Below, one piece after another: positions 1-64,000 of a stretch of 64,000 nt of DNA. Within the stretch, counting starts at the first letter, position 1. Each line of letters begins with the position of its first letter. Both the position numbers and the translations under genes were made by a program. This stretch comes from Betaproteobacteria bacterium. Lineage in GTDB: Bacteria; Bdellovibrionota_B; Oligoflexia; Silvanigrellales; Silvanigrellaceae. The stretch lies in contig VGHE01000004.1 of the NCBI GenBank assembly GCA_016868315.1, positions 1 to 64,000 of the forward strand. Reading direction: 5' to 3'. Under the pieces are notes generated by a model. That model saw only the letters and a list, made by a program, of their open reading frames with translations, was not told where the DNA came from and ran no database searches.

Positions 1-318
1 TGACGTTCATTTGGTTAAAACCGCGCGTCCGTTACAAACTTCTCCAAGCATTGCTGCTCGAATCACTCTGTCGCTTCGCACGGCTCTTCCCGCACTCTGT
101 GACTTCTTTCTTCTCTTTTCAAAGAACACCGCATTTCTGCGTGAGGGGCGTGTTTAGCCATGTGAGGTGGAGGTGTCAAGACCAGTTTCTAATTTTTTTT
201 TGAGCGCAAGAAGTGCAATGTTTTTCGCCATTTTCAATTGAATCTTTCCTCAATTGGAGTTAATCGGGGGTATTGAAGTTCCTTATATCACTCCCCTCAA
301 AGCTGTCTGGAGGACTTC
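1..318. other. Non-coding leader upstream of guaB
   Basis: No convincing gene on either strand. The stretch holds a run of nine T at 193-201 and a 7-bp inverted repeat (235-241 with 250-256, loop of 8). A GGAGGA ribosome site lies at 309-314. It presumably contains the guaB promoter, but no -35/-10 pair stands out clearly enough to call. Nothing resembles a known purine riboswitch core. Confidence 0.5.
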
Positions 319-1830
319 GTGACCATCGATTTTTCATCCAAGATGAAACTGCGCGGACTTACTTTTGACGATGTTTTATTGATTCCGGATGCATCTGAGA
401 TTCTCCCGTCCGAAGTCAATCTAGCCACACAGCTTGCACCAGATTTTCATCTTTCATTGCCACTTTTATCGGCAGCGATGGACACCGTGACCGAGTCGAA
501 GCTTGCAGCACAACTCGCTCGACTGGGTGGAATAGGCATCGTTCATAAAAACATGCCCTCGGCTGAACAGGCAGCGCATGTGAGCGCAGTGAAAAGGAGT
601 GAGGCCGGAATTGTGAGCGAACCTCACTCTCTTCCTGAGAGCTGCAAGGTCGCAGATGCGAAAAGACTGATGCTTGAAAAGCAAATTTCTGGATTGCCCA
701 TCCTGAGCGGAACGCGTCTCATGGGTCTTCTGACTTCGCGCGACCTCAGAAGCGCCTTGAATGATGACCAACCCGTCAGCGAACTTATGACACCCCTGGG
801 CAGACTCGTGGCGCTGCAGGTTCCTAACCGCGTTGAACAGGTGACCGAGTCCCTCGCAACAGAAGCCGCTCGCCTTATGCACCAGCATCGCATTGAAAAA
901 CTTCCGCTCGTCGACCAGCTCGGCAACCTCCAAGGCTTAATGACTCTGCGCGACTTGCGTAATCGGCGCGAGTATCCGCATGCAACGAAGGATGCACGCG
1001 GTCGGCTGCGGGTCGGTGCTGCGGTTGGCGTAAGTTCCATTGAAGTGGAAGAACGTGTCCCAGCTCTGCTCTCCGCCGGAGTGGATTTGATAGTTGTCGA
1101 CACTGCACATGGCCACAGTAAAGGGGTAATAGATGCCGTTCGTGCGATCAAACAAAAATGTGGCTCGGCAGTAACACTCGTCGCAGGGAATATTGCCACC
1201 GGCGAAGCTGCCTTGGCACTTGCATCAGCCGGAGTTGATGCTGTCAAAGTAGGAATTGGGCCAGGCTCTATCTGCACCACACGTGTGGTTGCGGGAGTCG
1301 GTGTTCCGCAGGTCTCTGCTGTCATGAATGTCGCGGCGGCACTGCAGGGAACACAAGTTAAAATTATTGCTGACGGTGGGCTGCGCTACAGCGGTGATGT
1401 CTGCAAGGCCATTGCCGCTGGGGCACACGCTGTCATGGTGGGAAGCCTTTTTGCCGGCACCGACGAGGCGCCCGGCGACAGAACGCTCTATCAGGGGAAG
1501 GTGTTCAAAAAATACAGGGGAATGGGCTCGATTGGCGCGATGAAGTTGGGATCAAAAGACCGTTATTTTCAGGGAACGATCACCGATAAAAAATTGGTTC
1601 CAGAGGGTATTGAAGGACAGGTTCCTTACAAAGGCCCACTAGCGGATGTTGTCCATCAACTCACGGGCGGACTGCGCGCCGGCATGGGATATGTCGGTGC
1701 TGCATCAATTGATGAACTGCGGTCAAAGTCTAAGTTTGTCGAGATCACTGGAGCGGGATTACGTGAGAGCCACGTCCACAACGTTCAAATCACCGAAGAG
1801 GCTCCAAACTACTCGACACGTCCGTTTTGA
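319..1830 (+). CDS. guaB: IMP dehydrogenase
   Basis: Catalyses the NAD-dependent oxidation of IMP to XMP, the first committed step of GMP synthesis in the cytoplasm. The 503-residue protein has the usual IMPDH length. It shows the N-terminal barrel start (LTFDDVLLIP), a central CBS-domain pair at about residues 105-215 and the catalytic loop GPGSICTTR with the nucleophile Cys near residue 319. Barrel motifs such as ADGGLRYSGD follow. The start is GTG at 319, four bases after GGAGGA. guaA follows 69 bases downstream on the same strand, so both steps from IMP to GMP are encoded together. Confidence 0.97.
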   Translation: MTIDFSSKMKLRGLTFDDVLLIPDASEILPSEVNLATQLAPDFHLSLPLLSAAMDTVTESKLAAQLARLGGIGIVHKNMPSAEQAAHVSAVKRSEAGIVSEPHSLPESCKVADAKRLMLEKQISGLPILSGTRLMGLLTSRDLRSALNDDQPVSELMTPLGRLVALQVPNRVEQVTESLATEAARLMHQHRIEKLPLVDQLGNLQGLMTLRDLRNRREYPHATKDARGRLRVGAAVGVSSIEVEERVPALLSAGVDLIVVDTAHGHSKGVIDAVRAIKQKCGSAVTLVAGNIATGEAALALASAGVDAVKVGIGPGSICTTRVVAGVGVPQVSAVMNVAAALQGTQVKIIADGGLRYSGDVCKAIAAGAHAVMVGSLFAGTDEAPGDRTLYQGKVFKKYRGMGSIGAMKLGSKDRYFQGTITDKKLVPEGIEGQVPYKGPLADVVHQLTGGLRAGMGYVGAASIDELRSKSKFVEITGAGLRESHVHNVQITEEAPNYSTRPF

Positions 1831-1899
1831 TAGCTTTGACCCCGACCAGCACCAGAGTGCATCTGTCCGAAAACCTCCTCTTTTTCTTGGAGAAATGCG

Positions 1900-3447
1900 A
1901 TGATTCTGATTGTTGATTTTGGCTCGCAGTACACTGAAGTTCTTCACCGGGTCGTGCGCGAAACAGGAATCAAGGTGCAAGTTGCGCTGCCAGACGAAGT
2001 TAACAACTTCCAAACTCTCTCAAACGCGAACATCCGCGGTGTCATCCTCTCCGGGGGACCCCACAGTGTTTATGGGGTGGGTGCGCCCACGCTCGATAAG
2101 CAATTTCTTGATGGCCGATTTCCAGTTTTGGGCATCTGCTACGGCATGCAACTTATGGCGCATCTGCTGGGGGGACGCGTTTCTCGAGGCCACCAAGCTG
2201 AATACGGCCCTGCTAAACTCAACATGTCTTCAAGAAATGCAAATCTTGTTCCTGATGAGCTTCTTCAAGAACACGTTTGGATGAGTCATGGAGACCATGT
2301 TGACGCACTTCCTGAAGGCTTTGATTGCATCGCAAAAACTTCCGACAACCTCAATGCCGTTATCGCGCATAAGGATAAGAAGCTCCTGGGACTGCAGTTT
2401 CATCCTGAGGTCGTGCACACGACGCGCGGACAAAGTTTGATCCGCCATTTCGTTTTCAACATATGCGGAAATGAAGCAGGGCAGCAGCTTCAATCCTTTA
2501 AACCCAAAGCCATCGAACTGCTCGACAAACAACTTGCCTCGCTGGAACCCAATTGTGATGTCCTCTGCGCATTGAGTGGCGGTGTTGATTCCACCGTCGC
2601 AGCGACCTTGCTCTCTGAACAAATTGGCCAAAGGCTGCAGTGCGTTTTTGTCGACACAGGCTTGCTGCGCAAGAATGAGTTCAATGCCACCCTCGCTCTT
2701 TATAGAGAAAAATTGCAGTTGAATGTCCATGCGGTGAATTCGGCTGAATTGTTCCTGCAACGCCTGCAAGGGATCACCGATCCGGAACAAAAGAGAAAAA
2801 TCATCGGCAAGACGTTCATCGACGTCTTCGAAGCTGAGAGCAAAAAATTCACGCGCTGCCGGGCTCTGGTACAGGGCACCATTGCGAGTGACGTTATTGA
2901 ATCCTCGCATTCCTCTGCGCATGCTCAGGTCATCAAGAGCCACCACAACGTGGGCGGATTGCCAGAGAAAATGAACATGAGCCTGGTCGAACCCCTGCGC
3001 CACCTCTTCAAGGATGAGGTCAGAGCACTTGGACGGGAATTGGGTATTCCGGAGGACTTCATTCGCCGCCATCCTTTTCCCGGACCAGGCTTAGCTCTGC
3101 GTGTATTGGGCGAAATCACTCCTGAGCGACTCGCTCTTTTGCGCGAGGTCGATGCGGTTTTGATAGACCAGCTGCACCGCGACGGGCTCTATGACGCTGT
3201 ATGGCAAGCATTTGCAGTGCTGCTTCCTGTGAAGTCGGTTGGAGTCAAAGGCGATGGACGCAGCTATGACTCAGTCGTTGCCCTGCGTTGCGTTGGATCA
3301 AAAGATGGAATGACGGCCGATTGGTCAAAACTTCCGCTCGAGTTTTTGGCGACTATTTCACGACGAATTACCAACGAGGTCGCTGGGATAAGTCGTGTCG
3401 TTTACGATATTACCTCGAAGCCACCCGCAACCATCGAGTGGGAATAA
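1900..3447 (+). CDS. guaA: GMP synthase (glutamine-hydrolysing)
   Basis: Converts XMP to GMP using ATP and glutamine. The 515-residue protein has the class I amidotransferase domain first, with nucleophile Cys near residue 80 in LGICYGMQ and the His/Glu partners near 168/170 in FHPEVVHT. The ATP-pyrophosphatase domain follows, with the PP-loop LSGGVDST near residue 226. The C-terminal dimerisation domain ends in the typical PPATIEWE. The ATG at 1900 follows a GGAGAA ribosome site. It probably shares a transcript with guaB. A long hairpin lies just past the stop codon. Confidence 0.97.
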   Translation: MILIVDFGSQYTEVLHRVVRETGIKVQVALPDEVNNFQTLSNANIRGVILSGGPHSVYGVGAPTLDKQFLDGRFPVLGICYGMQLMAHLLGGRVSRGHQAEYGPAKLNMSSRNANLVPDELLQEHVWMSHGDHVDALPEGFDCIAKTSDNLNAVIAHKDKKLLGLQFHPEVVHTTRGQSLIRHFVFNICGNEAGQQLQSFKPKAIELLDKQLASLEPNCDVLCALSGGVDSTVAATLLSEQIGQRLQCVFVDTGLLRKNEFNATLALYREKLQLNVHAVNSAELFLQRLQGITDPEQKRKIIGKTFIDVFEAESKKFTRCRALVQGTIASDVIESSHSSAHAQVIKSHHNVGGLPEKMNMSLVEPLRHLFKDEVRALGRELGIPEDFIRRHPFPGPGLALRVLGEITPERLALLREVDAVLIDQLHRDGLYDAVWQAFAVLLPVKSVGVKGDGRSYDSVVALRCVGSKDGMTADWSKLPLEFLATISRRITNEVAGISRVVYDITSKPPATIEWE

Positions 3448-3463
3448 GTCATCCATTTTGTCG

Positions 3464-3515
3464 GCGAAACTGAGAGCAATAGCTTGAGCAATGGTTTGCT
3501 TTCAGATAGTTTCGC
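3464..3515 (+). promoter_or_regulatory. Long hairpin between guaA and ahcY
   Basis: Positions 3464-3479 pair with 3496-3503 and 3508-3515 as two 8-bp helices (one G-U pair) separated by a 4-base bulge (3504-3507). The apical loop is 16 bases. It begins 17 bases after the guaA stop and ends 42 bases before the ahcY start. It lacks a clean T tract, so it is not a textbook intrinsic terminator. It may end or stabilise the guaA message, or act as an ahcY leader element. Confidence 0.5.
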
Positions 3516-3557
3516 TCCGCTTTGACTCGTTTTAGTACAATCATCAAGGAGCGCGCT

Positions 3558-4850
3558 GTGGACTATAAAGTAAAAGACATCAGCCTTGCCACTCAGGGTC
3601 GTCGTGAAATCGAAATTGCTGAAAAAGACATGCCCGGCCTGATGATTCTTCGCGAAAAATACGGAAAGACAAAACCGCTTAAGGGGGCGCGTGTTGCTGG
3701 CTGTCTGCACATGACAGTTCAAACAGCAGTTTTGATTGAAACCCTGATCGAGCTCGGCGCCGAAGTGCGTTGGTCAAGCTGCAACATCTTCTCCACTCAA
3801 GACACTGCTGCTGCAGCCATCGCCAAGGCCGGAATTCCTGTCTTTGCTTGGCGAGGCGAGACCGAAGAAGAATACTGGTGGTGCGTTGAGCAAACCATCA
3901 AATTCGCAGGCGGCAAGGGTCCAAACATGATTCTCGACGACGGTGGTGACCTCACCTCCTACGTCCACAAGAAGTTCCCCGCCATGCTTTCTGAAATCCG
4001 TGGCATCTCCGAAGAAACAACGACAGGCGTGCACCACCTGCACATGATGCTCAAACATGGCGAACTGAAGGTTCCTGCCATCAATGTGAACGACGCAGTT
4101 ACGAAGAGTAAGTTCGACAACCTCTATGGTTGCCGCGAGTCGCTCGTGGACGGCATCAAACGTGCTACAGACGTGATGGTTGCCGGAAAAACAGTTGTGG
4201 TCGCTGGCTTTGGTGATGTGGGCAAAGGCTCTGCACGCTCGATGCGCGGAATGGGCGCACGCGTGATCGTCACTGAAATCGATCCGATCAATGCTTTGCA
4301 GGCAGTCATGGAAGGTTATGAAGTGCGCACGCTTGAAGAGGCACTTCCAGAAGCTCATGTCTTCGTTACCGCCACCGGATGCTGCGACGTCATCAAGGCA
4401 GAGCACATGGCGAAAATGAAAGATCAGGCCATCGTGTGCAACATTGGCCACTTCGATGTTGAAATCGATGTTGCTGGATTGAAGTCTTACCCAGGTGTTC
4501 AGCACACCAACGTCAAGCCCCAGGTGGACAAATACAAGTTCCCCACAGGCAATGAAATTATCCTTCTCGCAGAAGGACGCTTGGTAAACCTTGGATGTGC
4601 AAACGGCCATCCTTCGTTCGTGATGAGCACAAGCTTTACCAACCAGGTTCTCGCGCAGATCGAGCTCTGGACTAACTCAAAGAGCTATCCTGTTGGAGTG
4701 TACACACTTCCCAAGAAGCTTGACGAAGAAGTCGCACGCCTCCATCTTGCGAAGCTTGGCGTCAGCTTGACACAGCTCAGCTCAAAACAGTCTGAGTACT
4801 TGAACATTCCTGTCGACGGTCCTTACAAGCCAGAGATGTATCGCTACTGA
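3558..4850 (+). CDS. ahcY: Adenosylhomocysteinase
   Basis: Hydrolyses S-adenosylhomocysteine to adenosine and homocysteine with bound NAD, relieving product inhibition of methyltransferases. The roughly 430-residue protein shows the NAD-binding loop GFGDVGKGS near residue 217, the substrate-domain motif DDGGDLT, and [12 protein letters not shown] towards the C-terminus. It ends in PYKPEMYRY, typical of the family. I choose GTG at 3558 because AAGGAG sits six bases upstream. An in-frame TTG at 3522 has no such site. metK, which makes the SAM upstream in this cycle, is also in the window (39575-40792) but is not linked. Confidence 0.96.
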
Positions 4851-4875
4851 AAAAAAGGGAGCCCTGGTGGCTCCC
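4851..4875 (-). terminator. Intrinsic terminator, minus strand (hslO side)
   Basis: A perfect 7-bp stem (4857-4863 with 4869-4875, 5-base loop) is followed on the minus strand by six T (A run at 4851-4856). It would end transcripts coming leftward from hslO. On the plus strand it directly follows the ahcY stop. Confidence 0.75.
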
Positions 4876-4899
4876 TCAATTTCTATTTCGGCAAAGACG

Positions 4900-4923
4900 A
4901 CCCGGGTTCTTCCCGGGTTTTTT
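4900..4923 (+). terminator. Intrinsic terminator of ahcY
   Basis: A 7-bp G/C-rich stem (4900-4906 with 4912-4918) is followed by T through 4923. It stands between the convergent ahcY and hslO. With the hairpin at 4857-4875 it forms a back-to-back terminator pair, one suited to each strand. Confidence 0.85.
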
Positions 4924-4932
4924 ATTTAGGAG

Positions 4933-5841
4933 TCAGTTGAGAACGGTGGAAGAGCTCGACTGATCAGCGGTCAGCAATTCCTGTGCAAGCTGCCTCAGTC
5001 TTGCGACCTCAACATTGAAATTCTTGTTGCAGTAATGGCAACGAACCTCCGCAGGCTTGCCTTCATCTGCCATGGTGACCAACTCGTCGTGACCCAGCTT
5101 TTTCAGCATGGACTCGACTGACTCTTTTGAACATGTGCAGCCCCAACTGGGGTTCATGCTGTTGATGGCGCGCACCTGATGCGGAATGAGCTTCGCAGAA
5201 ACCTGATCGGGGTCATGCGTCCCTTCGCCGAAAAGTTCGCGGAAGGGCGGAAGGGCTTCAACATGCTGCCACAGCTGTTGCGAAATTTCGGGTTTGAGAT
5301 TTGGAAGTTCAAGATAGATAACACCCGCAGCATACAGCTGGCCATCTTTTGGACTGTGCCAACAGTCGACGCGTACCTGGGTTTTCATCTGGTAGCTGGT
5401 TTCGAGATGGGCGTTCACCGCAACTTCGAGAGAGTGCGTCTCCGTACCTGAAATGCCCTCAAACAGCTGGCTCGTTCCAGACCGCGAACGCAACGAACGC
5501 ACAACCCAGGGCAGAACCGGGGAGCGTCCCTCTTTTAACTGACGAACAAGTGCCGACTCAGCATTTGTTTCAAGATATCCACGCGTAACAGCATGACGGG
5601 TCGTCTCCACACCCATTGTGCAGTTGTTGCCGGAATGAAAGCGCAAATTGATACGCTCCTCGTCTTCCAGAATCGAAGCCAACAACACACCTGACAATAG
5701 CCCTTGGCCAAGCAATTCGGCCTCTGCCCCCACGAGCCCATGCATCGCCTGAGCCTGCCTCACAAGAGAGGTCAAATGCAGCATTCTGAAAGCGTAACGT
5801 GTCTCGACATCGGTGCCATAAAACAGGTAGTCTTGGAACAT
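4933..5841 (-). CDS. hslO: Redox-regulated chaperone Hsp33
   Basis: Hsp33 is a cytoplasmic holdase switched on when oxidation removes the zinc from its C-terminal cysteine centre. The 302-residue protein keeps all four cysteines in the family arrangement: CxC at about 235/237 and CxxC at about 268/271 (CHYC). The N-terminal substrate-binding half (start FQDYLFYGTD) is also recognisable. The ATG at 5841 is preceded on the minus strand by AAAGGA. It is a single-gene unit, divergent from galE and convergent with ahcY. Confidence 0.95.
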   Translation of the reverse strand: MFQDYLFYGTDVETRYAFRMLHLTSLVRQAQAMHGLVGAEAELLGQGLLSGVLLASILEDEERINLRFHSGNNCTMGVETTRHAVTRGYLETNAESALVRQLKEGRSPVLPWVVRSLRSRSGTSQLFEGISGTETHSLEVAVNAHLETSYQMKTQVRVDCWHSPKDGQLYAAGVIYLELPNLKPEISQQLWQHVEALPPFRELFGEGTHDPDQVSAKLIPHQVRAINSMNPSWGCTCSKESVESMLKKLGHDELVTMADEGKPAEVRCHYCNKNFNVEVARLRQLAQELLTADQSSSSTVLN

Positions 5842-5913
5842 CGGAATATCCTTTGCGGGCGGTCATGCACTGCCACATCGGTCGCGTAACATAGGAAGAC
5901 ACGGGAGTGAAGC

Positions 5914-6924
5914 GTGAAAGTCTTGGTCACCGGTGGAGCCGGATATATTGGGAGCACTGTCTGCTCGGCGCTTCTTGATTCTGGTCATATGCCCGTCATC
6001 CTGGATTCTCTTGTGACGGGTCAGGAGGTCTTCACTCAGGGGCGGATCTTCTACAAAGGTGACATCGCGGACGCTGCCTTGGTTGGACGCTTGTTCGATG
6101 AACACCCGGATATCCAAGTCGTAGTCCATTGTGCGGCACTGATCGTCGTTCCAGAGTCGATGGAAAAACCCTACGAGTATTATCGCGAGAATGTTTCCAA
6201 ATCTACGGAATTCTTCAAAATTCTTGTCGACCGAGGTATCTCGGGAGTTGTGTTCAGTTCGTCGGCGTCGATCTACTCCGTTGTTGAAAATTTCAAAGTC
6301 ACCGAAGACTCACCCCTTGCACCGCAGAGCCCCTATGCGCGCACAAAATTCATGATGGAAATGGTACTTAAGGACTTTGCTACAGCGTATGGACTGAGAG
6401 GAATTGCTTTACGTTATTTCAATCCTATTGGTGCTGACCCGAAACTGCGCAGCGGCATACACGTGCGCGAGCCTTCACACGTCGTAGGAAAATTGGTTGA
6501 CTGCGCCCGCGGTAAACTCCCTAAGTTCGAAGTCACTGGCGTAAACTGGCCGACGCGCGATGGTAGCGGATTGAGAGATTACATCCACGTCTGGGATTTG
6601 GCTCGGGCGCATGTTGCTGCAGTGGAAAAATTCAATGGCATCTTCCACAGCAAGCCAAACAATGAACGATATGAGGTAATTAATCTCGGCACCGGCCAAG
6701 GCGTGACCGTCAAAGAGCTCCTGGCGTCGTTTGAGCGCGTGTTCGGAAAAGCCCTCAACAAAGGTGAGGCACCTCCACGTCCCGGCGACAACGCAGGCTC
6801 CTACGCGAGCTGCGAAAAAGCTCAGGACTTATTGCTCTGGAAGGCCGAAAAATCCATCGACGAAGGAATCAGGGATGCATTGCGTTGGGGTGAAATGCGT
6901 CGGACAGTTTTGGGATATGACTGA
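5914..6924 (+). CDS. galE: UDP-glucose 4-epimerase
   Basis: Interconverts UDP-glucose and UDP-galactose, supplying galactose units for envelope polysaccharide or the Leloir pathway. The short-chain dehydrogenase fold is shown by the N-terminal VTGGAGYIGS dinucleotide loop. The catalytic Ser lies in FSSSASIY and the Tyr/Lys pair in YARTK. RYFNPIGADP and RDYIHVWDLA are typical GalE segments. Length (336) fits. The start is GTG at 5914 after a GGGAG-like site. No other Leloir genes are adjacent, so a polysaccharide role is a guess from context only. Confidence 0.93.
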   Translation: MKVLVTGGAGYIGSTVCSALLDSGHMPVILDSLVTGQEVFTQGRIFYKGDIADAALVGRLFDEHPDIQVVVHCAALIVVPESMEKPYEYYRENVSKSTEFFKILVDRGISGVVFSSSASIYSVVENFKVTEDSPLAPQSPYARTKFMMEMVLKDFATAYGLRGIALRYFNPIGADPKLRSGIHVREPSHVVGKLVDCARGKLPKFEVTGVNWPTRDGSGLRDYIHVWDLARAHVAAVEKFNGIFHSKPNNERYEVINLGTGQGVTVKELLASFERVFGKALNKGEAPPRPGDNAGSYASCEKAQDLLLWKAEKSIDEGIRDALRWGEMRRTVLGYD

Positions 6925-7024
6925 ATATCAGGCCAACTGATCGAATATTTTTGGGCTGCATGCATCCTTATTTCGAATCTTTAGAGCCTCTGGCATCGAC
7001 GTTGTGATGACCGGAGGTTTCCAT

Positions 7025-8542
7025 ATGAGAAAACTGAAGATTATATTTTTTGCTCTCTGTGCAACGTCTATCTGTGGCTGCGACAACATCTTTCAGGAAA
7101 AAGATGACCCGGAGCTTTCCCAACAGACTCCTTCACCGAACACTGAGCCCTACCCAGATTCTCAGCCGCAGGAAGACAAAACGCCTTCCTCACGCAGTCC
7201 CAATGACGCGAATCCAGAGGGAAGTGAGGCGTTGCCAGCAAATGACCTCGAGCCCATTTATGAACTGACTCTGAGTGAAACCAAAGATGAAACGAACTTT
7301 TCAGCGTGGTTGAACACTGCCGAGGGAACTGCTCTGATCGCTCAAGTCGGAAAATACAAGCACAATGAAAATGAATTAAATCTGCATCGCGATACGCTCA
7401 TTAGTTACAGCACATTTGCACATGAGCGTCCTCTCCGTATCAGAACTCATGGCCATCACCTCACCTTAGTGGGGCATTCCATGTCCAATCTCTTTGTTGA
7501 GACCCACGCTGAGGGCAAGCCGTCAGGCAACGTCATCGTCTACTTAACAAGTTCCGATCTGCCCACAATCAATGCGGAGGGAAAGGATGGAAGCTCTGGA
7601 GCGAATGCAGAGTGTTCAGGATCGAAGAACACATGCGTTGCAGTTTCGGATCGCACAACCCGACGGACACAGCTCCATGAGCGATTCGAATGGCGTGAGG
7701 AATTGCGCGAGCAACGCTTTGGATGGAATGACAGCAGCGTGCATCCCGACTTCCGCACAGCAATTCAAAAGCATGTTGCAGGCAGTTCGCCTGATGTCGT
7801 TAGAAATAGTATCTGTGAGACAGGCACAACAATCAACATGTACATTTCAGAACCTGAGCTCTCCGGTGAACTCACCCTTCACCAAACAATTCGCTTTCCG
7901 GTTCCGCAGTCACCTTTGCAAGAAGACCTTGCTCCAGATGCTCAGCTTGTTGCGGGCGGTGACGGAGAAGATGGTCAGAATGCGGGAAACGTGCGTATTT
8001 TCCAACTTTCAAATGAAGCGCGCATACGAGAAAGTATCGTGAGGGGAGGGCGACCGGGACGCGGAGGAATGAATCTCAAAATACCCGCAGCAAAAGAAGC
8101 GGAGGAAATTGTTTTGGATAGTGAGGTAATCTCTGAAGCTTTCTCGCTCCAAAACCTGGTTGCGAAACGCAACGTGGTTGCAACCTGTGCCAGTGAAATT
8201 GGAGGGAATCCCAGAAAGGTTTTTAGAGTTATCACTGAGGCTTTCAAATCTCCGTTTGTCCACATCAAAACGAGCATACAACTCGACAAACACACTCTAA
8301 AAATACTTGCGCGTGCTGCAGGAGAAGATATCGATCCTCAGAGTCCGGAGATGGCTCTGTCGGGTGCTGAAGGAAAAAGTGCCTTTGCAAAATGGAGTTC
8401 AGTGGCATCGTGGGCTGCCTGGCGGAAACTCATCCCCAACGACATCTTACTTCCCATAGAGGCCATCAATCAGTCGGCAAACAGCATTTCGCCCGAGAGA
8501 TTTTCGGGCGCGGTATTCGGGCTCAGAACGCTGCCGTTGTAG
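7025..8542 (+). CDS. Unrecognised lipoprotein with Gly/Asp-rich loops
   Basis: Function not recognised. From ATG 7025 (GGAGG at 7013-7017, spacing 7) the protein of about 505 residues opens with a lipoprotein signal peptide (basic RKLK, hydrophobic stretch, then SICGC). The mature N-terminus should therefore be lipid-anchored. An acidic, Pro/Ser-rich linker covers about residues 20-75. Two short Gly/Asp/Asn-rich stretches follow (EGKDGSSGANAE and GGDGEDGQNAGN), and then GRPGRGG. Such loops often bind calcium or cap beta-solenoids, but I see no regular repeat. Its last 73 bases overlap the 3' end of the convergent LpoA-like gene. Confidence 0.7.
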   Translation: MRKLKIIFFALCATSICGCDNIFQEKDDPELSQQTPSPNTEPYPDSQPQEDKTPSSRSPNDANPEGSEALPANDLEPIYELTLSETKDETNFSAWLNTAEGTALIAQVGKYKHNENELNLHRDTLISYSTFAHERPLRIRTHGHHLTLVGHSMSNLFVETHAEGKPSGNVIVYLTSSDLPTINAEGKDGSSGANAECSGSKNTCVAVSDRTTRRTQLHERFEWREELREQRFGWNDSSVHPDFRTAIQKHVAGSSPDVVRNSICETGTTINMYISEPELSGELTLHQTIRFPVPQSPLQEDLAPDAQLVAGGDGEDGQNAGNVRIFQLSNEARIRESIVRGGRPGRGGMNLKIPAAKEAEEIVLDSEVISEAFSLQNLVAKRNVVATCASEIGGNPRKVFRVITEAFKSPFVHIKTSIQLDKHTLKILARAAGEDIDPQSPEMALSGAEGKSAFAKWSSVASWAAWRKLIPNDILLPIEAINQSANSISPERFSGAVFGLRTLPL

Positions 8543-10563
8543 TACTGCGAAATGTCAAATTCCATAGTCGGCTCACCACTCGCATCAACTGACGCATAAC
8601 GTCCAGCGCCATCCGCAGTAAAGTCTGCACCGCGCAATGCACTCGAGAGTTTTGCCGGGTTGTTGCCGCCTGCTTTGTATTGCGCTGTGCGCGTCAGCAA
8701 AAGGCTGTCGAATGATTGTCTTTCAAAATCAAGAGCGTTCTCGCCCGCTGCGAGCTCACGCCTCAAATAGCCAAGAAAAGCGCCGGGACGTTGCACGGGA
8801 ACACGTGCACCATTGAGAAACTGATCGGCAATGGAGGTTCGCCCGCCCGCTTCTTGCCAGGTACGATCACCAAGGAAGCGAATGCTGCGCGCCTCGTAAA
8901 AGGCAAATGTGTTCGCAATCAGGCGCACCCGGTCGAGAGAGTCCGGGACGAAGAGTGCGTTGAAGGGGACAAACGCGGGCGCCTTGATCTGAGCAGGGTC
9001 AAACTTTCTTTTCTCTGCAGCGGCTTTTCTCCGTGCATCAGCAACCAACTTGGCATATTCGGGGCCGCGGTACTTGCCGTCTTGTGGTCCGAGCAGTGCG
9101 CGCGCGGGTTCCTGGAAGAGTTCCGTCGACTCGTCGATGTACTCGACCTTTTGAATCTGAAGCCCTTCTTCTTTGCACACTGCTTCAAAAGCCTTGGCCA
9201 TCTCCACACCGTAACCATCAGAGGGCGACATGATTGAAACCACTTTGCGGTTCTTCTGCTTTAAGTAGGCGACCTGCGCACGTGCCTGAGAACTCGCGAG
9301 CGTACCCATACGCACAACAAAAGCTGAGTCAAACTCCTGCGCAGCGGTCACAGGGCCAAGTGTGAACAATGGAACACCGTAAAATGCCGCAACGGTGGCA
9401 GCACCAATGGCTTGGGCGCCATGAAACGGGCCAATAATGATGTGCACCTTGTCTCTGAGTATGAGCTGATTTGCAGCCTCCTCAGCAGCACCAGCATCGT
9501 TACCGACAGTTTTCACAAACGCACGATAATCTACTTCCTTCGACGCCCTCGAATTAAAGAACGCAGAAATCCCCTTGAGTGCCTTGAGCTGCAAACGCAT
9601 GAAGACACCGCTTCCAAGAGGAAGCAAAACACCGACACGAATTTGCCTCGGGTCATCTTTGAGAAGCTGCTCGACTCGGTCACGAACCAAATCAAGTGGA
9701 ATTTCCGGATTCAGCCGCAGCAACATCGGTGCAGCACCGTCCTTCAAGTCCATCAAGGCATTTTGAATCTGTCCTGAACGCAAATTCCTGAACACAGCCA
9801 GAAGATCTTGACGACCATCCGCCGCAGGCGTTGCCGCCGAACCAGAAACTTGATTCGACCCTGCAGTCGAATTCAACTTGCTCGGCTTTTCTCCCAAAAC
9901 GGAATTGGATGCTGGTACGGAAGCCTGTTCAAGACTCTGCGGTGCGGTGGCAGGCTGACTCGCGGCGACGTTTTCAGATTTATTTTTGAGTGATTCACCC
10001 AGACGCTTCTTCACGTCATCGCGGGTAATAACCCATTCTCCGAGAATCCGCAGGTCGACTTTGTCTATCCCCGCAATGTCCATCACACGGCCAAGCCGCT
10101 CAAGCTGACTGATCTCAAACGCAACTTCCTTTAGCTGCTTGCCGATTTCAGTACCCAATGCATGCACACGCGCTTTGTAGATGGCAGGGAAAGCTGGGTC
10201 AGGATATTTCTTGATAAGATCCCGAGCTTCAACATAGGATTTGTCGATGACGTAGATTTGCACAAGCGCATAAAAGCAAAGCGCAGAGACACTCGGCGAC
10301 AGTGCATCAGAACTCAAAGAGAGCTCGAGATGACTGCGTGCCTGCTTTTGATCGTCCCTTATGCTGTAAATGATACCCAAACGGCAGCGCGCGAGTGCGA
10401 GGTCGCCAGGTGCTGCGAGCGGGTCGGCTTGAACCTCTTTGAATTTGATAAAAGCGCCATCAAAATTTCGAAGCTGGAACTCATGTTCGGCTTGCTTCAC
10501 AGTCTCGCTGGATGCAAACGCAACATTGAGTGAGGCAAAGTAAAGAAACACGGCGACGCACAC
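8470..10563 (-). CDS. LpoA-like periplasmic protein (TPR + type 1 binding-protein fold)
   Basis: Resembles penicillin-binding-protein activator LpoA and amino-acid ABC-transporter receptors. A Sec signal (ending NVAFA) is followed by a helical TPR-like region (mature residues about 10-130), a Ser/Pro/Ala-rich linker, and a Peripla_BP_6-type domain. That domain starts at RQIRVGVLLPLG and contains IIIGPFHGAQ and a GVPLFTLGP strand. No lipobox Cys is visible, so it is probably soluble or membrane-tethered by the signal. The start is uncertain. GTG at 10563 fits the signal peptide but has no clear ribosome site and lies inside a hairpin. Upstream starts would overlap grpE by about 100 bases. No transporter genes are adjacent, which favours an LpoA-like role. 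Confidence 0.72.
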   Translation of the reverse strand: MCVAVFLYFASLNVAFASSETVKQAEHEFQLRNFDGAFIKFKEVQADPLAAPGDLALARCRLGIIYSIRDDQKQARSHLELSLSSDALSPSVSALCFYALVQIYVIDKSYVEARDLIKKYPDPAFPAIYKARVHALGTEIGKQLKEVAFEISQLERLGRVMDIAGIDKVDLRILGEWVITRDDVKKRLGESLKNKSENVAASQPATAPQSLEQASVPASNSVLGEKPSKLNSTAGSNQVSGSAATPAADGRQDLLAVFRNLRSGQIQNALMDLKDGAAPMLLRLNPEIPLDLVRDRVEQLLKDDPRQIRVGVLLPLGSGVFMRLQLKALKGISAFFNSRASKEVDYRAFVKTVGNDAGAAEEAANQLILRDKVHIIIGPFHGAQAIGAATVAAFYGVPLFTLGPVTAAQEFDSAFVVRMGTLASSQARAQVAYLKQKNRKVVSIMSPSDGYGVEMAKAFEAVCKEEGLQIQKVEYIDESTELFQEPARALLGPQDGKYRGPEYAKLVADARRKAAAEKRKFDPAQIKAPAFVPFNALFVPDSLDRVRLIANTFAFYEARSIRFLGDRTWQEAGGRTSIADQFLNGARVPVQRPGAFLGYLRRELAAGENALDFERQSFDSLLLTRTAQYKAGGNNPAKLSSALRGADFTADGAGRYASVDASGEPTMEFDISQYYNGSVLSPNTAPENLSGEMLFAD

Positions 10564-10600
10564 GCCTGACGCCAGGCGCGTCCAAGCGTCGCGAAAAAAA

Positions 10601-11251
10601 TCAGTCCGGACTCGCCACGCGCACCATGGCCGTGCGCAAGATCCGCTCACCGATGCGATAGCCAGATACAAATTCATCAACGACCATTTCCTGCTGGAGA
10701 GTCGCATCTAATGTCTTTGCAATGGCGTTGTGGAAGTTCGGATTGAAGGCCTCGCCTTTTCCTGGAAGCTTCTCAACGCCATGCTTCTTGAGGGTATCGG
10801 CCAGCACCTTTGAAACGAGCTGAACACCCTCGACAATCGACGCAACTTGTTTGCCCTCTTCAGTGTCCACGTTCAGGGTCAACTGCTCAATAGCCGTCAT
10901 TGCCTTGTCGAAGGAATCAATGACAGGCAACAGGTCGCGCGCAAATTCTGAGATACAGTAGGTTTTAAGGTCGCCCTTTTCCTTTTCCCAACGCTTCCGA
11001 GAATTCTCGAATTCAGCGGCGATACGATACATGCGATCGTTGGTTTCCGCATATTTAGCAGTTATTTCAGAAAGTTGCTCTTGAAGCTTCGCCGCTGAAT
11101 CGGATGTTTCAGCACGCTCAGTTTCCGGCTTGCCTTCACCTGGAGCGCCGCTGTCCTGTGCCGAAGCGCCACCCTGCGTGGATTCGGGTTCACCGCCGGT
11201 GGGTGATTCAGAAGAAAAAATAATGTTGTTAGACCGGGTGATGGAAAACAT
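10601..11251 (-). CDS. grpE: Nucleotide exchange factor GrpE
   Basis: GrpE releases ADP from DnaK in the Hsp70 cycle. From ATG 11251 (AGGAGGT about six bases upstream) the 216-residue protein has a disordered Gly/Glu-rich N-terminus. A long coiled-coil helix follows (KLQEQLSEITAKYAE...RMYRIAAEFEN), and then the beta-domain signature (FNPNFHNAIA, VDEFVSGYRIGERILRTAMVRV). The open frame extends further upstream to 11473 but without a ribosome site. dnaK is not in the window. A DnaJ-type gene lies at 33174-34160. It may be co-transcribed with the LpoA-like gene. Confidence 0.93.
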   Translation of the reverse strand: MFSITRSNNIIFSSESPTGGEPESTQGGASAQDSGAPGEGKPETERAETSDSAAKLQEQLSEITAKYAETNDRMYRIAAEFENSRKRWEKEKGDLKTYCISEFARDLLPVIDSFDKAMTAIEQLTLNVDTEEGKQVASIVEGVQLVSKVLADTLKKHGVEKLPGKGEAFNPNFHNAIAKTLDATLQQEMVVDEFVSGYRIGERILRTAMVRVASPD

Positions 11252-11425
11252 CGGTAGACCTCCTGCAAGGATCCAGAGCCTGAAGCCCGCACAGTGTAAG
11301 CAGGAACCCGAATCGGTCAACCGTTTCCTGCGGGAAAAATTGTATCCCACGCTTGCAAAGGACAAGCCCGAGGATAAACAATATATGCTCTGGAACACCA
11401 ACGAAACCGCGAAGGACTCACTCGC

Positions 11426-12694
11426 ATGCTCGATCCAAAATATGTCCGTGACAATCTTTCGGTCATTAGCCACGCTGCTCAGCTAAAGCGAATCCCTTTT
11501 GATTCGGAGAAATTCGCTGCTATTTACGACGCCCGTCTGGCGGCTCTCGAGGAAACCGAAACTCTCCGCCGGCAACGCAATGAAGGCTCGGACAACGTCA
11601 AGAAAGCGAAAGATCCCGCAGAGCGCGAGTCCCTCCTGAATTCGATGCGGGAAGTGGGTCAGCGGCTCACCCAAGCCGAAGCAAAACTGCGCGATGTTGA
11701 GGCGGAATTTGAAGCTATGCAGAGCACTGTGCCCAATCCGCCCAGTGCCGACACTCCCGTAGGAGCAACCGACGCAGACAACGTTGAGTGGCGCAAAGAA
11801 GGAACACCACCGGTGTTCAATTTCAAACCGCTCGACCACATCGAACTCGGTCAGAAACTTGGCCTAATTGATTTTAACAGAGGCGCCAACGTTGCGGGTT
11901 CACGCAGCTACTTTCTGGTTGGCGCAGGTGCTGAGCTCGAGCGCGCGGTTCACAATTTGGCCGTAGATTTGCTCACTCAACGCGGCTTCACTCTCATGAG
12001 CGTGCCGGTTCTTGTCAGGTCATCGGCCATGCAGGGAACAGGATATCTCCCCGGCGGCGCAGACCAAGCCTACTTTGTTGAGAAAGACGACATGTGGCTG
12101 GTGGGAACATCAGAGGTCAGCCTAGCGAGCTACCATGCCGGTGAAATTCTTGATGCCGCTCAACTGCCTGTGAAAATCTGCGCCCACTCAAGCTGTTTTC
12201 GCCGTGAAGCCGGTGCACATGGCAAAGACACCAAAGGACTCTATCGAGTTCATCAGTTTCAAAAAATCGAGCAGGTTGTGTTGTGCAAGCCCGACAAGGA
12301 AGAATCCGATCGCCTGCACATGGAACTGCTCACCAATGCTGAAGATCTTCTGAAGATGCTTGAACTGCCCTACCGCGTGGTGAAGGTCTGCACCGGTGAC
12401 CTCGGACAAGGACAAGTGAAGAAACACGACATCGAAACATGGATGCCGAGTCGCAGCGCATACGGCGAAACACACAGCTGCTCGAGTTTCTACGATTACC
12501 AGGCTCGACGCCTCAAAATCAGAACAAAAGATGCAGCAGGTAAGAATCAGTTTGTATTTACTCTCAACAACACCGAGGTCGCGACACCGCGCGTCTTGAT
12601 TCCGTTGATGGAAAATCACCAGACCGCAGACGGTCGTATCCGGATACCGCAGGCCTTGAGAAAATACATGAACGGAAAAGAATACATCGGCTAA
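11426..12694 (+). CDS. serS: Seryl-tRNA synthetase
   Basis: Charges tRNA-Ser (and the selenocysteine tRNA where present) with serine. The 422-residue class II synthetase has the N-terminal coiled-coil arm (about residues 25-105) that grips the tRNA. The catalytic core has motif 2 in SSCFRREAGAHGKDTKGLYRVHQFQK (split here as SSCFRREAG and GLYRVHQFQK) and motif 3 near NNTEVATPRVLIPLMEN. The ATG at 11426 is preceded by AAGGA. It is divergent from grpE. trxC follows 24 bases downstream, likely on the same transcript. Confidence 0.97.
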   Translation: MLDPKYVRDNLSVISHAAQLKRIPFDSEKFAAIYDARLAALEETETLRRQRNEGSDNVKKAKDPAERESLLNSMREVGQRLTQAEAKLRDVEAEFEAMQSTVPNPPSADTPVGATDADNVEWRKEGTPPVFNFKPLDHIELGQKLGLIDFNRGANVAGSRSYFLVGAGAELERAVHNLAVDLLTQRGFTLMSVPVLVRSSAMQGTGYLPGGADQAYFVEKDDMWLVGTSEVSLASYHAGEILDAAQLPVKICAHSSCFRREAGAHGKDTKGLYRVHQFQKIEQVVLCKPDKEESDRLHMELLTNAEDLLKMLELPYRVVKVCTGDLGQGQVKKHDIETWMPSRSAYGETHSCSSFYDYQARRLKIRTKDAAGKNQFVFTLNNTEVATPRVLIPLMENHQTADGRIRIPQALRKYMNGKEYIG

Positions 12695-12718
12695 AACTTC
12701 TTCTTTGGAGAAAAAACG

Positions 12719-13168
12719 ATGCCTGAATCGTGTCTCGTGCCCTGCACATCCTGCGGCGCACTCAATCGTGTTCCTGATCACATCGAGCAGGGCAAAGCAA
12801 AATGTGGCAAATGTTCAACCGTATTGAACCACAAAGATCCCGTTCACGAAGTGAACGGAGCGGTGCTCGCAAAAGCTGTCCTCAACTCGCCCATTCCAGT
12901 CGTTGTTGATTTTTGGGCGCCGTGGTGTGGGCCGTGTGTCGGCTTTGCGCCCACATTTAAACAATATGCGACCGCCCAAAGAGGGAAAGCACTTTTTCTC
13001 AAGTGCGACACAGAGGCACACCAGGATGCCGGTAATCGATTCGGCATCCGCAGTATTCCCACCCTGATTGTCTTTGAAAATGAAAAGGAAAAGGCTCGCC
13101 AGAGCGGGGCACTTTCGTACCCCCATCTGGAGAAGTGGGTGGCAGGTCAGGTCACGCTCAATCCTTGA
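12719..13168 (+). CDS. trxC: Thioredoxin 2
   Basis: Zinc-binding thioredoxin that reduces protein disulfides in the cytoplasm. Residues Cys9/Cys12 and Cys29/Cys32 form the N-terminal zinc finger that marks TrxC. The thioredoxin active site WCGPC is at residues 69-73 (Cys70, Cys73), followed by the cis-Pro loop RSIPTLIVF. Length 149 matches the family. Its last 11 bases overlap the end of the convergent gcvPB. Confidence 0.95.
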   Translation: MPESCLVPCTSCGALNRVPDHIEQGKAKCGKCSTVLNHKDPVHEVNGAVLAKAVLNSPIPVVVDFWAPWCGPCVGFAPTFKQYATAQRGKALFLKCDTEAHQDAGNRFGIRSIPTLIVFENEKEKARQSGALSYPHLEKWVAGQVTLNP

Positions 13169-14627
13169 ACTTGTAGGTCAGCTTCAGCTCGCGCGCTGCC
13201 TTGGTCTCATCCACGCGCTCACGGAAAACACGCGTCGGCGCCTGCTCAACTTCAGGCGTGCGAATGATCTCCTTGAGCGCATTCACAAAACGATCCATCT
13301 CTGACCGGCTTTCAGTTTCCGTAGGCTCAATCATGATGGCGTTCTTCACACACAATGGGAAGTGCACAGTCATTGGGTGCATGCCGTAATCGATGAGACG
13401 CTTAGCCATTTTCGTGGTGTCGAGATTCACGTCACGCTGGTTGCGATCATTGAATACAACTTCGTGCAACGTAGGTGCATTGACTGGCATATGTAAAACA
13501 TCTTTAAGCTGCGAGCGCATGTAATTCGCATTGATAATCGCGTTCTCGGAGACAGCACGCAAACCCTGACCACCCAAGGCACGAATATAACACCATGCAC
13601 GTATGAACATGCCATAGTTTCCGAAGAAAGCCTTCACCCGGCCAATAGTCTGCGGAGCGTTGTCCACGAGAACAATTTTCTCGCCGTGTTTCTCGAGGCG
13701 CGGAACAGGCAGGAAAGGCACAAGCTTATCTGAAACCGCAATCGGACCTGAACCTGGACCACCGCCACCATGAGGTGTCGAGAAGGTCTTGTGCAGGTTG
13801 AATTGAATAACGTCTGCACCGAAATCACCCGGACGGCTCAGACCCAGAACGGCGTTGAGGTTGGCTCCATCGATGTACAGCAGAGCGTCTTTTTCATGAA
13901 GCATGTTGGCAACGGTCTGGATGTTCTTCTCGAAAATTCCAAGCGTGTTTGGATTTGTGGTCATGAGAGCTGCAACATCGTCGTTGAGCACGGCCGCCAA
14001 TGCTTCCGGATGGATAACACCGTCTTCGCCAGTTGCAATCTGGACAATTTGAAAACCGGCCAGAGCAGCGGATGCCGGATTGGTTCCATGCGCCGTATCG
14101 GCAGTCAGGATTGTTTTGCGCTGACGCCCTTTCGACTTGTGATACGCCGATACCAGCATCAGACCTGTCAATTCACCGTGCGCACCTGCAGCGGGCTGAA
14201 GTGACACTCCAGGCATGCCAGTAACACCTTTGAGATCCTCAGTAAGTTCCCACATCACACGCAAATGGCCCTGAGACCATTCAATAGGATCGTAGGGATG
14301 AGCCTCGCTGAGCTCACCACTGCGCGCGATCTCTTCGTTGAGGCGCGGATTGTACTTCATGGTGCAGGAACCCAACGGATAGATTCCCAGGTCGATGGCG
14401 TAATTCCAGGTCGACATGCGCGTGAAGTGGCGAATAACCTCAGGCTCGCTCAACTCTGGCAACCGCGCCTTTCGTACTCGCACTTTCTTGAATACGGACT
14501 TGGGCTCAACGCGCGGAACATCGAGTGTCGGCAGATCGGTACCCACTGCTCCCGGACGTGAAGTTTCAAAACTCGGTGGTTCTTCGAGAACCACGGCATG
14601 ACCTGTACTTTTCTTCAAAAAATCCAT
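13158..14627 (-). CDS. gcvPB: Glycine dehydrogenase (decarboxylating) subunit 2
   Basis: PLP-bearing subunit of the two-subunit P protein. It decarboxylates glycine and passes the aminomethyl group to the lipoyl arm of GcvH. The 489-residue protein has the PLP lysine region in QFNLHKTFSTPHGGGGPG and the characteristic NPNTLGIFE and IDGANLNA motifs. The ATG at 14627 has GGAG about eight bases upstream. It is the last gene of the ppa-gcvT-gcvH-gcvPA-gcvPB cluster, 11 bases after gcvPA. Confidence 0.97.
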   Translation of the reverse strand: MDFLKKSTGHAVVLEEPPSFETSRPGAVGTDLPTLDVPRVEPKSVFKKVRVRKARLPELSEPEVIRHFTRMSTWNYAIDLGIYPLGSCTMKYNPRLNEEIARSGELSEAHPYDPIEWSQGHLRVMWELTEDLKGVTGMPGVSLQPAAGAHGELTGLMLVSAYHKSKGRQRKTILTADTAHGTNPASAALAGFQIVQIATGEDGVIHPEALAAVLNDDVAALMTTNPNTLGIFEKNIQTVANMLHEKDALLYIDGANLNAVLGLSRPGDFGADVIQFNLHKTFSTPHGGGGPGSGPIAVSDKLVPFLPVPRLEKHGEKIVLVDNAPQTIGRVKAFFGNYGMFIRAWCYIRALGGQGLRAVSENAIINANYMRSQLKDVLHMPVNAPTLHEVVFNDRNQRDVNLDTTKMAKRLIDYGMHPMTVHFPLCVKNAIMIEPTETESRSEMDRFVNALKEIIRTPEVEQAPTRVFRERVDETKAARELKLTYKFKD

Positions 14628-14638
14628 GGTGATTCTCC

Positions 14639-16000
14639 TCAGGCCAGATCGCGCAGAAGTTGTGCGAGGTGATCAATATCGTCGCGTGATTTCTTTTCCG
14701 TGACACACACAAGCAGACCTGTGTTATCGTTTGAATCAAAACGACTGAGTGCAACTCCAGGTGCAACACCCTGAGCTGCAGCTTTATTTGCGAAGTCTTT
14801 GGCGGAGCAACTCAACTCAATGACAAATTCATTGAAGGTACTCTGCGTAGGGTAACGCAACTTAGCCTTGCCAGTCTTCAGAAGAACATCTTTGGCATAT
14901 TCCGCTTTAGAGAGATTCTGCACGGCAAGTTCGTGAAAGCCTTCTTTGCCCATCATGGTGAGCCAGATTGTTGCCCACAGCGCCATCAGGTTTTGGTTGG
15001 TGCAGATGTTAGAGGTTGCCTTATCGCGACGGATGTGTTGTTCGCGCGTCGAGAGAGTCAATGTGTACGAGCGGCGCCCCTGCGCATCAATGGTTTCTCC
15101 GCACAGACGACCCGGCATTTGCCGAACGTGTTCCATCTTCGATGTAAACAAACCAACAAACGGCCCGCCGAAACTTTGCGGAACTCCAAAGCTCTGACCT
15201 TCACCCGTTGCGATGTCGGCACCACAATCACCGGGTGATGGAAGCACTCCAAGGCTCAGTGTTTCAGGCGTGCTAACAATAAAAAGTGCATCCTTTGCCT
15301 TTGCAGCGGCAGCAAGAGATTCGAGATCCTCAACGCATCCGTAGAAGTTTGGACTTTGCACAATTACGCCCATCACGTTTTCGCTGAGCAGACTCTTAAG
15401 TGAATTGAGCGAGGTCACTCCACTCTCGAGCGGAACGAATGCAAGTTCAACACCTAGATTGGCAAGATAGGTTCTTAAGACTTGAACGTACTCAGGGTGC
15501 ACAGAAGAAGACACAAGCAAACGGTTTTTATTCTTGTTGATGCGCAAGGCCATGAGCGCAGCTTCAGCGAGTGAAGTTGAGCCGTCGTAGTGCGACGCAT
15601 TCGAGACTTCCATACCGAAAAGCTCGGAGACCATAGTTTGAAATTCAAACAGAGCCTGCAACGTGCCTTGGGTCATTTCTGGCTGGTAGGGCGTATACGA
15701 AGTCAGATACTCGCCGCGCAGCGTGAGTTGGTTCACTGCAGCCGGGCACATGTGGTCGTAGATTCCAGCACCAATGAAGCTCAGTGCGTTTTTTGCATAC
15801 CGACCATCTTTCATCAGTGTTCTAATGCGGCGACGAATTTCCAACTCCGACTGTGCTGGACCGCTGGGCAGCTCGCCCTTGAAGCGCACGTTGTCGGGGA
15901 TTCCCTTGAGAAGATCTTCAACAGAACTGACTCCACAGGCTTGAAGCAGCTCTGCGCGGTCTGTTGCAGTGGTCGGGAGAAAACGATGTTGAACGGTCAT
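14639..16000 (-). CDS. gcvPA: Glycine dehydrogenase (decarboxylating) subunit 1
   Basis: Non-PLP partner of GcvPB; together they make the P protein of the glycine cleavage complex. The 453-residue protein shows the family markers FIGAGIYDH, LTSYTPYQPEMTQGTLQALFEFQ (read as YQPEMTQG), ASHYDGSTSLAEA and CTNQNLMAL. The ATG at 16000 follows a GAGAG-type ribosome site. Splitting of P into two genes is common in many bacteria and is not a degradation here: both open frames are intact. Confidence 0.96.
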   Translation of the reverse strand: MTVQHRFLPTTATDRAELLQACGVSSVEDLLKGIPDNVRFKGELPSGPAQSELEIRRRIRTLMKDGRYAKNALSFIGAGIYDHMCPAAVNQLTLRGEYLTSYTPYQPEMTQGTLQALFEFQTMVSELFGMEVSNASHYDGSTSLAEAALMALRINKNKNRLLVSSSVHPEYVQVLRTYLANLGVELAFVPLESGVTSLNSLKSLLSENVMGVIVQSPNFYGCVEDLESLAAAAKAKDALFIVSTPETLSLGVLPSPGDCGADIATGEGQSFGVPQSFGGPFVGLFTSKMEHVRQMPGRLCGETIDAQGRRSYTLTLSTREQHIRRDKATSNICTNQNLMALWATIWLTMMGKEGFHELAVQNLSKAEYAKDVLLKTGKAKLRYPTQSTFNEFVIELSCSAKDFANKAAAQGVAPGVALSRFDSNDNTGLLVCVTEKKSRDDIDHLAQLLRDLA

Positions 16001-16035
16001 GATCGCACTCTCGTCTGGTGTTGATAGAAATCAGA

Positions 16036-16056
16036 AGGGGCGTCATTGACGCCCCT
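16036..16056 (-). promoter_or_regulatory. Hairpin between gcvH and gcvPA
   Basis: A perfect 9-bp stem (16036-16044 with 16048-16056) with a 3-base loop. It sits 8 bases past the gcvH stop and about 35 bases before the gcvPA start. On the minus strand a pyrimidine-rich stretch follows rather than an unbroken T run. It could be a partial terminator or a processing or stability element that sets the H:P ratio. Confidence 0.55.
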
Positions 16057-16064
16057 GTCCACTC

Positions 16065-16454
16065 TCAGTGATTCGCAGCGTCTGCGATGTATTTGGTGTA
16101 CTGGTCGGCAGTCATCAGATTAGCCGGAGTTCCCTCGAGCGTCACTTTAACGAGCCAATTTTTACCATGAGGATCATTAGCGATATCTTCGGGAGCAGAG
16201 GTGAGCGCAGAGTTTACTTCTGCGACTGTGCCAGCAACAGGCATGTACAAGTCAGATACGGTTTTTGTTGACTCAATTGTGCCGAACGATTCGCCTGCTT
16301 TGAACTTGCTTCCAGCTTTGGGCAAATCAAGGTGCACAACATCACCCAGCTGCTCGATGGCAAACGCTGTGATGCCGACTATTCCCGTGTTGCCCTCAAC
16401 GCGGATCCACTCATGCTCTTTGGTGTATTGCAGATTGTTTGGATAGTTGCTCAT
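16065..16454 (-). CDS. gcvH: Glycine cleavage system H protein
   Basis: Carries the lipoyl group that shuttles aminomethyl and reducing equivalents between P, T and L proteins. The 129-residue protein has YTKEHEWIR at the N-terminus. The lipoylation motif is FGTIESTKTVSDLYMPV, with the modified Lys in ESTKTVS. The ending ...LMTADQYTKYI is also familiar. The ATG at 16454 has AGGAG upstream. It lies 18 bases after gcvT in the cluster. Confidence 0.97.
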   Translation of the reverse strand: MSNYPNNLQYTKEHEWIRVEGNTGIVGITAFAIEQLGDVVHLDLPKAGSKFKAGESFGTIESTKTVSDLYMPVAGTVAEVNSALTSAPEDIANDPHGKNWLVKVTLEGTPANLMTADQYTKYIADAANH

Positions 16455-16472
16455 GAGAAAGGCTCCTGGTTT

Positions 16473-17594
16473 TTAGAGTTGTGCTGTTCCGTTTGTGTAA
16501 AATGGTTTCTTGCAGACCCGCGCCAATTTACGTTCGCCGCGAATTTCAACAAAGATTTCCTGACCGATGCTCGAAAACTCGGGGGGCAGATAAGCCATAC
16601 CCACATTAAGATTCAGAGACGGAGCGACTGTACCGCTGGTGACCCAACCCAACTCGCGCCCACCTTCGGCATGCGAGAAGATTTTGTAGCCGTGCCGGGC
16701 AATGGCCTTGTCGAGCATTTGGATTCCGACCATCTGCTTGCCGAGGCCACGCTCCTTCTGCAATGCAAGCGCTTTTGATCCAACAAATTCGCCCTTGGTG
16801 AATTTGGTGACCCAGCCCAGGCCGCACTCGAGCGCATTGATGCCTTCATCCATGTCGTTGCCATAGAGAAGATATCCCATCTCAAGGCGCAAGGTGTCGC
16901 GCGCTCCAAGACCACAAGGCTTGCCACCTAATTTCGCTACCGCTTCGACCAAAGCAGACCAGATGCGTGGTGAAGCATCGGCAGGAACATAAAGTTCGAA
17001 ACCAAGCTCACCTGTGTAACCCGTACGTGCGATGATGGAAGGTTGTCCGAGCACTTTGCCCTCGGAAAACCAGTAATACTTAAGATTGGCAATATTGATA
17101 TCAACAACCTGTTGCACGAGCTCGCGAGCCTTCGGACCCTGCACAGCAATCTGTGCATAGGCTTCGGATTGATTCTCAAGAATTACGCCCGACGCAGGAA
17201 GATGCGCGCGCAGCCACTGCTCGTCTTTTTCGGTGTTGGAAGCATTCACACAAACAAGAAAGCTATCGATGCCACGGCGGTAAACAATGATGTCATCGAT
17301 GACACAGCCATCTTCTTTGCACAAAGCAGAATACTGAGCTTGACCAATCGCAATCTTAGTGACGTCGTTGGTGGTCATGCGTTGAAGAAAATCGTTGGCT
17401 CCGCGACCCGAGACCATCAACTCTCCCATGTGGCTCACGTCGAAAAGACCCACGGAGGAACGCACCACTTTATGCTCGTCGATGACTCCTGAATATTGAA
17501 CAGGCATATCCCAACCGCCGAAGTCAACCATGCGGGCGCCCAGCTTGCGGTGCTCTGCGTTCAGGGGTGTACGTTTCAGGTTTTGAGAAACCAC
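16473..17594 (-). CDS. gcvT: Glycine cleavage system T protein (aminomethyltransferase)
   Basis: Transfers the methylene group from the H-protein lipoyl arm to tetrahydrofolate and releases ammonia. It has the N-terminal TPLNAEHRKLGARMVDFGGWDMPVQY region (seen as FGGWDMPVQY), SVGLFDVSHMGE, the catalytic-Asp segment near the middle, and RTGYTGELGFELY. I choose GTG at 17594 (373 residues) because AGGGGA is correctly spaced. An ATG at 17618 would overlap the ppa stop and lacks a site. Only 13 bases separate it from ppa. Confidence 0.95.
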   Translation of the reverse strand: MVSQNLKRTPLNAEHRKLGARMVDFGGWDMPVQYSGVIDEHKVVRSSVGLFDVSHMGELMVSGRGANDFLQRMTTNDVTKIAIGQAQYSALCKEDGCVIDDIIVYRRGIDSFLVCVNASNTEKDEQWLRAHLPASGVILENQSEAYAQIAVQGPKARELVQQVVDINIANLKYYWFSEGKVLGQPSIIARTGYTGELGFELYVPADASPRIWSALVEAVAKLGGKPCGLGARDTLRLEMGYLLYGNDMDEGINALECGLGWVTKFTKGEFVGSKALALQKERGLGKQMVGIQMLDKAIARHGYKIFSHAEGGRELGWVTSGTVAPSLNLNVGMAYLPPEFSSIGQEIFVEIRGERKLARVCKKPFYTNGTAQL

Positions 17595-17607
17595 AATTTT
17601 TCCCCTT

Positions 17608-18165
17608 TTATTTTCCAACTAACTTATTCAAATTTGCCTTGTAGAACTCACATGCTTTTTCGACGACTTTCTCCGCCTCAGCGCGCTGCAACCAGGCACC
17701 GACTTCAACAACCTTCTTCTCAAGAGCCTTGTATGAGCGGAAGAACTGCTCGACTTCTTTGAGTGTATGAGGGTTCACTTCAGACAATTCAGTAATGTGT
17801 TTGTATTGGGGATCGTCAGCGTGAACGGCGATGACTTTGTCATCTTCCTCTCCGCCATCGATGACCTTGAGACAGCCCACAACCCGTGCGTTCATGATAC
17901 ACAGCGGAACCGCGGGATCTTGGCCAAGGACAAGAATATCGAGAGCATCACCATCGTCGCAGTAGGTCTGGGGAATGAAGCCGTAGTTGGTCGGATACAC
18001 CACAGAACTCGACATCACGCGATCCATAAGCAGCATGCCGGAATCTTTGTCGATCTCGTATTTGCTTTTGGATCCGCGAGGGATTTCGATGATGGCGTGA
18101 ACGATAGAAGGAGCCTTCTTGCCGACAGCAACAGAATGCCACGGATGCCAGGGATTAACGCTCAT
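17608..18165 (-). CDS. ppa: Inorganic pyrophosphatase (family I)
   Basis: Hydrolyses pyrophosphate to phosphate, pulling biosynthetic reactions forward in the cytoplasm. From ATG 18165 (AAGAGGT upstream) the protein is 185 residues. It shows the family I signature: EIPRGSKSKYEIDK, YPTNYGFIPQT and the metal-binding DGDALDILV, then EVNPHTLKEVEQFF. It is the first gene of the run into gcvT. No glycine riboswitch-like tandem is evident in its roughly 90-base leader. Confidence 0.95.
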   Translation of the reverse strand: MSVNPWHPWHSVAVGKKAPSIVHAIIEIPRGSKSKYEIDKDSGMLLMDRVMSSSVVYPTNYGFIPQTYCDDGDALDILVLGQDPAVPLCIMNARVVGCLKVIDGGEEDDKVIAVHADDPQYKHITELSEVNPHTLKEVEQFFRSYKALEKKVVEVGAWLQRAEAEKVVEKACEFYKANLNKLVGK

Positions 18166-18256
18166 GTTGATGACCTCTTGGGACGCTGAAGTTTTCAAGG
18201 ACGGCTGGTTTTAACCCCGAGCCGGCCATTCAGCAAGAGATCAGGTGCGCCAAACC

Positions 18257-21220
18257 TCAGATTTGATGCGACTCAATAACGCCTTCATGAACAAGGGCAT
18301 CAACCGACGCGGGCTCTACCTCTTCGCTGGTATCGATGGCATCGCCCTCATTTGCGGGTGCAAGAAGTTTAAGCAAATCTTCGCGAGAGAGGTTTTTAAA
18401 GATCTCCGCATCCTCTTCAACAAAACGTTCAAATATCAGCTTTTTACGATTGATGATCTCGTCGATGCGCTCTTCCAGGGTGCCCTTGGTGACAAGCTTG
18501 TAGACCTGAACGTTCTTCTGCTGACCAATGCGATGAATACGGTCGGTCGCCTGGTTCTCCTTGGCCGCGTTCCACCACCGGTCATAGTGGATGACCACGC
18601 TGGCCGCCGTCAGGTCGATACCTGTTCCTCCCGCGAGGAGAGAACCCAAGAAGACTTTAACTTCATTATCTTCCTGGAACTGCCGAACGAGCTGACCGCG
18701 CTGGGCGGTTTGACCCGTTAGGCACACGTGCTTCACCCCGCGTTGGGTGAGCTTCTCGCTCAGTCGGTTGATCATCTTTGCGTACTGGGAAAACACCACA
18801 ACCTTCTGATCGCTCGCAAGAGCCTCACTGAGAATTTCCTCAAACAGAGCAAGTTTGCCACTACCCACGGCTTCGTACCGAGGATCGAGGAGCGCTGGGT
18901 CATTACAAATCTGCTTGAGAAAGGAAATGACCGAGAAAATGTGAACGTATGGAATGGCTGCCTGGTCGCTCTCGAGCGCCTCAACAAGTTCACGACCCTT
19001 CAACGCAAGGGCTTCGTTGTAGAGCTCAACCTGGCGCTTGTTGAGATTGCAGTGCCGGATGTCCTCGACCTTGTCTGGCAAATCGGTCAAGACATCGCGC
19101 TTGTTTCTGCGCAGTTTGAAGGGATGAATAAGCCTCTGTAGCTCCAAATCGGCAAGAGCACTGGAGCGTCTGTCGGACATATACTTTTTCTTGAACTCGG
19201 AATCTGTACCGAGATAGTTCGGTGCGATGTAGTCAAACAAATTCTTTAGCTCGAGAAGATCGTTCTCAAGTGGTGTACCCGTCAAGCAAAGACGCATCCG
19301 GCTGCCCAAACGCACTGCAGCACGGTAGGTACGAGTCGACTGGTTCTTAACAAGATGTGCCTCGTCAAGAATGACAAGCTCAGTCGGACAACGCATTAGA
19401 AATTCGTAGTCACGCAAAAGAATGCCATAGCTCGTAACCAAAATGACGTGCTGTGTAGGTCTCTTGAGTGCTTCCTGCTTACGCTGAGCACCGTGGTAGC
19501 AAATGACACGCACACCAGGTACGAATTGATTGAGTTTGTCCAGCCAGTGATCGATCACACTCGTTGGGCAAACAACCAGACTGATTTTTCGTGGTTCACG
19601 GTCTGCAACCGAAGATAAGAGAGCCATGGTCTGGTGTGTCTTACCCAGACCCATTTCATCTGCCAGCAAACCACCCAGCCCGTTTGAGTACAGCCACCAG
19701 AGCCACTTAAAACCCTCTTGCTGGTACGGACGCAAGGTCAGATGCGTAGCGCGCAGACTCGGAAGTTCTAGGTCGTTCATACCCAACAGGCCTGAACGCA
19801 AACGAGCAATCACATCACCCGTTCCGACAATTTCACTCTCGGATGCAAACTGCTCGCGGAATTTTATGAGTTCAAGCGTGCTGAGTTTGATTTTACCGTC
19901 GTTCTGAACCCGCTGAGCCAGCCAGTCGAGTTCCTCCGGAAGACGCAGCCATCCCTGCTTGGTGCTCAGAAATTTCCGCCCCTCCGCGCGAGCCTTGAGA
20001 ATCGAAACAAGAAGATTTGAATGGGAAAACCCAGACGAGATCGTCGCTTCCGAAGCTGCCTCAACCGACAATGCTACAGAAGCATCAGTTCCCTCTTCTG
20101 CGGCCTCTTTCTTCTCAGGTGCTTCGCCCAGCAATCCGCGAAATGTGGGCTCAACGAAGAAACCGCCATCGTGTGTGGTCTTGAGCTTCAACTCGGGAAT
20201 CGTGAACTTGGAGAAAACCTTAACTTTGGCTAACTCCGGCGCCACTTTTACTTGGGCCGTCTCTCGGAGTCTCTCAAAATTAGTTTCTATCAGAAGTGCT
20301 GCAGTATCACTGTCGAGCATGGCCACCCGCGGATATTCATCCCAGCGTGCCACCTGTGCCTGATTCATTTTATCCTGATAAGAGATAATGCCAGACTTGG
20401 AAACATAAACTCCAAGGCGCCCGACACTGCGCACGGGCGCCGATTCCAGTTCAATGGTCTTCCTGATGCGTCCGATGGAATCTCGAATCACGACCGTACG
20501 AACAATCTGGATGGCGGATGCACCTTGTTTTCTGCACTCAAAAAATCGCTCTGCAATAAGCGCATTATTGATTATTGACAAAGTTTTTTTGGGAATCTGG
20601 CCTTTGACTTCAGTCGAATTCAGAATTCTGAGCGCATCGTCGATACCCAGCGAGTAGGTCAGCATTTTTTTCGGACCATAATCAACCGTCAGTTGAAGAG
20701 CGTACTCCCCTTCATTCCAAACAGAATCAACGATCTTGGCTTTGCCCTCGGTGAGAATGATTCCAAGACCACGTGATGCGTCGGCACCAGCTTTTGAACC
20801 CGACGCAGATGAATCGGCAGAAGATGACTGCGCGTCGCTAAGCAAAACATTCTCGAATGATGACTCTTTTTTGAAAAGGTGTTTGTCGGCACCCTGCCCT
20901 GACAAGCCAAATCTCTCGAGGGTCTGCGCATTTTCCTGGTCAAGAACCAAACACAACGCAGCGATGTGCGAGCACTTCTCGCCCTTGCGACGATTCGCCT
21001 GACAGGTGCATTCCATCCACTGCACACCCTTCCCTTGGGAGTGCAGCTTGAGGCGCACGTCATAGTTCTCACCTATTCCGGCTCGAACCCGCGCGCTCAC
21101 GAGCTCGCCATAAAAAGATAATTTACCCACACTGCCGGAGCGGAACAGCGAAACGCCGCCCTGCCAATGATTCCCGCTGAACTGCGGAAACACAATATCA
21201 ATAAACGAGAGACCGGCCAT
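18257..21220 (-). CDS. SWIM-finger SNF2-family helicase
   Basis: ATP-driven double-stranded-DNA translocase of the SWI2/SNF2 superfamily. An N-terminal SWIM zinc finger is visible (CTC at about residue 67, then CSHIAALC about 15 residues on). The nucleotide-binding loop DEMGLGKT lies near residue 521 and the DEAH box (LVILDEAHLVKN) near 620. GTPLENDLLELKNLFDY follows, as in the family, and then the helicase-C motifs including TDRIHRIGQQKNVQVYKL. The 987-residue size fits the bacterial SWIM-SNF2 group. The target process is not known; remodelling of protein-DNA or polymerase complexes is plausible by analogy. The ATG at 21220 is preceded by TGGAG. Confidence 0.9.
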   Translation of the reverse strand: MAGLSFIDIVFPQFSGNHWQGGVSLFRSGSVGKLSFYGELVSARVRAGIGENYDVRLKLHSQGKGVQWMECTCQANRRKGEKCSHIAALCLVLDQENAQTLERFGLSGQGADKHLFKKESSFENVLLSDAQSSSADSSASGSKAGADASRGLGIILTEGKAKIVDSVWNEGEYALQLTVDYGPKKMLTYSLGIDDALRILNSTEVKGQIPKKTLSIINNALIAERFFECRKQGASAIQIVRTVVIRDSIGRIRKTIELESAPVRSVGRLGVYVSKSGIISYQDKMNQAQVARWDEYPRVAMLDSDTAALLIETNFERLRETAQVKVAPELAKVKVFSKFTIPELKLKTTHDGGFFVEPTFRGLLGEAPEKKEAAEEGTDASVALSVEAASEATISSGFSHSNLLVSILKARAEGRKFLSTKQGWLRLPEELDWLAQRVQNDGKIKLSTLELIKFREQFASESEIVGTGDVIARLRSGLLGMNDLELPSLRATHLTLRPYQQEGFKWLWWLYSNGLGGLLADEMGLGKTHQTMALLSSVADREPRKISLVVCPTSVIDHWLDKLNQFVPGVRVICYHGAQRKQEALKRPTQHVILVTSYGILLRDYEFLMRCPTELVILDEAHLVKNQSTRTYRAAVRLGSRMRLCLTGTPLENDLLELKNLFDYIAPNYLGTDSEFKKKYMSDRRSSALADLELQRLIHPFKLRRNKRDVLTDLPDKVEDIRHCNLNKRQVELYNEALALKGRELVEALESDQAAIPYVHIFSVISFLKQICNDPALLDPRYEAVGSGKLALFEEILSEALASDQKVVVFSQYAKMINRLSEKLTQRGVKHVCLTGQTAQRGQLVRQFQEDNEVKVFLGSLLAGGTGIDLTAASVVIHYDRWWNAAKENQATDRIHRIGQQKNVQVYKLVTKGTLEERIDEIINRKKLIFERFVEEDAEIFKNLSREDLLKLLAPANEGDAIDTSEEVEPASVDALVHEGVIESHQI

Positions 21221-21255
21221 GCATTCTCCAGAAGACGCCGCGAAAGCCGTCTGAT

Positions 21256-22683
21256 TTACTGCGTCACTTTATAAAATTTGTAACGATCCTGTCGCTCAAT
21301 TTTCAGGTATTGAGCTAAGCTGATTTGAGCGAGCGAGCTGGCACGGACAACCCAATTTTTGGGGCTGGCAACAAGTGTTCCAATGGCAACGTTCTGCGGC
21401 GACTCCAAAGGAGCAATTCCACTAAACCATGTGTAAAGAGTTCCTCTTTCCTCGGCATCGGAAAGGGTTCCCGTTTTCCCGCCAATCTCAAACCGATCCC
21501 CAGCCGTACCCTTGCGCCGGAAGTATCTTCGGCTTGTTCCAGAAAGCACAGTTTCCTGCATCAATCTTTGCATTTTATCAGCCGTACGCTTGGTAAATAT
21601 CCGCGAAATTTCCAACGGCGAGCCTGTGTAAATTTGTTTGCCCGAAGTGTCGTAAGCAGCCTCAACCAGATAGGGCGCCATCATCACGCCCGCGTTTCCG
21701 GCAGCGGCAGAGAGCATTGCTGCATGAACCGGGGAGATTTTGCTGGAGCCGAAACCGGCGCCCGCTTCACCCACTTCAAGTGCAGTAGCCATCTCGAGAG
21801 CAGGAATCAATGCAGCACTTGTCTCGATGCGCAGGTCACTTGGGATTGGTCTATTGAACAAATACTTTTCGGCGTATTGACGCAACGATGCAAGCCCAGT
21901 TTCGTACAATGCAAGCCTTGCAAACACAGTGTTACAGCTGATTCCGAAAGCATGTGAAAAGGTCATACGCTGACGGTCAGACTGCACATCGCGTAACCAG
22001 TTCCTGTTGCGCAGCGTTCCGCACCCACCATGATATGGAATTTCTTGATCGGGATCGAGATTGTTCTTTTCAATGCTCGCCGTTGCGGTGACGATCTTCA
22101 TCAGGCTCGCTGCAGGAGCGCGCGCCGACGTCAAAATGGAGTCCTCGTTGACGAGCGGACTATGGATATTCGCCTTCGATTCAGCCATCGCAAGAATACG
22201 ACCGGTGCGCGATTCAAGAATAACCACAGCACCTGCAATGTTCCGCTGAGCCGCGAGAGTCTTTTCGAGTGCCATTTGCAGATCAGGCTGAATAGTCAGC
22301 TTGAGTGTCATTCCCTTGTAATTCACGAAAGTAAATTTATCGCGGTAGCTGAGGCGCTTGTCGACATCTTTCCAGACAATCTGGCCAAAAGGAGTCTTGA
22401 GGGCGTGACGCTCATTGGTCAACTCTTCACGTGGATCCTTGTAGCCCTGTTTTTGGAAACTTCCCCCAATCTTCTGAGAGGCATTTTGCGAGTTTGGGTC
22501 GACCGCATCTTCGTCCCCTTGATTCCTGGAATCGCTTATTGCAGCGGCTTTTTCATTGGTTGTTTTGGGGTCGTTTTCGAACGCCTGCACGAGGAGTCCA
22601 GCACCAATACACGCAAAACCTGTCACCAGACGGACGAACATCTGCTGGTGTGTTGTGTTCTTGCGACGAAAACCTGCTCTCAT
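21256..22683 (-). CDS. Penicillin-binding protein, transpeptidase type
   Basis: Membrane-anchored D,D-transpeptidase that cross-links peptidoglycan. A single N-terminal membrane segment (about residues 16-36) is followed by an acidic linker. The penicillin-binding triad is complete: SLMK (acylating Ser near residue 193), SCN near 248 and KTGT near 402. At 475 residues it is shorter than PBP2 or FtsI. It lacks both a glycosyltransferase domain and PASTA repeats, so it is a minimal monofunctional enzyme. I use ATG 22683; a TTG two codons upstream is also in frame. Which cell-wall machine it serves is unclear. Confidence 0.88.
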   Translation of the reverse strand: MRAGFRRKNTTHQQMFVRLVTGFACIGAGLLVQAFENDPKTTNEKAAAISDSRNQGDEDAVDPNSQNASQKIGGSFQKQGYKDPREELTNERHALKTPFGQIVWKDVDKRLSYRDKFTFVNYKGMTLKLTIQPDLQMALEKTLAAQRNIAGAVVILESRTGRILAMAESKANIHSPLVNEDSILTSARAPAASLMKIVTATASIEKNNLDPDQEIPYHGGCGTLRNRNWLRDVQSDRQRMTFSHAFGISCNTVFARLALYETGLASLRQYAEKYLFNRPIPSDLRIETSAALIPALEMATALEVGEAGAGFGSSKISPVHAAMLSAAAGNAGVMMAPYLVEAAYDTSGKQIYTGSPLEISRIFTKRTADKMQRLMQETVLSGTSRRYFRRKGTAGDRFEIGGKTGTLSDAEERGTLYTWFSGIAPLESPQNVAIGTLVASPKNWVVRASSLAQISLAQYLKIERQDRYKFYKVTQ

Positions 22684-22722
22684 TGGCAAACACTCTCACC
22701 CGATAACCTCCGGATAGGAAGC

Positions 22723-23448
22723 TCAAGTGTCCTTTCGCGTTATAGTGTAGGTTGTAAAACGCCGGTACGCCATGTCACCACACTGCCGCCATTCGGGTAC
22801 GAAGCGTTCCCGCAAAAGCTCAACCTCGAGATCTGGAAGCTGACTGCGGACGACCTCAACCTCAGCTGTTGGGCGACCGTTGCTTTCTGGCACTGAAAGA
22901 TTGAGGTGAGAATACTCCGGGTTACGCTGCAGTATTTCGGTGACCAGTGCGTGTCGGGAGCGCACGAGCGCCCATTGGCGAGTGGCGTCAGTACTCTGAC
23001 AGATTTTGAATTTGAGCTCAGCCCCACCCAGTTTCTCCCACTGCTCAAGGGTTCTTGGTTCTTCAAGAATCGCTGACTCCTCTGAGAAAAACTGACCGTC
23101 CACAAAATCAAGTTCGATGACTTCTCCCCAAGAAAAGATTCCGCCGTTTGGCTGCAGCAGAAGCCAGCCCTGGGGAAGAAGCCGGCAGGGCGTGGACAAT
23201 AGAACCTGCCGCACGGGCTCAATAGGCTGAACGACCCCCCAGACGACGGCGCGGTCAGATGGCGATGGAAACCTCGACTCTTTACTGCAGCCGCATGATT
23301 TTGAGGCGCGTCTTGCGGTGCCATGCATCTTCTCGATGTGACGCAGCCGGAGAAGCGTCACCGGTGCGAAGGCAAGCGAACGGCTCAGCCAATCGCCCGG
23401 GAAATTCCCCAAACTCGAATCAGGTGTCACCGGATTGTCTTGGGACAC
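22723..23448 (-). CDS. Unrecognised protein
   Basis: No family recognised. From GTG 23448 (GGAGGT seven bases upstream) the protein is 241 residues, with no signal peptide or membrane span. It has a basic Cys-containing patch (SKSCGCSKES) near residue 50, a hydrophobic beta-rich middle (LLPQGWLLLQPNGGIFSWGE) and a charged helical C-terminal half. It is divergent from the bactofilin gene, with 86 bases between the two starts. Confidence 0.6.
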   Translation of the reverse strand: MSQDNPVTPDSSLGNFPGDWLSRSLAFAPVTLLRLRHIEKMHGTARRASKSCGCSKESRFPSPSDRAVVWGVVQPIEPVRQVLLSTPCRLLPQGWLLLQPNGGIFSWGEVIELDFVDGQFFSEESAILEEPRTLEQWEKLGGAELKFKICQSTDATRQWALVRSRHALVTEILQRNPEYSHLNLSVPESNGRPTAEVEVVRSQLPDLEVELLRERFVPEWRQCGDMAYRRFTTYTITRKDT

Positions 23449-23534
23449 TTCTTTCACCTCCCTTCGACCTCAGGAGCAGTAAACTCACCTTGAGGTCTGT
23501 CGACAGAACAGAATTCATTTTGCAGGAGTCTGGC

Positions 23535-23999
23535 GTGTTTTCAAAGAAGCAAACATCTGAGAACACAATTACTCGACAAGCAGAGACAACCACGACAAAG
23601 TCTCGTACTCGTGGTATCTCCATGCTTGCTGATGGTTGCAGCTTCCAAGGAAAAATGTTCCTTCAGGGAGAATCTCGCGTGGGTGGTCACGTCGACGGCT
23701 CAGTCATTTGCGATGGAATTCTGACGGTCGAGGAATCGGCAGTCATTACAGGCGACCTCAACGGAGTCGTCGTTCTCTTCAATGGCCGAATTGATGGCAA
23801 CCTTCGTGCATCCGATCTGCTCAGACTCAGCCCGACCGCTCGCGTTTACGGCGACCTCACCGCAAAAAGATTGGTAGTCGAAGATGGCGCAAGAATAGAG
23901 GGACGAGTCTCGTATCTGACACCCATGGAATCAGACTCTGAGCGGGACACAGACTCTACTGAGTCATCCCCAGACGAGCCTGTTCAACTCGCTGTGTGA
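23535..23999 (+). CDS. Bactofilin
   Basis: Bactofilins polymerise without nucleotide into filaments that organise cell-wall enzymes and cell shape. The 154-residue protein from GTG 23535 (AGGAG at 23524-23528) has a short polar N-tail and then the beta-helical core (DUF583 family). That core has regularly spaced hydrophobic rungs: GCSFQGKMFLQGESRVGGHVDG (GKMFLQGESRVGG), VEESAVITGDLNG, GRIDGNLRA, ARVYGDLTAKRLVVEDGARIEG. An acidic tail closes the protein. The open frame continues upstream but without family similarity. An unknown gene follows 18 bases downstream. Confidence 0.88.
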   Translation: MFSKKQTSENTITRQAETTTTKSRTRGISMLADGCSFQGKMFLQGESRVGGHVDGSVICDGILTVEESAVITGDLNGVVVLFNGRIDGNLRASDLLRLSPTARVYGDLTAKRLVVEDGARIEGRVSYLTPMESDSERDTDSTESSPDEPVQLAV

Positions 24000-24017
24000 T
24001 GGACATGAGAGGTTTCA

Positions 24018-24500
24018 ATGACATCAGCGGCTGATAAAAAGAAGACCATCAAGGAAATTTACAGAAACTCGAGTGAGCGGATTTCGCTTGCGCTGAAACT
24101 TTTTGGCCAACCAAAGCAAGATGAGCCACTGGTTTTTCAAAGCGAAAGGGATTTCGAAACAATTTCTTCACTGCTTGGCAACGCGGTTCAATCACAGCAC
24201 CAAGAAGAGGCCAACGACTATCGATTGGCGATTCTCGATGTGGGCCAGTGGCTCGTTGGAGCGTATACGCGCGAATATCTGAGCACTTACAAAAACCAGC
24301 AACCAAACGTCTTGTACGTTGTTAAACGGGGTCTCGAAGTGCTGCATCTGATGCTGCATAGAGACCTGCGCCGACGCCAGCTTTCGCCCACCGAAAGTCA
24401 GGTTTTTCACGAATTCAAGAAATTAATTTCTGGACTTCCGCGCCCATCACAAAACACAGCAAGCAGTGTTGAGAATAACCTCGGACGGAAATCCTCCTGA
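24018..24500 (+). CDS. Unrecognised protein downstream of bactofilin
   Basis: Function not recognised. The protein has 160 residues, is mostly helical and soluble, has no signal peptide, and has a Ser/Asn-rich end. It starts 18 bases after the bactofilin stop with a GAGG-type ribosome site, so the two are very likely co-transcribed. A role in localising or modulating the bactofilin filament is a guess from position alone. Confidence 0.65.
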   Translation: MTSAADKKKTIKEIYRNSSERISLALKLFGQPKQDEPLVFQSERDFETISSLLGNAVQSQHQEEANDYRLAILDVGQWLVGAYTREYLSTYKNQQPNVLYVVKRGLEVLHLMLHRDLRRRQLSPTESQVFHEFKKLISGLPRPSQNTASSVENNLGRKSS

Positions 24501-24515
24501 CAGCCAAGCTGTTGC

Positions 24516-24857
24516 TCACCAATAATCAGCGCTCACAATGACATCACCCTGTACCCGGCACAAACACGAAAGTCGTTGGGCGGGATCGATGCCTTGCCGT
24601 GATAGAGTTTCAGTTTCAAGATCGGTACGCGGGCTCAACTGCTTTTCATACTGCTCGTCGATTTGAACAGCACATTTTCCGCAGACACCAACCCCGGAAC
24701 AAGATGACCCCACCGGAATCCCGAAGCGTCTGAGCGCCACCCATAGATTCGTACCTTTGCGCAAGCTTAACATCTGCAACAAAACACCGCTCTTGCGACG
24801 CAACTCAACCGTAATCTTCTCACTTTTCATGCCCACTTCACCAAACACCGGGATCAT
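24516..24857 (-). CDS. 2Fe-2S ferredoxin-type protein
   Basis: Small electron carrier or redox domain. From ATG 24857 (AGGGG seven bases upstream) the protein has 113 residues. It carries the cluster pattern C-x5-C-x2-C at residues 53, 59 and 62 (CSGVGVCGKC), with the fourth Cys near 98 in RLSCLC. The spacing matches adrenodoxin-like and RACo-type 2Fe-2S domains rather than the plant type (x4). It follows the crotonase gene by 11 bases and is likely translated from the same message. The redox partner is unknown. Confidence 0.85.
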   Translation of the reverse strand: MIPVFGEVGMKSEKITVELRRKSGVLLQMLSLRKGTNLWVALRRFGIPVGSSCSGVGVCGKCAVQIDEQYEKQLSPRTDLETETLSRQGIDPAQRLSCLCRVQGDVIVSADYW

Positions 24858-24868
24858 AGAAATACCCC

Positions 24869-25660
24869 TCAACGCCCGGAAGCGCGGAAGTCAGGTTTAC
24901 GTTTTTCAACGAAAGCCGAGAGTCCTTCTTTGGATTCTGCACCCGAAAAACAAGAAGCAAAGAGCTGTGCTTCAAATTCATAGCCCAACTCCCCTCCCGA
25001 AGAATCTGCAGCTTGGGCTGCGCGCTTCGCGGCACGAATGGCTCTTGGACCCTGAGCGGCAATCGCATTGGCAATTGTCTCTACAGCAGAAGCAAGTTGC
25101 TCTGGTTCAACAACGCGGTTCACGAGTCCAAGCTCATAGGCGACCTGAGCTGTGTATTTCTCCGCGGAGGTTGTCCATTCGAGCGCCCGCGCAAGACCAA
25201 GACGTTTGACGAGTCTTTGTGTTCCGCCGAATCCGGGAATCAGCCCCAATCCAACTTCAGGCAGTCCAAATTTTGCTTTCTGCGAGGCCACAATAAAATC
25301 CGCTGCCAACGCAAGTTCAAGGCCTCCGCCCAGTGCAAAGCCCTGAACCTGAGCAATGACTATCTGGGGCAATTCGCTGATTGATTTGAAGATGGATTGC
25401 CCATGTCTTGAGAACTCGAAAGCTTGAGTAGGAGAAAAATCAAGCATCTCTTTGATATCAGCTCCAGCAACGAAGGCTTTGTCACCACTGCTTTTGAGGA
25501 TGACAACACTCAGGTTCTGGTTGCGTGTGAGGGACGCAATATGTGCAGAGAGCTGCTGCAAAACCGACGTGTTGAGCGCATTGAGCGCATCGGGGCGAAT
25601 GATTTCAAGTACACCCACACCCTTCTGAAGCTCGAAGAAATGGACAAGAGTTGTGGTCAT
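24869..25660 (-). CDS. Enoyl-CoA hydratase/isomerase (crotonase family)
   Basis: Hydrates enoyl-CoA esters in beta-oxidation or related pathways. From ATG 25660 (AGGGAG upstream) the 263-residue protein has the oxyanion-hole segments FVAGADIKEM and GFALGGGLELALAADFIVA. The catalytic Glu region is KFGLPEVGLGLIPGFGGTQRL, with both expected acidic residues (ELALAAD and LPEVGLG). Acyl-CoA dehydrogenases lie at 29040-30182 and 30372-32132, so the window holds the first two steps of beta-oxidation, though not in one operon. Exact substrate not deducible. Confidence 0.92.
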   Translation of the reverse strand: MTTTLVHFFELQKGVGVLEIIRPDALNALNTSVLQQLSAHIASLTRNQNLSVVILKSSGDKAFVAGADIKEMLDFSPTQAFEFSRHGQSIFKSISELPQIVIAQVQGFALGGGLELALAADFIVASQKAKFGLPEVGLGLIPGFGGTQRLVKRLGLARALEWTTSAEKYTAQVAYELGLVNRVVEPEQLASAVETIANAIAAQGPRAIRAAKRAAQAADSSGGELGYEFEAQLFASCFSGAESKEGLSAFVEKRKPDFRASGR

Positions 25661-25724
25661 AACGGCTCCCTGTGACGACAGTTTGATGATATCGCACAGA
25701 GCGTAACAAACGCCTGTCAACGAC

Positions 25725-26504
25725 TCAATCCCATCCCGGCAGAGCAATTGGTTTGCTTAACTCTTTATTGCGCCGAGGTGGCTCGATCGAGATCAGTGGC
25801 GCTTTTTGATTTGGAAAATGAACACTGAGATTTTGTTTGAGTCCGGTTTGAGCATCGAGCACAAGCAGAGCCTGCCATCCTCCCTGTGGCGATGAAACAC
25901 GCCAACCCCCACGCAGGACATCAGCATTGATGGACAGTGAGTTCGCTTTGGACGCCGGTAAAATAGCTAAGAAGTCTTTTGAACTGAGGAAGAGTTCAGA
26001 ACGAGCGGATACAATTTTGATTTCGGCGAGTGCCGTACCTGTGCTCAACCAACGCTCACATTTCTGCAAATAGGGGCGAGCCTTAAGATCGGCACTTGGC
26101 TTTATGATTTGCCATTTCAGGGCAGTGTGCTTCTGACGTGCCCAGCTTTCAAGATTTGAAGGCCGACGTCCCAGAGACGACCTCAGCACCATGTGATTTT
26201 CACGAGCTGCAAGAAATGTGAAGTGACCAACAGAGCAGTGCTCTCCGGAAGCCAAAACTTGAAGGAGCACAACCTCCTCATTCCGCTTCAAGACGGGAAT
26301 CGGCTGATCCATCACAGGGAGTGGAAGCAAAAGTAGGTTTTTAGGTCTCCAAGACGCGCCTTCCGGCACGCCGCGAGAACGAACGGATGTGCTTTCGCCG
26401 GATTCCCGAGTCGGGTTCAGCCTCGATGAAAAGCTGTTGCGAACCACGCGAAAAAGAGCCGTGGCAAGAATGGCGAGAGCCAAAAATGAAGAGAGCAATC
26501 GCAT
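25725..26504 (-). CDS. Unrecognised membrane-anchored protein
   Basis: No family recognised. From ATG 26504 the protein has about 259 residues, with an N-terminal membrane anchor (MRLLSSFLALAILATALF) and a basic linker. The remainder is beta-rich, probably periplasmic, and ends in a Pro/Arg-rich tail. The ribosome site (GGAG, nine bases upstream) lies in the 3' arm of a terminator-like hairpin at 26506-26557, so expression may depend on read-through from the gene at 26606-27085. The crotonase gene begins 64 bases downstream. Confidence 0.6.
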   Translation of the reverse strand: MRLLSSFLALAILATALFRVVRNSFSSRLNPTRESGESTSVRSRGVPEGASWRPKNLLLLPLPVMDQPIPVLKRNEEVVLLQVLASGEHCSVGHFTFLAARENHMVLRSSLGRRPSNLESWARQKHTALKWQIIKPSADLKARPYLQKCERWLSTGTALAEIKIVSARSELFLSSKDFLAILPASKANSLSINADVLRGGWRVSSPQGGWQALLVLDAQTGLKQNLSVHFPNQKAPLISIEPPRRNKELSKPIALPGWD

Positions 26505-26505
26505 C

Positions 26506-26557
26506 AAAAAAAGCTCCGCAACTAGAAAACCATCGTTGGATGACTCAGTTGCGGAGC
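26506..26557 (-). terminator. Terminator-like hairpin carrying the next gene's ribosome site
   Basis: On the minus strand a perfect 11-bp stem (26547-26557 with 26513-26523, 23-base loop) is followed at once by seven T (A run 26506-26512). It would terminate the transcript from 26606-27085. The 3' arm includes GGAG, and the ATG of the next gene (26504) begins one base after the T run. Termination and ribosome-site masking would therefore be coupled. Confidence 0.75.
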
Positions 26558-26605
26558 AATTTCAAACCACACCAAACCGGGTTGGTTTTTAGATCAACTT
26601 TTTAA

Positions 26606-27085
26606 TCAGCTGCCTGATTTCTTAAGATACGTCCGACTCGGCTGAACACGCTGTTGATCAGCGACAGCCGCAGGTTGCAGAGCCTGCAGAGCGCTGAAGG
26701 CGACGCTCGGCGCCTGAACGGGACGTACGTTTGATGCAGCATGATTCGCACCCGCTGAGCTCGCAGCGTGGTTTCTGCTCTCCTCAAATCGGTTCATTCC
26801 AGATAACGGAATACTGCAAGACGAACGGTGCACCGGAGCCTGGACGCTCCGTCCGTTTTGATAAGAACTTTTAAGCATGGAGAACAACCGGTGGCCGGAA
26901 TCGACCGATGCCGTGAGCCTATCTAGGTTGGACGCCACCTCACGCTCATCATTTGCCGATGCCGTGGAGATCAAACGACACATTTGTTGGTGATCTTCGA
27001 ACCAGGTTTCGAGATCCTTTACGATGTCATCGCTCTCGGCGGCGGCGCCTGAGGGCGATACACTTACGAGTTGGATGCCGCGCAC
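26606..27085 (-). CDS. Unrecognised Ser/Ala-rich protein
   Basis: Not recognised. GTG start at 27085 with a near-perfect AAAGGAGGTGA ribosome site, suggesting strong translation. The 159-residue protein has an acidic helical N-terminal half (DDIVKDLETWFEDHQQ) and a low-complexity Ser/Ala/Gln/Arg-rich C-terminal half that is probably disordered. No signal peptide or membrane span. A terminator-like hairpin follows at 26506-26557. Confidence 0.55.
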   Translation of the reverse strand: MRGIQLVSVSPSGAAAESDDIVKDLETWFEDHQQMCRLISTASANDEREVASNLDRLTASVDSGHRLFSMLKSSYQNGRSVQAPVHRSSCSIPLSGMNRFEESRNHAASSAGANHAASNVRPVQAPSVAFSALQALQPAAVADQQRVQPSRTYLKKSGS

Positions 27086-27228
27086 AGTTCACCTCCTTTC
27101 TTTGAATACACGAAGCGCATGACCTTCGGCAGATTATCCGAAGACTTTACTGCAAATCGAAGAGCGCTCCCTACCTCCTCTTTGCATCTTCGGCAGAGAT
27201 TCTGACGGCTTGAACGATTTTGCAAAAA

Positions 27229-28017
27229 CTAAAGCCTGAATTGAATCGGCTGAGAAATCGCTGTATTTCTCAGTATATAGCGAGACGCCAAAACCAGCTG
27301 GTCATGTTCGACAGTTGTTCTGCAAAGCACTGTCACGCGATCGTTCAAGCTCTCTTCCACAAGCCACACAAGAATTTCCTTCAAGATGAGCTCGATACGA
27401 TCGGAAGGACGGAGGCGCAAATAGTCTCGGAGGCGGACGAAATTGCCCTGGGAAAGGCGCCAGCGCGCCAGCGCGGAGAAATAGACTTCGAGCATTTCTG
27501 TATCGGGGGCAAGAACAACCGTCGATGCACGCAAGTTCAGAACCCGGCGGAACATTTCCCGCAACATAACTGCAACGGCGTCAGAAATACCCTGACATTC
27601 GGAGATTTCCCTCAAACACCAGGGTGCAGGACCCGAGGATTGCTGGGGATTGATAAAGAAAGGATGAACCCCTGAGAGGATCCAACGGCGGATCGAGCGA
27701 ACATCCATCACCTCGGAGCGACGCCTGAGAATTCTTGAGCGGCCACGGTCATCGGTGAAATCGTTTGCACCGAGAAAAATGGGGTCAGCCGAAAAAGGCA
27801 ACATTGCCTCGCGGGCAATAGCCTTGAGCAAAGTGTCTTTCAAAAAAACAGGCGACACAGAGAGTGTTATGCCGTTTGGTTGGGCACTCGCCGCCGGCTG
27901 AGTCGCGAAAAAACCAAGTCCAAGAACGGATTCAGGCAACTCACCGTTGCGCGCCATCTCGCTCAGAAACATGTTCAATCGTTGTTCCGTCTTGAACAGA
28001 TAAAGTTCGCGCTGCAC
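27229..28017 (-). CDS. Unrecognised protein downstream of nusB
   Basis: No family recognised. 262 residues (GTG start at 28017), soluble, rich in Arg and Leu, with a strongly helical C-terminal half (LRASTVVLAP, DYLRLRPSDRIELILKEILVWLVEE). It starts 36 bases after nusB on the same strand and may belong to the ribH-nusB transcript. The ribosome site at 28017 is close and poor; an internal ATG at 27972 is an alternative start. Confidence 0.55.
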   Translation of the reverse strand: MQRELYLFKTEQRLNMFLSEMARNGELPESVLGLGFFATQPAASAQPNGITLSVSPVFLKDTLLKAIAREAMLPFSADPIFLGANDFTDDRGRSRILRRRSEVMDVRSIRRWILSGVHPFFINPQQSSGPAPWCLREISECQGISDAVAVMLREMFRRVLNLRASTVVLAPDTEMLEVYFSALARWRLSQGNFVRLRDYLRLRPSDRIELILKEILVWLVEESLNDRVTVLCRTTVEHDQLVLASRYILRNTAISQPIQFRL

Positions 28018-28052
28018 AGCTCCCAGACCCCTCGATTTTCTTTACCGATTCT

Positions 28053-28520
28053 TCATGGAGTGTTGTTTCGGGAGGCAATTGTGCGCGCCAAAGCATCGAG
28101 AACTCCGTTAATGAAGCCGCCTGATGCCGTGGAGCCAAACTGCTTGCCCAGCTCTACACCCTCAAAGATGATAACATCTTTGGGTATTTCAGTGCGCGTC
28201 AGCAATTCAGCAGTGCAAATTCTGAGGATGGCTAAATCGACTTTGGCTATGCGGGAGAGCTTCCAGTTCAATGCGCTCTTTTCGATGAGCGCGTCTATCT
28301 GTTGCTGCTCTTGAACCACACACTCAGAAATTATTCTTATGAAATCATAAAGTTCTGGCAAAACTTCATTCTGTACCAGAAACGTACTGAGGATTGTGTC
28401 ACTCAAAAAGGTCTGCTGCGCAGCTTCGAGTTGATAGACAAGTTGAACCGCGAAACGCCGCGCTTCGCGCAGTTGGGCTGGCTTCAAAGCCATGGCTGCG
28501 CGCGTCAGGGGGGAGATCAT
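28053..28520 (-). CDS. nusB: Transcription antitermination factor NusB
   Basis: Binds boxA RNA with NusE (S10) to promote rRNA antitermination. 155 residues, all-helical. REARRFAVQLVYQLEAAQ at the N-terminus (RRFAVQLVYQLE) and the conserved C-terminal LRICTAELLTRTEIPKDVIIFEGVELGKQFG (AELL...PKDVIIFEGVELGK) with GGFINGVLD identify it. Its ATG overlaps the ribH stop as ATGA, the classic coupled ribH-nusB arrangement. Confidence 0.95.
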   Translation of the reverse strand: MISPLTRAAMALKPAQLREARRFAVQLVYQLEAAQQTFLSDTILSTFLVQNEVLPELYDFIRIISECVVQEQQQIDALIEKSALNWKLSRIAKVDLAILRICTAELLTRTEIPKDVIIFEGVELGKQFGSTASGGFINGVLDALARTIASRNNTP

Positions 28521-28984
28521 TCGTGTCCCCCCGCCCGATTCAATCCTCTTTTCATTTCAATCATCTCGAGGACTGTCTCGGCCGTTTCAGCCCCTTTGTT
28601 ACCAGCCTTACCACCAGCACGATCAAGCGCCTGCTCCATCGTGTCGCAGGTCAGAATTCCGAAGCCCACAGGCAGACTGCGTGCAAGCTGCACATTCATG
28701 AGTCCACTTGCGGCGGCAGAGCAAACGTACTGGTAGTGGTCGGTTGAACCACGGATAACGGCTCCGAGAACGACCACGCCGTCGACCTTATGGGTCTCGG
28801 CCAGCCATTGGGCAGCCAGTGGTGCCTCATAGGCTCCCGGAACTTCGACCTCAACGATCTGCTCGAGCTTGATGCCACGGCGCTTCAAGAGTGCCTGCGC
28901 ACCCTCCGCAAGACGACGGGTTATCAATTCGTTGAAACGACAAACGACCAGTCCTAATTTTATCGGCTTTTGCGCCACAGCCAT
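28517..28984 (-). CDS. ribH: 6,7-dimethyl-8-ribityllumazine synthase
   Basis: Penultimate step of riboflavin synthesis, condensing the pyrimidinedione with dihydroxybutanone phosphate. The enzyme usually assembles into icosahedral capsids. The 155-residue protein shows VVCRFNELITRRL, the substrate loop EVPGAYEAPLAAQ, VVVLGAVIRGSTDHYQYV and PVGFGILTCDTMEQALDRAGGKAGNKG (GFGILTCDTMEQA). Other rib genes are absent from the window. Coupled to nusB by a 4-base overlap. Confidence 0.97.
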   Translation of the reverse strand: MAVAQKPIKLGLVVCRFNELITRRLAEGAQALLKRRGIKLEQIVEVEVPGAYEAPLAAQWLAETHKVDGVVVLGAVIRGSTDHYQYVCSAAASGLMNVQLARSLPVGFGILTCDTMEQALDRAGGKAGNKGAETAETVLEMIEMKRGLNRAGGHE

Positions 28985-29039
28985 TTCAGTTCTCCCAAGC
29001 AGCCAAAATACGATTCACCCTGCCGGCTCTACTCCAGGT

Positions 29040-30182
29040 TCATTGCTCAAGTAAATGGCGGGCGATGATCAATCTTTGAATCTGGGAGGTTCCCTCGTAG
29101 ATTTGGAAGATCTTTGCGTCACGCATCAGCATCTCAACCGGATACTCACGGTTATAGCCATAACCTCCAAAAATCTGGACAGCATCTGTCGTAATGCGCA
29201 TGCATGAGTCGGCGGCAAGCAACTTAGCGATCGAGGCCGTGAATGTGTTCCTCTGACCCGCGTCAATCTCGTTCGCTGCCTTCCACACGAGCAAACGGCT
29301 GGCCTCAATATCACGAGCCATTTCGGCAATCATGAATGCGACGGCCTGGTGTTCAGCAATCGGCTTGCCGAAGGTTGTACGCTGCTTGGCGTAATCGATC
29401 GCACACAACATCGCGCGCTCTGCCAAACCTACAGCACCACTGGCCACCACAGGACGAGTGCGATCAAACGCACCCATTGCGAGGCGGAATCCATCACCCT
29501 CTTTTCCGAGCATGTAGCGCGCCGGAACTTCAACGTTCTCGAAAGTGAGTCCGCGCGTATCTGAACAGCGCTGGCCCATATTGTCTTCTTTTTTGCCCAT
29601 GATGATTCCCGGGCTGTTGGCCGGAACGACAAAGCCCGTCATCCCTTTATGACCTGCCGCAGGATCGGTTTTAGCCAGGACGAAAAACCATTTTGCGTGG
29701 CCGGCATTGGTGATCCACATTTTGGATCCGTTCAAAATGAATTTGTCCCCCGCCTTCTTTGCGGTTGTTTTGAGGGATGCCACATCGGAGCCCGCACCTG
29801 GTTCTGTCACACAATAGGCGGCCATATGAGGCTCATCGACCATCGGTGCAAGAAACTCTTTGTAGATTGCTTCATTGCCACCCAGAATGACGGGAACTGC
29901 AGCCAGCTCGTTTGCCAGCGCCGCTGTGCAGAAGCCCGCGCTGCCCAGGGAAAGTGCTTCGCCAATCAACGAGTGAGCAAACACGCCCAAGCCCAATCCA
30001 CCGACTGATTCCGGAACGAAGGCGTTCAACAAACCCAATTGGTGCGCCTTTGCAAAGAGCTCAGAGGGAAAACGTGCGGTCTCATCGAGCTCACGCGCTT
30101 TCGGCCAAACTTCCTTGTTCGCAAAATCGCGCGCAAGTTCAAAGATCGCCTGATGTTCATCGCTCAGTTTAAACATGTTCAT
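29040..30182 (-). CDS. Acyl-CoA dehydrogenase (short/medium-chain type)
   Basis: FAD enzyme that makes the trans-2 double bond of acyl-CoA, passing electrons to ETF. 380 residues, the usual size of butyryl-CoA-type enzymes. Visible motifs are [37 protein letters not shown] (MWITNAGHA), the FAD-binding [25 protein letters not shown], and the catalytic Glu in [11 protein letters not shown]. Divergent from the second dehydrogenase at 30372-32132; 189 bases between them must hold both promoters. Confidence 0.94.
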
Positions 30183-30371
30183 GGTCTTTAGCCTCCTTCA
30201 ATTACCTCAGCAGTCTATCACCGTGGACAATGCAAAGCCTCGCACCATCCACAAAGGTTTGGCACGTCAATAGAGCCACAGCGCCATCAATATGATTTGC
30301 TCAGTGACCGCGGAACGGTGATACAATGGGATGGAATGTTTGCGAAAAAAAAATTAGAGGGAGCGACACCT

Positions 30372-32132
30372 ATGGGTGGTACCAAAACCAGTTTCATGAA
30401 GAGTGTTTTTAGCGGCTCTATTCCAGAGTCACTTCTTCATCATTATCCGTTCTTCAACACGCCTCGTGAAGAAGAGTTTCGACTGGTTTCGCAATCCATT
30501 GGTGACTGGCTCAAAGAAAACGTCGACCCAATGAAGTTGGATGATGAGAAAAAGCTTCCCGAACATGTTCTCAATGGTCTGAAAGAAATGGGTCTGTTTG
30601 GACTTATAATTCCGGAAATCTACGGAGGATCAGAATTTACACAGACACTCTATACCCGAACCCTTGAACTTATGAACAAGCACGAGAGCTGTGTTACCTT
30701 GACGGTAGGTGCACACCAGTCCATCGGTCTCAAAGGCCTCTACCTGTTTGGTACCGATGAACAGAAGAAAAAGTACATGCCAAAGTTGGCGACCGGAGAA
30801 ATGATCGCAGCTTTTGCACTCACCGAGCCCACTGCTGGCTCAGACGCAGCCGGCATTAAAGCGCGGCTCGTGCGCCAAGGTGATCACTACATTCTGAATG
30901 GCTCAAAGCTTTGGATCACCAACGGAGGGTTTGCTGACTTCTTCACTGTCTTTGCCAAAGAAAATGTCGACGGTGAAGACAAGATTACAGCCATCATGGT
31001 CACGCGCGACATGGGTGGAGTGAGTCACGGACCCGAAGAGCAAAAATTGGGAATCAAGGCATCAAGCACAGTGGAAGTCTATTTCAAAGACGTCAAAGTG
31101 CCCGCGTCCAATGTCCTAGGCAAACCGGGTGATGGCTTCAAGATTGCAATGGGCATTCTCAACCAAGGACGCCTCGGACTTTCTGGCGGCGCACTGGGAA
31201 CGATCAAAGCGGTTCTCAACCAATCAGTCACCTACGCCAAAAACCGCAAGGCCTTCCAAAGTTCAATCTCTGAATTCGGTGTGATTCAAGACATGCTGAC
31301 AGAGATGGCCTGCCATGCCTACGCTGTTGAATCGATGACCTACTTGACCACGTCTTTGGTCGATGCGGGCGACGTCGACTACTCCATCGAAGCTGCCATC
31401 TGTAAAATCTATGGCACCGAAGCATGCTGGCGTGTACTCAACCTTGGCATGCAGATCCACGGCGGCAATGGCTATATGAAAGACTATGGCCTCGAGCGGC
31501 GACTGCGCGATGGTCGCATCGGAATTATCTTCGAAGGTACGAATGAAATCTTGCGCATGTTCGTTGCCATGACAGGATTGAAAGAACCCGCGAGTGAATT
31601 CAAGAAGATTGGCAAGGAACTGCAGAGCTTGCAAAACATCCGCAACCTTGACTCACTCAACGATGCCATCGGAAAAATTGGTGTGATTTCGGAATTTGCA
31701 ATCCAGCAAGTCAAGCAGTCCGTCGTGAGTGAGAAACTCGAGGGCTTCCATCCGGCTCTCGAAAAAGAAGTCACCCGGCTTGCGGATGCCTCGAAGGCCT
31801 TGGCCAACACGGCAAGCAAACTCATTCGGCAGTACGGACAAAAACTCGTGGACGAACAAATGCAGCTCTGCCGACTCGCAGACATCGCGGCCGATACTTT
31901 CATGATTGCTGCCGTGCTTTGTCGCGCCAATTCCATGCTCGAGAAGTGTGGTGGTCCCGAGAAGAACTCCACCGAGCTGTCGCTGGCTCAACTTGTTGTC
32001 AGGAACGCAAAAGCTCGCATTAATCAGAATGTTTATAGCATCAAGGCAAACCGCGACACTGAGGTAAAGTTGATTGCACAGCATCTGTGCGAGACCGAAA
32101 ATTACCCATTTGAACTGAGCCGAATTTCCTAA
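30372..32132 (+). CDS. Acyl-CoA dehydrogenase with C-terminal extension (long-chain type)
   Basis: Beta-oxidation dehydrogenase resembling the VLCAD/ACAD9 group. From ATG 30372 (AGGGAG eight bases upstream) the protein is about 586 residues. The core carries FALTEPTAGSDAAGIK, KLWITNGGFADFF, the FAD segment RKAFQSSISEFG, QIHGGNGYMKDYG, and catalytic Glu in IIFEGTNEILRM near residue 390. A helical extension of about 180 residues follows, as in very-long-chain enzymes that bind the membrane as dimers. In-frame starts at 30297 and 30336 are weaker. Confidence 0.92.
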   Translation: MGGTKTSFMKSVFSGSIPESLLHHYPFFNTPREEEFRLVSQSIGDWLKENVDPMKLDDEKKLPEHVLNGLKEMGLFGLIIPEIYGGSEFTQTLYTRTLELMNKHESCVTLTVGAHQSIGLKGLYLFGTDEQKKKYMPKLATGEMIAAFALTEPTAGSDAAGIKARLVRQGDHYILNGSKLWITNGGFADFFTVFAKENVDGEDKITAIMVTRDMGGVSHGPEEQKLGIKASSTVEVYFKDVKVPASNVLGKPGDGFKIAMGILNQGRLGLSGGALGTIKAVLNQSVTYAKNRKAFQSSISEFGVIQDMLTEMACHAYAVESMTYLTTSLVDAGDVDYSIEAAICKIYGTEACWRVLNLGMQIHGGNGYMKDYGLERRLRDGRIGIIFEGTNEILRMFVAMTGLKEPASEFKKIGKELQSLQNIRNLDSLNDAIGKIGVISEFAIQQVKQSVVSEKLEGFHPALEKEVTRLADASKALANTASKLIRQYGQKLVDEQMQLCRLADIAADTFMIAAVLCRANSMLEKCGGPEKNSTELSLAQLVVRNAKARINQNVYSIKANRDTEVKLIAQHLCETENYPFELSRIS

Positions 32133-32222
32133 CCATCCCGCTGCTGTTGGAAATCCGACTGACACCGCTCAGGTTTACCCGCTGGCAGCCGAACCTCATT
32201 GCGCAGACAGGAGGTCTTGCGA

Positions 32223-32696
32223 ATGGGTTCTGTGTCTTCAATCGGCATGATCTGGATGATCATGGTGGGCGTCCTGGCCACAAGCTTGGCCTATTTTATC
32301 GGATTTCTTTGGCAGACTTCTGCAAAAGTCCAATTCATCCGCAAGAAACGAAACTCGCTGCGTTCTTTGTTACGTTTACCGCGTGCCGGCCGGGGAAGCA
32401 GACTCAAACGTTTTGAGCAGATAGCAGTTGTTGTCGTGACAGACGTAGAGTCTGCCCTTCAGCCTCCGTTGTGTTCGCGCCATGCGCGTTCTTTCCTGCC
32501 TATTTTATCGGATGTGCGCAGGCGCGGACAGCTCCTATTAAGCCAACAAACAGGAGCTCACCGAGTGAGTGCTCCAGAGCGTGAACGCCATCTGTATTCG
32601 CTCGTCGACAAATTAGGCCAATTGGAAATTCAACTCAAAGCTCTTCCCAAACCGAATGTGACAGTTGAGGAAGTGTTGCTTGGAAAATTCGAGTAA
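32223..32696 (+). CDS. Unrecognised single-span membrane protein
   Basis: Not recognised. From ATG 32223 (AGGAGG upstream) the protein is 157 residues. One N-terminal membrane helix (about 6-28) is followed by a strongly basic segment (RKKRNSLRSLLRLPRAGRGSR seen as RSLLRLPRAGRGS). A soluble C-terminal half ends in a Leu-rich helix. By the positive-inside rule the bulk should face the cytoplasm. It lies between the long-chain dehydrogenase and a small acidic gene. Confidence 0.55.
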   Translation: MGSVSSIGMIWMIMVGVLATSLAYFIGFLWQTSAKVQFIRKKRNSLRSLLRLPRAGRGSRLKRFEQIAVVVVTDVESALQPPLCSRHARSFLPILSDVRRRGQLLLSQQTGAHRVSAPERERHLYSLVDKLGQLEIQLKALPKPNVTVEEVLLGKFE

Positions 32697-32712
32697 GCGA
32701 GGTACGACCGAA

Positions 32713-33090
32713 ATGTTCTTGAGGATGCAAAGAATGAATTTCAAAAGCGCACAGCCCCTGACCCTGGATCACGCTCAGGCGGCAAAACCTCGCCCGGCAC
32801 GCAGACCGGATGAAGTCTGGCACTGTCGCGAATATTGGACTGGTGACTCGCGCGATGGGCAGTACACCAATGGCGATGGATACCACTATTTCGAGATGAA
32901 GGGATCAGGACTCATCACAAAAGCTCTCGAATACTATGAAACTGAAGATGGTGAAGAGCGTTCCACGGAAGTCCCGGAGCTCGTCGGCATCAATTGGTTT
33001 GAGTTCTTTGGGTTCGAAGACGACGAGCTTCTTGAGCAGGTTCCGGAGCATGAATTTACCTACGTCGAAGGCCTCATCAAAAAATCCTGA
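32713..33090 (+). CDS. Unrecognised small acidic protein
   Basis: No family recognised. Roughly 118-125 residues depending on the start: ATG 32713, or ATG 32734 with GAGGA eight bases upstream. An Ala/Arg-rich N-terminus precedes an aromatic and acidic body (WHCREYWTGDSRDGQY, YHYFEMKGSG, LVGINWFEFFGFEDDELLEQ). Soluble, no signal peptide. It precedes the DnaJ-type gene by about 80 bases, with a hairpin in between. Confidence 0.6.
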   Translation: MFLRMQRMNFKSAQPLTLDHAQAAKPRPARRPDEVWHCREYWTGDSRDGQYTNGDGYHYFEMKGSGLITKALEYYETEDGEERSTEVPELVGINWFEFFGFEDDELLEQVPEHEFTYVEGLIKKS

Positions 33091-33137
33091 GCCAGAATCC
33101 CCCTCTGGAATTGCCATTGCAGGAATCCTGATTAAAT

Positions 33138-33168
33138 TCTCCGGGACGTGGCCGTATGCCCGGGGAGA
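33138..33168 (+). promoter_or_regulatory. Hairpin masking the ribosome site of the DnaJ-type gene
   Basis: Positions 33138-33142 pair with 33164-33168, 33143-33145 with 33159-33161 and 33146-33148 with 33153-33155. This leaves a 4-base loop and two small bulges on the 3' side. The outer helix covers GGAGA, the ribosome site for ATG 33174. An imperfect, bulged helix over the ribosome site of a heat-shock-type gene is the layout of an RNA thermometer; function is inferred only. Confidence 0.45.
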
Positions 33169-33173
33169 CCTGC

Positions 33174-34160
33174 ATGAATTACTATGACTTGCTCGGCGTG
33201 ACCAAGACTGCGTCCGAGGATGAAATCAAAAAAGCCTATCGCAAGCTTGCGATGAAGTTTCACCCCGACCGCAACCCAGGAAACAAGCAGGCTGAAGAAA
33301 AATTCAAACAGATATCCGAAGCTTATGCGATCCTTTCAGACAAGGACAAAAAACGCCAGTACGACCTCTATGGCGACGCCGCCTTCCAGCAAGGCGGAGG
33401 CTTCCGCGAAGATGTCTTCAGGGGGGCAGACTTCAGCAGCATCTTCCGTGAAATGGGATTTGGAAATGTCGACTTCGAGACCATGTTTGGTGGAGTGGGT
33501 GGCATGGGCGGTATGGGTGGCGCTCAGGGACGCGGCGGCTCCTTTCGCGGCCAACGCGGCTACAGACCGGGAGGAGGAGCTGGTGGCGCGGGGTATCGAA
33601 CACATCCAGGTTTCGACAGCCCCTTCGCAGATGAAAGCTCCTATGACATCGAGCGAGAACTCGATGTGGGCTTTATGGATGTTTACAATGGTGGCGAGCG
33701 GCAGGTCGTTTTTCGACTAACATCGGGTGAGAGTGTCAACGCGCGCATCAAGATTCCGGCCGGTATTGAAGACGGCAAGCTGCTACGCCTTAAGGGTCAG
33801 GGTGCAACCAAACCCAATGGCCACAGGGGCGACCTCTTTCTCAAAGTCAAAATGAGCGAGCACCCCGATTTCCACAGGACGGGTGCTGACGTCGAATGTG
33901 AGGTACAGATCCCATTCACAACTCTCGCCTTAGGCGGACAGGTGAATATCAACACCCCCCAGGGACCCAAACGCACTCATCTGAAAGCAGGCATGAAGAG
34001 CGGCGTAAAGATTCGCCTCAAAGGACTCGGTTTCGTAAAAGACAGTTCCGAGGAACGCGGTGACCTCTATGCGCGCCTGGTGGTTCAATCGCCGACCGAA
34101 GATCAGCTCACCCCCGAGCTGGTCGAGGCACTGGAAAAACTCAAACTTCTCGGATTCTAA
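33174..34160 (+). CDS. DnaJ-family co-chaperone lacking the zinc finger (CbpA-like)
   Basis: Stimulates DnaK ATP hydrolysis and delivers clients. The J domain (residues 1-65) has the HPD triplet at 30-32 in [10 protein letters not shown] Gly/Arg-rich linker follows ([19 protein letters not shown]), and then the two beta-sandwich client-binding domains ([40 protein letters not shown]). The four CxxCxGxG zinc repeats of DnaJ proper are absent, so it is a class B/CbpA-type protein of 328 residues. ATG 33174 follows GGGGAGA. Its partner grpE is at 10601-11251; dnaK is outside the window. Confidence 0.92.
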
Positions 34161-34219
34161 TTTTTGCCTGAAGTCCGCTGAGCTGTTATCTTTGTGAATA
34201 TCAAATAAAGGGCCAAATC

Positions 34220-34522
34220 ATGGGAATGTGCTGGACTTTCAGAAACACAAACACGGGCGACGCAAAAGCAACCTTGCAACGAGAACTTCAGGCAGCCGGC
34301 GTGCCCTCATTTGCCGACATTTCCTGGGAACAGGACACCATGTCGGTGCGCATCGAAAAGGGCGGAAAGAGTGAATTCAAACTGACACTCCAATCCAACG
34401 GCTCAGATGTGAAGTTTGTAGAAACCAAGCGCGACATCGCCTTTCTTCACAAGCCATTCGTCGGCAAAGTAGAAAGCTTTGTCGATTCCATTCTGTCCAA
34501 AGCGGGCGCTGCAAAGGCCTAA
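34220..34522 (+). CDS. Unrecognised 100-residue protein
   Basis: Not recognised. Short soluble protein with alternating charged beta-strand pattern (ISWEQDTMSVRIEKGGKSEF read as DTMSVRIEKGGKSEF) and a C-terminal helix. Weak AAGGG-type ribosome site at about ten bases. It ends three bases before the lytic transglycosylase gene, whose ribosome site lies in this gene's last codons. The pair is therefore probably translated together. Confidence 0.6.
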   Translation: MGMCWTFRNTNTGDAKATLQRELQAAGVPSFADISWEQDTMSVRIEKGGKSEFKLTLQSNGSDVKFVETKRDIAFLHKPFVGKVESFVDSILSKAGAAKA

Positions 34523-34525
34523 CGT

Positions 34526-37075
34526 ATGGCCCGGTGCAAGCTGCGTTCGACTGCTGCCTCTTCTCGAGTGCCGGTGCCAATTTCAGCCCTGGTACTGTTC
34601 CTCAATGCCTGCGTCAGCAGCACCCCGAGCCAGGTGGACAGCAGCACCGAACGACGCGCGCCCTTCACAGGCAACTCCCTCAGCCCCCTAGAGAACGAAC
34701 TCTCAGAAAGATTGATTCAACGTCTTCCTGATGCGCTCTCTGCGGTGGACGATTTTGAAAAATCAGAACTTGGACAACGCATCACCACGACGCTTGGTCG
34801 CGGATTTTCCGATGCAAACAAGCAGACACTTGTTTCTTTGCGTGCCCTCTTGCTATCGCAGCGCGAGATTCGCGAGCAGCGCCCGGCTCAGGCACGCGAG
34901 CTCGGCAAAGCTGTGTTGGCTATGCCTAACCTATCTACAGAGGTTTATGTCTCGGCACTGCGCAAGGTTGCACTAGCAGATGTCATGTCTCTGTCGGGCG
35001 AACAAAACAACACAACAGTTGAACCAACGGCGCGTGATCCGCGGACTGAGTTCAATTCCTTCCAGAATTTACAATGCTCGGTTGCCTGCAAAGCAACAGG
35101 CTGGGAAGTGCTCTCACGCGAAGAGCCGAATCTCTTTAGCGCCAATGGATATCGCACCCGTCTTTTGTCTGAATCTCACTTTCGCCGCGCCGGACTCTCT
35201 ATGCCTTCGTGGCTGAGAAATATTTGGAGCCAGTCGCTTCCGCGCAAGAAGGAAATTGTTGTCGAGGACGGACAAACAGAGGTCGATACTGCACTCAGCA
35301 GGGTTTTGAAGCTAAGAAATCTTGTTGACAACAGGCAGTGGGATATTGCCTCGACGCTCGCCAAAAAGGTGCTCAGTCAGAAGAAAACAAAAGCTGGAAT
35401 TGTTGCACGCGGAAAAGCAAATTGCCCCGCAGACCAAATCTATGCGCAATATGTTTCAGCGCAGGTTTCGCGCATCCAACAAGACCGCAAGACGTTCGCT
35501 CAGTGGCAAAGCCAACTCATGAGTTCGCTCGAACAGACGTCGTGTCAGCCTGAGCACTTTGGTCTCGACAAGGAGCAATTCGATTCATTCCGGCTCGATG
35601 CTCGACTGTGGCTGGCGCGGCTTCAGTGGGAGCAGAATGAAAATCCGCAGGCCTTTCATTCTGCACGACTCGCTCTGAATGAAGCCACTGCGCTGCAATC
35701 TTGGGATCACTACGTTGATGCAGCAAAAATTCTGATCGGTAGAGTTGGTTTTGAAATGCTCAACCCAACCGAAAATATTGCTTTTCTCAATGCGCTCGAA
35801 AAGCAATCACACACCCTCGAGCTCGATGAATTCCCCGACTGGCTTGGAACACGCAAAGGCCTGATGCATTTTCTCGAGGGTGATTTTTCAAACTCTCAAA
35901 AAGAGTTCGAAAAGGTTATCGCTTCCACTTCCGATAACTTCACTCGTGCAATGGCATTCTATTGGATGGGAAGAACCACAAAAGCTAAAAACGACTCCGT
36001 GGTGAGTGAGAACTCATTCCTTTCCTCTGGCCGCACAGATCCTCTGAGCATCTATGACATCTTCTCAGGCCAAATCCTGTCGCGTGAATCTGGACGCGCA
36101 TCCACTGATGCCAAAAGGGCGTTTATCAGCAGCTGGCGCGAGGTTCATGATTCTTGGATGTTGATCCCAAGAGACAGGTCACTCCGCATTCTGAATACAG
36201 CCATACCTCGCAGTTCCACCAATCTAAAGTCAGATGCTGCCAAGGAGATCGCACTTTCTCAGCAGCAATTTGATCTATCTTTGGAAAGTGCACTTCTTAT
36301 ACTCGCAACGCTCCGCTCCACCGAGCCAAACCTTTCACATGATGAGTTCCTTGCGAAAATCAGAAAAAGTGAGGAGCTGCTCGTGCAGCTGCTGCGCTCG
36401 GAAACATCGAGTCTCCGCAGCTCATTTGCACGGCTGAATACGCTTTACACCGAAGTTCTTCCACGAGCGCACCAGATTGCATGGTTGTCTCACGCACTGG
36501 GTGACTACCCTAATTCAATTTTATTCGTTGGACGTTTGCGTGATTCCATTGGCTGGGACACTGACTATTTGCCGTTTCTGTACTTTATTTTCTACCCGCG
36601 CCCCTATCTCAACGAATTCCAGGCCGCGGCAAATCGTTGCGCAGTGGATATCGACGTACTTTATTCGGTAGCGCGCCAGGAAAGCCTTTTTCAGGCGTCA
36701 GTGAAAAGTCCTGTCGGTGCAGTTGGGCTCATGCAGCTTATGCCCACAACAGCCAACCGCATTCTCAAGCAGCTCCCAGAATTTCAAAACGGTCAGAAAT
36801 TTGATCTCACCGACCCCGCAACAAACACACTTGCAGGCGCATGTTACCTACGAGATCTCCTGGGCAGGTATCAGAACAATTTGGCTCATGCTGTGGCGGC
36901 ATACAACGCAGGTGAAGCTGCGGTAGACAAATGGCTCGCGCGCCGTCAGAAGATCGAAGACGTGCCGTTCTTCATCGAGTTCATCCCGTTTGCCGAGACA
37001 AAAACCTACGTGCAGCGCGTTTTGCGAAATTATTACAACATCAAGTGGATTTATCAGGATCCCGGGGCGAAGTGA
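34526..37075 (+). CDS. Lipoprotein soluble-type lytic transglycosylase
   Basis: Cleaves peptidoglycan glycan strands to anhydromuropeptides. The 849-residue protein begins with a lipoprotein signal (lipobox LNAC near residue 29) and so is membrane-anchored. A long alpha-helical superhelix (about 45-680), as in Slt70, follows. The C-terminal SLT domain has SVARQESLFQ with the catalytic Glu, GAVGLMQLMPTTA, and AVAAYNAGEAAVDKW. The lipobox is the difference from periplasmic Slt70. Its final 35 bases overlap the convergent tatB-like gene. Confidence 0.92.
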   Translation: MARCKLRSTAASSRVPVPISALVLFLNACVSSTPSQVDSSTERRAPFTGNSLSPLENELSERLIQRLPDALSAVDDFEKSELGQRITTTLGRGFSDANKQTLVSLRALLLSQREIREQRPAQARELGKAVLAMPNLSTEVYVSALRKVALADVMSLSGEQNNTTVEPTARDPRTEFNSFQNLQCSVACKATGWEVLSREEPNLFSANGYRTRLLSESHFRRAGLSMPSWLRNIWSQSLPRKKEIVVEDGQTEVDTALSRVLKLRNLVDNRQWDIASTLAKKVLSQKKTKAGIVARGKANCPADQIYAQYVSAQVSRIQQDRKTFAQWQSQLMSSLEQTSCQPEHFGLDKEQFDSFRLDARLWLARLQWEQNENPQAFHSARLALNEATALQSWDHYVDAAKILIGRVGFEMLNPTENIAFLNALEKQSHTLELDEFPDWLGTRKGLMHFLEGDFSNSQKEFEKVIASTSDNFTRAMAFYWMGRTTKAKNDSVVSENSFLSSGRTDPLSIYDIFSGQILSRESGRASTDAKRAFISSWREVHDSWMLIPRDRSLRILNTAIPRSSTNLKSDAAKEIALSQQQFDLSLESALLILATLRSTEPNLSHDEFLAKIRKSEELLVQLLRSETSSLRSSFARLNTLYTEVLPRAHQIAWLSHALGDYPNSILFVGRLRDSIGWDTDYLPFLYFIFYPRPYLNEFQAAANRCAVDIDVLYSVARQESLFQASVKSPVGAVGLMQLMPTTANRILKQLPEFQNGQKFDLTDPATNTLAGACYLRDLLGRYQNNLAHAVAAYNAGEAAVDKWLARRQKIEDVPFFIEFIPFAETKTYVQRVLRNYYNIKWIYQDPGAK

Positions 37076-37538
37076 CCGCTGCAGCAACATCGACGTGATT
37101 ATCTGCGAGCTGACCCCGAGCAAGCGCACCTTGCGCCGGACGAACCTGAGGCGCGGAAGCCGCTTCTCGCTCGGACGAATCAAAAATTGTGTTCTCGCTC
37201 AGTGATTCTACGTGGGAAGCCTGGCCTTCTGCACCCTCTGTGAGAGCCTCAGAAGCGGTGTTGGAGCTCAGAGTCGCAGCAGCTGTAGAATCTTCTGCCG
37301 GAGCCTCGCTCTGCTGGCCTTGTTCTGCGGGTTGTGTGGATGAACGTTCGGTGAGGATATCCCGCGTGACTTGATCGCGCACATCCAACCAACCCTTCTG
37401 CAGATCGTTGGTGACACCTCGGAAGTCATTCCAAGCTTTCATGAACTTGCGCATGTTCTTCGGCAAATCATCGGTACCGAAGAGAAGCAACGCGACAAGC
37501 GCAATGACCAGAATTTCCCCACCACCTACACCAAACAT
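37041..37538 (-). CDS. tatB: Twin-arginine translocase subunit TatA/TatB family (probably TatB)
   Basis: Part of the Tat export machine for folded proteins. The N-terminal short membrane helix (MFGVGGGEILVIALVALLLF) has the Glu typical of TatB. The hinge FGTDDLPKN and an amphipathic helix (MRKFMKAWNDFRG) follow. A Ser/Ala/Glu-rich tail of about 95 residues looks disordered. Tail length favours TatB over TatA. tatC is not adjacent. Next upstream on the same strand is the DsbA-like gene, 27 bases away. Confidence 0.85.
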   Translation of the reverse strand: MFGVGGGEILVIALVALLLFGTDDLPKNMRKFMKAWNDFRGVTNDLQKGWLDVRDQVTRDILTERSSTQPAEQGQQSEAPAEDSTAAATLSSNTASEALTEGAEGQASHVESLSENTIFDSSEREAASAPQVRPAQGALARGQLADNHVDVAAAVTSPRDPDKST

Positions 37539-37565
37539 GCAGACCTGTACTCCGTCGCGGCCGGA

Positions 37566-38669
37566 TTATTTCTTGGCGAGCTCTTCATCAATCAAGCGGG
37601 AAAACTCGGCCTCATTGACTGCGCCGCCCAGCTTTCTGCCGTTGACAAAATATGCAGGTGTACCATTGATTCCCAGATTCTGTCCTTCCTGGGCATCCTT
37701 AAGAACTTCGTTTTCCTGTTTCGGATCTTTCATGCAAGTTTCAAACTTGCCTGCATCGACACCGATTTTGCTTGCGAGATCTTTGTACAGCTGCGCACCG
37801 AGGGTTTGATAGTTTTCAAAAAGAGCATGATGCATTTCGAAATACTTGCCCTGCTCACCGGCGCAATTTGCAGCCACGGCTGCTGGAAGTGCCTCGGGAT
37901 GAATCTCGCGCAGCGGGAAGTCACGGTAAACCCAGCGCACCTTACCTTCGTATTTCTTTACGATTTGATTGAGCGTTGGCACCATCCGCGCACAGAACGG
38001 ACACTGAAAGTCCGCAAATTCCACAATTGTAACCTTGGCATCTTTGGGGCCAACGAAGAAGTTGCCACCATCATCGACCTCAAGCTTCGGCTCCTTCGGG
38101 CGGCGGACAGCTACACGAATTGCACCTGAGGCCTTTGCTTCATCGATAAGTTCGCGGAACGCACCCTCACGCGCACGACCCTCAAGGTAATTCTTAACCT
38201 GTGGTCCACGCTGATCTTGAGGAATGCGCTGGAGTGCAGGATTGTCTTTGTTCGCCTCGAGAAAGTCTTTCACTTCGGCTTCGGAAACTTTTACTTTATC
38301 CGCGAAGTACGCAGCTTGGGCCTCATCCGCTGAAGCAAGCTTGCGCTCGGCCTTCATCTTCTCGAAGAAGTCCATCACATAACGCTGCACGAGAATCTGT
38401 TCTGCAGCAGTGTAGACTTGCATTTCTGCTTCATAGAGCTTTTGAGCTTCACTGCCATTCAGGGTGTTCATCTGGACTTGCTTTCCGCCGAAAGAGCCCA
38501 AGAGACCCGAATCACCTGACACAGGTGCAGCGGCAGCTTCCGTTGTGCCTTGCGAGACAAACGAAGCACGTCCTGCAAGCCGATCTTTGTCGAGTGTGAA
38601 AAGGGGAACCAGTCCCAGCAAACCACCCAGGACAAACGCTGCACCGATCAAAACCTTGCTTTTCGACAT
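37566..38669 (-). CDS. DsbA-like thiol oxidoreductase with N-terminal helical domain
   Basis: Likely extracytoplasmic disulfide oxidase or isomerase. An N-terminal uncleaved or signal helix (about 6-25) is followed by a helical region (about 55-180) with SurA/trigger-type features (AEQILVQRYVMDFFEKMK, VSEAEVKDFLEANKDN). A DsbA-fold thioredoxin domain follows: VTIVEFADFQCPFC with the redox pair near 223/226, then VYRDFPL, and cis-Pro in NGTPAYFVNG. Length 367 exceeds simple DsbA (about 210). No DsbB homologue is in the window. Confidence 0.87.
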   Translation of the reverse strand: MSKSKVLIGAAFVLGGLLGLVPLFTLDKDRLAGRASFVSQGTTEAAAAPVSGDSGLLGSFGGKQVQMNTLNGSEAQKLYEAEMQVYTAAEQILVQRYVMDFFEKMKAERKLASADEAQAAYFADKVKVSEAEVKDFLEANKDNPALQRIPQDQRGPQVKNYLEGRAREGAFRELIDEAKASGAIRVAVRRPKEPKLEVDDGGNFFVGPKDAKVTIVEFADFQCPFCARMVPTLNQIVKKYEGKVRWVYRDFPLREIHPEALPAAVAANCAGEQGKYFEMHHALFENYQTLGAQLYKDLASKIGVDAGKFETCMKDPKQENEVLKDAQEGQNLGINGTPAYFVNGRKLGGAVNEAEFSRLIDEELAKK

Positions 38670-38689
38670 TGAAACCCTCTCTTGAGTTC

Positions 38690-39550
38690 TTAACGGAACT
38701 TGTTCTCAAGCTCAGAAATATCTTTACGATACGCTGCCTCTTCAGCAACTCCAACCACGTCGGGCAAGGATCTTGCATACTCGAGAGTCTTCAGAGCTTC
38801 TGCCTTGGATTGAATCTTGGCCTGAACCTCAGCCATGTAGACGTGGTTCAGCTTGCTCTCCGGCGCGAGCGAAATAGCCTTGCGCAAATCATCAGCTGCC
38901 TTTTGGTTGTCGCCAAAAGAAATCAACCCGGGAATCTTGTTGTAGAGCCGACCACGAATGCGGTACGGACCAGCATGATGATACTTGGGATCAATTTTAA
39001 TGGCTTCAGTGAGTGCATCGCGCATGGGAGTCGCTGAACTGAGGGCCTTAATTATACCCTTTGCGATGCCCCATCCCCCGAGAGTCACGGCATACCAATA
39101 ATGACCTTCGACTCGACTGGGTTCGAGCTTGCGTGCTTTGTCGCCCGCCTCGCTACCCACAAGGAAAACGGCCATTTTATCTTCGCTCGATGCATCTTTC
39201 GGAAGGGCAAAAAAGCCGCCGTAATAAGACAGCCGCGACATGCGCCAAAGCACCTCGTAGTTGTCCTGCAGAGCCTGTTTTTTCTTCAAAAACTCGAGGA
39301 TCTGGGGGTGAACTTCGTGGCGCGCCGCCCAGATAGCATCGAGTGACTTAACGGTTGGCTCAAAAACGAGTGCAGCAGCACTCGCTGTGGGACTCGCTGC
39401 GGGAGCAGCAGAAGTGCCGGAGGCTGGCTGCGGTGCAGAGGTCGCGGGAGAGGCCAACGCCTCGCCTTTGAAAACGGGCGCAGGGCTCAGAGAAGAGATC
39501 GACAAACAACAACCGACAGCAACGAGGCTTGCAATAAAGCGAAAGAACAT
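38690..39550 (-). CDS. Exported TPR-repeat protein
   Basis: Exact role unknown. A signal peptide (MFFRFIASLVAVGCCLSISS) leads to an Ala/Pro/Ser-rich stretch and then helical repeats. These include KARKLEPSRVEGHYWYAVTLG, EAIKIDPKYHHAGPYRIRGRLYNKIPG and KAISLAPESKLNHVYMAEV, the spacing of tetratricopeptide repeats. The GPYRIRGRLYNKIPG segment recalls the TatT/RMDN group of TPR proteins. Periplasmic scaffold is the likely class. 21 bases downstream on the same strand is the DsbA-like gene. Confidence 0.75.
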   Translation of the reverse strand: MFFRFIASLVAVGCCLSISSLSPAPVFKGEALASPATSAPQPASGTSAAPAASPTASAAALVFEPTVKSLDAIWAARHEVHPQILEFLKKKQALQDNYEVLWRMSRLSYYGGFFALPKDASSEDKMAVFLVGSEAGDKARKLEPSRVEGHYWYAVTLGGWGIAKGIIKALSSATPMRDALTEAIKIDPKYHHAGPYRIRGRLYNKIPGLISFGDNQKAADDLRKAISLAPESKLNHVYMAEVQAKIQSKAEALKTLEYARSLPDVVGVAEEAAYRKDISELENKFR

Positions 39551-39574
39551 ATCCTTGATCTCCTTTAGCAGAGA

Positions 39575-40792
39575 TCAAAGATATTGCTTGAGTGCCTCCA
39601 CCTTGTCGAGTTTTTCCCAGGGAAACTGGGAACGGCCGAAATGGCCGTAGGCGGCAGTTTCGCAATAGCTGAACCCGTTGCGCGATGGATGCTTGAGGTC
39701 GAACTGAGCGATAATATCTGCAGGTTTCATGCGGAAAGTCTCGCGCACTGCGGTCTCGATGCGAGTGCGAGAAACCTTCTCGGTTCCAAATGTCTGAACA
39801 TTGACGCTCACAGGATCTGCAACGCCAATTGCATAAGCAATTTGCACAAGTGCACGGTCAGCGAGACCAGCAGCGACCACATTCTTGGCAATGTAGCGCC
39901 CCAGGTACGCCGCAGAACGGTCGACCTTGCTTGGATCTTTGCCCGAGAATGCACCACCGCCGTGCGCACCGTGTCCGCCATAGGTGTCGACGATGATCTT
40001 ACGTCCGGTCAGACCGCAGTCTCCCTGTGGACCACCCGTCACAAAGCGACCTGTGGGGTTAATGAAATAGCGGGTCTTACCGTCGAGCAAGTGCGCAGGA
40101 ATAGTCTTCTTGATGACTTCCTCAACAACGAACTCGTGCAACTTCTCAAGCGAAACTTCGGGAGTATGCATTGTGCTGACAACAACCGTGTCGACACGCT
40201 TGATGACGCCGTTGTGATACTCGACTGTGACCTGAGACTTCGCGTCTGGACGCAGGAAAGCAACTTTCTCGACCTTACGCTTATCGGCGAGCTTGCGCAG
40301 AATGTTCTGAGCATATTGGAGTGTCGCTGGCATGAGCTCAGGGGTTTCATTGATGGCGTATCCGAACATCATGCCCTGGTCGCCTGCGCCCATTTCCTTG
40401 TGCAGACCTTCGCCCTCGTTCACTCCGACGGCGATATCGTGTGATTGGGCATCGACTGCAACGATAACGCCGCAGCTGCGGTAATCGAATCCATTTTCAG
40501 GATCGTCATAGCCAATTGCCTTGATGGTTTCACGCGCGATGTCTGCGTACTTGCGCGCTTTCATCTTGCACTCATCGCTTGTAGTGATCTCACCAGCAAT
40601 GACCACGAGACCGGTTTTAACAAGAGTTTCACAAGCCACGCGCGCATGCGGATCGTACTTCAAGAGCTCATCAAGAATAGCGTCGGAGACCTGATCCGCA
40701 ACCTTGTCTGGATGGCCTTCTGAAACGCTTTCAGAGGTGAAGTAAGTAATTTCGGGCTGCGAAGATTGAAAAGCTGTGGACTTGAGAAACAT
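39575..40792 (-). CDS. metK: S-adenosylmethionine synthetase
   Basis: Makes SAM from methionine and ATP. 405 residues with all family blocks: [21 protein letters not shown] ([11 protein letters not shown]), the substrate loop [42 protein letters not shown] ([14 protein letters not shown]), and [19 protein letters not shown]. The ATG at 40792 has AGAGG seven bases upstream. Only 48 bases separate it from the 3' end of rnpB, so there is no room for a SAM riboswitch. A small inverted repeat at 40797-40811 partly covers the ribosome site. Confidence 0.97.
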
Positions 40793-40840
40793 GAAGCACC
40801 TCTCAGGGGTGAACTGGAAAAAATCTCCGTATCAAAAAAA

Positions 40841-41197
40841 GCGAGGAGAACCTGTAAGCCGGATTCTGTCGACGACTACAATTTCTCTTGCTCCTACCGT
40901 TGCCGGAGGAGTCTTTGCAACCAACCCGAGCGTTCAGCGGATCGAGCCAATCCTCCGCCCCTATTTGGTTTTGCTTCGAGTGGGGTTTGCCAAGCGCCGT
41001 GTCACCACGGACACCCGTGAGCTCTTACCTCACGATTTCACCATTGCCGGGTTTGCACCTTAGGCTTTGTCTTTTCTGTTGCACTTTCCATCGGGTTACC
41101 CCGCCTGGTCGTTAACCAGCACTCCGCTCTATGAAGTCCGGACTTTCCTCACTCATGAACAATAAAGTCCACGGCGCTGTAGCCCAGTTCTCCTCGC
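40841..41197 (-). ncRNA. rnpB: RNase P RNA (bacterial class A)
   Basis: Catalytic RNA that matures tRNA 5' ends. On the minus strand the 5' and 3' ends pair perfectly as an 11-bp P1 helix (41187-41197 with 40841-40851). The universally conserved GAGGAAAGUCCGGACU segment lies just inside. The 3' part carries ACAGAAUCCGGCUUAC, the usual P4/3'-end sequence. Other core pieces (AGUGCAACAGA, GGUAAGAGCUCACG, CAAAUAGGGG) occur in the right order. Length is about 357 nt. Seven T follow at once (A run 40834-40840), so P1 plus the T run may double as the terminator. Confidence 0.95.
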
Positions 41198-41203
41198 GAG
41201 GGA

Positions 41204-41232
41204 CACATAGCCCAGCACCCCCCTGACTTCAA
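41204..41232 (-). promoter_or_regulatory. Possible rnpB promoter
   Basis: On the minus strand TTGAAG (41227-41232) and TATGTG (41204-41209) are 17 bases apart, and the RNase P RNA would begin 7 bases downstream. The match to sigma-70 consensus is only moderate (4/6 and 3/6), but spacing and start position agree. It lies just downstream of the stop codon of the flippase-like gene. Confidence 0.4.
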
Positions 41233-41242
41233 GCGGCAAATA

Positions 41243-42322
41243 TCAACTGACCTGGGGTGCTGCTGGACGGCTGAACACCGAACGCAGCTGTCCGGCACTG
41301 ACTCTCAAGAATAAAAGACCGAGAACGGTGTTGATGAAGAGTCCCAATGCGCTCTGGAGAACCCCCGCCGACGCCACCACCGACGGCGAGACCGCGAAAA
41401 TTCCAAACACAGTCGCCATGATGAGCTGATAGCCTCCAATTCCGGCGAAACCCAAAGGCAGCAACGAAGCCACTGAAATGATCGGAAAGACACAGACAAT
41501 CTGAAAGAAGTCGAGGTGCACCGAAAGGGCACGCGCCGCCAGATACAACACCGCACTCGCTGCAAGAAGATTGGCAATGCTTAAAAGGATGGGCCAGAAC
41601 AATCGGGACGGATGCCGTGTCCCAGCCTCGATGTCATGGCGCAAGGGTTCGAGTTGGCGGAGGACAGCAAAGAACAAGCGGCCAGCTCGCTGCTCGGGGG
41701 CGCGAGGTCTGTCGAGCCATTTCCGGCAGAACAGTCGGACGGCCTTCCAACGCACGAGGAGGGGCAGAGCGGCAAGCGCTAAGGCGCCAAGACCAGATGT
41801 GACCATGAGAAAGACGACCCCGGTGAGCTCAGACCCACCGGTGGAGATAACCTGCGAGAGTAAATAACCGGAGAAAACAAAGCCCATCAGCAAGATTCCG
41901 AGAAATCCAACCAACCTATCGACCAACGAGACAATCGCTAATTTCGCCTTCAAACCCGCCCCACTTCCGGTGGACTCCAGCGGGCGCTGAGGGTCATTAC
42001 CGAACATGAGACCAATCCGCAGAACTTCGACAACGGCCAGTGAACCCGGAAACCATTGTCCCAAAGCTGTTGACACAAAAGTCGCCGCAGACGCCTGAAC
42101 CAATGGTGTGTTTACACCGAATAGATTGAGGAGTTTCCAATAGCGGATCATCATGATGACGGCACAGAAAGCCTGAGTGAGACAAACTCCGACGATTGTT
42201 TTGGGGTGTGCCGCAAAGGCAGCAACGATATCAGACCAGCGCAGAAGTCCAAGCCGTTGCATAATAGCAAGAAAAGCAACCGCGAGAAGTAAAAGAAATA
42301 ATGAACGGACGAGAGCTTTCAC
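41243..42322 (-). CDS. Flippase-like integral membrane protein (YbhN/LPG-synthase TM family)
   Basis: About eight membrane helices over 359 residues. Family hallmarks are the first-third segment RYWKLLNLFGV with TALGQWFPGSLAVVEVLRIG, and the late LLPLGFAGIGGYQLIM loop, which matches the conserved P-x-G-(I/L)-G turn of UPF0104/LPG_synthase_TM proteins. These are often linked to lipid or polyprenol handling; the substrate is unknown here. The GTG start (42322) overlaps the ntrX stop as GTGA, so it is translationally coupled to the two-component pair. Confidence 0.82.
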   Translation of the reverse strand: MKALVRSLFLLLLAVAFLAIMQRLGLLRWSDIVAAFAAHPKTIVGVCLTQAFCAVIMMIRYWKLLNLFGVNTPLVQASAATFVSTALGQWFPGSLAVVEVLRIGLMFGNDPQRPLESTGSGAGLKAKLAIVSLVDRLVGFLGILLMGFVFSGYLLSQVISTGGSELTGVVFLMVTSGLGALALAALPLLVRWKAVRLFCRKWLDRPRAPEQRAGRLFFAVLRQLEPLRHDIEAGTRHPSRLFWPILLSIANLLAASAVLYLAARALSVHLDFFQIVCVFPIISVASLLPLGFAGIGGYQLIMATVFGIFAVSPSVVASAGVLQSALGLFINTVLGLLFLRVSAGQLRSVFSRPAAPQVS

Positions 42323-43752
42323 TCTGACTCCTCCCCAGACTCCCCACGCCTGTCGAGCTCGGGATCGATGCCATACGTCTTCAATTTTCTGTACAAATGA
42401 CTGCGCTCAAGTCCGATGCTCTCTGCTGTTCTTGAAACATTAAACTCATACTGTTTGAGCTTCTGCAAAATAAATAACTTCTCAAATTCTGCGCGTGCGT
42501 CGCGAATTCGCTCATAGTGAAAGGGCACACTGTTTTCGTGCTCAGGTGTTCGTTTGGTTCCGCCAATCTCAGCAGGAAGATGACTCTCTTCAATGATGTC
42601 ATCGCGCACAAGAATACTGAGCCGCTCCATGATGTTTTTTAATTCACGGATATTTCCCGGCCAATGATAAGCCATAAGCGCTCGCTGCGCCGAGGCTGAA
42701 AATGATTTCGATTTTACACCCTCTTCTGAACTGAATGCACTGAGGTAATGATTAGCTATGGAAAGAACATCGTCTCCACGCTCTCGCAAAGGCGGCAAAA
42801 GAATGGGGATGACGTTTAGGCGGTAAAACAAATCCTCTCTGAATCCGCCCTTCTTTATGGCCTCTTCAAGATTTTTGTTTGTTGCGGCAATCACGCGCAC
42901 ATCCACATCAACGGTTTCATCACTTCCAATGCGCTCGAAGCGCTGCTCCTGCAATACCCGTAACACCTTACTTTGCACCTTGAGCGACATGTCGCCAATC
43001 TCATCAAGAAACAAAGTTCCTGTGTGTGCCTGCTCAAACTTGCCGCGCTTGCTCTGCAGAGCTCCCGTGAATGAGCCCTTCTCAAAACCAAACAGCTCGG
43101 ACTCAATCAACTCTTCGGGTATTGCAGCACAGTTGATGGCAATAAAGGGCTTACGACTGCGCTGACTTCTTTCATGAATGAGGCGCGCTACATTTTCTTT
43201 CCCGGTGCCATTTTCGCCTGTAATGAGAACGGTTGAATTCTTCCCAGCAACGACATCGATTGTGTCGCGTACTTGAAGCATAGCCTTGGACTCACCAATT
43301 AGCTTGTACCGCTTTTCCATGCGCATTCGCAGCTGCGCATTTTCAGCACGCAACTGCCGCAAGCGCAGCGCGTTCTCGACGCTCATCACAAGTTTCTCAA
43401 GACTCAGTGGTTTCTCAAGAAAATCGACAGCTCCAAGACGGGTGGCCTTCACGGCAGTCTCGATATTTGCATGGCCAGAGATCATCACCACACAAACATC
43501 ACTGCCCAGATTTTTGACCTTCTCTAGCAACGCAAGTCCGTCTTGATCAGGAAGCCAGACATCAAGAAGGCAGACCTCTGGCATTTCTTTTGTCAGAAGT
43601 CTCAGACCATTGGCAGCATCGTGCGCAACACTGACCCGATGCCCTTCATCGCGCAAAATATCTGCCATAGCTTTGCAGATATCACGTTCATCATCGATGA
43701 TGAGAATCTTTCCCGTATGCGCGCCCACAAGATCGCTCGCAGAGCTGTTCAT
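42319..43752 (-). CDS. ntrX: Sigma-54-dependent response regulator, NtrX type
   Basis: Two-component regulator that activates sigma-54 promoters. 477 residues: receiver domain (IIDDERDICKAM, phospho-Asp in LLDVWLPDQDG) at 1-125; AAA+ domain with Walker A GENGTGKE, the sigma-54 contact loop as GSFTGA (usual GAFTGA, one conservative change) and Walker B GTLFLDEIGD; C-terminal Fis-type helix-turn-helix (SRTAESIGLERSHLYRKLK). The cognate kinase is directly upstream, 17 bases away. The NtrX call rests on pairing with an NtrY-like kinase and on the HTH sequence. Confidence 0.9.
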   Translation of the reverse strand: MNSSASDLVGAHTGKILIIDDERDICKAMADILRDEGHRVSVAHDAANGLRLLTKEMPEVCLLDVWLPDQDGLALLEKVKNLGSDVCVVMISGHANIETAVKATRLGAVDFLEKPLSLEKLVMSVENALRLRQLRAENAQLRMRMEKRYKLIGESKAMLQVRDTIDVVAGKNSTVLITGENGTGKENVARLIHERSQRSRKPFIAINCAAIPEELIESELFGFEKGSFTGALQSKRGKFEQAHTGTLFLDEIGDMSLKVQSKVLRVLQEQRFERIGSDETVDVDVRVIAATNKNLEEAIKKGGFREDLFYRLNVIPILLPPLRERGDDVLSIANHYLSAFSSEEGVKSKSFSASAQRALMAYHWPGNIRELKNIMERLSILVRDDIIEESHLPAEIGGTKRTPEHENSVPFHYERIRDARAEFEKLFILQKLKQYEFNVSRTAESIGLERSHLYRKLKTYGIDPELDRRGESGEESE

Positions 43753-43768
43753 TGAGACTCCAAACCTT

Positions 43769-45916
43769 TCAGGTCGACAAACTCATGGTGAACACACTAC
43801 CACGAGGCTGATTGGGGGCTACCCTCAACTGTCCACCATGCTCGTGGACAATTTGCTGCACAATCACAAGCCCCAGCCCCGTTCCTGTGCGTTTGGTGCT
43901 GAAATAGGGTTCAAAAATCCTATCGCGCACTGACTCTGGAACTCCTGAGCCCCAGTCGAGCACAGAAATCTCTAATGTCCCAGACTCGAGCGCCGCAGAA
44001 CCGGCACGGATGACAACCTCGCGAGCATCTGCAACAGCAGCGGACGCAGAGATCGCATTCGAGAGGAGATTAATGAGGGCACGACCAATCTGTTCCGGAT
44101 CGAATTTCACAAGGAAAGATTCAATAAGTCGACCTGGAATGAGGGTTTGATAGGAACCTTGTTCTCTATCCCAGTATTCGATTGCGATTGAAACCTGTTC
44201 GGGATTTTCAGAGAATGCAGCGGCCGCAAAGCGGAGCGTGTCAAGGATATTAGCTTGCTGCATGCGTGCACCAGGCATACGTGCCACCGAGACAAACTCA
44301 TCTACGAGACGCTTGATCGTGTCAGAGGACTGCACAATAACTCCCAGGCTCTCTTTCAAGACATCACGATCCTGACCCTCCATGCGCCCGAGGAGACGCC
44401 TTTCAAGACGCTGTGCGCCAAGCTTGATGGGGGTCAGTGGATTTTTGATCTCGTGTGCAACCTTGCGAGCTACCTCACGCCACGCAGCCGAGCGCTGGGC
44501 TCGTGCAATATGTGTGACGTCTTCGGCAATGACCAAAATAGCTCTTTCGCCGTTGGGTTTAGTGAGCGCAATTGCAGCGACAACCAGCTGAAAGTCAGCG
44601 AGACCAAGGCGGCCGGAATATTCTCCCTCCACGCGTCGCTCTCCCCTCTCAAGGAGCGGCATAAGTAGAGGCTTGAGCCAGCGAAGATAAAAATCCGAGG
44701 GCAACACTTCTGCCAATGTCAGCCCCTGGGTGTCTGCCGCCCGGAATGAAAACAAACGCTCTGCTGCCGGATTGCACGACTCAAGTTTAAGCTCATTGTC
44801 CATCGAGAAGACAGCTGCCTGAATCTCCTTCAAGACAGATGCATAGTAATCTGTCTTCTCGGACAACTGTGCAGCTTTGAATTCAAGCTCAGCCGCCGAA
44901 GCACGAGCGCGCCCCTGGGCGTCGCGCAAATCACCGACCATCGATCTGAAACTCCGCGCCAACTGACCCAGTTCATCATCGGAGACGACGTCATCGATGT
45001 TCACATCATAATTGCCCTGAGCGACAGAATTGGTTGCATGCGCAAGGGTCTGCAAAGGTCCTGTGAGTTCCCGTGCGATGGTTACGCCCAACCAGAGCGC
45101 AGAGAAGATGAGCAAAACTGTGAGAGCTCCCAACAAAATATAGTAGCTCAGGCGTACAAGTTCGACTCCCGGATGCGCTTCCGCAAGTTCTTGGTTGAGC
45201 AGAGCCCACTGAGCTTGAAACGACGGTGGAGACACGTGTCCAACAAAATAATCTCCTTGGCGCGCAGCGAACACATGCCGATCGGGACTCAAGCGCAGCG
45301 CCACAGCTGTCGCCGAAAGACCGCCAGACTCCGCATCGAGACGGGCGTGAATCTGGCTTTTCAGAGCAACGTGCTCCTGCTTGATCTGTGATTTGTCGCG
45401 AGCCGTGCGTTCAACGGGTACAACGAAGTCAAAGTTGCTTGGAGTGTCCAAGCTGCGCACCTGATGATTGAGCAGCTCAATCATTTTGTCGCGATAAACA
45501 TTTTCTGACTTAAAGCTCTGAGCTGCAGTTTCAGCGATGCTGGGTGGCATCCAGTTCTCAAATCGAACATTCACAAACTTGGTGGAGATATAGAGAAGAA
45601 TCAGGGTCGGAACGAGCGAGAAAAACAGAAACAAGGTCACAAGTCGAGTGCGCAGGGAACTCCCGAAAACTGCCCGCTGCCTTTCGACAACAAGCTTCAC
45701 TGCATTCCTGAAGCTCAAAAAGATGAGGACAAAGGCCAAAACGGCATTGAGGTTGACGATACTGAAAAACAAAATCACCGAAAGAAAAGTTTGATTTTGC
45801 AGAATGTGAGTCAGGCCATCAAAGATTTTGGTTTCAAGCCAGGTTCCAACAACAAACAATGCGAGAACAAAAAATAACCCCGTTGCAAGACCAATCACAC
45901 GAGCCCGGTTTTTCAT
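43769..45916 (-). CDS. ntrY: Sensor histidine kinase, NtrY type
   Basis: Membrane sensor for the adjacent NtrX. 715 residues with two N-terminal membrane helices (about 8-27 and 40-65), a third near 85-110, a periplasmic sensor region, a fourth helix near 260-285, HAMP (about 285-340), and PAS (about 365-470). The HisKA motif is AHEIKNPLTPIKL, and the ATPase N and G boxes are INLLSNAISAS and GTGLGLVIVQQI. The size and multi-span N-terminus match NtrY. The signal is probably redox or nitrogen related by family analogy only. Confidence 0.9.
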   Translation of the reverse strand: MKNRARVIGLATGLFFVLALFVVGTWLETKIFDGLTHILQNQTFLSVILFFSIVNLNAVLAFVLIFLSFRNAVKLVVERQRAVFGSSLRTRLVTLFLFFSLVPTLILLYISTKFVNVRFENWMPPSIAETAAQSFKSENVYRDKMIELLNHQVRSLDTPSNFDFVVPVERTARDKSQIKQEHVALKSQIHARLDAESGGLSATAVALRLSPDRHVFAARQGDYFVGHVSPPSFQAQWALLNQELAEAHPGVELVRLSYYILLGALTVLLIFSALWLGVTIARELTGPLQTLAHATNSVAQGNYDVNIDDVVSDDELGQLARSFRSMVGDLRDAQGRARASAAELEFKAAQLSEKTDYYASVLKEIQAAVFSMDNELKLESCNPAAERLFSFRAADTQGLTLAEVLPSDFYLRWLKPLLMPLLERGERRVEGEYSGRLGLADFQLVVAAIALTKPNGERAILVIAEDVTHIARAQRSAAWREVARKVAHEIKNPLTPIKLGAQRLERRLLGRMEGQDRDVLKESLGVIVQSSDTIKRLVDEFVSVARMPGARMQQANILDTLRFAAAAFSENPEQVSIAIEYWDREQGSYQTLIPGRLIESFLVKFDPEQIGRALINLLSNAISASAAVADAREVVIRAGSAALESGTLEISVLDWGSGVPESVRDRIFEPYFSTKRTGTGLGLVIVQQIVHEHGGQLRVAPNQPRGSVFTMSLST

Positions 45917-45946
45917 ACGTGCACTCCGTGGCCTTCAGTTGTTTTC

Positions 45947-46465
45947 CTACGCAAACGGAAGCAGACGCACGTCGGTGAACTCAGGTCGCTGAGCCAAGAT
46001 CTCAGCGCTTGGGCAACCCGATGCAGCCCGCAGAGGTTCGGGAAGGTTGATGGGGCGCGCATCTCTAAGATCAACGGCCACGAGCCGCAGCTGTGCAAAG
46101 AAACAAGCGCGGCCTGCTGTAGTAAAAAAGTCCTGTTCGACGGTGAGATTATCTTGCGCCGGCGGCTCGACGACGATCTTCTGAAAAACCTTGAGACTGC
46201 TTTTTCTCAGGGCGACCAAACGTGTCAAAACAAAGACTCTCTGTCCAAACACAAGTGGCCGCAGATATTTTGAATTCAACTCTGCCACCACAAATGCAAC
46301 GCCATCTTTCAGACACTGTTCGAATGGAACGCCAATTTCACGCATAGCCTGACATCGTGCACGCTCCAAATATCTGAGATAGTTGGGGTGGTGAACGACA
46401 CCTCCCCCATCGATGTCCTCAAACTGGACGTCTACGGCGAACTGGGATGTGAAGTTCCAACGCAT
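45947..46465 (-). CDS. Acyl-CoA thioesterase, YbgC/4HBT family
   Basis: Hot-dog-fold thioesterase hydrolysing acyl-CoA esters. The N-terminal active-site region VQFEDIDGGGVVHHPNYLRYLERAR matches the YbgC pattern (D-x-D-x-x-G-V-V-x-H-x-N-Y-L), read here as DIDGGGVVHHPNYL. 172 residues; the last 30 or so are an extension. YbgC usually sits with tol-pal, which is not the case here. Divergent from the cysteine-cluster gene, with start codons about 20 bases apart. Confidence 0.88.
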   Translation of the reverse strand: MRWNFTSQFAVDVQFEDIDGGGVVHHPNYLRYLERARCQAMREIGVPFEQCLKDGVAFVVAELNSKYLRPLVFGQRVFVLTRLVALRKSSLKVFQKIVVEPPAQDNLTVEQDFFTTAGRACFFAQLRLVAVDLRDARPINLPEPLRAASGCPSAEILAQRPEFTDVRLLPFA

Positions 46466-46487
46466 GAGTGGTTCCTTGTTCGGGGCA

Positions 46488-47276
46488 ATGACAATGAATT
46501 TTGTAAAGGCATTGGAGTGCTTACTACCAGTCGTCGACGCCGTCCATGCGCGCTGGGTGACCGACCGTGATGCGATGCACGCAAATCACAGCGCACATCC
46601 TGAAGCACCGCGCGTCACCTGCACAAAAGGTTGCGGCGCCTGCTGCCATTTCCCCGTGATCCCGGCAACCGCCGGGGAGGCATTTATTGTCCTGGCGCGA
46701 TTGCTTGCCGAGGGCGAGAGTCTCGAAAACCTGCGGAGCAAATTCATACCCTATGCAAGCCGATATCTTGAGCACGCGCGCCGCAACGGATCATTACCAC
46801 TCACCGACGAGCAACAACGCCTTTTCCTGAGCGAAAAGCTCCCTTGCCCCCTGTTCGTTTCGACACCTGAAGCTGGTCCTCTCGGTGGGCACTGCGGCAT
46901 TTTTAATGCGAGACCTTTCATTTGCGATTTCTATCATAGCCTTGAATCGCCTGAGCTTTGTCTGCTCAAAAGACCGCACGCGTCCTACTCCGACATCACG
47001 GAGCGCGGACATGAGGCGCTCGATACCCTCCGCCACGAGGAACGCCGCATTTTCGGCAGAAGCACGCTGGGGCATCTGCCTTTGCTCCTTGCCGCGCTGC
47101 TCACGGAGGATGGCATGAACACCTTTCTCACCGTCGTTAAGCCCTCTGCAGAAGAGGAAAATATTCAAGATATTGAGGATTTCGGTCTCTACATGGAGCT
47201 CATTGGCTGCCTCGGTTACCGCTGGGGTGAAGGAGAATGGGACTCGCTTGCCAAAGCGCAGTCTGAAGTGCTTTAG
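46488..47276 (+). CDS. YkgJ-family cysteine-cluster protein
   Basis: Putative zinc- or iron-binding protein of the UPF0153/YkgJ family. The cysteine pattern CTKGCGACCHFPV, then LPCPLF, CGIFNARPFICDFYH and a later single Cys fits the family (CxxxCxxCC...C...C). About 262 residues from ATG 46488; ATG 46494 is equally likely. The open frame extends upstream past the divergent ybgC start and is not used. Biochemical role unknown; often proposed as a metal-cluster protein. Confidence 0.83.
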   Translation: MTMNFVKALECLLPVVDAVHARWVTDRDAMHANHSAHPEAPRVTCTKGCGACCHFPVIPATAGEAFIVLARLLAEGESLENLRSKFIPYASRYLEHARRNGSLPLTDEQQRLFLSEKLPCPLFVSTPEAGPLGGHCGIFNARPFICDFYHSLESPELCLLKRPHASYSDITERGHEALDTLRHEERRIFGRSTLGHLPLLLAALLTEDGMNTFLTVVKPSAEEENIQDIEDFGLYMELIGCLGYRWGEGEWDSLAKAQSEVL

Positions 47277-47311
47277 TCCTGGATACATTTGCTTTGGAAG
47301 GAGCAGACAAT

Positions 47312-48319
47312 ATGGGTCATAAACAGACGGTCACACTGATTCCCGGCGACGGAATTGGACCTGAAATCAGCGCAGCGGTCACGAAAATACTTGCAGCTAG
47401 CGGCGCTGAAATCGATTGGGATACACATGAAGGTGGTGAGGCAAGCGCGCTGGCTGGCAAGGGCGTAATGCCCGATGCGACTATCCAGTCAATAGCAACA
47501 AACAAGATCTCGCTCAAAGGACCAACGACGACTCCCACAGGCGGGGGGCACCAGAGTGCGAACGTGACGCTGCGAAAGCGGCTTGACCTCTATGCAAACG
47601 TGCGCCCAGCGAAGAGTCTTCCTGGCTACAAAACACGTTTCGACAATATCGATATGATTATCGTTCGCGAGAACACGGAAGACACATACGCAGGTGTGGA
47701 ACACATGGTTGCACCCAACGTGGCACAGTGCCTGAAAGTCATTACCTGGGAGGGCAGCGAGCGCGTCGCGAAGTGCGCTTTTGAGATGGCTCGTAAGCTC
47801 AAAAGAAAACGGGTGACGTGTGTGCACAAAGCCAACATCCATAAGCTCAGCGACGGGCTGTTCCTCAAGGCGCATGAACATGTCGCAAAGGAATTTCCAG
47901 ATCTGACCTTCGATAGCATCATTGTGGATAACCTGTGTATGCAGCTTGTCACACGCCCAGAAGAATTCGATGTCTTGGTTTTGCCCAATTTGTATGGAGA
48001 TATCGTTTCCGACTTGTGCGCTGGTCTTGTTGGCGGACTTGGTGTTGCTCCGGGAGCGAACATCGGTTCAACGGGCGCTGTGTTTGAGGCCGTTCACGGT
48101 TCTGCACCCGACATTGCGGGAAAAGGTCTGGCGAATCCCACAGCACTTCTTTTGTCTGCAGTGATGATGTTACAGCACATGGGCGAACTCCAGAAAGCTG
48201 AGCGGATTGAAAAGGCCCTGCATGCTGTTCTTGCTGAAGGAAAACATCTGACCCGCGATCTCAAGGGAGCAGCAAGTACGATGCAATTCGCCGACGCAAT
48301 CATCGCAAAAATGAACTGA
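47312..48319 (+). CDS. Isocitrate dehydrogenase, NAD-type catalytic domain
   Basis: Oxidative decarboxylation of isocitrate to 2-oxoglutarate. From ATG 47312 (AAGGAG eight bases upstream) 335 residues. It has LIPGDGIGPEIS, the substrate segment QSANVTLRKRLDLYANVRP (NVTLRKRLDLYANVRP), RENTEDTYAGVEH and a conserved Asp-rich metal site. The cofactor loop reads HGSAPDIAGK: Asp-Ile at the positions that are Lys-Tyr in NADP enzymes, indicating NAD use. The protein stops where Thermus/Rickettsia-type enzymes continue into an extra C-terminal domain. That domain is encoded by the next gene, 19 bases on. Confidence 0.92.
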   Translation: MGHKQTVTLIPGDGIGPEISAAVTKILAASGAEIDWDTHEGGEASALAGKGVMPDATIQSIATNKISLKGPTTTPTGGGHQSANVTLRKRLDLYANVRPAKSLPGYKTRFDNIDMIIVRENTEDTYAGVEHMVAPNVAQCLKVITWEGSERVAKCAFEMARKLKRKRVTCVHKANIHKLSDGLFLKAHEHVAKEFPDLTFDSIIVDNLCMQLVTRPEEFDVLVLPNLYGDIVSDLCAGLVGGLGVAPGANIGSTGAVFEAVHGSAPDIAGKGLANPTALLLSAVMMLQHMGELQKAERIEKALHAVLAEGKHLTRDLKGAASTMQFADAIIAKMN

Positions 48320-48338
48320 ACACAGAAGGAGTGAGACA

Positions 48339-48665
48339 ATGAGCTCAACCACAGACAATCGTCTTCTGGCTGGAATTGATATTTTCGTTGAAGCACCTTT
48401 CAGCGTTCAACTTCCGAAACAAATTGGAACAATGAAACTGGAACACATCGCAAGTCGTGGCACCAAACTGAAGGGCAGTGAACTCGAGAAAAGAATACTC
48501 GATGTCCATTGGCTCTGCGCACGCTACGTCTTTGAAGGCCAGCGCCCCCTCAACACTGAGACGGAAGCAAATATCCTTCAGGTTATCCAGAGCATCGGCA
48601 GTCAATACAAATGGTCAAGCGTGATCAAGCTCTATACGCTTGACGGTAAACCACAGTATTCCTGA
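48339..48665 (+). CDS. Stand-alone isocitrate dehydrogenase C-terminal-domain protein
   Basis: 108 residues beginning at ATG 48339, with AAGGAG about seven bases upstream. The sequence GIDIFVEAPF, then MKLEHIASRGTKLKG, a Trp/Cys/Arg region (DVHWLCARYVFEG) and WSSVIKLYTLDGKPQYS follows the layout of the C-terminal region fused to isocitrate dehydrogenase in Thermus/Rickettsia-type enzymes. Here it is a separate gene after a complete stop codon (TGA at 48317) and its own ribosome site. It is not a simple frameshift, since the upstream frame is closed and a new start is well formed. Role inferred: subunit or regulator of the preceding enzyme. Confidence 0.75.
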   Translation: MSSTTDNRLLAGIDIFVEAPFSVQLPKQIGTMKLEHIASRGTKLKGSELEKRILDVHWLCARYVFEGQRPLNTETEANILQVIQSIGSQYKWSSVIKLYTLDGKPQYS

Positions 48666-48677
48666 GCATAAGCTCCG

Positions 48678-48732
48678 AAACAGAAACAGGCTCACGGTCA
48701 TGATGAACACGACCGTGAGCCTGTTTCTGTTT
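48678..48732. terminator. Bidirectional terminator between the two isocitrate dehydrogenases
   Basis: A perfect 22-bp stem (48678-48699 with 48711-48732) with an 11-base loop, flanked by T-rich stem ends on both strands. It lies 12 bases after the plus-strand domain gene and 10 bases after the minus-strand icd stop, and would end transcription in both directions. Confidence 0.9.
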
Positions 48733-48742
48733 GCGGTTTCAA

Positions 48743-49975
48743 TTACATGTGTGCGCAGATCGCTTTGGCAAACTCGCTGCACTTGACTTCTTTGGCTCCT
48801 GCAAGCTGACGAGCAAAATCGTAGGTCACGACTTTGTCTTGAAGAGTCGCCTCAAATGCCTTTTCGATCAGAGTACAGACTTCCTTCCAGCCCATGTACT
48901 CAAACATCATAACACCGCTGAGGATAACACTTCCGGGATTTACTTTGTCTTGGCCTGCATACTTTGGTGCTGTCCCGTGTGTTGCTTCAAAGACCGCGAA
49001 GCCGTCGCCGATATTTGCACCCGGGGCAATACCCAAACCACCCACCTGAGCAGCAAGAGCATCGGAGAGGTAATCACCGTTGAGATTGGTTGTGGCCAAA
49101 ACATCGTATTCATCCGGACGAAGCAACGCCTGCTGGAACATGTTGTCAGCAATGGCATCCTTGATCAGAATTTTTCCGGGTGGCACCTGGCCCTGGCACT
49201 CGTCCCAGGTAACGCAGAAGTCACGGAACTCTTCCTTTGCCACTGCATAGCCCCAATCACGGAAGGCACCTTCGGTGAATTTCATGATGTTGCCCTTGTG
49301 CACGAGAGTCACGCTCTTGCGTTTGTTCTCAATCGCATACTGGATAGCTGCGCGCACAAGACGCTTCGAACCAAATTCACTGACAGGCTTAATTCCCAAT
49401 CCGGAATCTTCACGGACAGTTTTGTTGAAAGCCGTTTTCAAGAAATCTCTGAGCTTGAGTGCTTCTGGAGTTCCAGATTTGAATTCGATTCCGGCGTAAA
49501 TGTCTTCCGTGTTTTCGCGAAAGATAACCATGTTGACTTTGTTGGGTTCACGCACAGGAGCAGGCACATTCGGATACCATTTGACCGGGCGCACGCATTG
49601 ATAAAGATCGAGTGTCTGGCGCAGAGTTACATTAAGGCTGCGAATGCCTCCACCGACAGGCGTGGTCAGGGGTCCTTTTATTGAAACCCGAAAATCGCGC
49701 AGAGCATCGACGGTCTCCTGGGGCAACCAGTCGTTGTATTTCTGGAACGAGGCCTCGCCTGCGGGAACCTCCATCCAATGCACCTTGCGCTTGCCACCAT
49801 AAGCCTTTGCCACTGCAGCATCGAAGACCATTTGGCTTGCAGCCCAGATATCAGGACCAGTGCCGTCGCCACGGATGAAGGGAATGATTGGCTCAGAGGG
49901 GACGGTCAGCTGTCCTTTGCTGTCCGCAGTGATTTTCTGACCCTGTGTGGGAACGCTAATCAACTTATAGGTCAT
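48743..49975 (-). CDS. icd: Isocitrate dehydrogenase, NADP-type
   Basis: Citric-acid-cycle enzyme of the E. coli type. From ATG 49975 (GGAAGGGG upstream) 410 residues. It shows [15 protein letters not shown], the substrate loop [20 protein letters not shown] (the regulatory Ser in IRSLNV), [10 protein letters not shown] and [13 protein letters not shown]. The cofactor loop [16 protein letters not shown] has the Lys-Tyr pair of NADP enzymes. It is convergent with a second, NAD-type enzyme, so the cell can make either reduced cofactor at this step. Its first 11 bases overlap the end of the pseudouridine synthase gene. Confidence 0.95.
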
Positions 49976-50942
49976 TGGATGCCCCTTCCTGTTCGAGGAG
50001 ATGTAAACATGCGCCAAAATCCTCAGGGAATGGCGCTTCAAAAACAAACGTCTGCCCGTCGGTATCGACCCACGACAAACTGACGGCATGAAGCATATGG
50101 CGCGTAGCGGCCTGCGCAAGGGGGTGGCCCACAACATTTGTGGCATATGTTTTGTCGCCCAACAAAGGCACGCCCAAAGCCTGCAAATGCACACGGATTT
50201 GATGGGTACGTCCGGTTTCCGGATGACACTCGATATGAGAGGATCGGCTCTTTGGAAATGTTTTCAAAACCTGAAAAAGGGTGCGAGCACTCTTGGCATC
50301 CTGCCCTCCACGTGGAGCGCGGCCGGTGCTGCCAACAACCGCAAAATAGGTATTCGTCCGTGTGGGGTCTTTCCGAATAGGCCAGTCAAGCACGCCGTGC
50401 AGCGACTTGGGAATTCCAAAACACAGTGCATGGTAGACCTTCTTCATTTTCCTTTCGAGGAAGAGTTTTTCAAGCCGCTGCTGTGCCGTTTTGGATTTTG
50501 CAATCAACATTACACCCGAGGTGTCTTTGTCGAGGCGATGAACCAGCATCAACTCAGTCTCGGAAAACTGTTCTGGGTATTGCGCTTTCAAAGCATGGAG
50601 CACAGTTTCATCGCTGCTGGTTAGAGTTGCCTGAGAAGGAATTCCAGCGGGCTTGTTGATGACGACGAAATCCGACTGATGCGAGATAATCTGAACTGGT
50701 ATCTTTTTAACCGAGCGCTCAGACAGCGACCTTGCCTCATCCCAGAACAGCTCGATGATGTCACCTGTTCGAACTTCCTTTTTGGCCAGAGTCACTCGGC
50801 GTTTGTTCAGATAAGCGCCACCCCGGTCGATAACAGATTTTATTTTTTTCCGCGATAAGCCGTCAAAGAGCGCAGCTGCTGCAACGTCAAATCGGGCTCC
50901 GTTGAGAGAGCCGGGTACCTGTGCTTTAATTTGCTCAACCAT
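49965..50942 (-). CDS. RluA-family pseudouridine synthase (RluC/RluD type)
   Basis: Isomerises specific uridines in 23S rRNA or tRNA. 325 residues: an N-terminal S4-like RNA-binding domain ([24 protein letters not shown], seen as [13 protein letters not shown]) then the catalytic domain. The catalytic Asp lies in [39 protein letters not shown] ([11 protein letters not shown]) follows. S4 plus this core fits RluC/RluD; the target uridines cannot be assigned. Confidence 0.93.
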
Positions 50943-50974
50943 CTCAACGTCATCCTTATCGGTGGAGTACGGCT

Positions 50975-51814
50975 ATGCTGATGAAAAACAGGAACGCTCG
51001 CACCCTCTTCTGGATATTGAGCGTCGCATCGCTGCCCTCATCCATCGCCTGCGCCAGTTGGACTTCTACCACTTACCCTGGACCAAAACTCGATGGAAGT
51101 GAAGGTGTCACCTATTTTCTCGACAGCACCTTCAGTAATAAACGCGTGCACGTGCTCAAAATCGATCTGACTCACCGGGGAGTTAAACTCCGCGGTTCTG
51201 CAATGTCCGAGAAGGGTCTAACGCCTTCGGAGTTCAGCAAGAAGACGGGCTCAGTTGCTGCCATCAATGGCGACTTCTTCGATGGTCTACTTCAACCTAT
51301 TGGTCTCGCTGCAGGTACGGGTGAAGTGTGGCCAAAATCTGCGGACACAAATGAATGGTCGTTTCTAGCCTGCACGGATGACAACGACTGTATCATCGAA
51401 GAACACAACCGCGTTACCCCATGGCGGAAGGACTGGAGCACAGTGGTGGGCGGCTGGCAGATCTTGCTCGATCCAAATTTCGAGTGGACGTCGGCCTACG
51501 ACAAGTCATGTGGCGACTTCTGCACTATAGCTCATCCCCGAACAGCCGTTGGCCTCAGTGAAGACCGCAAAACAATGTGGTGGGTCATGGTTGAAGGGCG
51601 ACAGGGAACACTCACAGGTCTGACTCTCTCTGACACAGCCGGTGTCTTTAAACGCCTGGGTGCAGAATGGGCTCTCAATCTCGATGGTGGCGGTAGCTCG
51701 GGACTCATTCTGAATGGTAAGCGCATCAATGGCCGGCCACTAAATGAGCCTTTGGAAAGACGCGTTGCGAATTGTTTGGGCGTGCTCTTCACAGGTGAAT
51801 CGAACCAACCTTAA
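50975..51814 (+). CDS. Exported phosphodiester glycosidase-family protein (NAGPA-like)
   Basis: 279 residues with an N-terminal signal (FWILSVASLPSSIACA). An SIAC segment could be a weak lipobox. The NAGPA/DUF2233 fold is marked by AAINGDFFDG, AHPRTAVGLS and NLDGGGSSGLILNG, followed by the C-terminal ANCLGVLF strand. Family members include the lysosomal uncovering enzyme and bacterial wall-sugar phosphodiester hydrolases. The likely place is the periplasm, acting on envelope glycans. ATG 50975 follows GGAG. Its stop is one base from the stop of the convergent lipoprotein. Confidence 0.88.
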   Translation: MLMKNRNARTLFWILSVASLPSSIACASWTSTTYPGPKLDGSEGVTYFLDSTFSNKRVHVLKIDLTHRGVKLRGSAMSEKGLTPSEFSKKTGSVAAINGDFFDGLLQPIGLAAGTGEVWPKSADTNEWSFLACTDDNDCIIEEHNRVTPWRKDWSTVVGGWQILLDPNFEWTSAYDKSCGDFCTIAHPRTAVGLSEDRKTMWWVMVEGRQGTLTGLTLSDTAGVFKRLGAEWALNLDGGGSSGLILNGKRINGRPLNEPLERRVANCLGVLFTGESNQP

Positions 51815-51815
51815 A

Positions 51816-52901
51816 TCAGGGCGGCTCAGCCACGAGTGATTTAAGCTCCTTCGCATAGGAAGTCTTCTGATAGAAATCAGTTTGAGTCCCCGTGTCACCC
51901 TTAACCGCAATCTCGAGAAGCGCATTTTCAGTCGGATTAGCCACAAGCAATTTCTTATTGGTGCGCGCAATCATTCCGAATGGAATGAACCCCAGCACAT
52001 CCTTGCTTGAGAAAATTGTTTTGGCGTTCGTGAGAGTCGAGCCATCGAAGTCATAGCGGACGATTTTGGGCGTCCGGTTCGCCTCATCACCCGTGGAGTG
52101 CTGATAGAGTACAAAGATTTTGCCATCGGGCATCTGCACAAGATTGACTGGTTTGTGGTCTGAAGTCGTTTCGCCCGCGCCGTAATCAAATGCCTTGCAC
52201 GTGACGTTGCCAGCGCTGCTCGAAAGCACGAGCAGTTGTGCCTGCGTTCCGAAGGCCAGTGCTATAATCTGACTCTGCCCTCCCGCCTGAACCAAATACA
52301 TGCCGCTCAGTTTCCCGCTCAAGCAGCCCTGTGGAAGTGTAAAGTCCTGCCCACTCAGACCGCCTTCTTGATTAAACCGAATCGTCCTAATTCCAGTCTC
52401 AACCTGTGCATGCAGCACTCCGTTCTGAAATCCGCTCAGCATACTGCCAACGGGTGCATCTTTGAATTTATCGCGAATCGTACTCTGCGATCCCCAAGCT
52501 CGGTTCTTAACAAGACCCGTCTTGATATCGAGCGTGCCGAAGATCTCTTTGCCCGAACCTGGATTCACAAAATAAAGAAGTGTCGAGGCGTCTAGAAAGT
52601 GGAGAGCGGTGATTGGACCATAATCTACACCAGAAGAAACAAGATCGACCTGCAGACTCTGTCGACCCGCAGAGTCGAAACGCACGGCTACAGGCCCTGC
52701 GCCAGAGTCACGTGTAAGCCAAAAAGCAACAGGTGCCGACTCGGGTTGTTCGGTCACTGTGGGTGTGTGGGTCGGAGTCGCTGCAGTGTCTTTGCTTTCT
52801 TCTGAAGACTTGCCACACGACAAACCAACACTTAACAATCCCAGCGCACACAGCGTGGGTAAAAGAGTTCGCGCAATGCTGAAATCAGAAAGCATCTTCA
52901 T
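51816..52901 (-). CDS. Unrecognised lipoprotein
   Basis: Function not recognised. From ATG 52901 (TAGGAG five bases upstream) 361 residues. The signal peptide ends in VGLSC, a good lipobox. A Ser/Thr/Pro linker is followed by repeated blade-like beta segments (VRFDSAG, ALHFLDAST, IRFNQEGGL, IVRYDFDGST), suggesting a beta-propeller. Directly after it on the same strand comes a zinc-ribbon membrane protein (8 bases upstream). Confidence 0.7.
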   Translation of the reverse strand: MKMLSDFSIARTLLPTLCALGLLSVGLSCGKSSEESKDTAATPTHTPTVTEQPESAPVAFWLTRDSGAGPVAVRFDSAGRQSLQVDLVSSGVDYGPITALHFLDASTLLYFVNPGSGKEIFGTLDIKTGLVKNRAWGSQSTIRDKFKDAPVGSMLSGFQNGVLHAQVETGIRTIRFNQEGGLSGQDFTLPQGCLSGKLSGMYLVQAGGQSQIIALAFGTQAQLLVLSSSAGNVTCKAFDYGAGETTSDHKPVNLVQMPDGKIFVLYQHSTGDEANRTPKIVRYDFDGSTLTNAKTIFSSKDVLGFIPFGMIARTNKKLLVANPTENALLEIAVKGDTGTQTDFYQKTSYAKELKSLVAEPP

Positions 52902-52908
52902 GTGGCTC

Positions 52909-54003
52909 CTAAAGGGCTGGTTCCTGAAGCTCGGCGCCACGGCCCATATCAGAGTCAGGTTTGTCTTTCGAAAAGATCTTCCATGCCGAAAGCACACAGA
53001 CAGCTGAGAAGATCATGACAACCAGAAAGAAAAGAGGATGCAGGAACAGCGAGAGCGCTAAACTCACTAAAGCCAGCGATCCGCAGACAACCAAGTTGGT
53101 CATCACCTTATCGGTATTTGAGAGAGGTAATTCGGCATCAAGCACAGCAAGCGTATGGCCTTGAACCAACAGGCGCCGCTCCCGAGCGGTTGTCATGAAA
53201 CGAAATGGGCTCTTAGGAGCAAAGGAGTACCTCACCACCCAAAAGGGCAGATGAACGAGGTGAATACCGACAATTTCAATTTCAGTGCGATGTTCGTACA
53301 GAGTGCCGACTTTAGTCTTGGCAATGCGACGATGATATTCCTGAATTTGATCTTTCGCGCGCGCGATGGCCGAGCTCTCTTTCACCTGCACACCGGAAAT
53401 AGTAAGCCCGTTGGCATGATCAAACTTAAAGTTCTGACGCGCGTCGTAAACGGTACCGCTGCTTCCGCCCTTTGCAACTCCAAGCGTTTCATCAAGCGGA
53501 AAGCCATCCCAGTCGACCATCAAAGTCTCTTTGGGTGTGTGCAGTCGTTCAAGACCCCAATGCTCTTTCGGAGATTTACGGGCGAGAATAGACCACCGAT
53601 ATCTGCGGCTGAAGCGCCCATCCTCTTTGAGGAACTTGGCACCATATTCTGCAGACTGGCCTGTATACTGATTTGCCTTCTGGCTGTGACCACTCCAGAA
53701 AGTATGCGCCTCCACGGAGATCACCCAATAGGGCAAGCTGATTCCGTATGAGCCAAGGATTTTAAACTCGCTTTTAACCCGCTCAGGGCGATGATAACGC
53801 TGAGTAATCCATTCGTAGAAGATCCCTTCAACCTGTTCGCGATCGAGACGATTAGGTATGATGAAATGATCACCAATGATGTCCTTCGCGCCTTCCTCCA
53901 AATCCAAAATGAATCCGGTGGAACAATAAGGACAGAGATGAATGTAGTCTTCAATGTTGTATTCGAAGGACGCATTACACGCCGCACATGAAACCTGAAA
54001 CAT
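52909..54003 (-). CDS. Zinc-ribbon protein with C-terminal membrane segments
   Basis: Not recognised as a known family. From ATG 54003 (GAGGTG upstream) 364 residues. The N-terminus has two CxxC pairs, CAAC near 6-9 and CPYC near 27-30, forming a rubredoxin-like zinc ribbon. A soluble beta-rich middle (FPLDETLG, HLVHLPFWVVRYSF) follows. Two hydrophobic helices near 305-350 end in a basic cytoplasmic tail. The layout resembles proteins with a cytoplasmic zinc ribbon on a membrane anchor; the function is unknown. Confidence 0.7.
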   Translation of the reverse strand: MFQVSCAACNASFEYNIEDYIHLCPYCSTGFILDLEEGAKDIIGDHFIIPNRLDREQVEGIFYEWITQRYHRPERVKSEFKILGSYGISLPYWVISVEAHTFWSGHSQKANQYTGQSAEYGAKFLKEDGRFSRRYRWSILARKSPKEHWGLERLHTPKETLMVDWDGFPLDETLGVAKGGSSGTVYDARQNFKFDHANGLTISGVQVKESSAIARAKDQIQEYHRRIAKTKVGTLYEHRTEIEIVGIHLVHLPFWVVRYSFAPKSPFRFMTTARERRLLVQGHTLAVLDAELPLSNTDKVMTNLVVCGSLALVSLALSLFLHPLFFLVVMIFSAVCVLSAWKIFSKDKPDSDMGRGAELQEPAL

Positions 54004-54067
54004 CCACACACCTCGAGCGGGAATGAAGCTGTCTCTAGGTTAACGCCATTGGGGACGCGTCACGATG

Positions 54068-54715
54068 TCAATGACTCTTCGGATGAAAAAACTGCCTCAG
54101 GTCTTCGAGAAGCTCGAGAGCCCGACGCGGAACCTCGTCGACCGAACCCGTATTTTCAAAGACAAAATTCGACCTCGAGCGGCGCACGTGGTCACTGACC
54201 TGAGCGGCAAAGATTGCCGAGATGACATCGTCGGAAAGACCACGCGATGCCTTGAGACGCATGCGACGCTCATTCTCAGGCGTCAGAACCGAAACCACGG
54301 CATCGAAATGAGATTCCCGACCAGCTTCAAAGATGAGAGCGGCTTCATAAAAAACCCACACACCACCCGCGAGTGAATCAAGCCTGCGGCAAATATCTTC
54401 GAAGTTTGAAAATAAAGCTGGATGGATGATGGACTCAAGGCTTTTACGCTTCTGTTCGTCTGAAAATACCTGGTCACGCACCCATCCACGCTGGTAGATG
54501 TCCTGCCCATGCTCATCAACAGCATAAGCTTCCGAACCTAACAGTGCTTCAATCTTTGCTCGGATGTCTGGCTGCAGAACGGCTTCGGCAGCGAGCCTGT
54601 CGGCATCGAAAACGGCATATCCTAATTGGGACAACGCACGAACGAGGGTCGACTTTCCCGACCCAATTCCACCGGTCACGGCTACGCGTTTCAGTGGATG
54701 CCTATGACGACTCAT
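54068..54715 (-). CDS. coaE: Dephospho-CoA kinase
   Basis: Last step of coenzyme A synthesis, phosphorylating dephospho-CoA. 215 residues: P-loop VTGGIGSGKSTL at the N-terminus, FDADRLAAE with the catalytic Asp, RSLESIIHPALF-like lid (read RKSLESIIHPALF), then VVSVLTPENERRMRLKAS. The ATG overlaps the stop of the upstream gene as ATGA, so its translation is coupled to the disordered protein at 54712-55494. Confidence 0.94.
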   Translation of the reverse strand: MSRHRHPLKRVAVTGGIGSGKSTLVRALSQLGYAVFDADRLAAEAVLQPDIRAKIEALLGSEAYAVDEHGQDIYQRGWVRDQVFSDEQKRKSLESIIHPALFSNFEDICRRLDSLAGGVWVFYEAALIFEAGRESHFDAVVSVLTPENERRMRLKASRGLSDDVISAIFAAQVSDHVRRSRSNFVFENTGSVDEVPRRALELLEDLRQFFHPKSH

Positions 54716-55494
54716 TTGCCGTTGCGTTGCTTATTCTTGAAATTGTTGTTCTGGCGATTGCGACCTTGAAAGTGGTTGCCACCACGGTTGTTCTGATTGA
54801 AGCGGCGATTGTTGTGGCCGTTGTGATTGCCACGGTTGTTGCCCTGCATACCGTGATGGCTGAGCTGTGGCTGCTGTACGTTGCCATTGGCGTCTGGAGC
54901 AACATAGCCTGTCCGAGTCATCAGATGGCTCGGAGCGGGTCTCTGCGCATCTTCAAACACGCGCCGCGCAACACCCTCAGCAACAAGTTCAATCAAGATA
55001 TCTTCGGGCAGCACGCCCTCCATACGCGCAGTCTGGCGCACCTGGTTCATTAGAGAATAACTGAGCGTGAGAACGATTTGGTTCTGCGCGTATTGCCCAG
55101 CCTCTTGGCCGGAATATCCATCTTCTTCGTAGTAGCCATCGCCTTCCTGCACATAGCCATCCTGGGGATAGGTTCCCTCACTTCCCCGATAGTCCTGCTG
55201 CGACTGTTGCCACTGCGATTCTTCATGGACTTGATTCATAGCTTGAGGCTCCTGTGCTGGGGAAGTCATATCGGAATCGATTTGCAAAGAAGGTGCAATG
55301 GCCGCGCTCGACGTGTCCTCGTCGATGACGCACACATCGTTCTCCTCAGAGTCGTTCGTGCGGGTGCGCCGTTTTGTTTGCGCTTTTGCCCCCGCATCGC
55401 TGGGAGAACTCTTGCGCGCGGTTGATTTTTTTCCACGCGCCGACGAAGCCGCAGACGGGCTGTCTTCCATAAAAACGGTTGGTTCAAATATCAC
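54712..55494 (-). CDS. Protein with a helical core and Asn/Arg/Gly-rich tail
   Basis: Not recognised. 260 residues if GTG 55494 is used; ATG 55470 is an alternative. Low-complexity Ser/Ala/Lys N-terminus, an acidic stretch, then a Tyr/Gly/Glu/Gln-rich part (YPQDGYVQEGDGYYEEDGYSG, read GDGYYEEDGYSG). A short ordered core comes next (VLTLSYSLMNQVRQTARMEG...LIELVAEGVARRVFE) that looks like a ribbon-helix-helix or coiled dimer. The final 55 or so residues are almost only Asn, Arg, Gly, Gln and Phe (NNRGNHNGHNNRRFNQ), resembling RNA-binding RGG tails. Coupled to coaE by ATGA. Confidence 0.65.
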   Translation of the reverse strand: MIFEPTVFMEDSPSAASSARGKKSTARKSSPSDAGAKAQTKRRTRTNDSEENDVCVIDEDTSSAAIAPSLQIDSDMTSPAQEPQAMNQVHEESQWQQSQQDYRGSEGTYPQDGYVQEGDGYYEEDGYSGQEAGQYAQNQIVLTLSYSLMNQVRQTARMEGVLPEDILIELVAEGVARRVFEDAQRPAPSHLMTRTGYVAPDANGNVQQPQLSHHGMQGNNRGNHNGHNNRRFNQNNRGGNHFQGRNRQNNNFKNKQRNGK

Positions 55495-55725
55495 TGATGA
55501 AAAACTCCGAGAAATCCAAGAATGCGTCCCACGAGTCCGGAGCGTTAGCCGGGTTCAATGCAGAGGGACATCGAAATAAAAAACAGGGACACGAAATTCA
55601 GCTGAGAGCGGCTACAGAGCGCGAATCAGCAGCCCAAGTGAGAAGGTGACAACGGGGAGCATAGCCCCAAGGACTCTTTCTCTGCCTGTGAGACTGACAC
55701 AGAGCGCAGGCAAACTCAAGCCGTA
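55495..55725. other. Intergenic stretch between era and the disordered-protein gene
   Basis: I see no gene here: short open frames exist on both strands but none has a ribosome site and family likeness together. It lies downstream of era and upstream of 54712-55494 on the minus strand, so it should hold the end of the era transcript and the promoter of the next gene. No strong hairpin with a T run stands out. Confidence 0.45.
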
Positions 55726-56712
55726 TCATTCTTCCATTTTATCAAGACCAGCATATTCCGCCAGAAGACTGTCAGAATCGATCCAATTCGACTGCACCTT
55801 GACAAATAATTCAAGATGCACCTGGCGTTCAAGATGCTTCTCGAGCGACATGCGCGCAGCCTGACCGATGGCCTTGATCCTAGCTCCGCGCGCTCCAATA
55901 ACCATTGCCTTGTGATTATCCTTGTGCACAATCACGCTCGCCTGAATCACGGCCAAGCGACCACGATTCTCAAAACGCTCAACCTTTACAGCCGCCGAGT
56001 AAGGAAGCTCCTGACCCAACTGCCGAAACAGTTGCTCGCGAATCAACTCACCACACACAAACTGCTGCGGTCGATCGGTCAAATCATCTGCATCAAAAAG
56101 CCAAGGACTGGTGGGCATATGTGACGCTAGAAACAGTCTGAACTTCTGAACTTCCTCGGGGCGTTTTGCAGACAAAACATAAGGCGTATTTGAAAAAAGT
56201 GTAACCGCTTTCGTCTTCTCACCAGCTACTGTCTCGGTTGCAAGCTGTTCATTCACTTCAGTCCTGCAGAGAGCAATCTTCTCAGACATCCCCTGTACAT
56301 TAACATCAACGACGTCAGCCTTAGTTTTGTCGGATTTTGTAGCAACAACCACGACCGGCACAGCGGCAAGAGCCAGTAGTTTTTTGAAGAAGACCGAATC
56401 TTCTTCCGTCCATCCCTCAATTGCATCGACAAGATAGCAGACGAGATTTGCATCAGCCACAACAGCCCACGCTGCCGAGGTCATCTTAACATTAAGCTTC
56501 GGCAGACCGTTGGTTTTGTGAATTCCAGGGGTGTCGAGAAACAACACCTGTGTATCGTCAATAGGGCAAATGCCCAGGATACGGTTGCGGGTTGTCTGTG
56601 GCTTGGCGCTTACCACCGCGAGCTTGGTTCCAAGACAGGCATTCATCAAAGTGCTTTTGCCTGCATTCGGGCGACCCAACAACGCAACGTATCCACATTT
56701 CTTATTTTGCAT
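55726..56712 (-). CDS. era: GTPase Era
   Basis: Ribosome-assembly GTPase that binds the 3' end of 16S rRNA. 328 residues: G1 GRPNAGKST, G2-region Thr, G3 DTPGIH, G4 ATKSDK, then the C-terminal KH domain (GARGARIKAIGQAARMSLEKHLERQVHLELFVKV read as GARGARIKAIGQAAR). About 25 residues longer than E. coli Era owing to an insertion in the G domain. It directly follows rnc, the classic rnc-era order. Confidence 0.96.
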   Translation of the reverse strand: MQNKKCGYVALLGRPNAGKSTLMNACLGTKLAVVSAKPQTTRNRILGICPIDDTQVLFLDTPGIHKTNGLPKLNVKMTSAAWAVVADANLVCYLVDAIEGWTEEDSVFFKKLLALAAVPVVVVATKSDKTKADVVDVNVQGMSEKIALCRTEVNEQLATETVAGEKTKAVTLFSNTPYVLSAKRPEEVQKFRLFLASHMPTSPWLFDADDLTDRPQQFVCGELIREQLFRQLGQELPYSAAVKVERFENRGRLAVIQASVIVHKDNHKAMVIGARGARIKAIGQAARMSLEKHLERQVHLELFVKVQSNWIDSDSLLAEYAGLDKMEE

Positions 56713-56716
56713 TTCA

Positions 56717-57571
56717 TCAACCTTCTGAGTTTTCCGCTATGGCGGAGCAATAGAGACGCACCTGTTCTTCTGTCAGCTGACCGCTGTCAGCGAGTTTCTG
56801 CATACGGGCAGCGACTGCCTTGCTTGCATCTCTCTTGTTCGCTGCGCTTGCACGCGCGATTTCTGTTTGACCCAAAAATCCAGCCACAACGAATTGAGTG
56901 TCCTGGGGTGTGGCGATGGTTTTAACGAGTTTGTAGACCGGCGCCTTCCCACAAATCGACTGTGTCCATTGCTGAAAGCGGGTTTTGACATCGAAATCGG
57001 TGAGTGTTTGATGTGCAGTCAGGAGATCCGCGGCAAACATGGACTCAAGCCAGTCCCAAGTCTTCTGTTCACCCGCATCAACCAGCAGTGCAGCGGTGAT
57101 AGCCTCGAAGGCATCGGCAAGAATATTTTGCCGCTTGTCATCACGAAAACCACCCTTAGCAATTTCACCACGACCGAACATCAACAGATTCTGAAGACAA
57201 AGTTTTCTCGACTTCTCGGCAAGATTCTCGGTTCCCACCAATGCCGCACGCAGCTTCGAGAGCTGACCTTCAGACATCTCAAAAAACTCAGACATAGCGC
57301 GACAACCAACGAAGAAATTGAGATATGAGTCTCCCAAAAACTCGAGTCGTTCATTACTGAAAATCTGAGACTTGTCGTGAGGCCAATACACGAGAGCGCT
57401 ACGATGAATAAGAGCAACCGAAGCGATGCTCCTACTCCTGTAACTGTGGCTTTGAATTCTCTCGAGCTCAGCAATCCTGGAATCAAGATCCGGAAAAAAT
57501 TTCCTCAGACGCTTCTCGTCAAGGCGCGCTGACCATTCCTGAATTGAATGTGCTGAGTGAGCAAAACTCAT
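56717..57571 (-). CDS. rnc: Ribonuclease III
   Basis: Cuts double-stranded RNA, including rRNA precursors. 284 residues: RNase III domain with the signature NERLEFLGDSYLNFF (canonical ERLEFLGDAVL, Glu and Asp kept) and the second acidic motif DAFEAITAALLVDAG. A double-stranded-RNA-binding domain follows (TRFQQWTQSICGKAPVYKL...VAGFLGQTEIARASAANKRDASKAVAARM read FQQWTQSICGK and ASAANKRDASKAVA). A roughly 45-residue N-terminal extension precedes the domain. ATG overlaps the mnmA stop as ATGA. Confidence 0.94.
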   Translation of the reverse strand: MSFAHSAHSIQEWSARLDEKRLRKFFPDLDSRIAELERIQSHSYRSRSIASVALIHRSALVYWPHDKSQIFSNERLEFLGDSYLNFFVGCRAMSEFFEMSEGQLSKLRAALVGTENLAEKSRKLCLQNLLMFGRGEIAKGGFRDDKRQNILADAFEAITAALLVDAGEQKTWDWLESMFAADLLTAHQTLTDFDVKTRFQQWTQSICGKAPVYKLVKTIATPQDTQFVVAGFLGQTEIARASAANKRDASKAVAARMQKLADSGQLTEEQVRLYCSAIAENSEG

Positions 57572-58701
57572 GGGAGGGCGATCCGATCAATGAAACCACC
57601 ACCCAAAACCTCATCACCACGGTAGAGCACGGCAATCTGGCCTGGGGTAATAGAACGCTGTGGCTCTCCAAAAACAACGCCCGGAACCCTGGATCCGTTC
57701 TGTTCTTTCTCAATATCAACCAAACGACCCGCTGCAGGTGCCGAACGGTAGCGGATTTTAACTTCAAAATCGGCAGTCAAATCGGTTTCGCGAACCATGT
57801 GAAACTTTTCAAAGACAAATGCAGAATGCTTCAGATGTGACTCATCACCCACATACACAGTTCCTGTTTCCGGCAAAATGCGAGTCACGTACACGGGCTT
57901 CTCGAGCGCGATGCCAATTCCGCGCCGCTGACCAACTGTGAACTTATGGATGCCATCGTGCTGCCCGAGCAATTCGCCGTTCTCATGGCGAATTTCACCG
58001 CGGACTATTTTTGAACTGTCGGCATGCTTCTCAATAAATTTCGCGTAGTCGTTGTTGGGGATGAAGCAAATTTCCATACTCTCTTTTTTTCGCGCATTCA
58101 CCAAACCGAATCGCTCTGCGTGAGCACGCACTTCAGCCTTAGTCATTTCACCCAACGGAAAAACAATTTTTGCGAGGCGCTCTTGAGTCATTGAATACAG
58201 GAAATAGCTTTGATCCTTCTGAGCGTCGACACCCTTGAGTAAACGGTAGTGACCCGCATCCTCATCATGGCTGATGCGCGCGTAATGCCCGGTAGCAACC
58301 GCATCACATCCCAAACGCACGGCGCGCTCTAACAAATGATCGAATTTCAAAAAGGTATTGCACGCAACACAAGGGTTGGGTGTACGGCCGCGCAGGTACT
58401 CGGAAGTGAAATAATCAACGACGTTTTCCTGGAAATCATCCTGGTAATCGAGCGCATAAAAAGGGATTCCCAGTTTTTGCGCCACAGCTCGGGCATCCGC
58501 TACGTCGTCATGACTGCAGCATGTATCGAACTTAGCATTCGGATCACAGCTGGTTTCATTCTTTGAATAATCCCAGAGCTGCATAGTAACGCCAATGACA
58601 TCGTGCCCCTGCTCCTGCAGCAGAGCAGCAGCGACACTGCTGTCGACTCCTCCAGACATGGCAACAAGGATTCTTTTGCGGCGATTCATTGATTTATCCA
58701 T
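57568..58701 (-). CDS. mnmA: tRNA-specific 2-thiouridylase MnmA
   Basis: Installs the 2-thio group on U34 of tRNA Lys, Glu and Gln. 377 residues: PP-loop AMSGGVDSSVAAALL, the nucleophilic Cys in PNPCVACNTFLKF, and the persulfide Cys in KESMEICFIPNN. KDQSYFLYSMTQERLAKIVFPLG (DQSYFLYSM) also fits. An internal ATG at 58689 is an alternative start. Fourth gene of a minus-strand run: 59203-61125, 58711-59202, mnmA, rnc, era. Confidence 0.96.
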   Translation of the reverse strand: MDKSMNRRKRILVAMSGGVDSSVAAALLQEQGHDVIGVTMQLWDYSKNETSCDPNAKFDTCCSHDDVADARAVAQKLGIPFYALDYQDDFQENVVDYFTSEYLRGRTPNPCVACNTFLKFDHLLERAVRLGCDAVATGHYARISHDEDAGHYRLLKGVDAQKDQSYFLYSMTQERLAKIVFPLGEMTKAEVRAHAERFGLVNARKKESMEICFIPNNDYAKFIEKHADSSKIVRGEIRHENGELLGQHDGIHKFTVGQRRGIGIALEKPVYVTRILPETGTVYVGDESHLKHSAFVFEKFHMVRETDLTADFEVKIRYRSAPAAGRLVDIEKEQNGSRVPGVVFGEPQRSITPGQIAVLYRGDEVLGGGFIDRIALP

Positions 58702-58710
58702 TTCGGATTG

Positions 58711-59202
58711 TCACAGATCTTCGGAGATAGGTTCGAATTCATGGTCTCCATGGCCATGCTTACGGAACAGCTCATCTGCCTGTTCTTCGAGAGTGCGGTT
58801 GCGCACGAAGCCACGAATGAAGAACGGCACTCCTTCACACTCATGCTTGCTCCATGCGAGCGGCACAAACACATCGCGTCCTTCGTGCAGGTACTCCTGC
58901 CAATAGACGTCAATGTAGTCGAGCATCAGAGAGGCAATCTCCTCAACTCCTGGCATCCCCTGCTCATCGTGATTCTCGACGACGTGAATGAGTTCAATCG
59001 GGTAAAAAACGCTCTTGTCATCGCGTTCGAGCGTCACCTTAATTTGAACCTGCTGTTCGTTGAACCCTGATTCCACTGAAAATTTTTCGTTTTCGAGGAG
59101 GGTTTTGTATTTGAGATTCATCAGCGCAGAAATTTTCCGTGTTTCGGACTCATTCCACACGTTTTTGACCTGATTAGAGCTCCGATAGATGAGCTTTTCC
59201 AT
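58711..59202 (-). CDS. Unrecognised acidic protein upstream of mnmA
   Basis: No family recognised. 163 residues, soluble, acidic, with a helical first half (ETRKISALMNLKYKTLLENE), a charged middle (YPIELIHVVENHDEQG) and an His/Glu-rich C-terminus. The ATG at 59202 follows the TAA of the preceding gene without a gap. The ribosome site AGGAGG lies in that gene's last codons, so the two are tightly co-translated. Confidence 0.65.
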   Translation of the reverse strand: MEKLIYRSSNQVKNVWNESETRKISALMNLKYKTLLENEKFSVESGFNEQQVQIKVTLERDDKSVFYPIELIHVVENHDEQGMPGVEEIASLMLDYIDVYWQEYLHEGRDVFVPLAWSKHECEGVPFFIRGFVRNRTLEEQADELFRKHGHGDHEFEPISEDL

Positions 59203-61125
59203 TTATTCCTCCTGACCCGGGCGACCGACGAGAGACTTAAGCCGTGCAAGAAAACCTTTCGTTATTTCGGTCTCTTGAAGGGTTTCGTAGGGTTTCACAT
59301 CGGTTTTTCCCCGTGTCACGCCGTTTTCCTCCAACAATATGATCGGAAAAACGGGCAAACGATTAACGGTTGAAAGCAAGACATGCTCAAGCGCAGCGTT
59401 CTCTTCGAGGGTATCGCGGAGCCATTTTCGAACCTCACGGTAGCGTCCTGCCTTGAGCAAATCCAAAACCGGCAGCTTTAAAGTTTGGCCCTCGGCGAGG
59501 GTGATTGTGTACTCTGGCTCGCAGCCGTCTTGTTTTTTTCCGGCGATTTCCGCGCTTTCCACGACCATTTCGAGAGCTACTTTTGCAAGCTCCTGAAGAG
59601 ATTGCCAGCCGACTTGAAAAAGCGTCTCGGGACCAATTGAGCGCACCAAGGCAACCGCTGACGGTGTGATGTCCTCCGCCTCGTCGGTCGAAAAATTCAC
59701 TGCATCGAAATCCAGCCCGAAGGATTTTGGCTCTGACAGCAACTTTTCTAGGCCGATGTTCAGACAGCCACGGACGACGCTCAGGACTCTGCCCAATTCG
59801 TTTGAATCATTGGCAGCGCCAAGTGCAGCGGATGCGGCGTTGGTCGTGCGCGCCAAGCGTGTCTTCCAGCTCAAAGCGAGAGCTGGCTCATGCTCGGCAA
59901 TTTCAGCCATGGCAAAGTCGAACAACAACTTGGTACGTTTCGCGTTGACTTTAAGTTGCTTAGCATTGTGTGCCTCAAGGCGCACGAGGAGCGTATTGAT
60001 GTCGGAGCTGAGTTTTTCGACAAAGCTTTCAATGACGTGTTCGTCTTGAACCAATTGCTCGGGTTGCATTTGCGCTGTGCCAATCAAACGAATGAGATCA
60101 TCCTCGGGCATGATGCTTCGGATTTCCTCGCTCAAATGGTCTGCATCCAAACTGTTCACCATGGAGCGCAGTTTCTCGAGAGTTTCCTCATCAGTCACCT
60201 GCACTGCTGGCGCGGTATTCAAAACTGTGGCTCCAGGCTTACTCTGATCCTGCAAACTCTGTTCGCGCCGCAGAGCAAGCTTTACCATGTCGGACAGCCG
60301 CTTTTGCGTTCTAGGAAGCAACAAAGACCGAGCCTCATCGGAGGGAACGTAGCCTTGATCTTCAAGACGACCCTGACGCCAGCGTCGTGCCTCTTCCAAA
60401 GACTCATCGCGGATAAGCATCGCAGAATATGAGAGAACTTTCTGCGCCAGACGAACATCTTTTCTGTACAGTGAATGAACAAGTCCATGCACTATTTCAA
60501 AATCAGCCTCGTTTGTTGTTTTGATTTTTAGGCCAAATTTATTGTCTGGAGTCATCCAATAGTCGTCGGATAGCTCCTCTTGCATGCGGTTGAGACCAAC
60601 GGGAATAATTTCGCATGCCGCGGTCAGTGAACCGATGATCACTTCTTCATCAAGCTCAAGTAAACGCTCGGCTGCGAAGTCAGGAGAAATTTCATTCCAA
60701 AGCTTCACCCATTGAATAAATCTCTCTGCTGAAAGATCTTCATCGGGACTCAAAAACTTGTCGCCAGCTCCCGGAACTGCCCAGAGCTCATAGTCCATGA
60801 GGCGCACAAGTGCCTCGCCTCGGATGGTCTCAATCACTTCAAGAGAATCTTCGAGGCCATGTGCCTGTAGACTCCGTTGCAGGAGTTGTGTCGGAAGAGC
60901 CTGAACGAGATAAGGTAACAATGGCTGTGAAATCAACCAATCAATATCGAGATGCGGGAGGACAACTGATTCGTTCGCATCAGAAATCTTCCAAGGCTGG
61001 CTCTTCAATCCGAGAGCATCGATCGCATCGAGCTCGCGTTGCCATTTTTGAACAACACCGGACTCTGTGGAGACACCGTCGGAAGTCTTTCCGACTGGGT
61101 TTTCGAAAGATGAATGCGTTGTCAA
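59203..61125 (-). CDS. Large helical protein, DUF6178-like
   Basis: Resembles the uncharacterised DUF6178 proteins of deltaproteobacteria, chiefly in the segment SLEEARRWRQGRLEDQGYVPSDEARSLL (seen as RRWRQGRLEDQGYVPSDEA). 640 residues from TTG 61125, chosen because GAGGG is five bases upstream; the frame runs further up but without a site. Soluble and mostly helical (VKLWNEISPDFAAERLLELDEE, AHNAKQLKVNAKRTKLLFDFAMAEIAEHEP, shown as AKQLKVNAKRTKLLFDFA). Function unknown. Head gene of the operon ending in mnmA-rnc-era. Confidence 0.7.
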   Translation of the reverse strand: MTTHSSFENPVGKTSDGVSTESGVVQKWQRELDAIDALGLKSQPWKISDANESVVLPHLDIDWLISQPLLPYLVQALPTQLLQRSLQAHGLEDSLEVIETIRGEALVRLMDYELWAVPGAGDKFLSPDEDLSAERFIQWVKLWNEISPDFAAERLLELDEEVIIGSLTAACEIIPVGLNRMQEELSDDYWMTPDNKFGLKIKTTNEADFEIVHGLVHSLYRKDVRLAQKVLSYSAMLIRDESLEEARRWRQGRLEDQGYVPSDEARSLLLPRTQKRLSDMVKLALRREQSLQDQSKPGATVLNTAPAVQVTDEETLEKLRSMVNSLDADHLSEEIRSIMPEDDLIRLIGTAQMQPEQLVQDEHVIESFVEKLSSDINTLLVRLEAHNAKQLKVNAKRTKLLFDFAMAEIAEHEPALALSWKTRLARTTNAASAALGAANDSNELGRVLSVVRGCLNIGLEKLLSEPKSFGLDFDAVNFSTDEAEDITPSAVALVRSIGPETLFQVGWQSLQELAKVALEMVVESAEIAGKKQDGCEPEYTITLAEGQTLKLPVLDLLKAGRYREVRKWLRDTLEENAALEHVLLSTVNRLPVFPIILLEENGVTRGKTDVKPYETLQETEITKGFLARLKSLVGRPGQEE

Positions 61126-61309
61126 TTTTCCCTCTTCTTTCGGGTCACTGCAGCTCGACCCGTGGGGTGCATATCCGTCAAAATTCCCCCAACGCAACAG
61201 GTTTTTGGACGCTCGAGCAAAAAAGGGCAAAAGAAATGGGAACCCCCGCCGATATCAAGGAAACCGTTTGGGGGTTCTTCGGGTGGCTCAGCCGATTTCA
61301 CGGAAATCG
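61126..61309. promoter_or_regulatory. Divergent promoter region
   Basis: 184 bases between the TTG starts of two divergent genes. A perfect 8-bp inverted repeat (61240-61247 with 61270-61277, loop 22) lies in it and could be a regulator site or leader hairpin of the metallo-beta-lactamase-fold gene. No confident -35/-10 pair. Confidence 0.35.
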
Positions 61310-62290
61310 TTGGTAGAAAAGGAGGCGGGAGAACGTCCTCAGGCTGGCCAGCTGCACGTCACTTTTTGGGGCGTCCGCGGAACGCTTCCGTCGCCCGGCC
61401 CTGATTTCGTTGAATATGGGGGCAATACCTCGTGTGTCGAGGTTTCTACTCCCGCGAGCTCGGGAGCCTCGGGAACGTCGTTGGTTCTTGACGCAGGAAC
61501 CGGCTTAGTGGCCTACGGCGAAGCCGCACTTGCACGGAATCAAAAGGTTTTCCACATTTTGCTGAGCCACTTTCACTACGATCACATTATTGGTCTCACG
61601 CGCTTCACGCCCATGTTCCGTTCGGACGTTGAACTGCACTTCTACGGCCAAGCCAAAGGGGGGCTGGAGCTCCACCAAGTCGTCGAGAGGATATTCTCTT
61701 ATCCCTTCTTCCCGGTTGAGTACAGGCATCTCCCTAGCCGCAACAACATGAATTTCCATCCGGTTGTGCCTGGCTCGCCCTTCGAGGTGGGCTCGCTTGT
61801 TATCGTGGCTCATGAGTTGAACCACCCCCAGCAGGCAATAGCGTATCGGGTTTGGGACAAGGATCTCTCGACAAGCGTCGTGTACGCGACCGACCATGAG
61901 CACGGCACCGACTCTGACCTGTCACTCGCGGCCTTTGCACGGAATTCGAACTTACTCTTGTTTGATACCACTTACACCGACGAAATTTACGAGGCCGGAA
62001 AGAAGAACTGGGGCCATGCAACTGCCCGAAGTGGTGCGGAAATTGCTGCCATGGCGGAGGTTAAGGCGTTTGGCCTATTTCACCACGATCCCGACTCCAC
62101 CGATGCGATTTTACAGAGCAAACTTCTGCCAGAGGCGCTAGCATATTTCCCATTATCCTTTCTTTGCAAAGAGGGTCAGACGATCAGCCTAGCGAGTCAG
62201 ATGCCCGATGAGCAGCTACCGATGGTCGTGGGTGGTGGCAGCCCGATCCGCAGAACTCTCCTCAGCAAACGCAGGAAAATCAGCGGTTGA
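61310..62290 (+). CDS. Metallo-beta-lactamase-fold hydrolase
   Basis: MBL-fold metallohydrolase, closest in layout to cyclic-phosphodiesterase/RNase Z-like proteins. The core begins LHVTFWGVRGTLPSPG and FVEYGGNTSCVEV, the opening typical of this subgroup. The metal motif is LLSHFHYDHIIG (HxHxDH), and later His/Asp ligands appear in YATDHEH and FHHDPDST. About 326 residues from the TTG at 61310, which has a weak site; the frame extends upstream to 61067 without family similarity. Substrate unknown. Confidence 0.8.
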   Translation: MVEKEAGERPQAGQLHVTFWGVRGTLPSPGPDFVEYGGNTSCVEVSTPASSGASGTSLVLDAGTGLVAYGEAALARNQKVFHILLSHFHYDHIIGLTRFTPMFRSDVELHFYGQAKGGLELHQVVERIFSYPFFPVEYRHLPSRNNMNFHPVVPGSPFEVGSLVIVAHELNHPQQAIAYRVWDKDLSTSVVYATDHEHGTDSDLSLAAFARNSNLLLFDTTYTDEIYEAGKKNWGHATARSGAEIAAMAEVKAFGLFHHDPDSTDAILQSKLLPEALAYFPLSFLCKEGQTISLASQMPDEQLPMVVGGGSPIRRTLLSKRRKISG

Positions 62291-62356
62291 CCCTATCGAG
62301 AGATTATGGGAAGCGTCACGGTGGTCTGAACCCCATCGTGATGAGGATTTTGCGCA

Positions 62357-64000
62357 TTGACCATCGACCATGAGCGGCATCGCCCCAAAGCACTGGAACA
62401 ACAGCGGCGCCATCCGGGAGTCCGTCCATCGGAACGCAGACCCTTACAGTCACCAACACCCTTGACTCTGCGTCCGGCATGGCTCAGCCGCGCACCCAAA
62501 AACGTTCAATTTGTATTCTTCGATCTTGAGACCACTGGGGGCAACCCTAGTAACAGCGAGGTCATCGAGATTGCTGCTATCAAAGAACGCGATGGACAGG
62601 AGATTGGCCGCTTTCAGACTCTCGTTAATCCACGTCGCCATATCCCACGCCCCGTAAGAGAGATCACTGGAATCGACCAGTCGATGGTCAAAGATGCTCC
62701 TGTGATTGAAGACGTGATAGATGACCTTCTCAACTTCATCGGCGACAGTGTGCTCGTATCGCATGGTGTGCTCAACGACTTCTCGTTTGTCGCGCATTAC
62801 GCGCGTAAGCTGAGAGCAAAAGAGCTACCGAACTTCTATGTTTGTACACACCTTTTGGTTTCGAACTATCTTCCCAATGTGCCGGTCAAGAGTCTCTCGG
62901 GGGTCGCCAACTACTTTGGGTTGCCCGTCGGTAATGCACACCGTGCTATGGCCGATGCTGAGATGACACGAGATGTCTTTTGGGAAATCAACAACGTGTG
63001 CGAGAAGAACGGCTTCAAGTCTGTTGAAGACCTTCTCAAGATTCAGGCAGACAACCAAACGCTCAACCGACTCGGACCTGGCCTGCTCTCACATCACGTC
63101 GACAAAGCACCTAGCACACCAGGTCTTCTGTATTTGTTCAATTCCTCGCGTGAAGTCACCTACATGTCGGCAACGCCGAACATGCGAAAGTCGCTTATGA
63201 ATGTCACTGAGTTGAGTGATGAACGCGATTTCAATCGACTTCTTGTCGATGTCACCGACTACAAATTCGAACGCACGGCACATTTTTTGGGTGCACTGCT
63301 GCAAGAGAAAAAGGAACTCAAGAAGCTCGAACTCGCTGTTGACCCGCGCAAATTCGAAGGCCGAGCCGACAACACAATTCAAATTCTGATTCCCGATGAC
63401 CTGCTCGAGTATTGGGAAAACAATCCGTCGGCACTGCCGTTCGCTCTCCCACACCACTCGCAACGTGTCATGGATCAGGGCTTTTTGCTGCCTGCAGCGG
63501 AAGATGCGGAAGAGAACTCAAGCGCCGACAAAAACCGGCTTCCCGAGCATGAACGAAATCAGTACGTCTACGCTCATCTGCACAGTCAGCCGAGCGAGAA
63601 TCTAAAAGTCCCGATCCGCAAGACCAAGCGCCTGGTCAATGCGGTAAAAAATCCGAAGTACAAGCTCAACCGATTTGCCGAAGCAAAAAAATCGTGTGTC
63701 CATATGGGTCACCTTATTGCGGGAACAGGTTGGTTCCTAGGTCCGGTGGAGCAACCCAAACTGACCAAGCGGCGGCTAGACGACCTCATTACACTTTGGC
63801 CATTCCACGATCAGTCCCTGGCTCTCGACCAACGTGCCGAACTTCTGTCGCATTTTATGTGCGCCTTATTAGGAAAGTATGATGAGGAAATCGAGCGCCT
63901 CGTTAAACAGAAAAATGCGGTCAAGAACATTTTCAATCCATTGGTGCGTCACAGACTCAACCAGAAAATCGATCTGATGAAGGCTCTGCGCGCCGAACAG
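62357..64000 (+). CDS. DEDDh exonuclease with a GIY-YIG-like region (partial, runs off the window)
   Basis: Open from the stop at 62342 to the end of the window with no stop codon, so the 3' end is missing. The N-terminal domain is a DnaQ-type 3'-5' exonuclease with all five acidic/His positions: FFDLETTG, SHGVLNDFSFV, and HRAMADAEMTRDV. Next comes a segment placed like the UvrC/Cho GIY-YIG domain (TPGLLYLFNSS, VTYMSATPNMRKS). Its usual G-(I/V)-Y and Y-(I/V)-G residues are changed. About 548 codons are visible. TTG 62357 has GAGGA nine bases upstream; TTG 62462 is the alternative. Likely role: DNA repair or editing. Confidence 0.8.
   Translation, partial: MTIDHERHRPKALEQQRRHPGVRPSERRPLQSPTPLTLRPAWLSRAPKNVQFVFFDLETTGGNPSNSEVIEIAAIKERDGQEIGRFQTLVNPRRHIPRPVREITGIDQSMVKDAPVIEDVIDDLLNFIGDSVLVSHGVLNDFSFVAHYARKLRAKELPNFYVCTHLLVSNYLPNVPVKSLSGVANYFGLPVGNAHRAMADAEMTRDVFWEINNVCEKNGFKSVEDLLKIQADNQTLNRLGPGLLSHHVDKAPSTPGLLYLFNSSREVTYMSATPNMRKSLMNVTELSDERDFNRLLVDVTDYKFERTAHFLGALLQEKKELKKLELAVDPRKFEGRADNTIQILIPDDLLEYWENNPSALPFALPHHSQRVMDQGFLLPAAEDAEENSSADKNRLPEHERNQYVYAHLHSQPSENLKVPIRKTKRLVNAVKNPKYKLNRFAEAKKSCVHMGHLIAGTGWFLGPVEQPKLTKRRLDDLITLWPFHDQSLALDQRAELLSHFMCALLGKYDEEIERLVKQKNAVKNIFNPLVRHRLNQKIDLMKALRAEQ

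Follow-up and report, generated by a model that had tools for sequence, protein, structure and literature searches.

Organisation of the locus

The DNA analysed here, a stretch of 64,000 nucleotides referred to as the window, carries a NAD-type isocitrate dehydrogenase (IDH) gene closely followed by a small gene, with a second IDH gene facing them from the opposite strand. The NAD-IDH gene (47312..48319, forward strand) has a good ribosome-binding site, GGAAGGAG, upstream, ends in the stop codon TGA and encodes a catalytic protein of 335 residues with the Iso_dh fold (PF00180, E 6.6e-105). It is separated by a 19-base spacer (48320..48338, forward strand), which contains the Shine-Dalgarno sequence AGAAGGAG, from the small gene (48339..48665, forward strand), whose 108 codons lie in a different frame from those of the enzyme gene. 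The sequence thus bears out an earlier note on this DNA, which had described two separate open reading frames 19 bases apart, the second with its own AAGGAG site.

The same note had claimed that the NAD enzyme coexists with an NADP-type IDH. This enzyme is encoded by the convergent icd gene on the reverse strand (48743..49975, 410 residues), which scores 659.8 bits against TIGR00183 (cut-off 567.3). Between the convergent genes lies a long hairpin (48676..48735) with a near-perfect stem of more than 20 pairs. RNA folding of positions 48666-48750 gave -46.4 kcal/mol (z -9.7), and the hairpin is likely a two-way transcription terminator for the NAD-IDH operon and icd. A promoter and terminator scan found nothing and missed the hairpin because its loop length is beyond the limits of the scan. 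About 35 bases upstream of the NAD-IDH gene, both in the window and in its nearest relative, an open reading frame (46413-47276 in the window) whose weak match to CxxCxxCC (PF03692) falls just short of the cut-off is probably co-transcribed with the NAD-IDH gene.

The catalytic chain is an NAD-type enzyme

Several features mark the 335-residue protein as an NAD-type enzyme. It scores 438.4 bits against the mitochondrial NAD-IDH family TIGR00175, over the NCBIfam equivalog cut-off of 432.4, contains the NAD motif HGSAPDIAGK (DI), and can be aligned over its full length with human IDH3A (5gre_A). By alignment, the family's active-site residues S82, N84, R88, R98, R119, Y126, K173, D206, D230 and D234 are all kept. 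The closest solved relatives of the chain are the IDH3 enzymes (TIGR00175, subfamily III), with which it has the NAD motif in common. The window genome (95% complete) holds only two Iso_dh genes, the NAD-IDH and the TIGR00183 NADP-IDH; hence a paralogous regulatory subunit, as found in the eukaryotic, mitochondrial members of TIGR00175, is absent from its Iso_dh genes. Also absent from this gene family in the 95% complete assembly is leuB, which suggests that the bacterium may be auxotrophic for leucine.

The small protein is a detached IDH C-terminal domain

The 108-residue protein matches PF18324 (Isocitrate_DH_C_bact) with 35.7 bits, over the Pfam cut-off of 25 (E 9.9e-9), across profile positions 3-105 of 110. 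This family is the C-terminal domain of the Thermus/Rickettsia-type ("subfamily IV") IDHs. On its own, the small protein aligns weakly with residues 386-489 of the Thermus IDH (2d1c; E 0.0024), whereas a profile built from nine free-standing proteins of this family, described below, aligns with residues 389-490 at E 4.5e-17. An AlphaFold2 model of the single domain, made from an input of only two sequences, was poor (pLDDT 41). From the profile matches, the small protein is a homologue of the C-terminal domain, or "second clasp", of subfamily IV IDHs, detached from the enzyme, in agreement with the earlier reading of it as an IDH C-terminal domain.

The family PF18324 is described as a domain of IDH, but here a member makes up a whole protein. 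Subfamily IV IDHs are single chains of 480-500 residues with a C-terminal extension of about 100 residues (PMC3521221). The window pair departs from this architecture by its separate open reading frames, stop codon, spacer and change of frame. With the Thermus enzyme (TtIDH, 2d1c) and the Rickettsia type (TIGR02924, PRK09222) it has a homologous catalytic part, placed in one clade with theirs, and the C-terminal domain in common; it differs from these single chains in having two genes for two chains, a first-helix region shorter by about 7 residues and no AQGQ-type tail.

The split is conserved in close relatives

The gene pair is kept in four species of two genera, a group of Silvanigrella-like bacteria: the window genome (G000), G001 and G002 belong to one genus, and G003 to another genus of the same family. 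In all four, each gene has its own stop and start codons, while the spacer measures 19, 21, 14 and 31 bases and the frame offset of the small gene is 1, 0, 2 and 1, respectively (G000 to G003). Between the window and its nearest relative, G001, the small genes differ at 15, 10 and 65 sites in codon positions 1, 2 and 3. The varied spacers and frames, together with this strong third-position bias, show that the small gene codes for a conserved protein and that the split is no sequencing error. The protein evolves faster than its partner, with an identity to G001 of 78%, compared with 92% for the NAD-IDH. The earlier note would have given up its reading had the domain match been missing, or had close relatives carried one fused chain; the match is present, and the relatives are split as well, without a fused chain.

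Ten other members of the family were searched (G004-G013), and these contain neither a close NAD-IDH of the window type nor a PF18324 match. A second PF18324 match in G001 (L008, 6.6e-4) runs out of frame across another gene and was dismissed as chance.

Free-standing domains in other lineages

The earlier note had proposed looking for the same split in other genomes. We surveyed 383 genomes with PF18324 and a further, overlapping set of 385 around G167; a survey of 141 genomes in the phylum of G061 used a profile of the free domains. Since these genomes are an uneven sample, the counts are not frequencies. Among them, fused chains are commoner than split ones. The surveys yielded free PF18324 proteins in five more genomes from two other lineages, namely G167 and the f17 genomes G508, G561, G464 and G537. 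In G167, the stop of an NAD-type IDH gene overlaps by 4 bases the start of a gene for a 111-residue PF18324 protein. In the four f17 genomes, the small gene precedes an unfused KY-type IDH gene by 9-25 bases. The gene order is therefore reversed between these lineages, the small gene following the enzyme gene in that of G167 and preceding it in f17. All nine free proteins pass the PF18324 cut-off, those of the window clade as weak matches, and every free domain found, in all three lineages, adjoins a catalytic IDH gene of the same clade. The G167 cluster (L056/L070) contains both architectures, as a fused RR-type IDH comes no more than about 120 bases after the split NAD-type pair.

The open reading frames beside about 60 other NAD-type IDHs that were fetched held no further free domain, and searches of plasmids and viral contigs with the small protein gave no match. 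Two apparent candidates were discarded: a G552:C2 match with a frame of 367 residues is a fused chain ended by the contig edge, and in G417 the domain is interrupted by the contig end. In G349 (L052, 358-1839) and G552 (L169, 1499-2602), fused subfamily IV-like chains have a degenerate HGSAP motif (HGPQTELAG in G552) and are possibly catalytically altered or regulatory paralogues; each of these genomes also has a normal fused copy.

In two genomes with related f17 enzymes, G061 and G210, the catalytic subunit is kept but no free domain adjoins it, which indicates that the domain is dispensable there. At the place expected for the small subunit, the catalytic gene is followed in both (L111 in G210, L115 in G061) by an unrelated open reading frame of about 160 residues, which by eye looks SRPBCC/AHSA1-type. 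Unfused bacterial NAD-IDHs of the window's own class (G015, G026, G034:C68, G045) are likewise enzymes of about 335 residues, but have a PP2C-like phosphatase or other genes after them instead of an adjoining small gene, and they branch elsewhere in the tree.

Free and fused domains compared

Across the 38 free and fused domains that were compared, six residues (G12, D14, R40, G41, R62 and L98) never vary. The two forms differ in the distance between the GxD and RG motifs, which is exactly 25 residues in nine of nine free proteins and 30-38 in the fused ones, with the exception of G147 (28). According to the alignment, the short spacing leaves out much of the helix that follows the first strand. 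The window clade domains are also without two motifs that typify fused chains, DHWRCRF and AQGQ. In a tree of the domain alone, the window clade sits on a long branch, and the alignment is too short to separate free from fused domains.

The catalytic tree unites every split and every fused enzyme, together with the two unfused f17 enzymes, in a single clade (support 96/96), from which the unfused NAD-IDHs of the window's class are separate. AU tests rejected none of the alternative placements. Because one of these alternatives joined the window enzyme to its unfused class members (p 0.19), the membership of the window enzyme in the subfamily IV clade is well supported but not proved. Several fused subfamily IV chains bear the NAD motif DI, and free domains also adjoin KY (NADP-type) enzymes, so the earlier statement that the fused enzymes are mostly NADP-type holds only in part.

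Discussion

A free domain that always lies beside the enzyme gene in unrelated bacteria looks like a real second subunit, and the conserved gene neighbourhood is best read as a sign that the domain acts as a free subunit. In the Thermus enzyme, the clasp of the dimer is overlain by a larger clasp-like domain (C2) that the C-terminal region builds (PMC3521221). We think it probable that the small protein is a separate, non-covalent subunit of the NAD-IDH. In this model, the catalytic dimer would bind two copies of the free domain to give an alpha2-beta2 complex, in which the domain would take the place of the Thermus second clasp over the dimer clasp. There it may stabilise or activate the dimer; alternatively, the cell may set IDH activity via the amount or the binding of the small subunit. 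A role in balancing the NAD- and NADP-linked enzymes is speculation. A hetero-oligomeric nature is possibly something that the window enzyme and IDH3 have in common, but the beta and gamma partners of IDH3 are paralogues with the catalytic fold, whereas the window partner is an unrelated domain of 108 residues.

The domain could instead be a free regulator acting in trans, for example a metabolite sensor, that binds the NAD-IDH conditionally, or binds the convergent NADP-IDH or some other protein. Such a role would sit well with the strong divergence of the window clade domain from the fused form, with its faster evolution relative to the enzyme, and with the convergent arrangement of the NAD- and NADP-type genes in G000-G002. 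However, in G003 the NADP-type gene lies almost 6 kb off and the small gene still adjoins the NAD-IDH, the NADP-type enzyme is of a different subfamily (TIGR00183), the residues that are invariant in the fused domain persist, and the gene always accompanies a catalytic partner in three lineages. We therefore regard a free regulator as unlikely.

Still less credible is a relic, left when a fused gene broke and persisting with little function. Fused chains are the commoner form in the sampled genomes, the window clade domains match Pfam weakly and two relatives do without the domain (G061, G210), all of which speaks for a relic. Yet the codon pattern is that of purifying selection over a saturated synonymous distance, the small gene has its own ribosome-binding site, and the arrangement recurs in three lineages, in one of them with reversed gene order and in all with the same 25-residue spacing. 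As for the idea that a programmed frameshift, or an error in sequencing or assembly, masks one fused chain, nothing speaks for it beyond the closeness of the two genes, and the comparison of four species, with their varied spacer lengths and frame offsets, refutes it to the point where we give it practically no credence.

The separate subunit that we favour poses the question whether the two-gene or the fused form came first. Two-gene ancestry is favoured by the three split lineages, which do not fall in the main group of fused enzymes, and by the short domain form common to the free proteins. Moreover, simply breaking a fused gene in two cannot yield the opposite gene order in f17. Against two-gene ancestry counts that the best catalytic tree groups the fused chains together, though with weak support (57/54). 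The trees allow a two-gene ancestor without proving it, and do not exclude a fused one followed by one fission and one rearrangement. It is thus a tentative idea, and one we would rather bet against, that the two-gene form was the original state of subfamily IV, that the Thermus and Rickettsia enzymes arose by later fusion, and that the window operon still preserves the state before fusion, its small protein being a dedicated regulatory subunit of bacterial NAD-IDH that had not been described before.

Kumar et al. 2014, as cited in PMC4360740, reportedly regard the C-terminal region as a novel terminal domain. The literature covered, which included few subscription journals, contained no description of PF18324, of a Silvanigrella IDH or of a free-standing IDH domain, which is weak evidence of novelty.

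Taken together, several bacterial lineages appear to possess a separate small subunit for an enzyme of central metabolism that has been under study for decades. As the domain occurs here as a separate natural protein that can be added, removed and titrated in vitro, the question of what it does becomes directly testable. The window pair is also a concrete example of a TCA-cycle enzyme whose domains were either fused or split in evolution.
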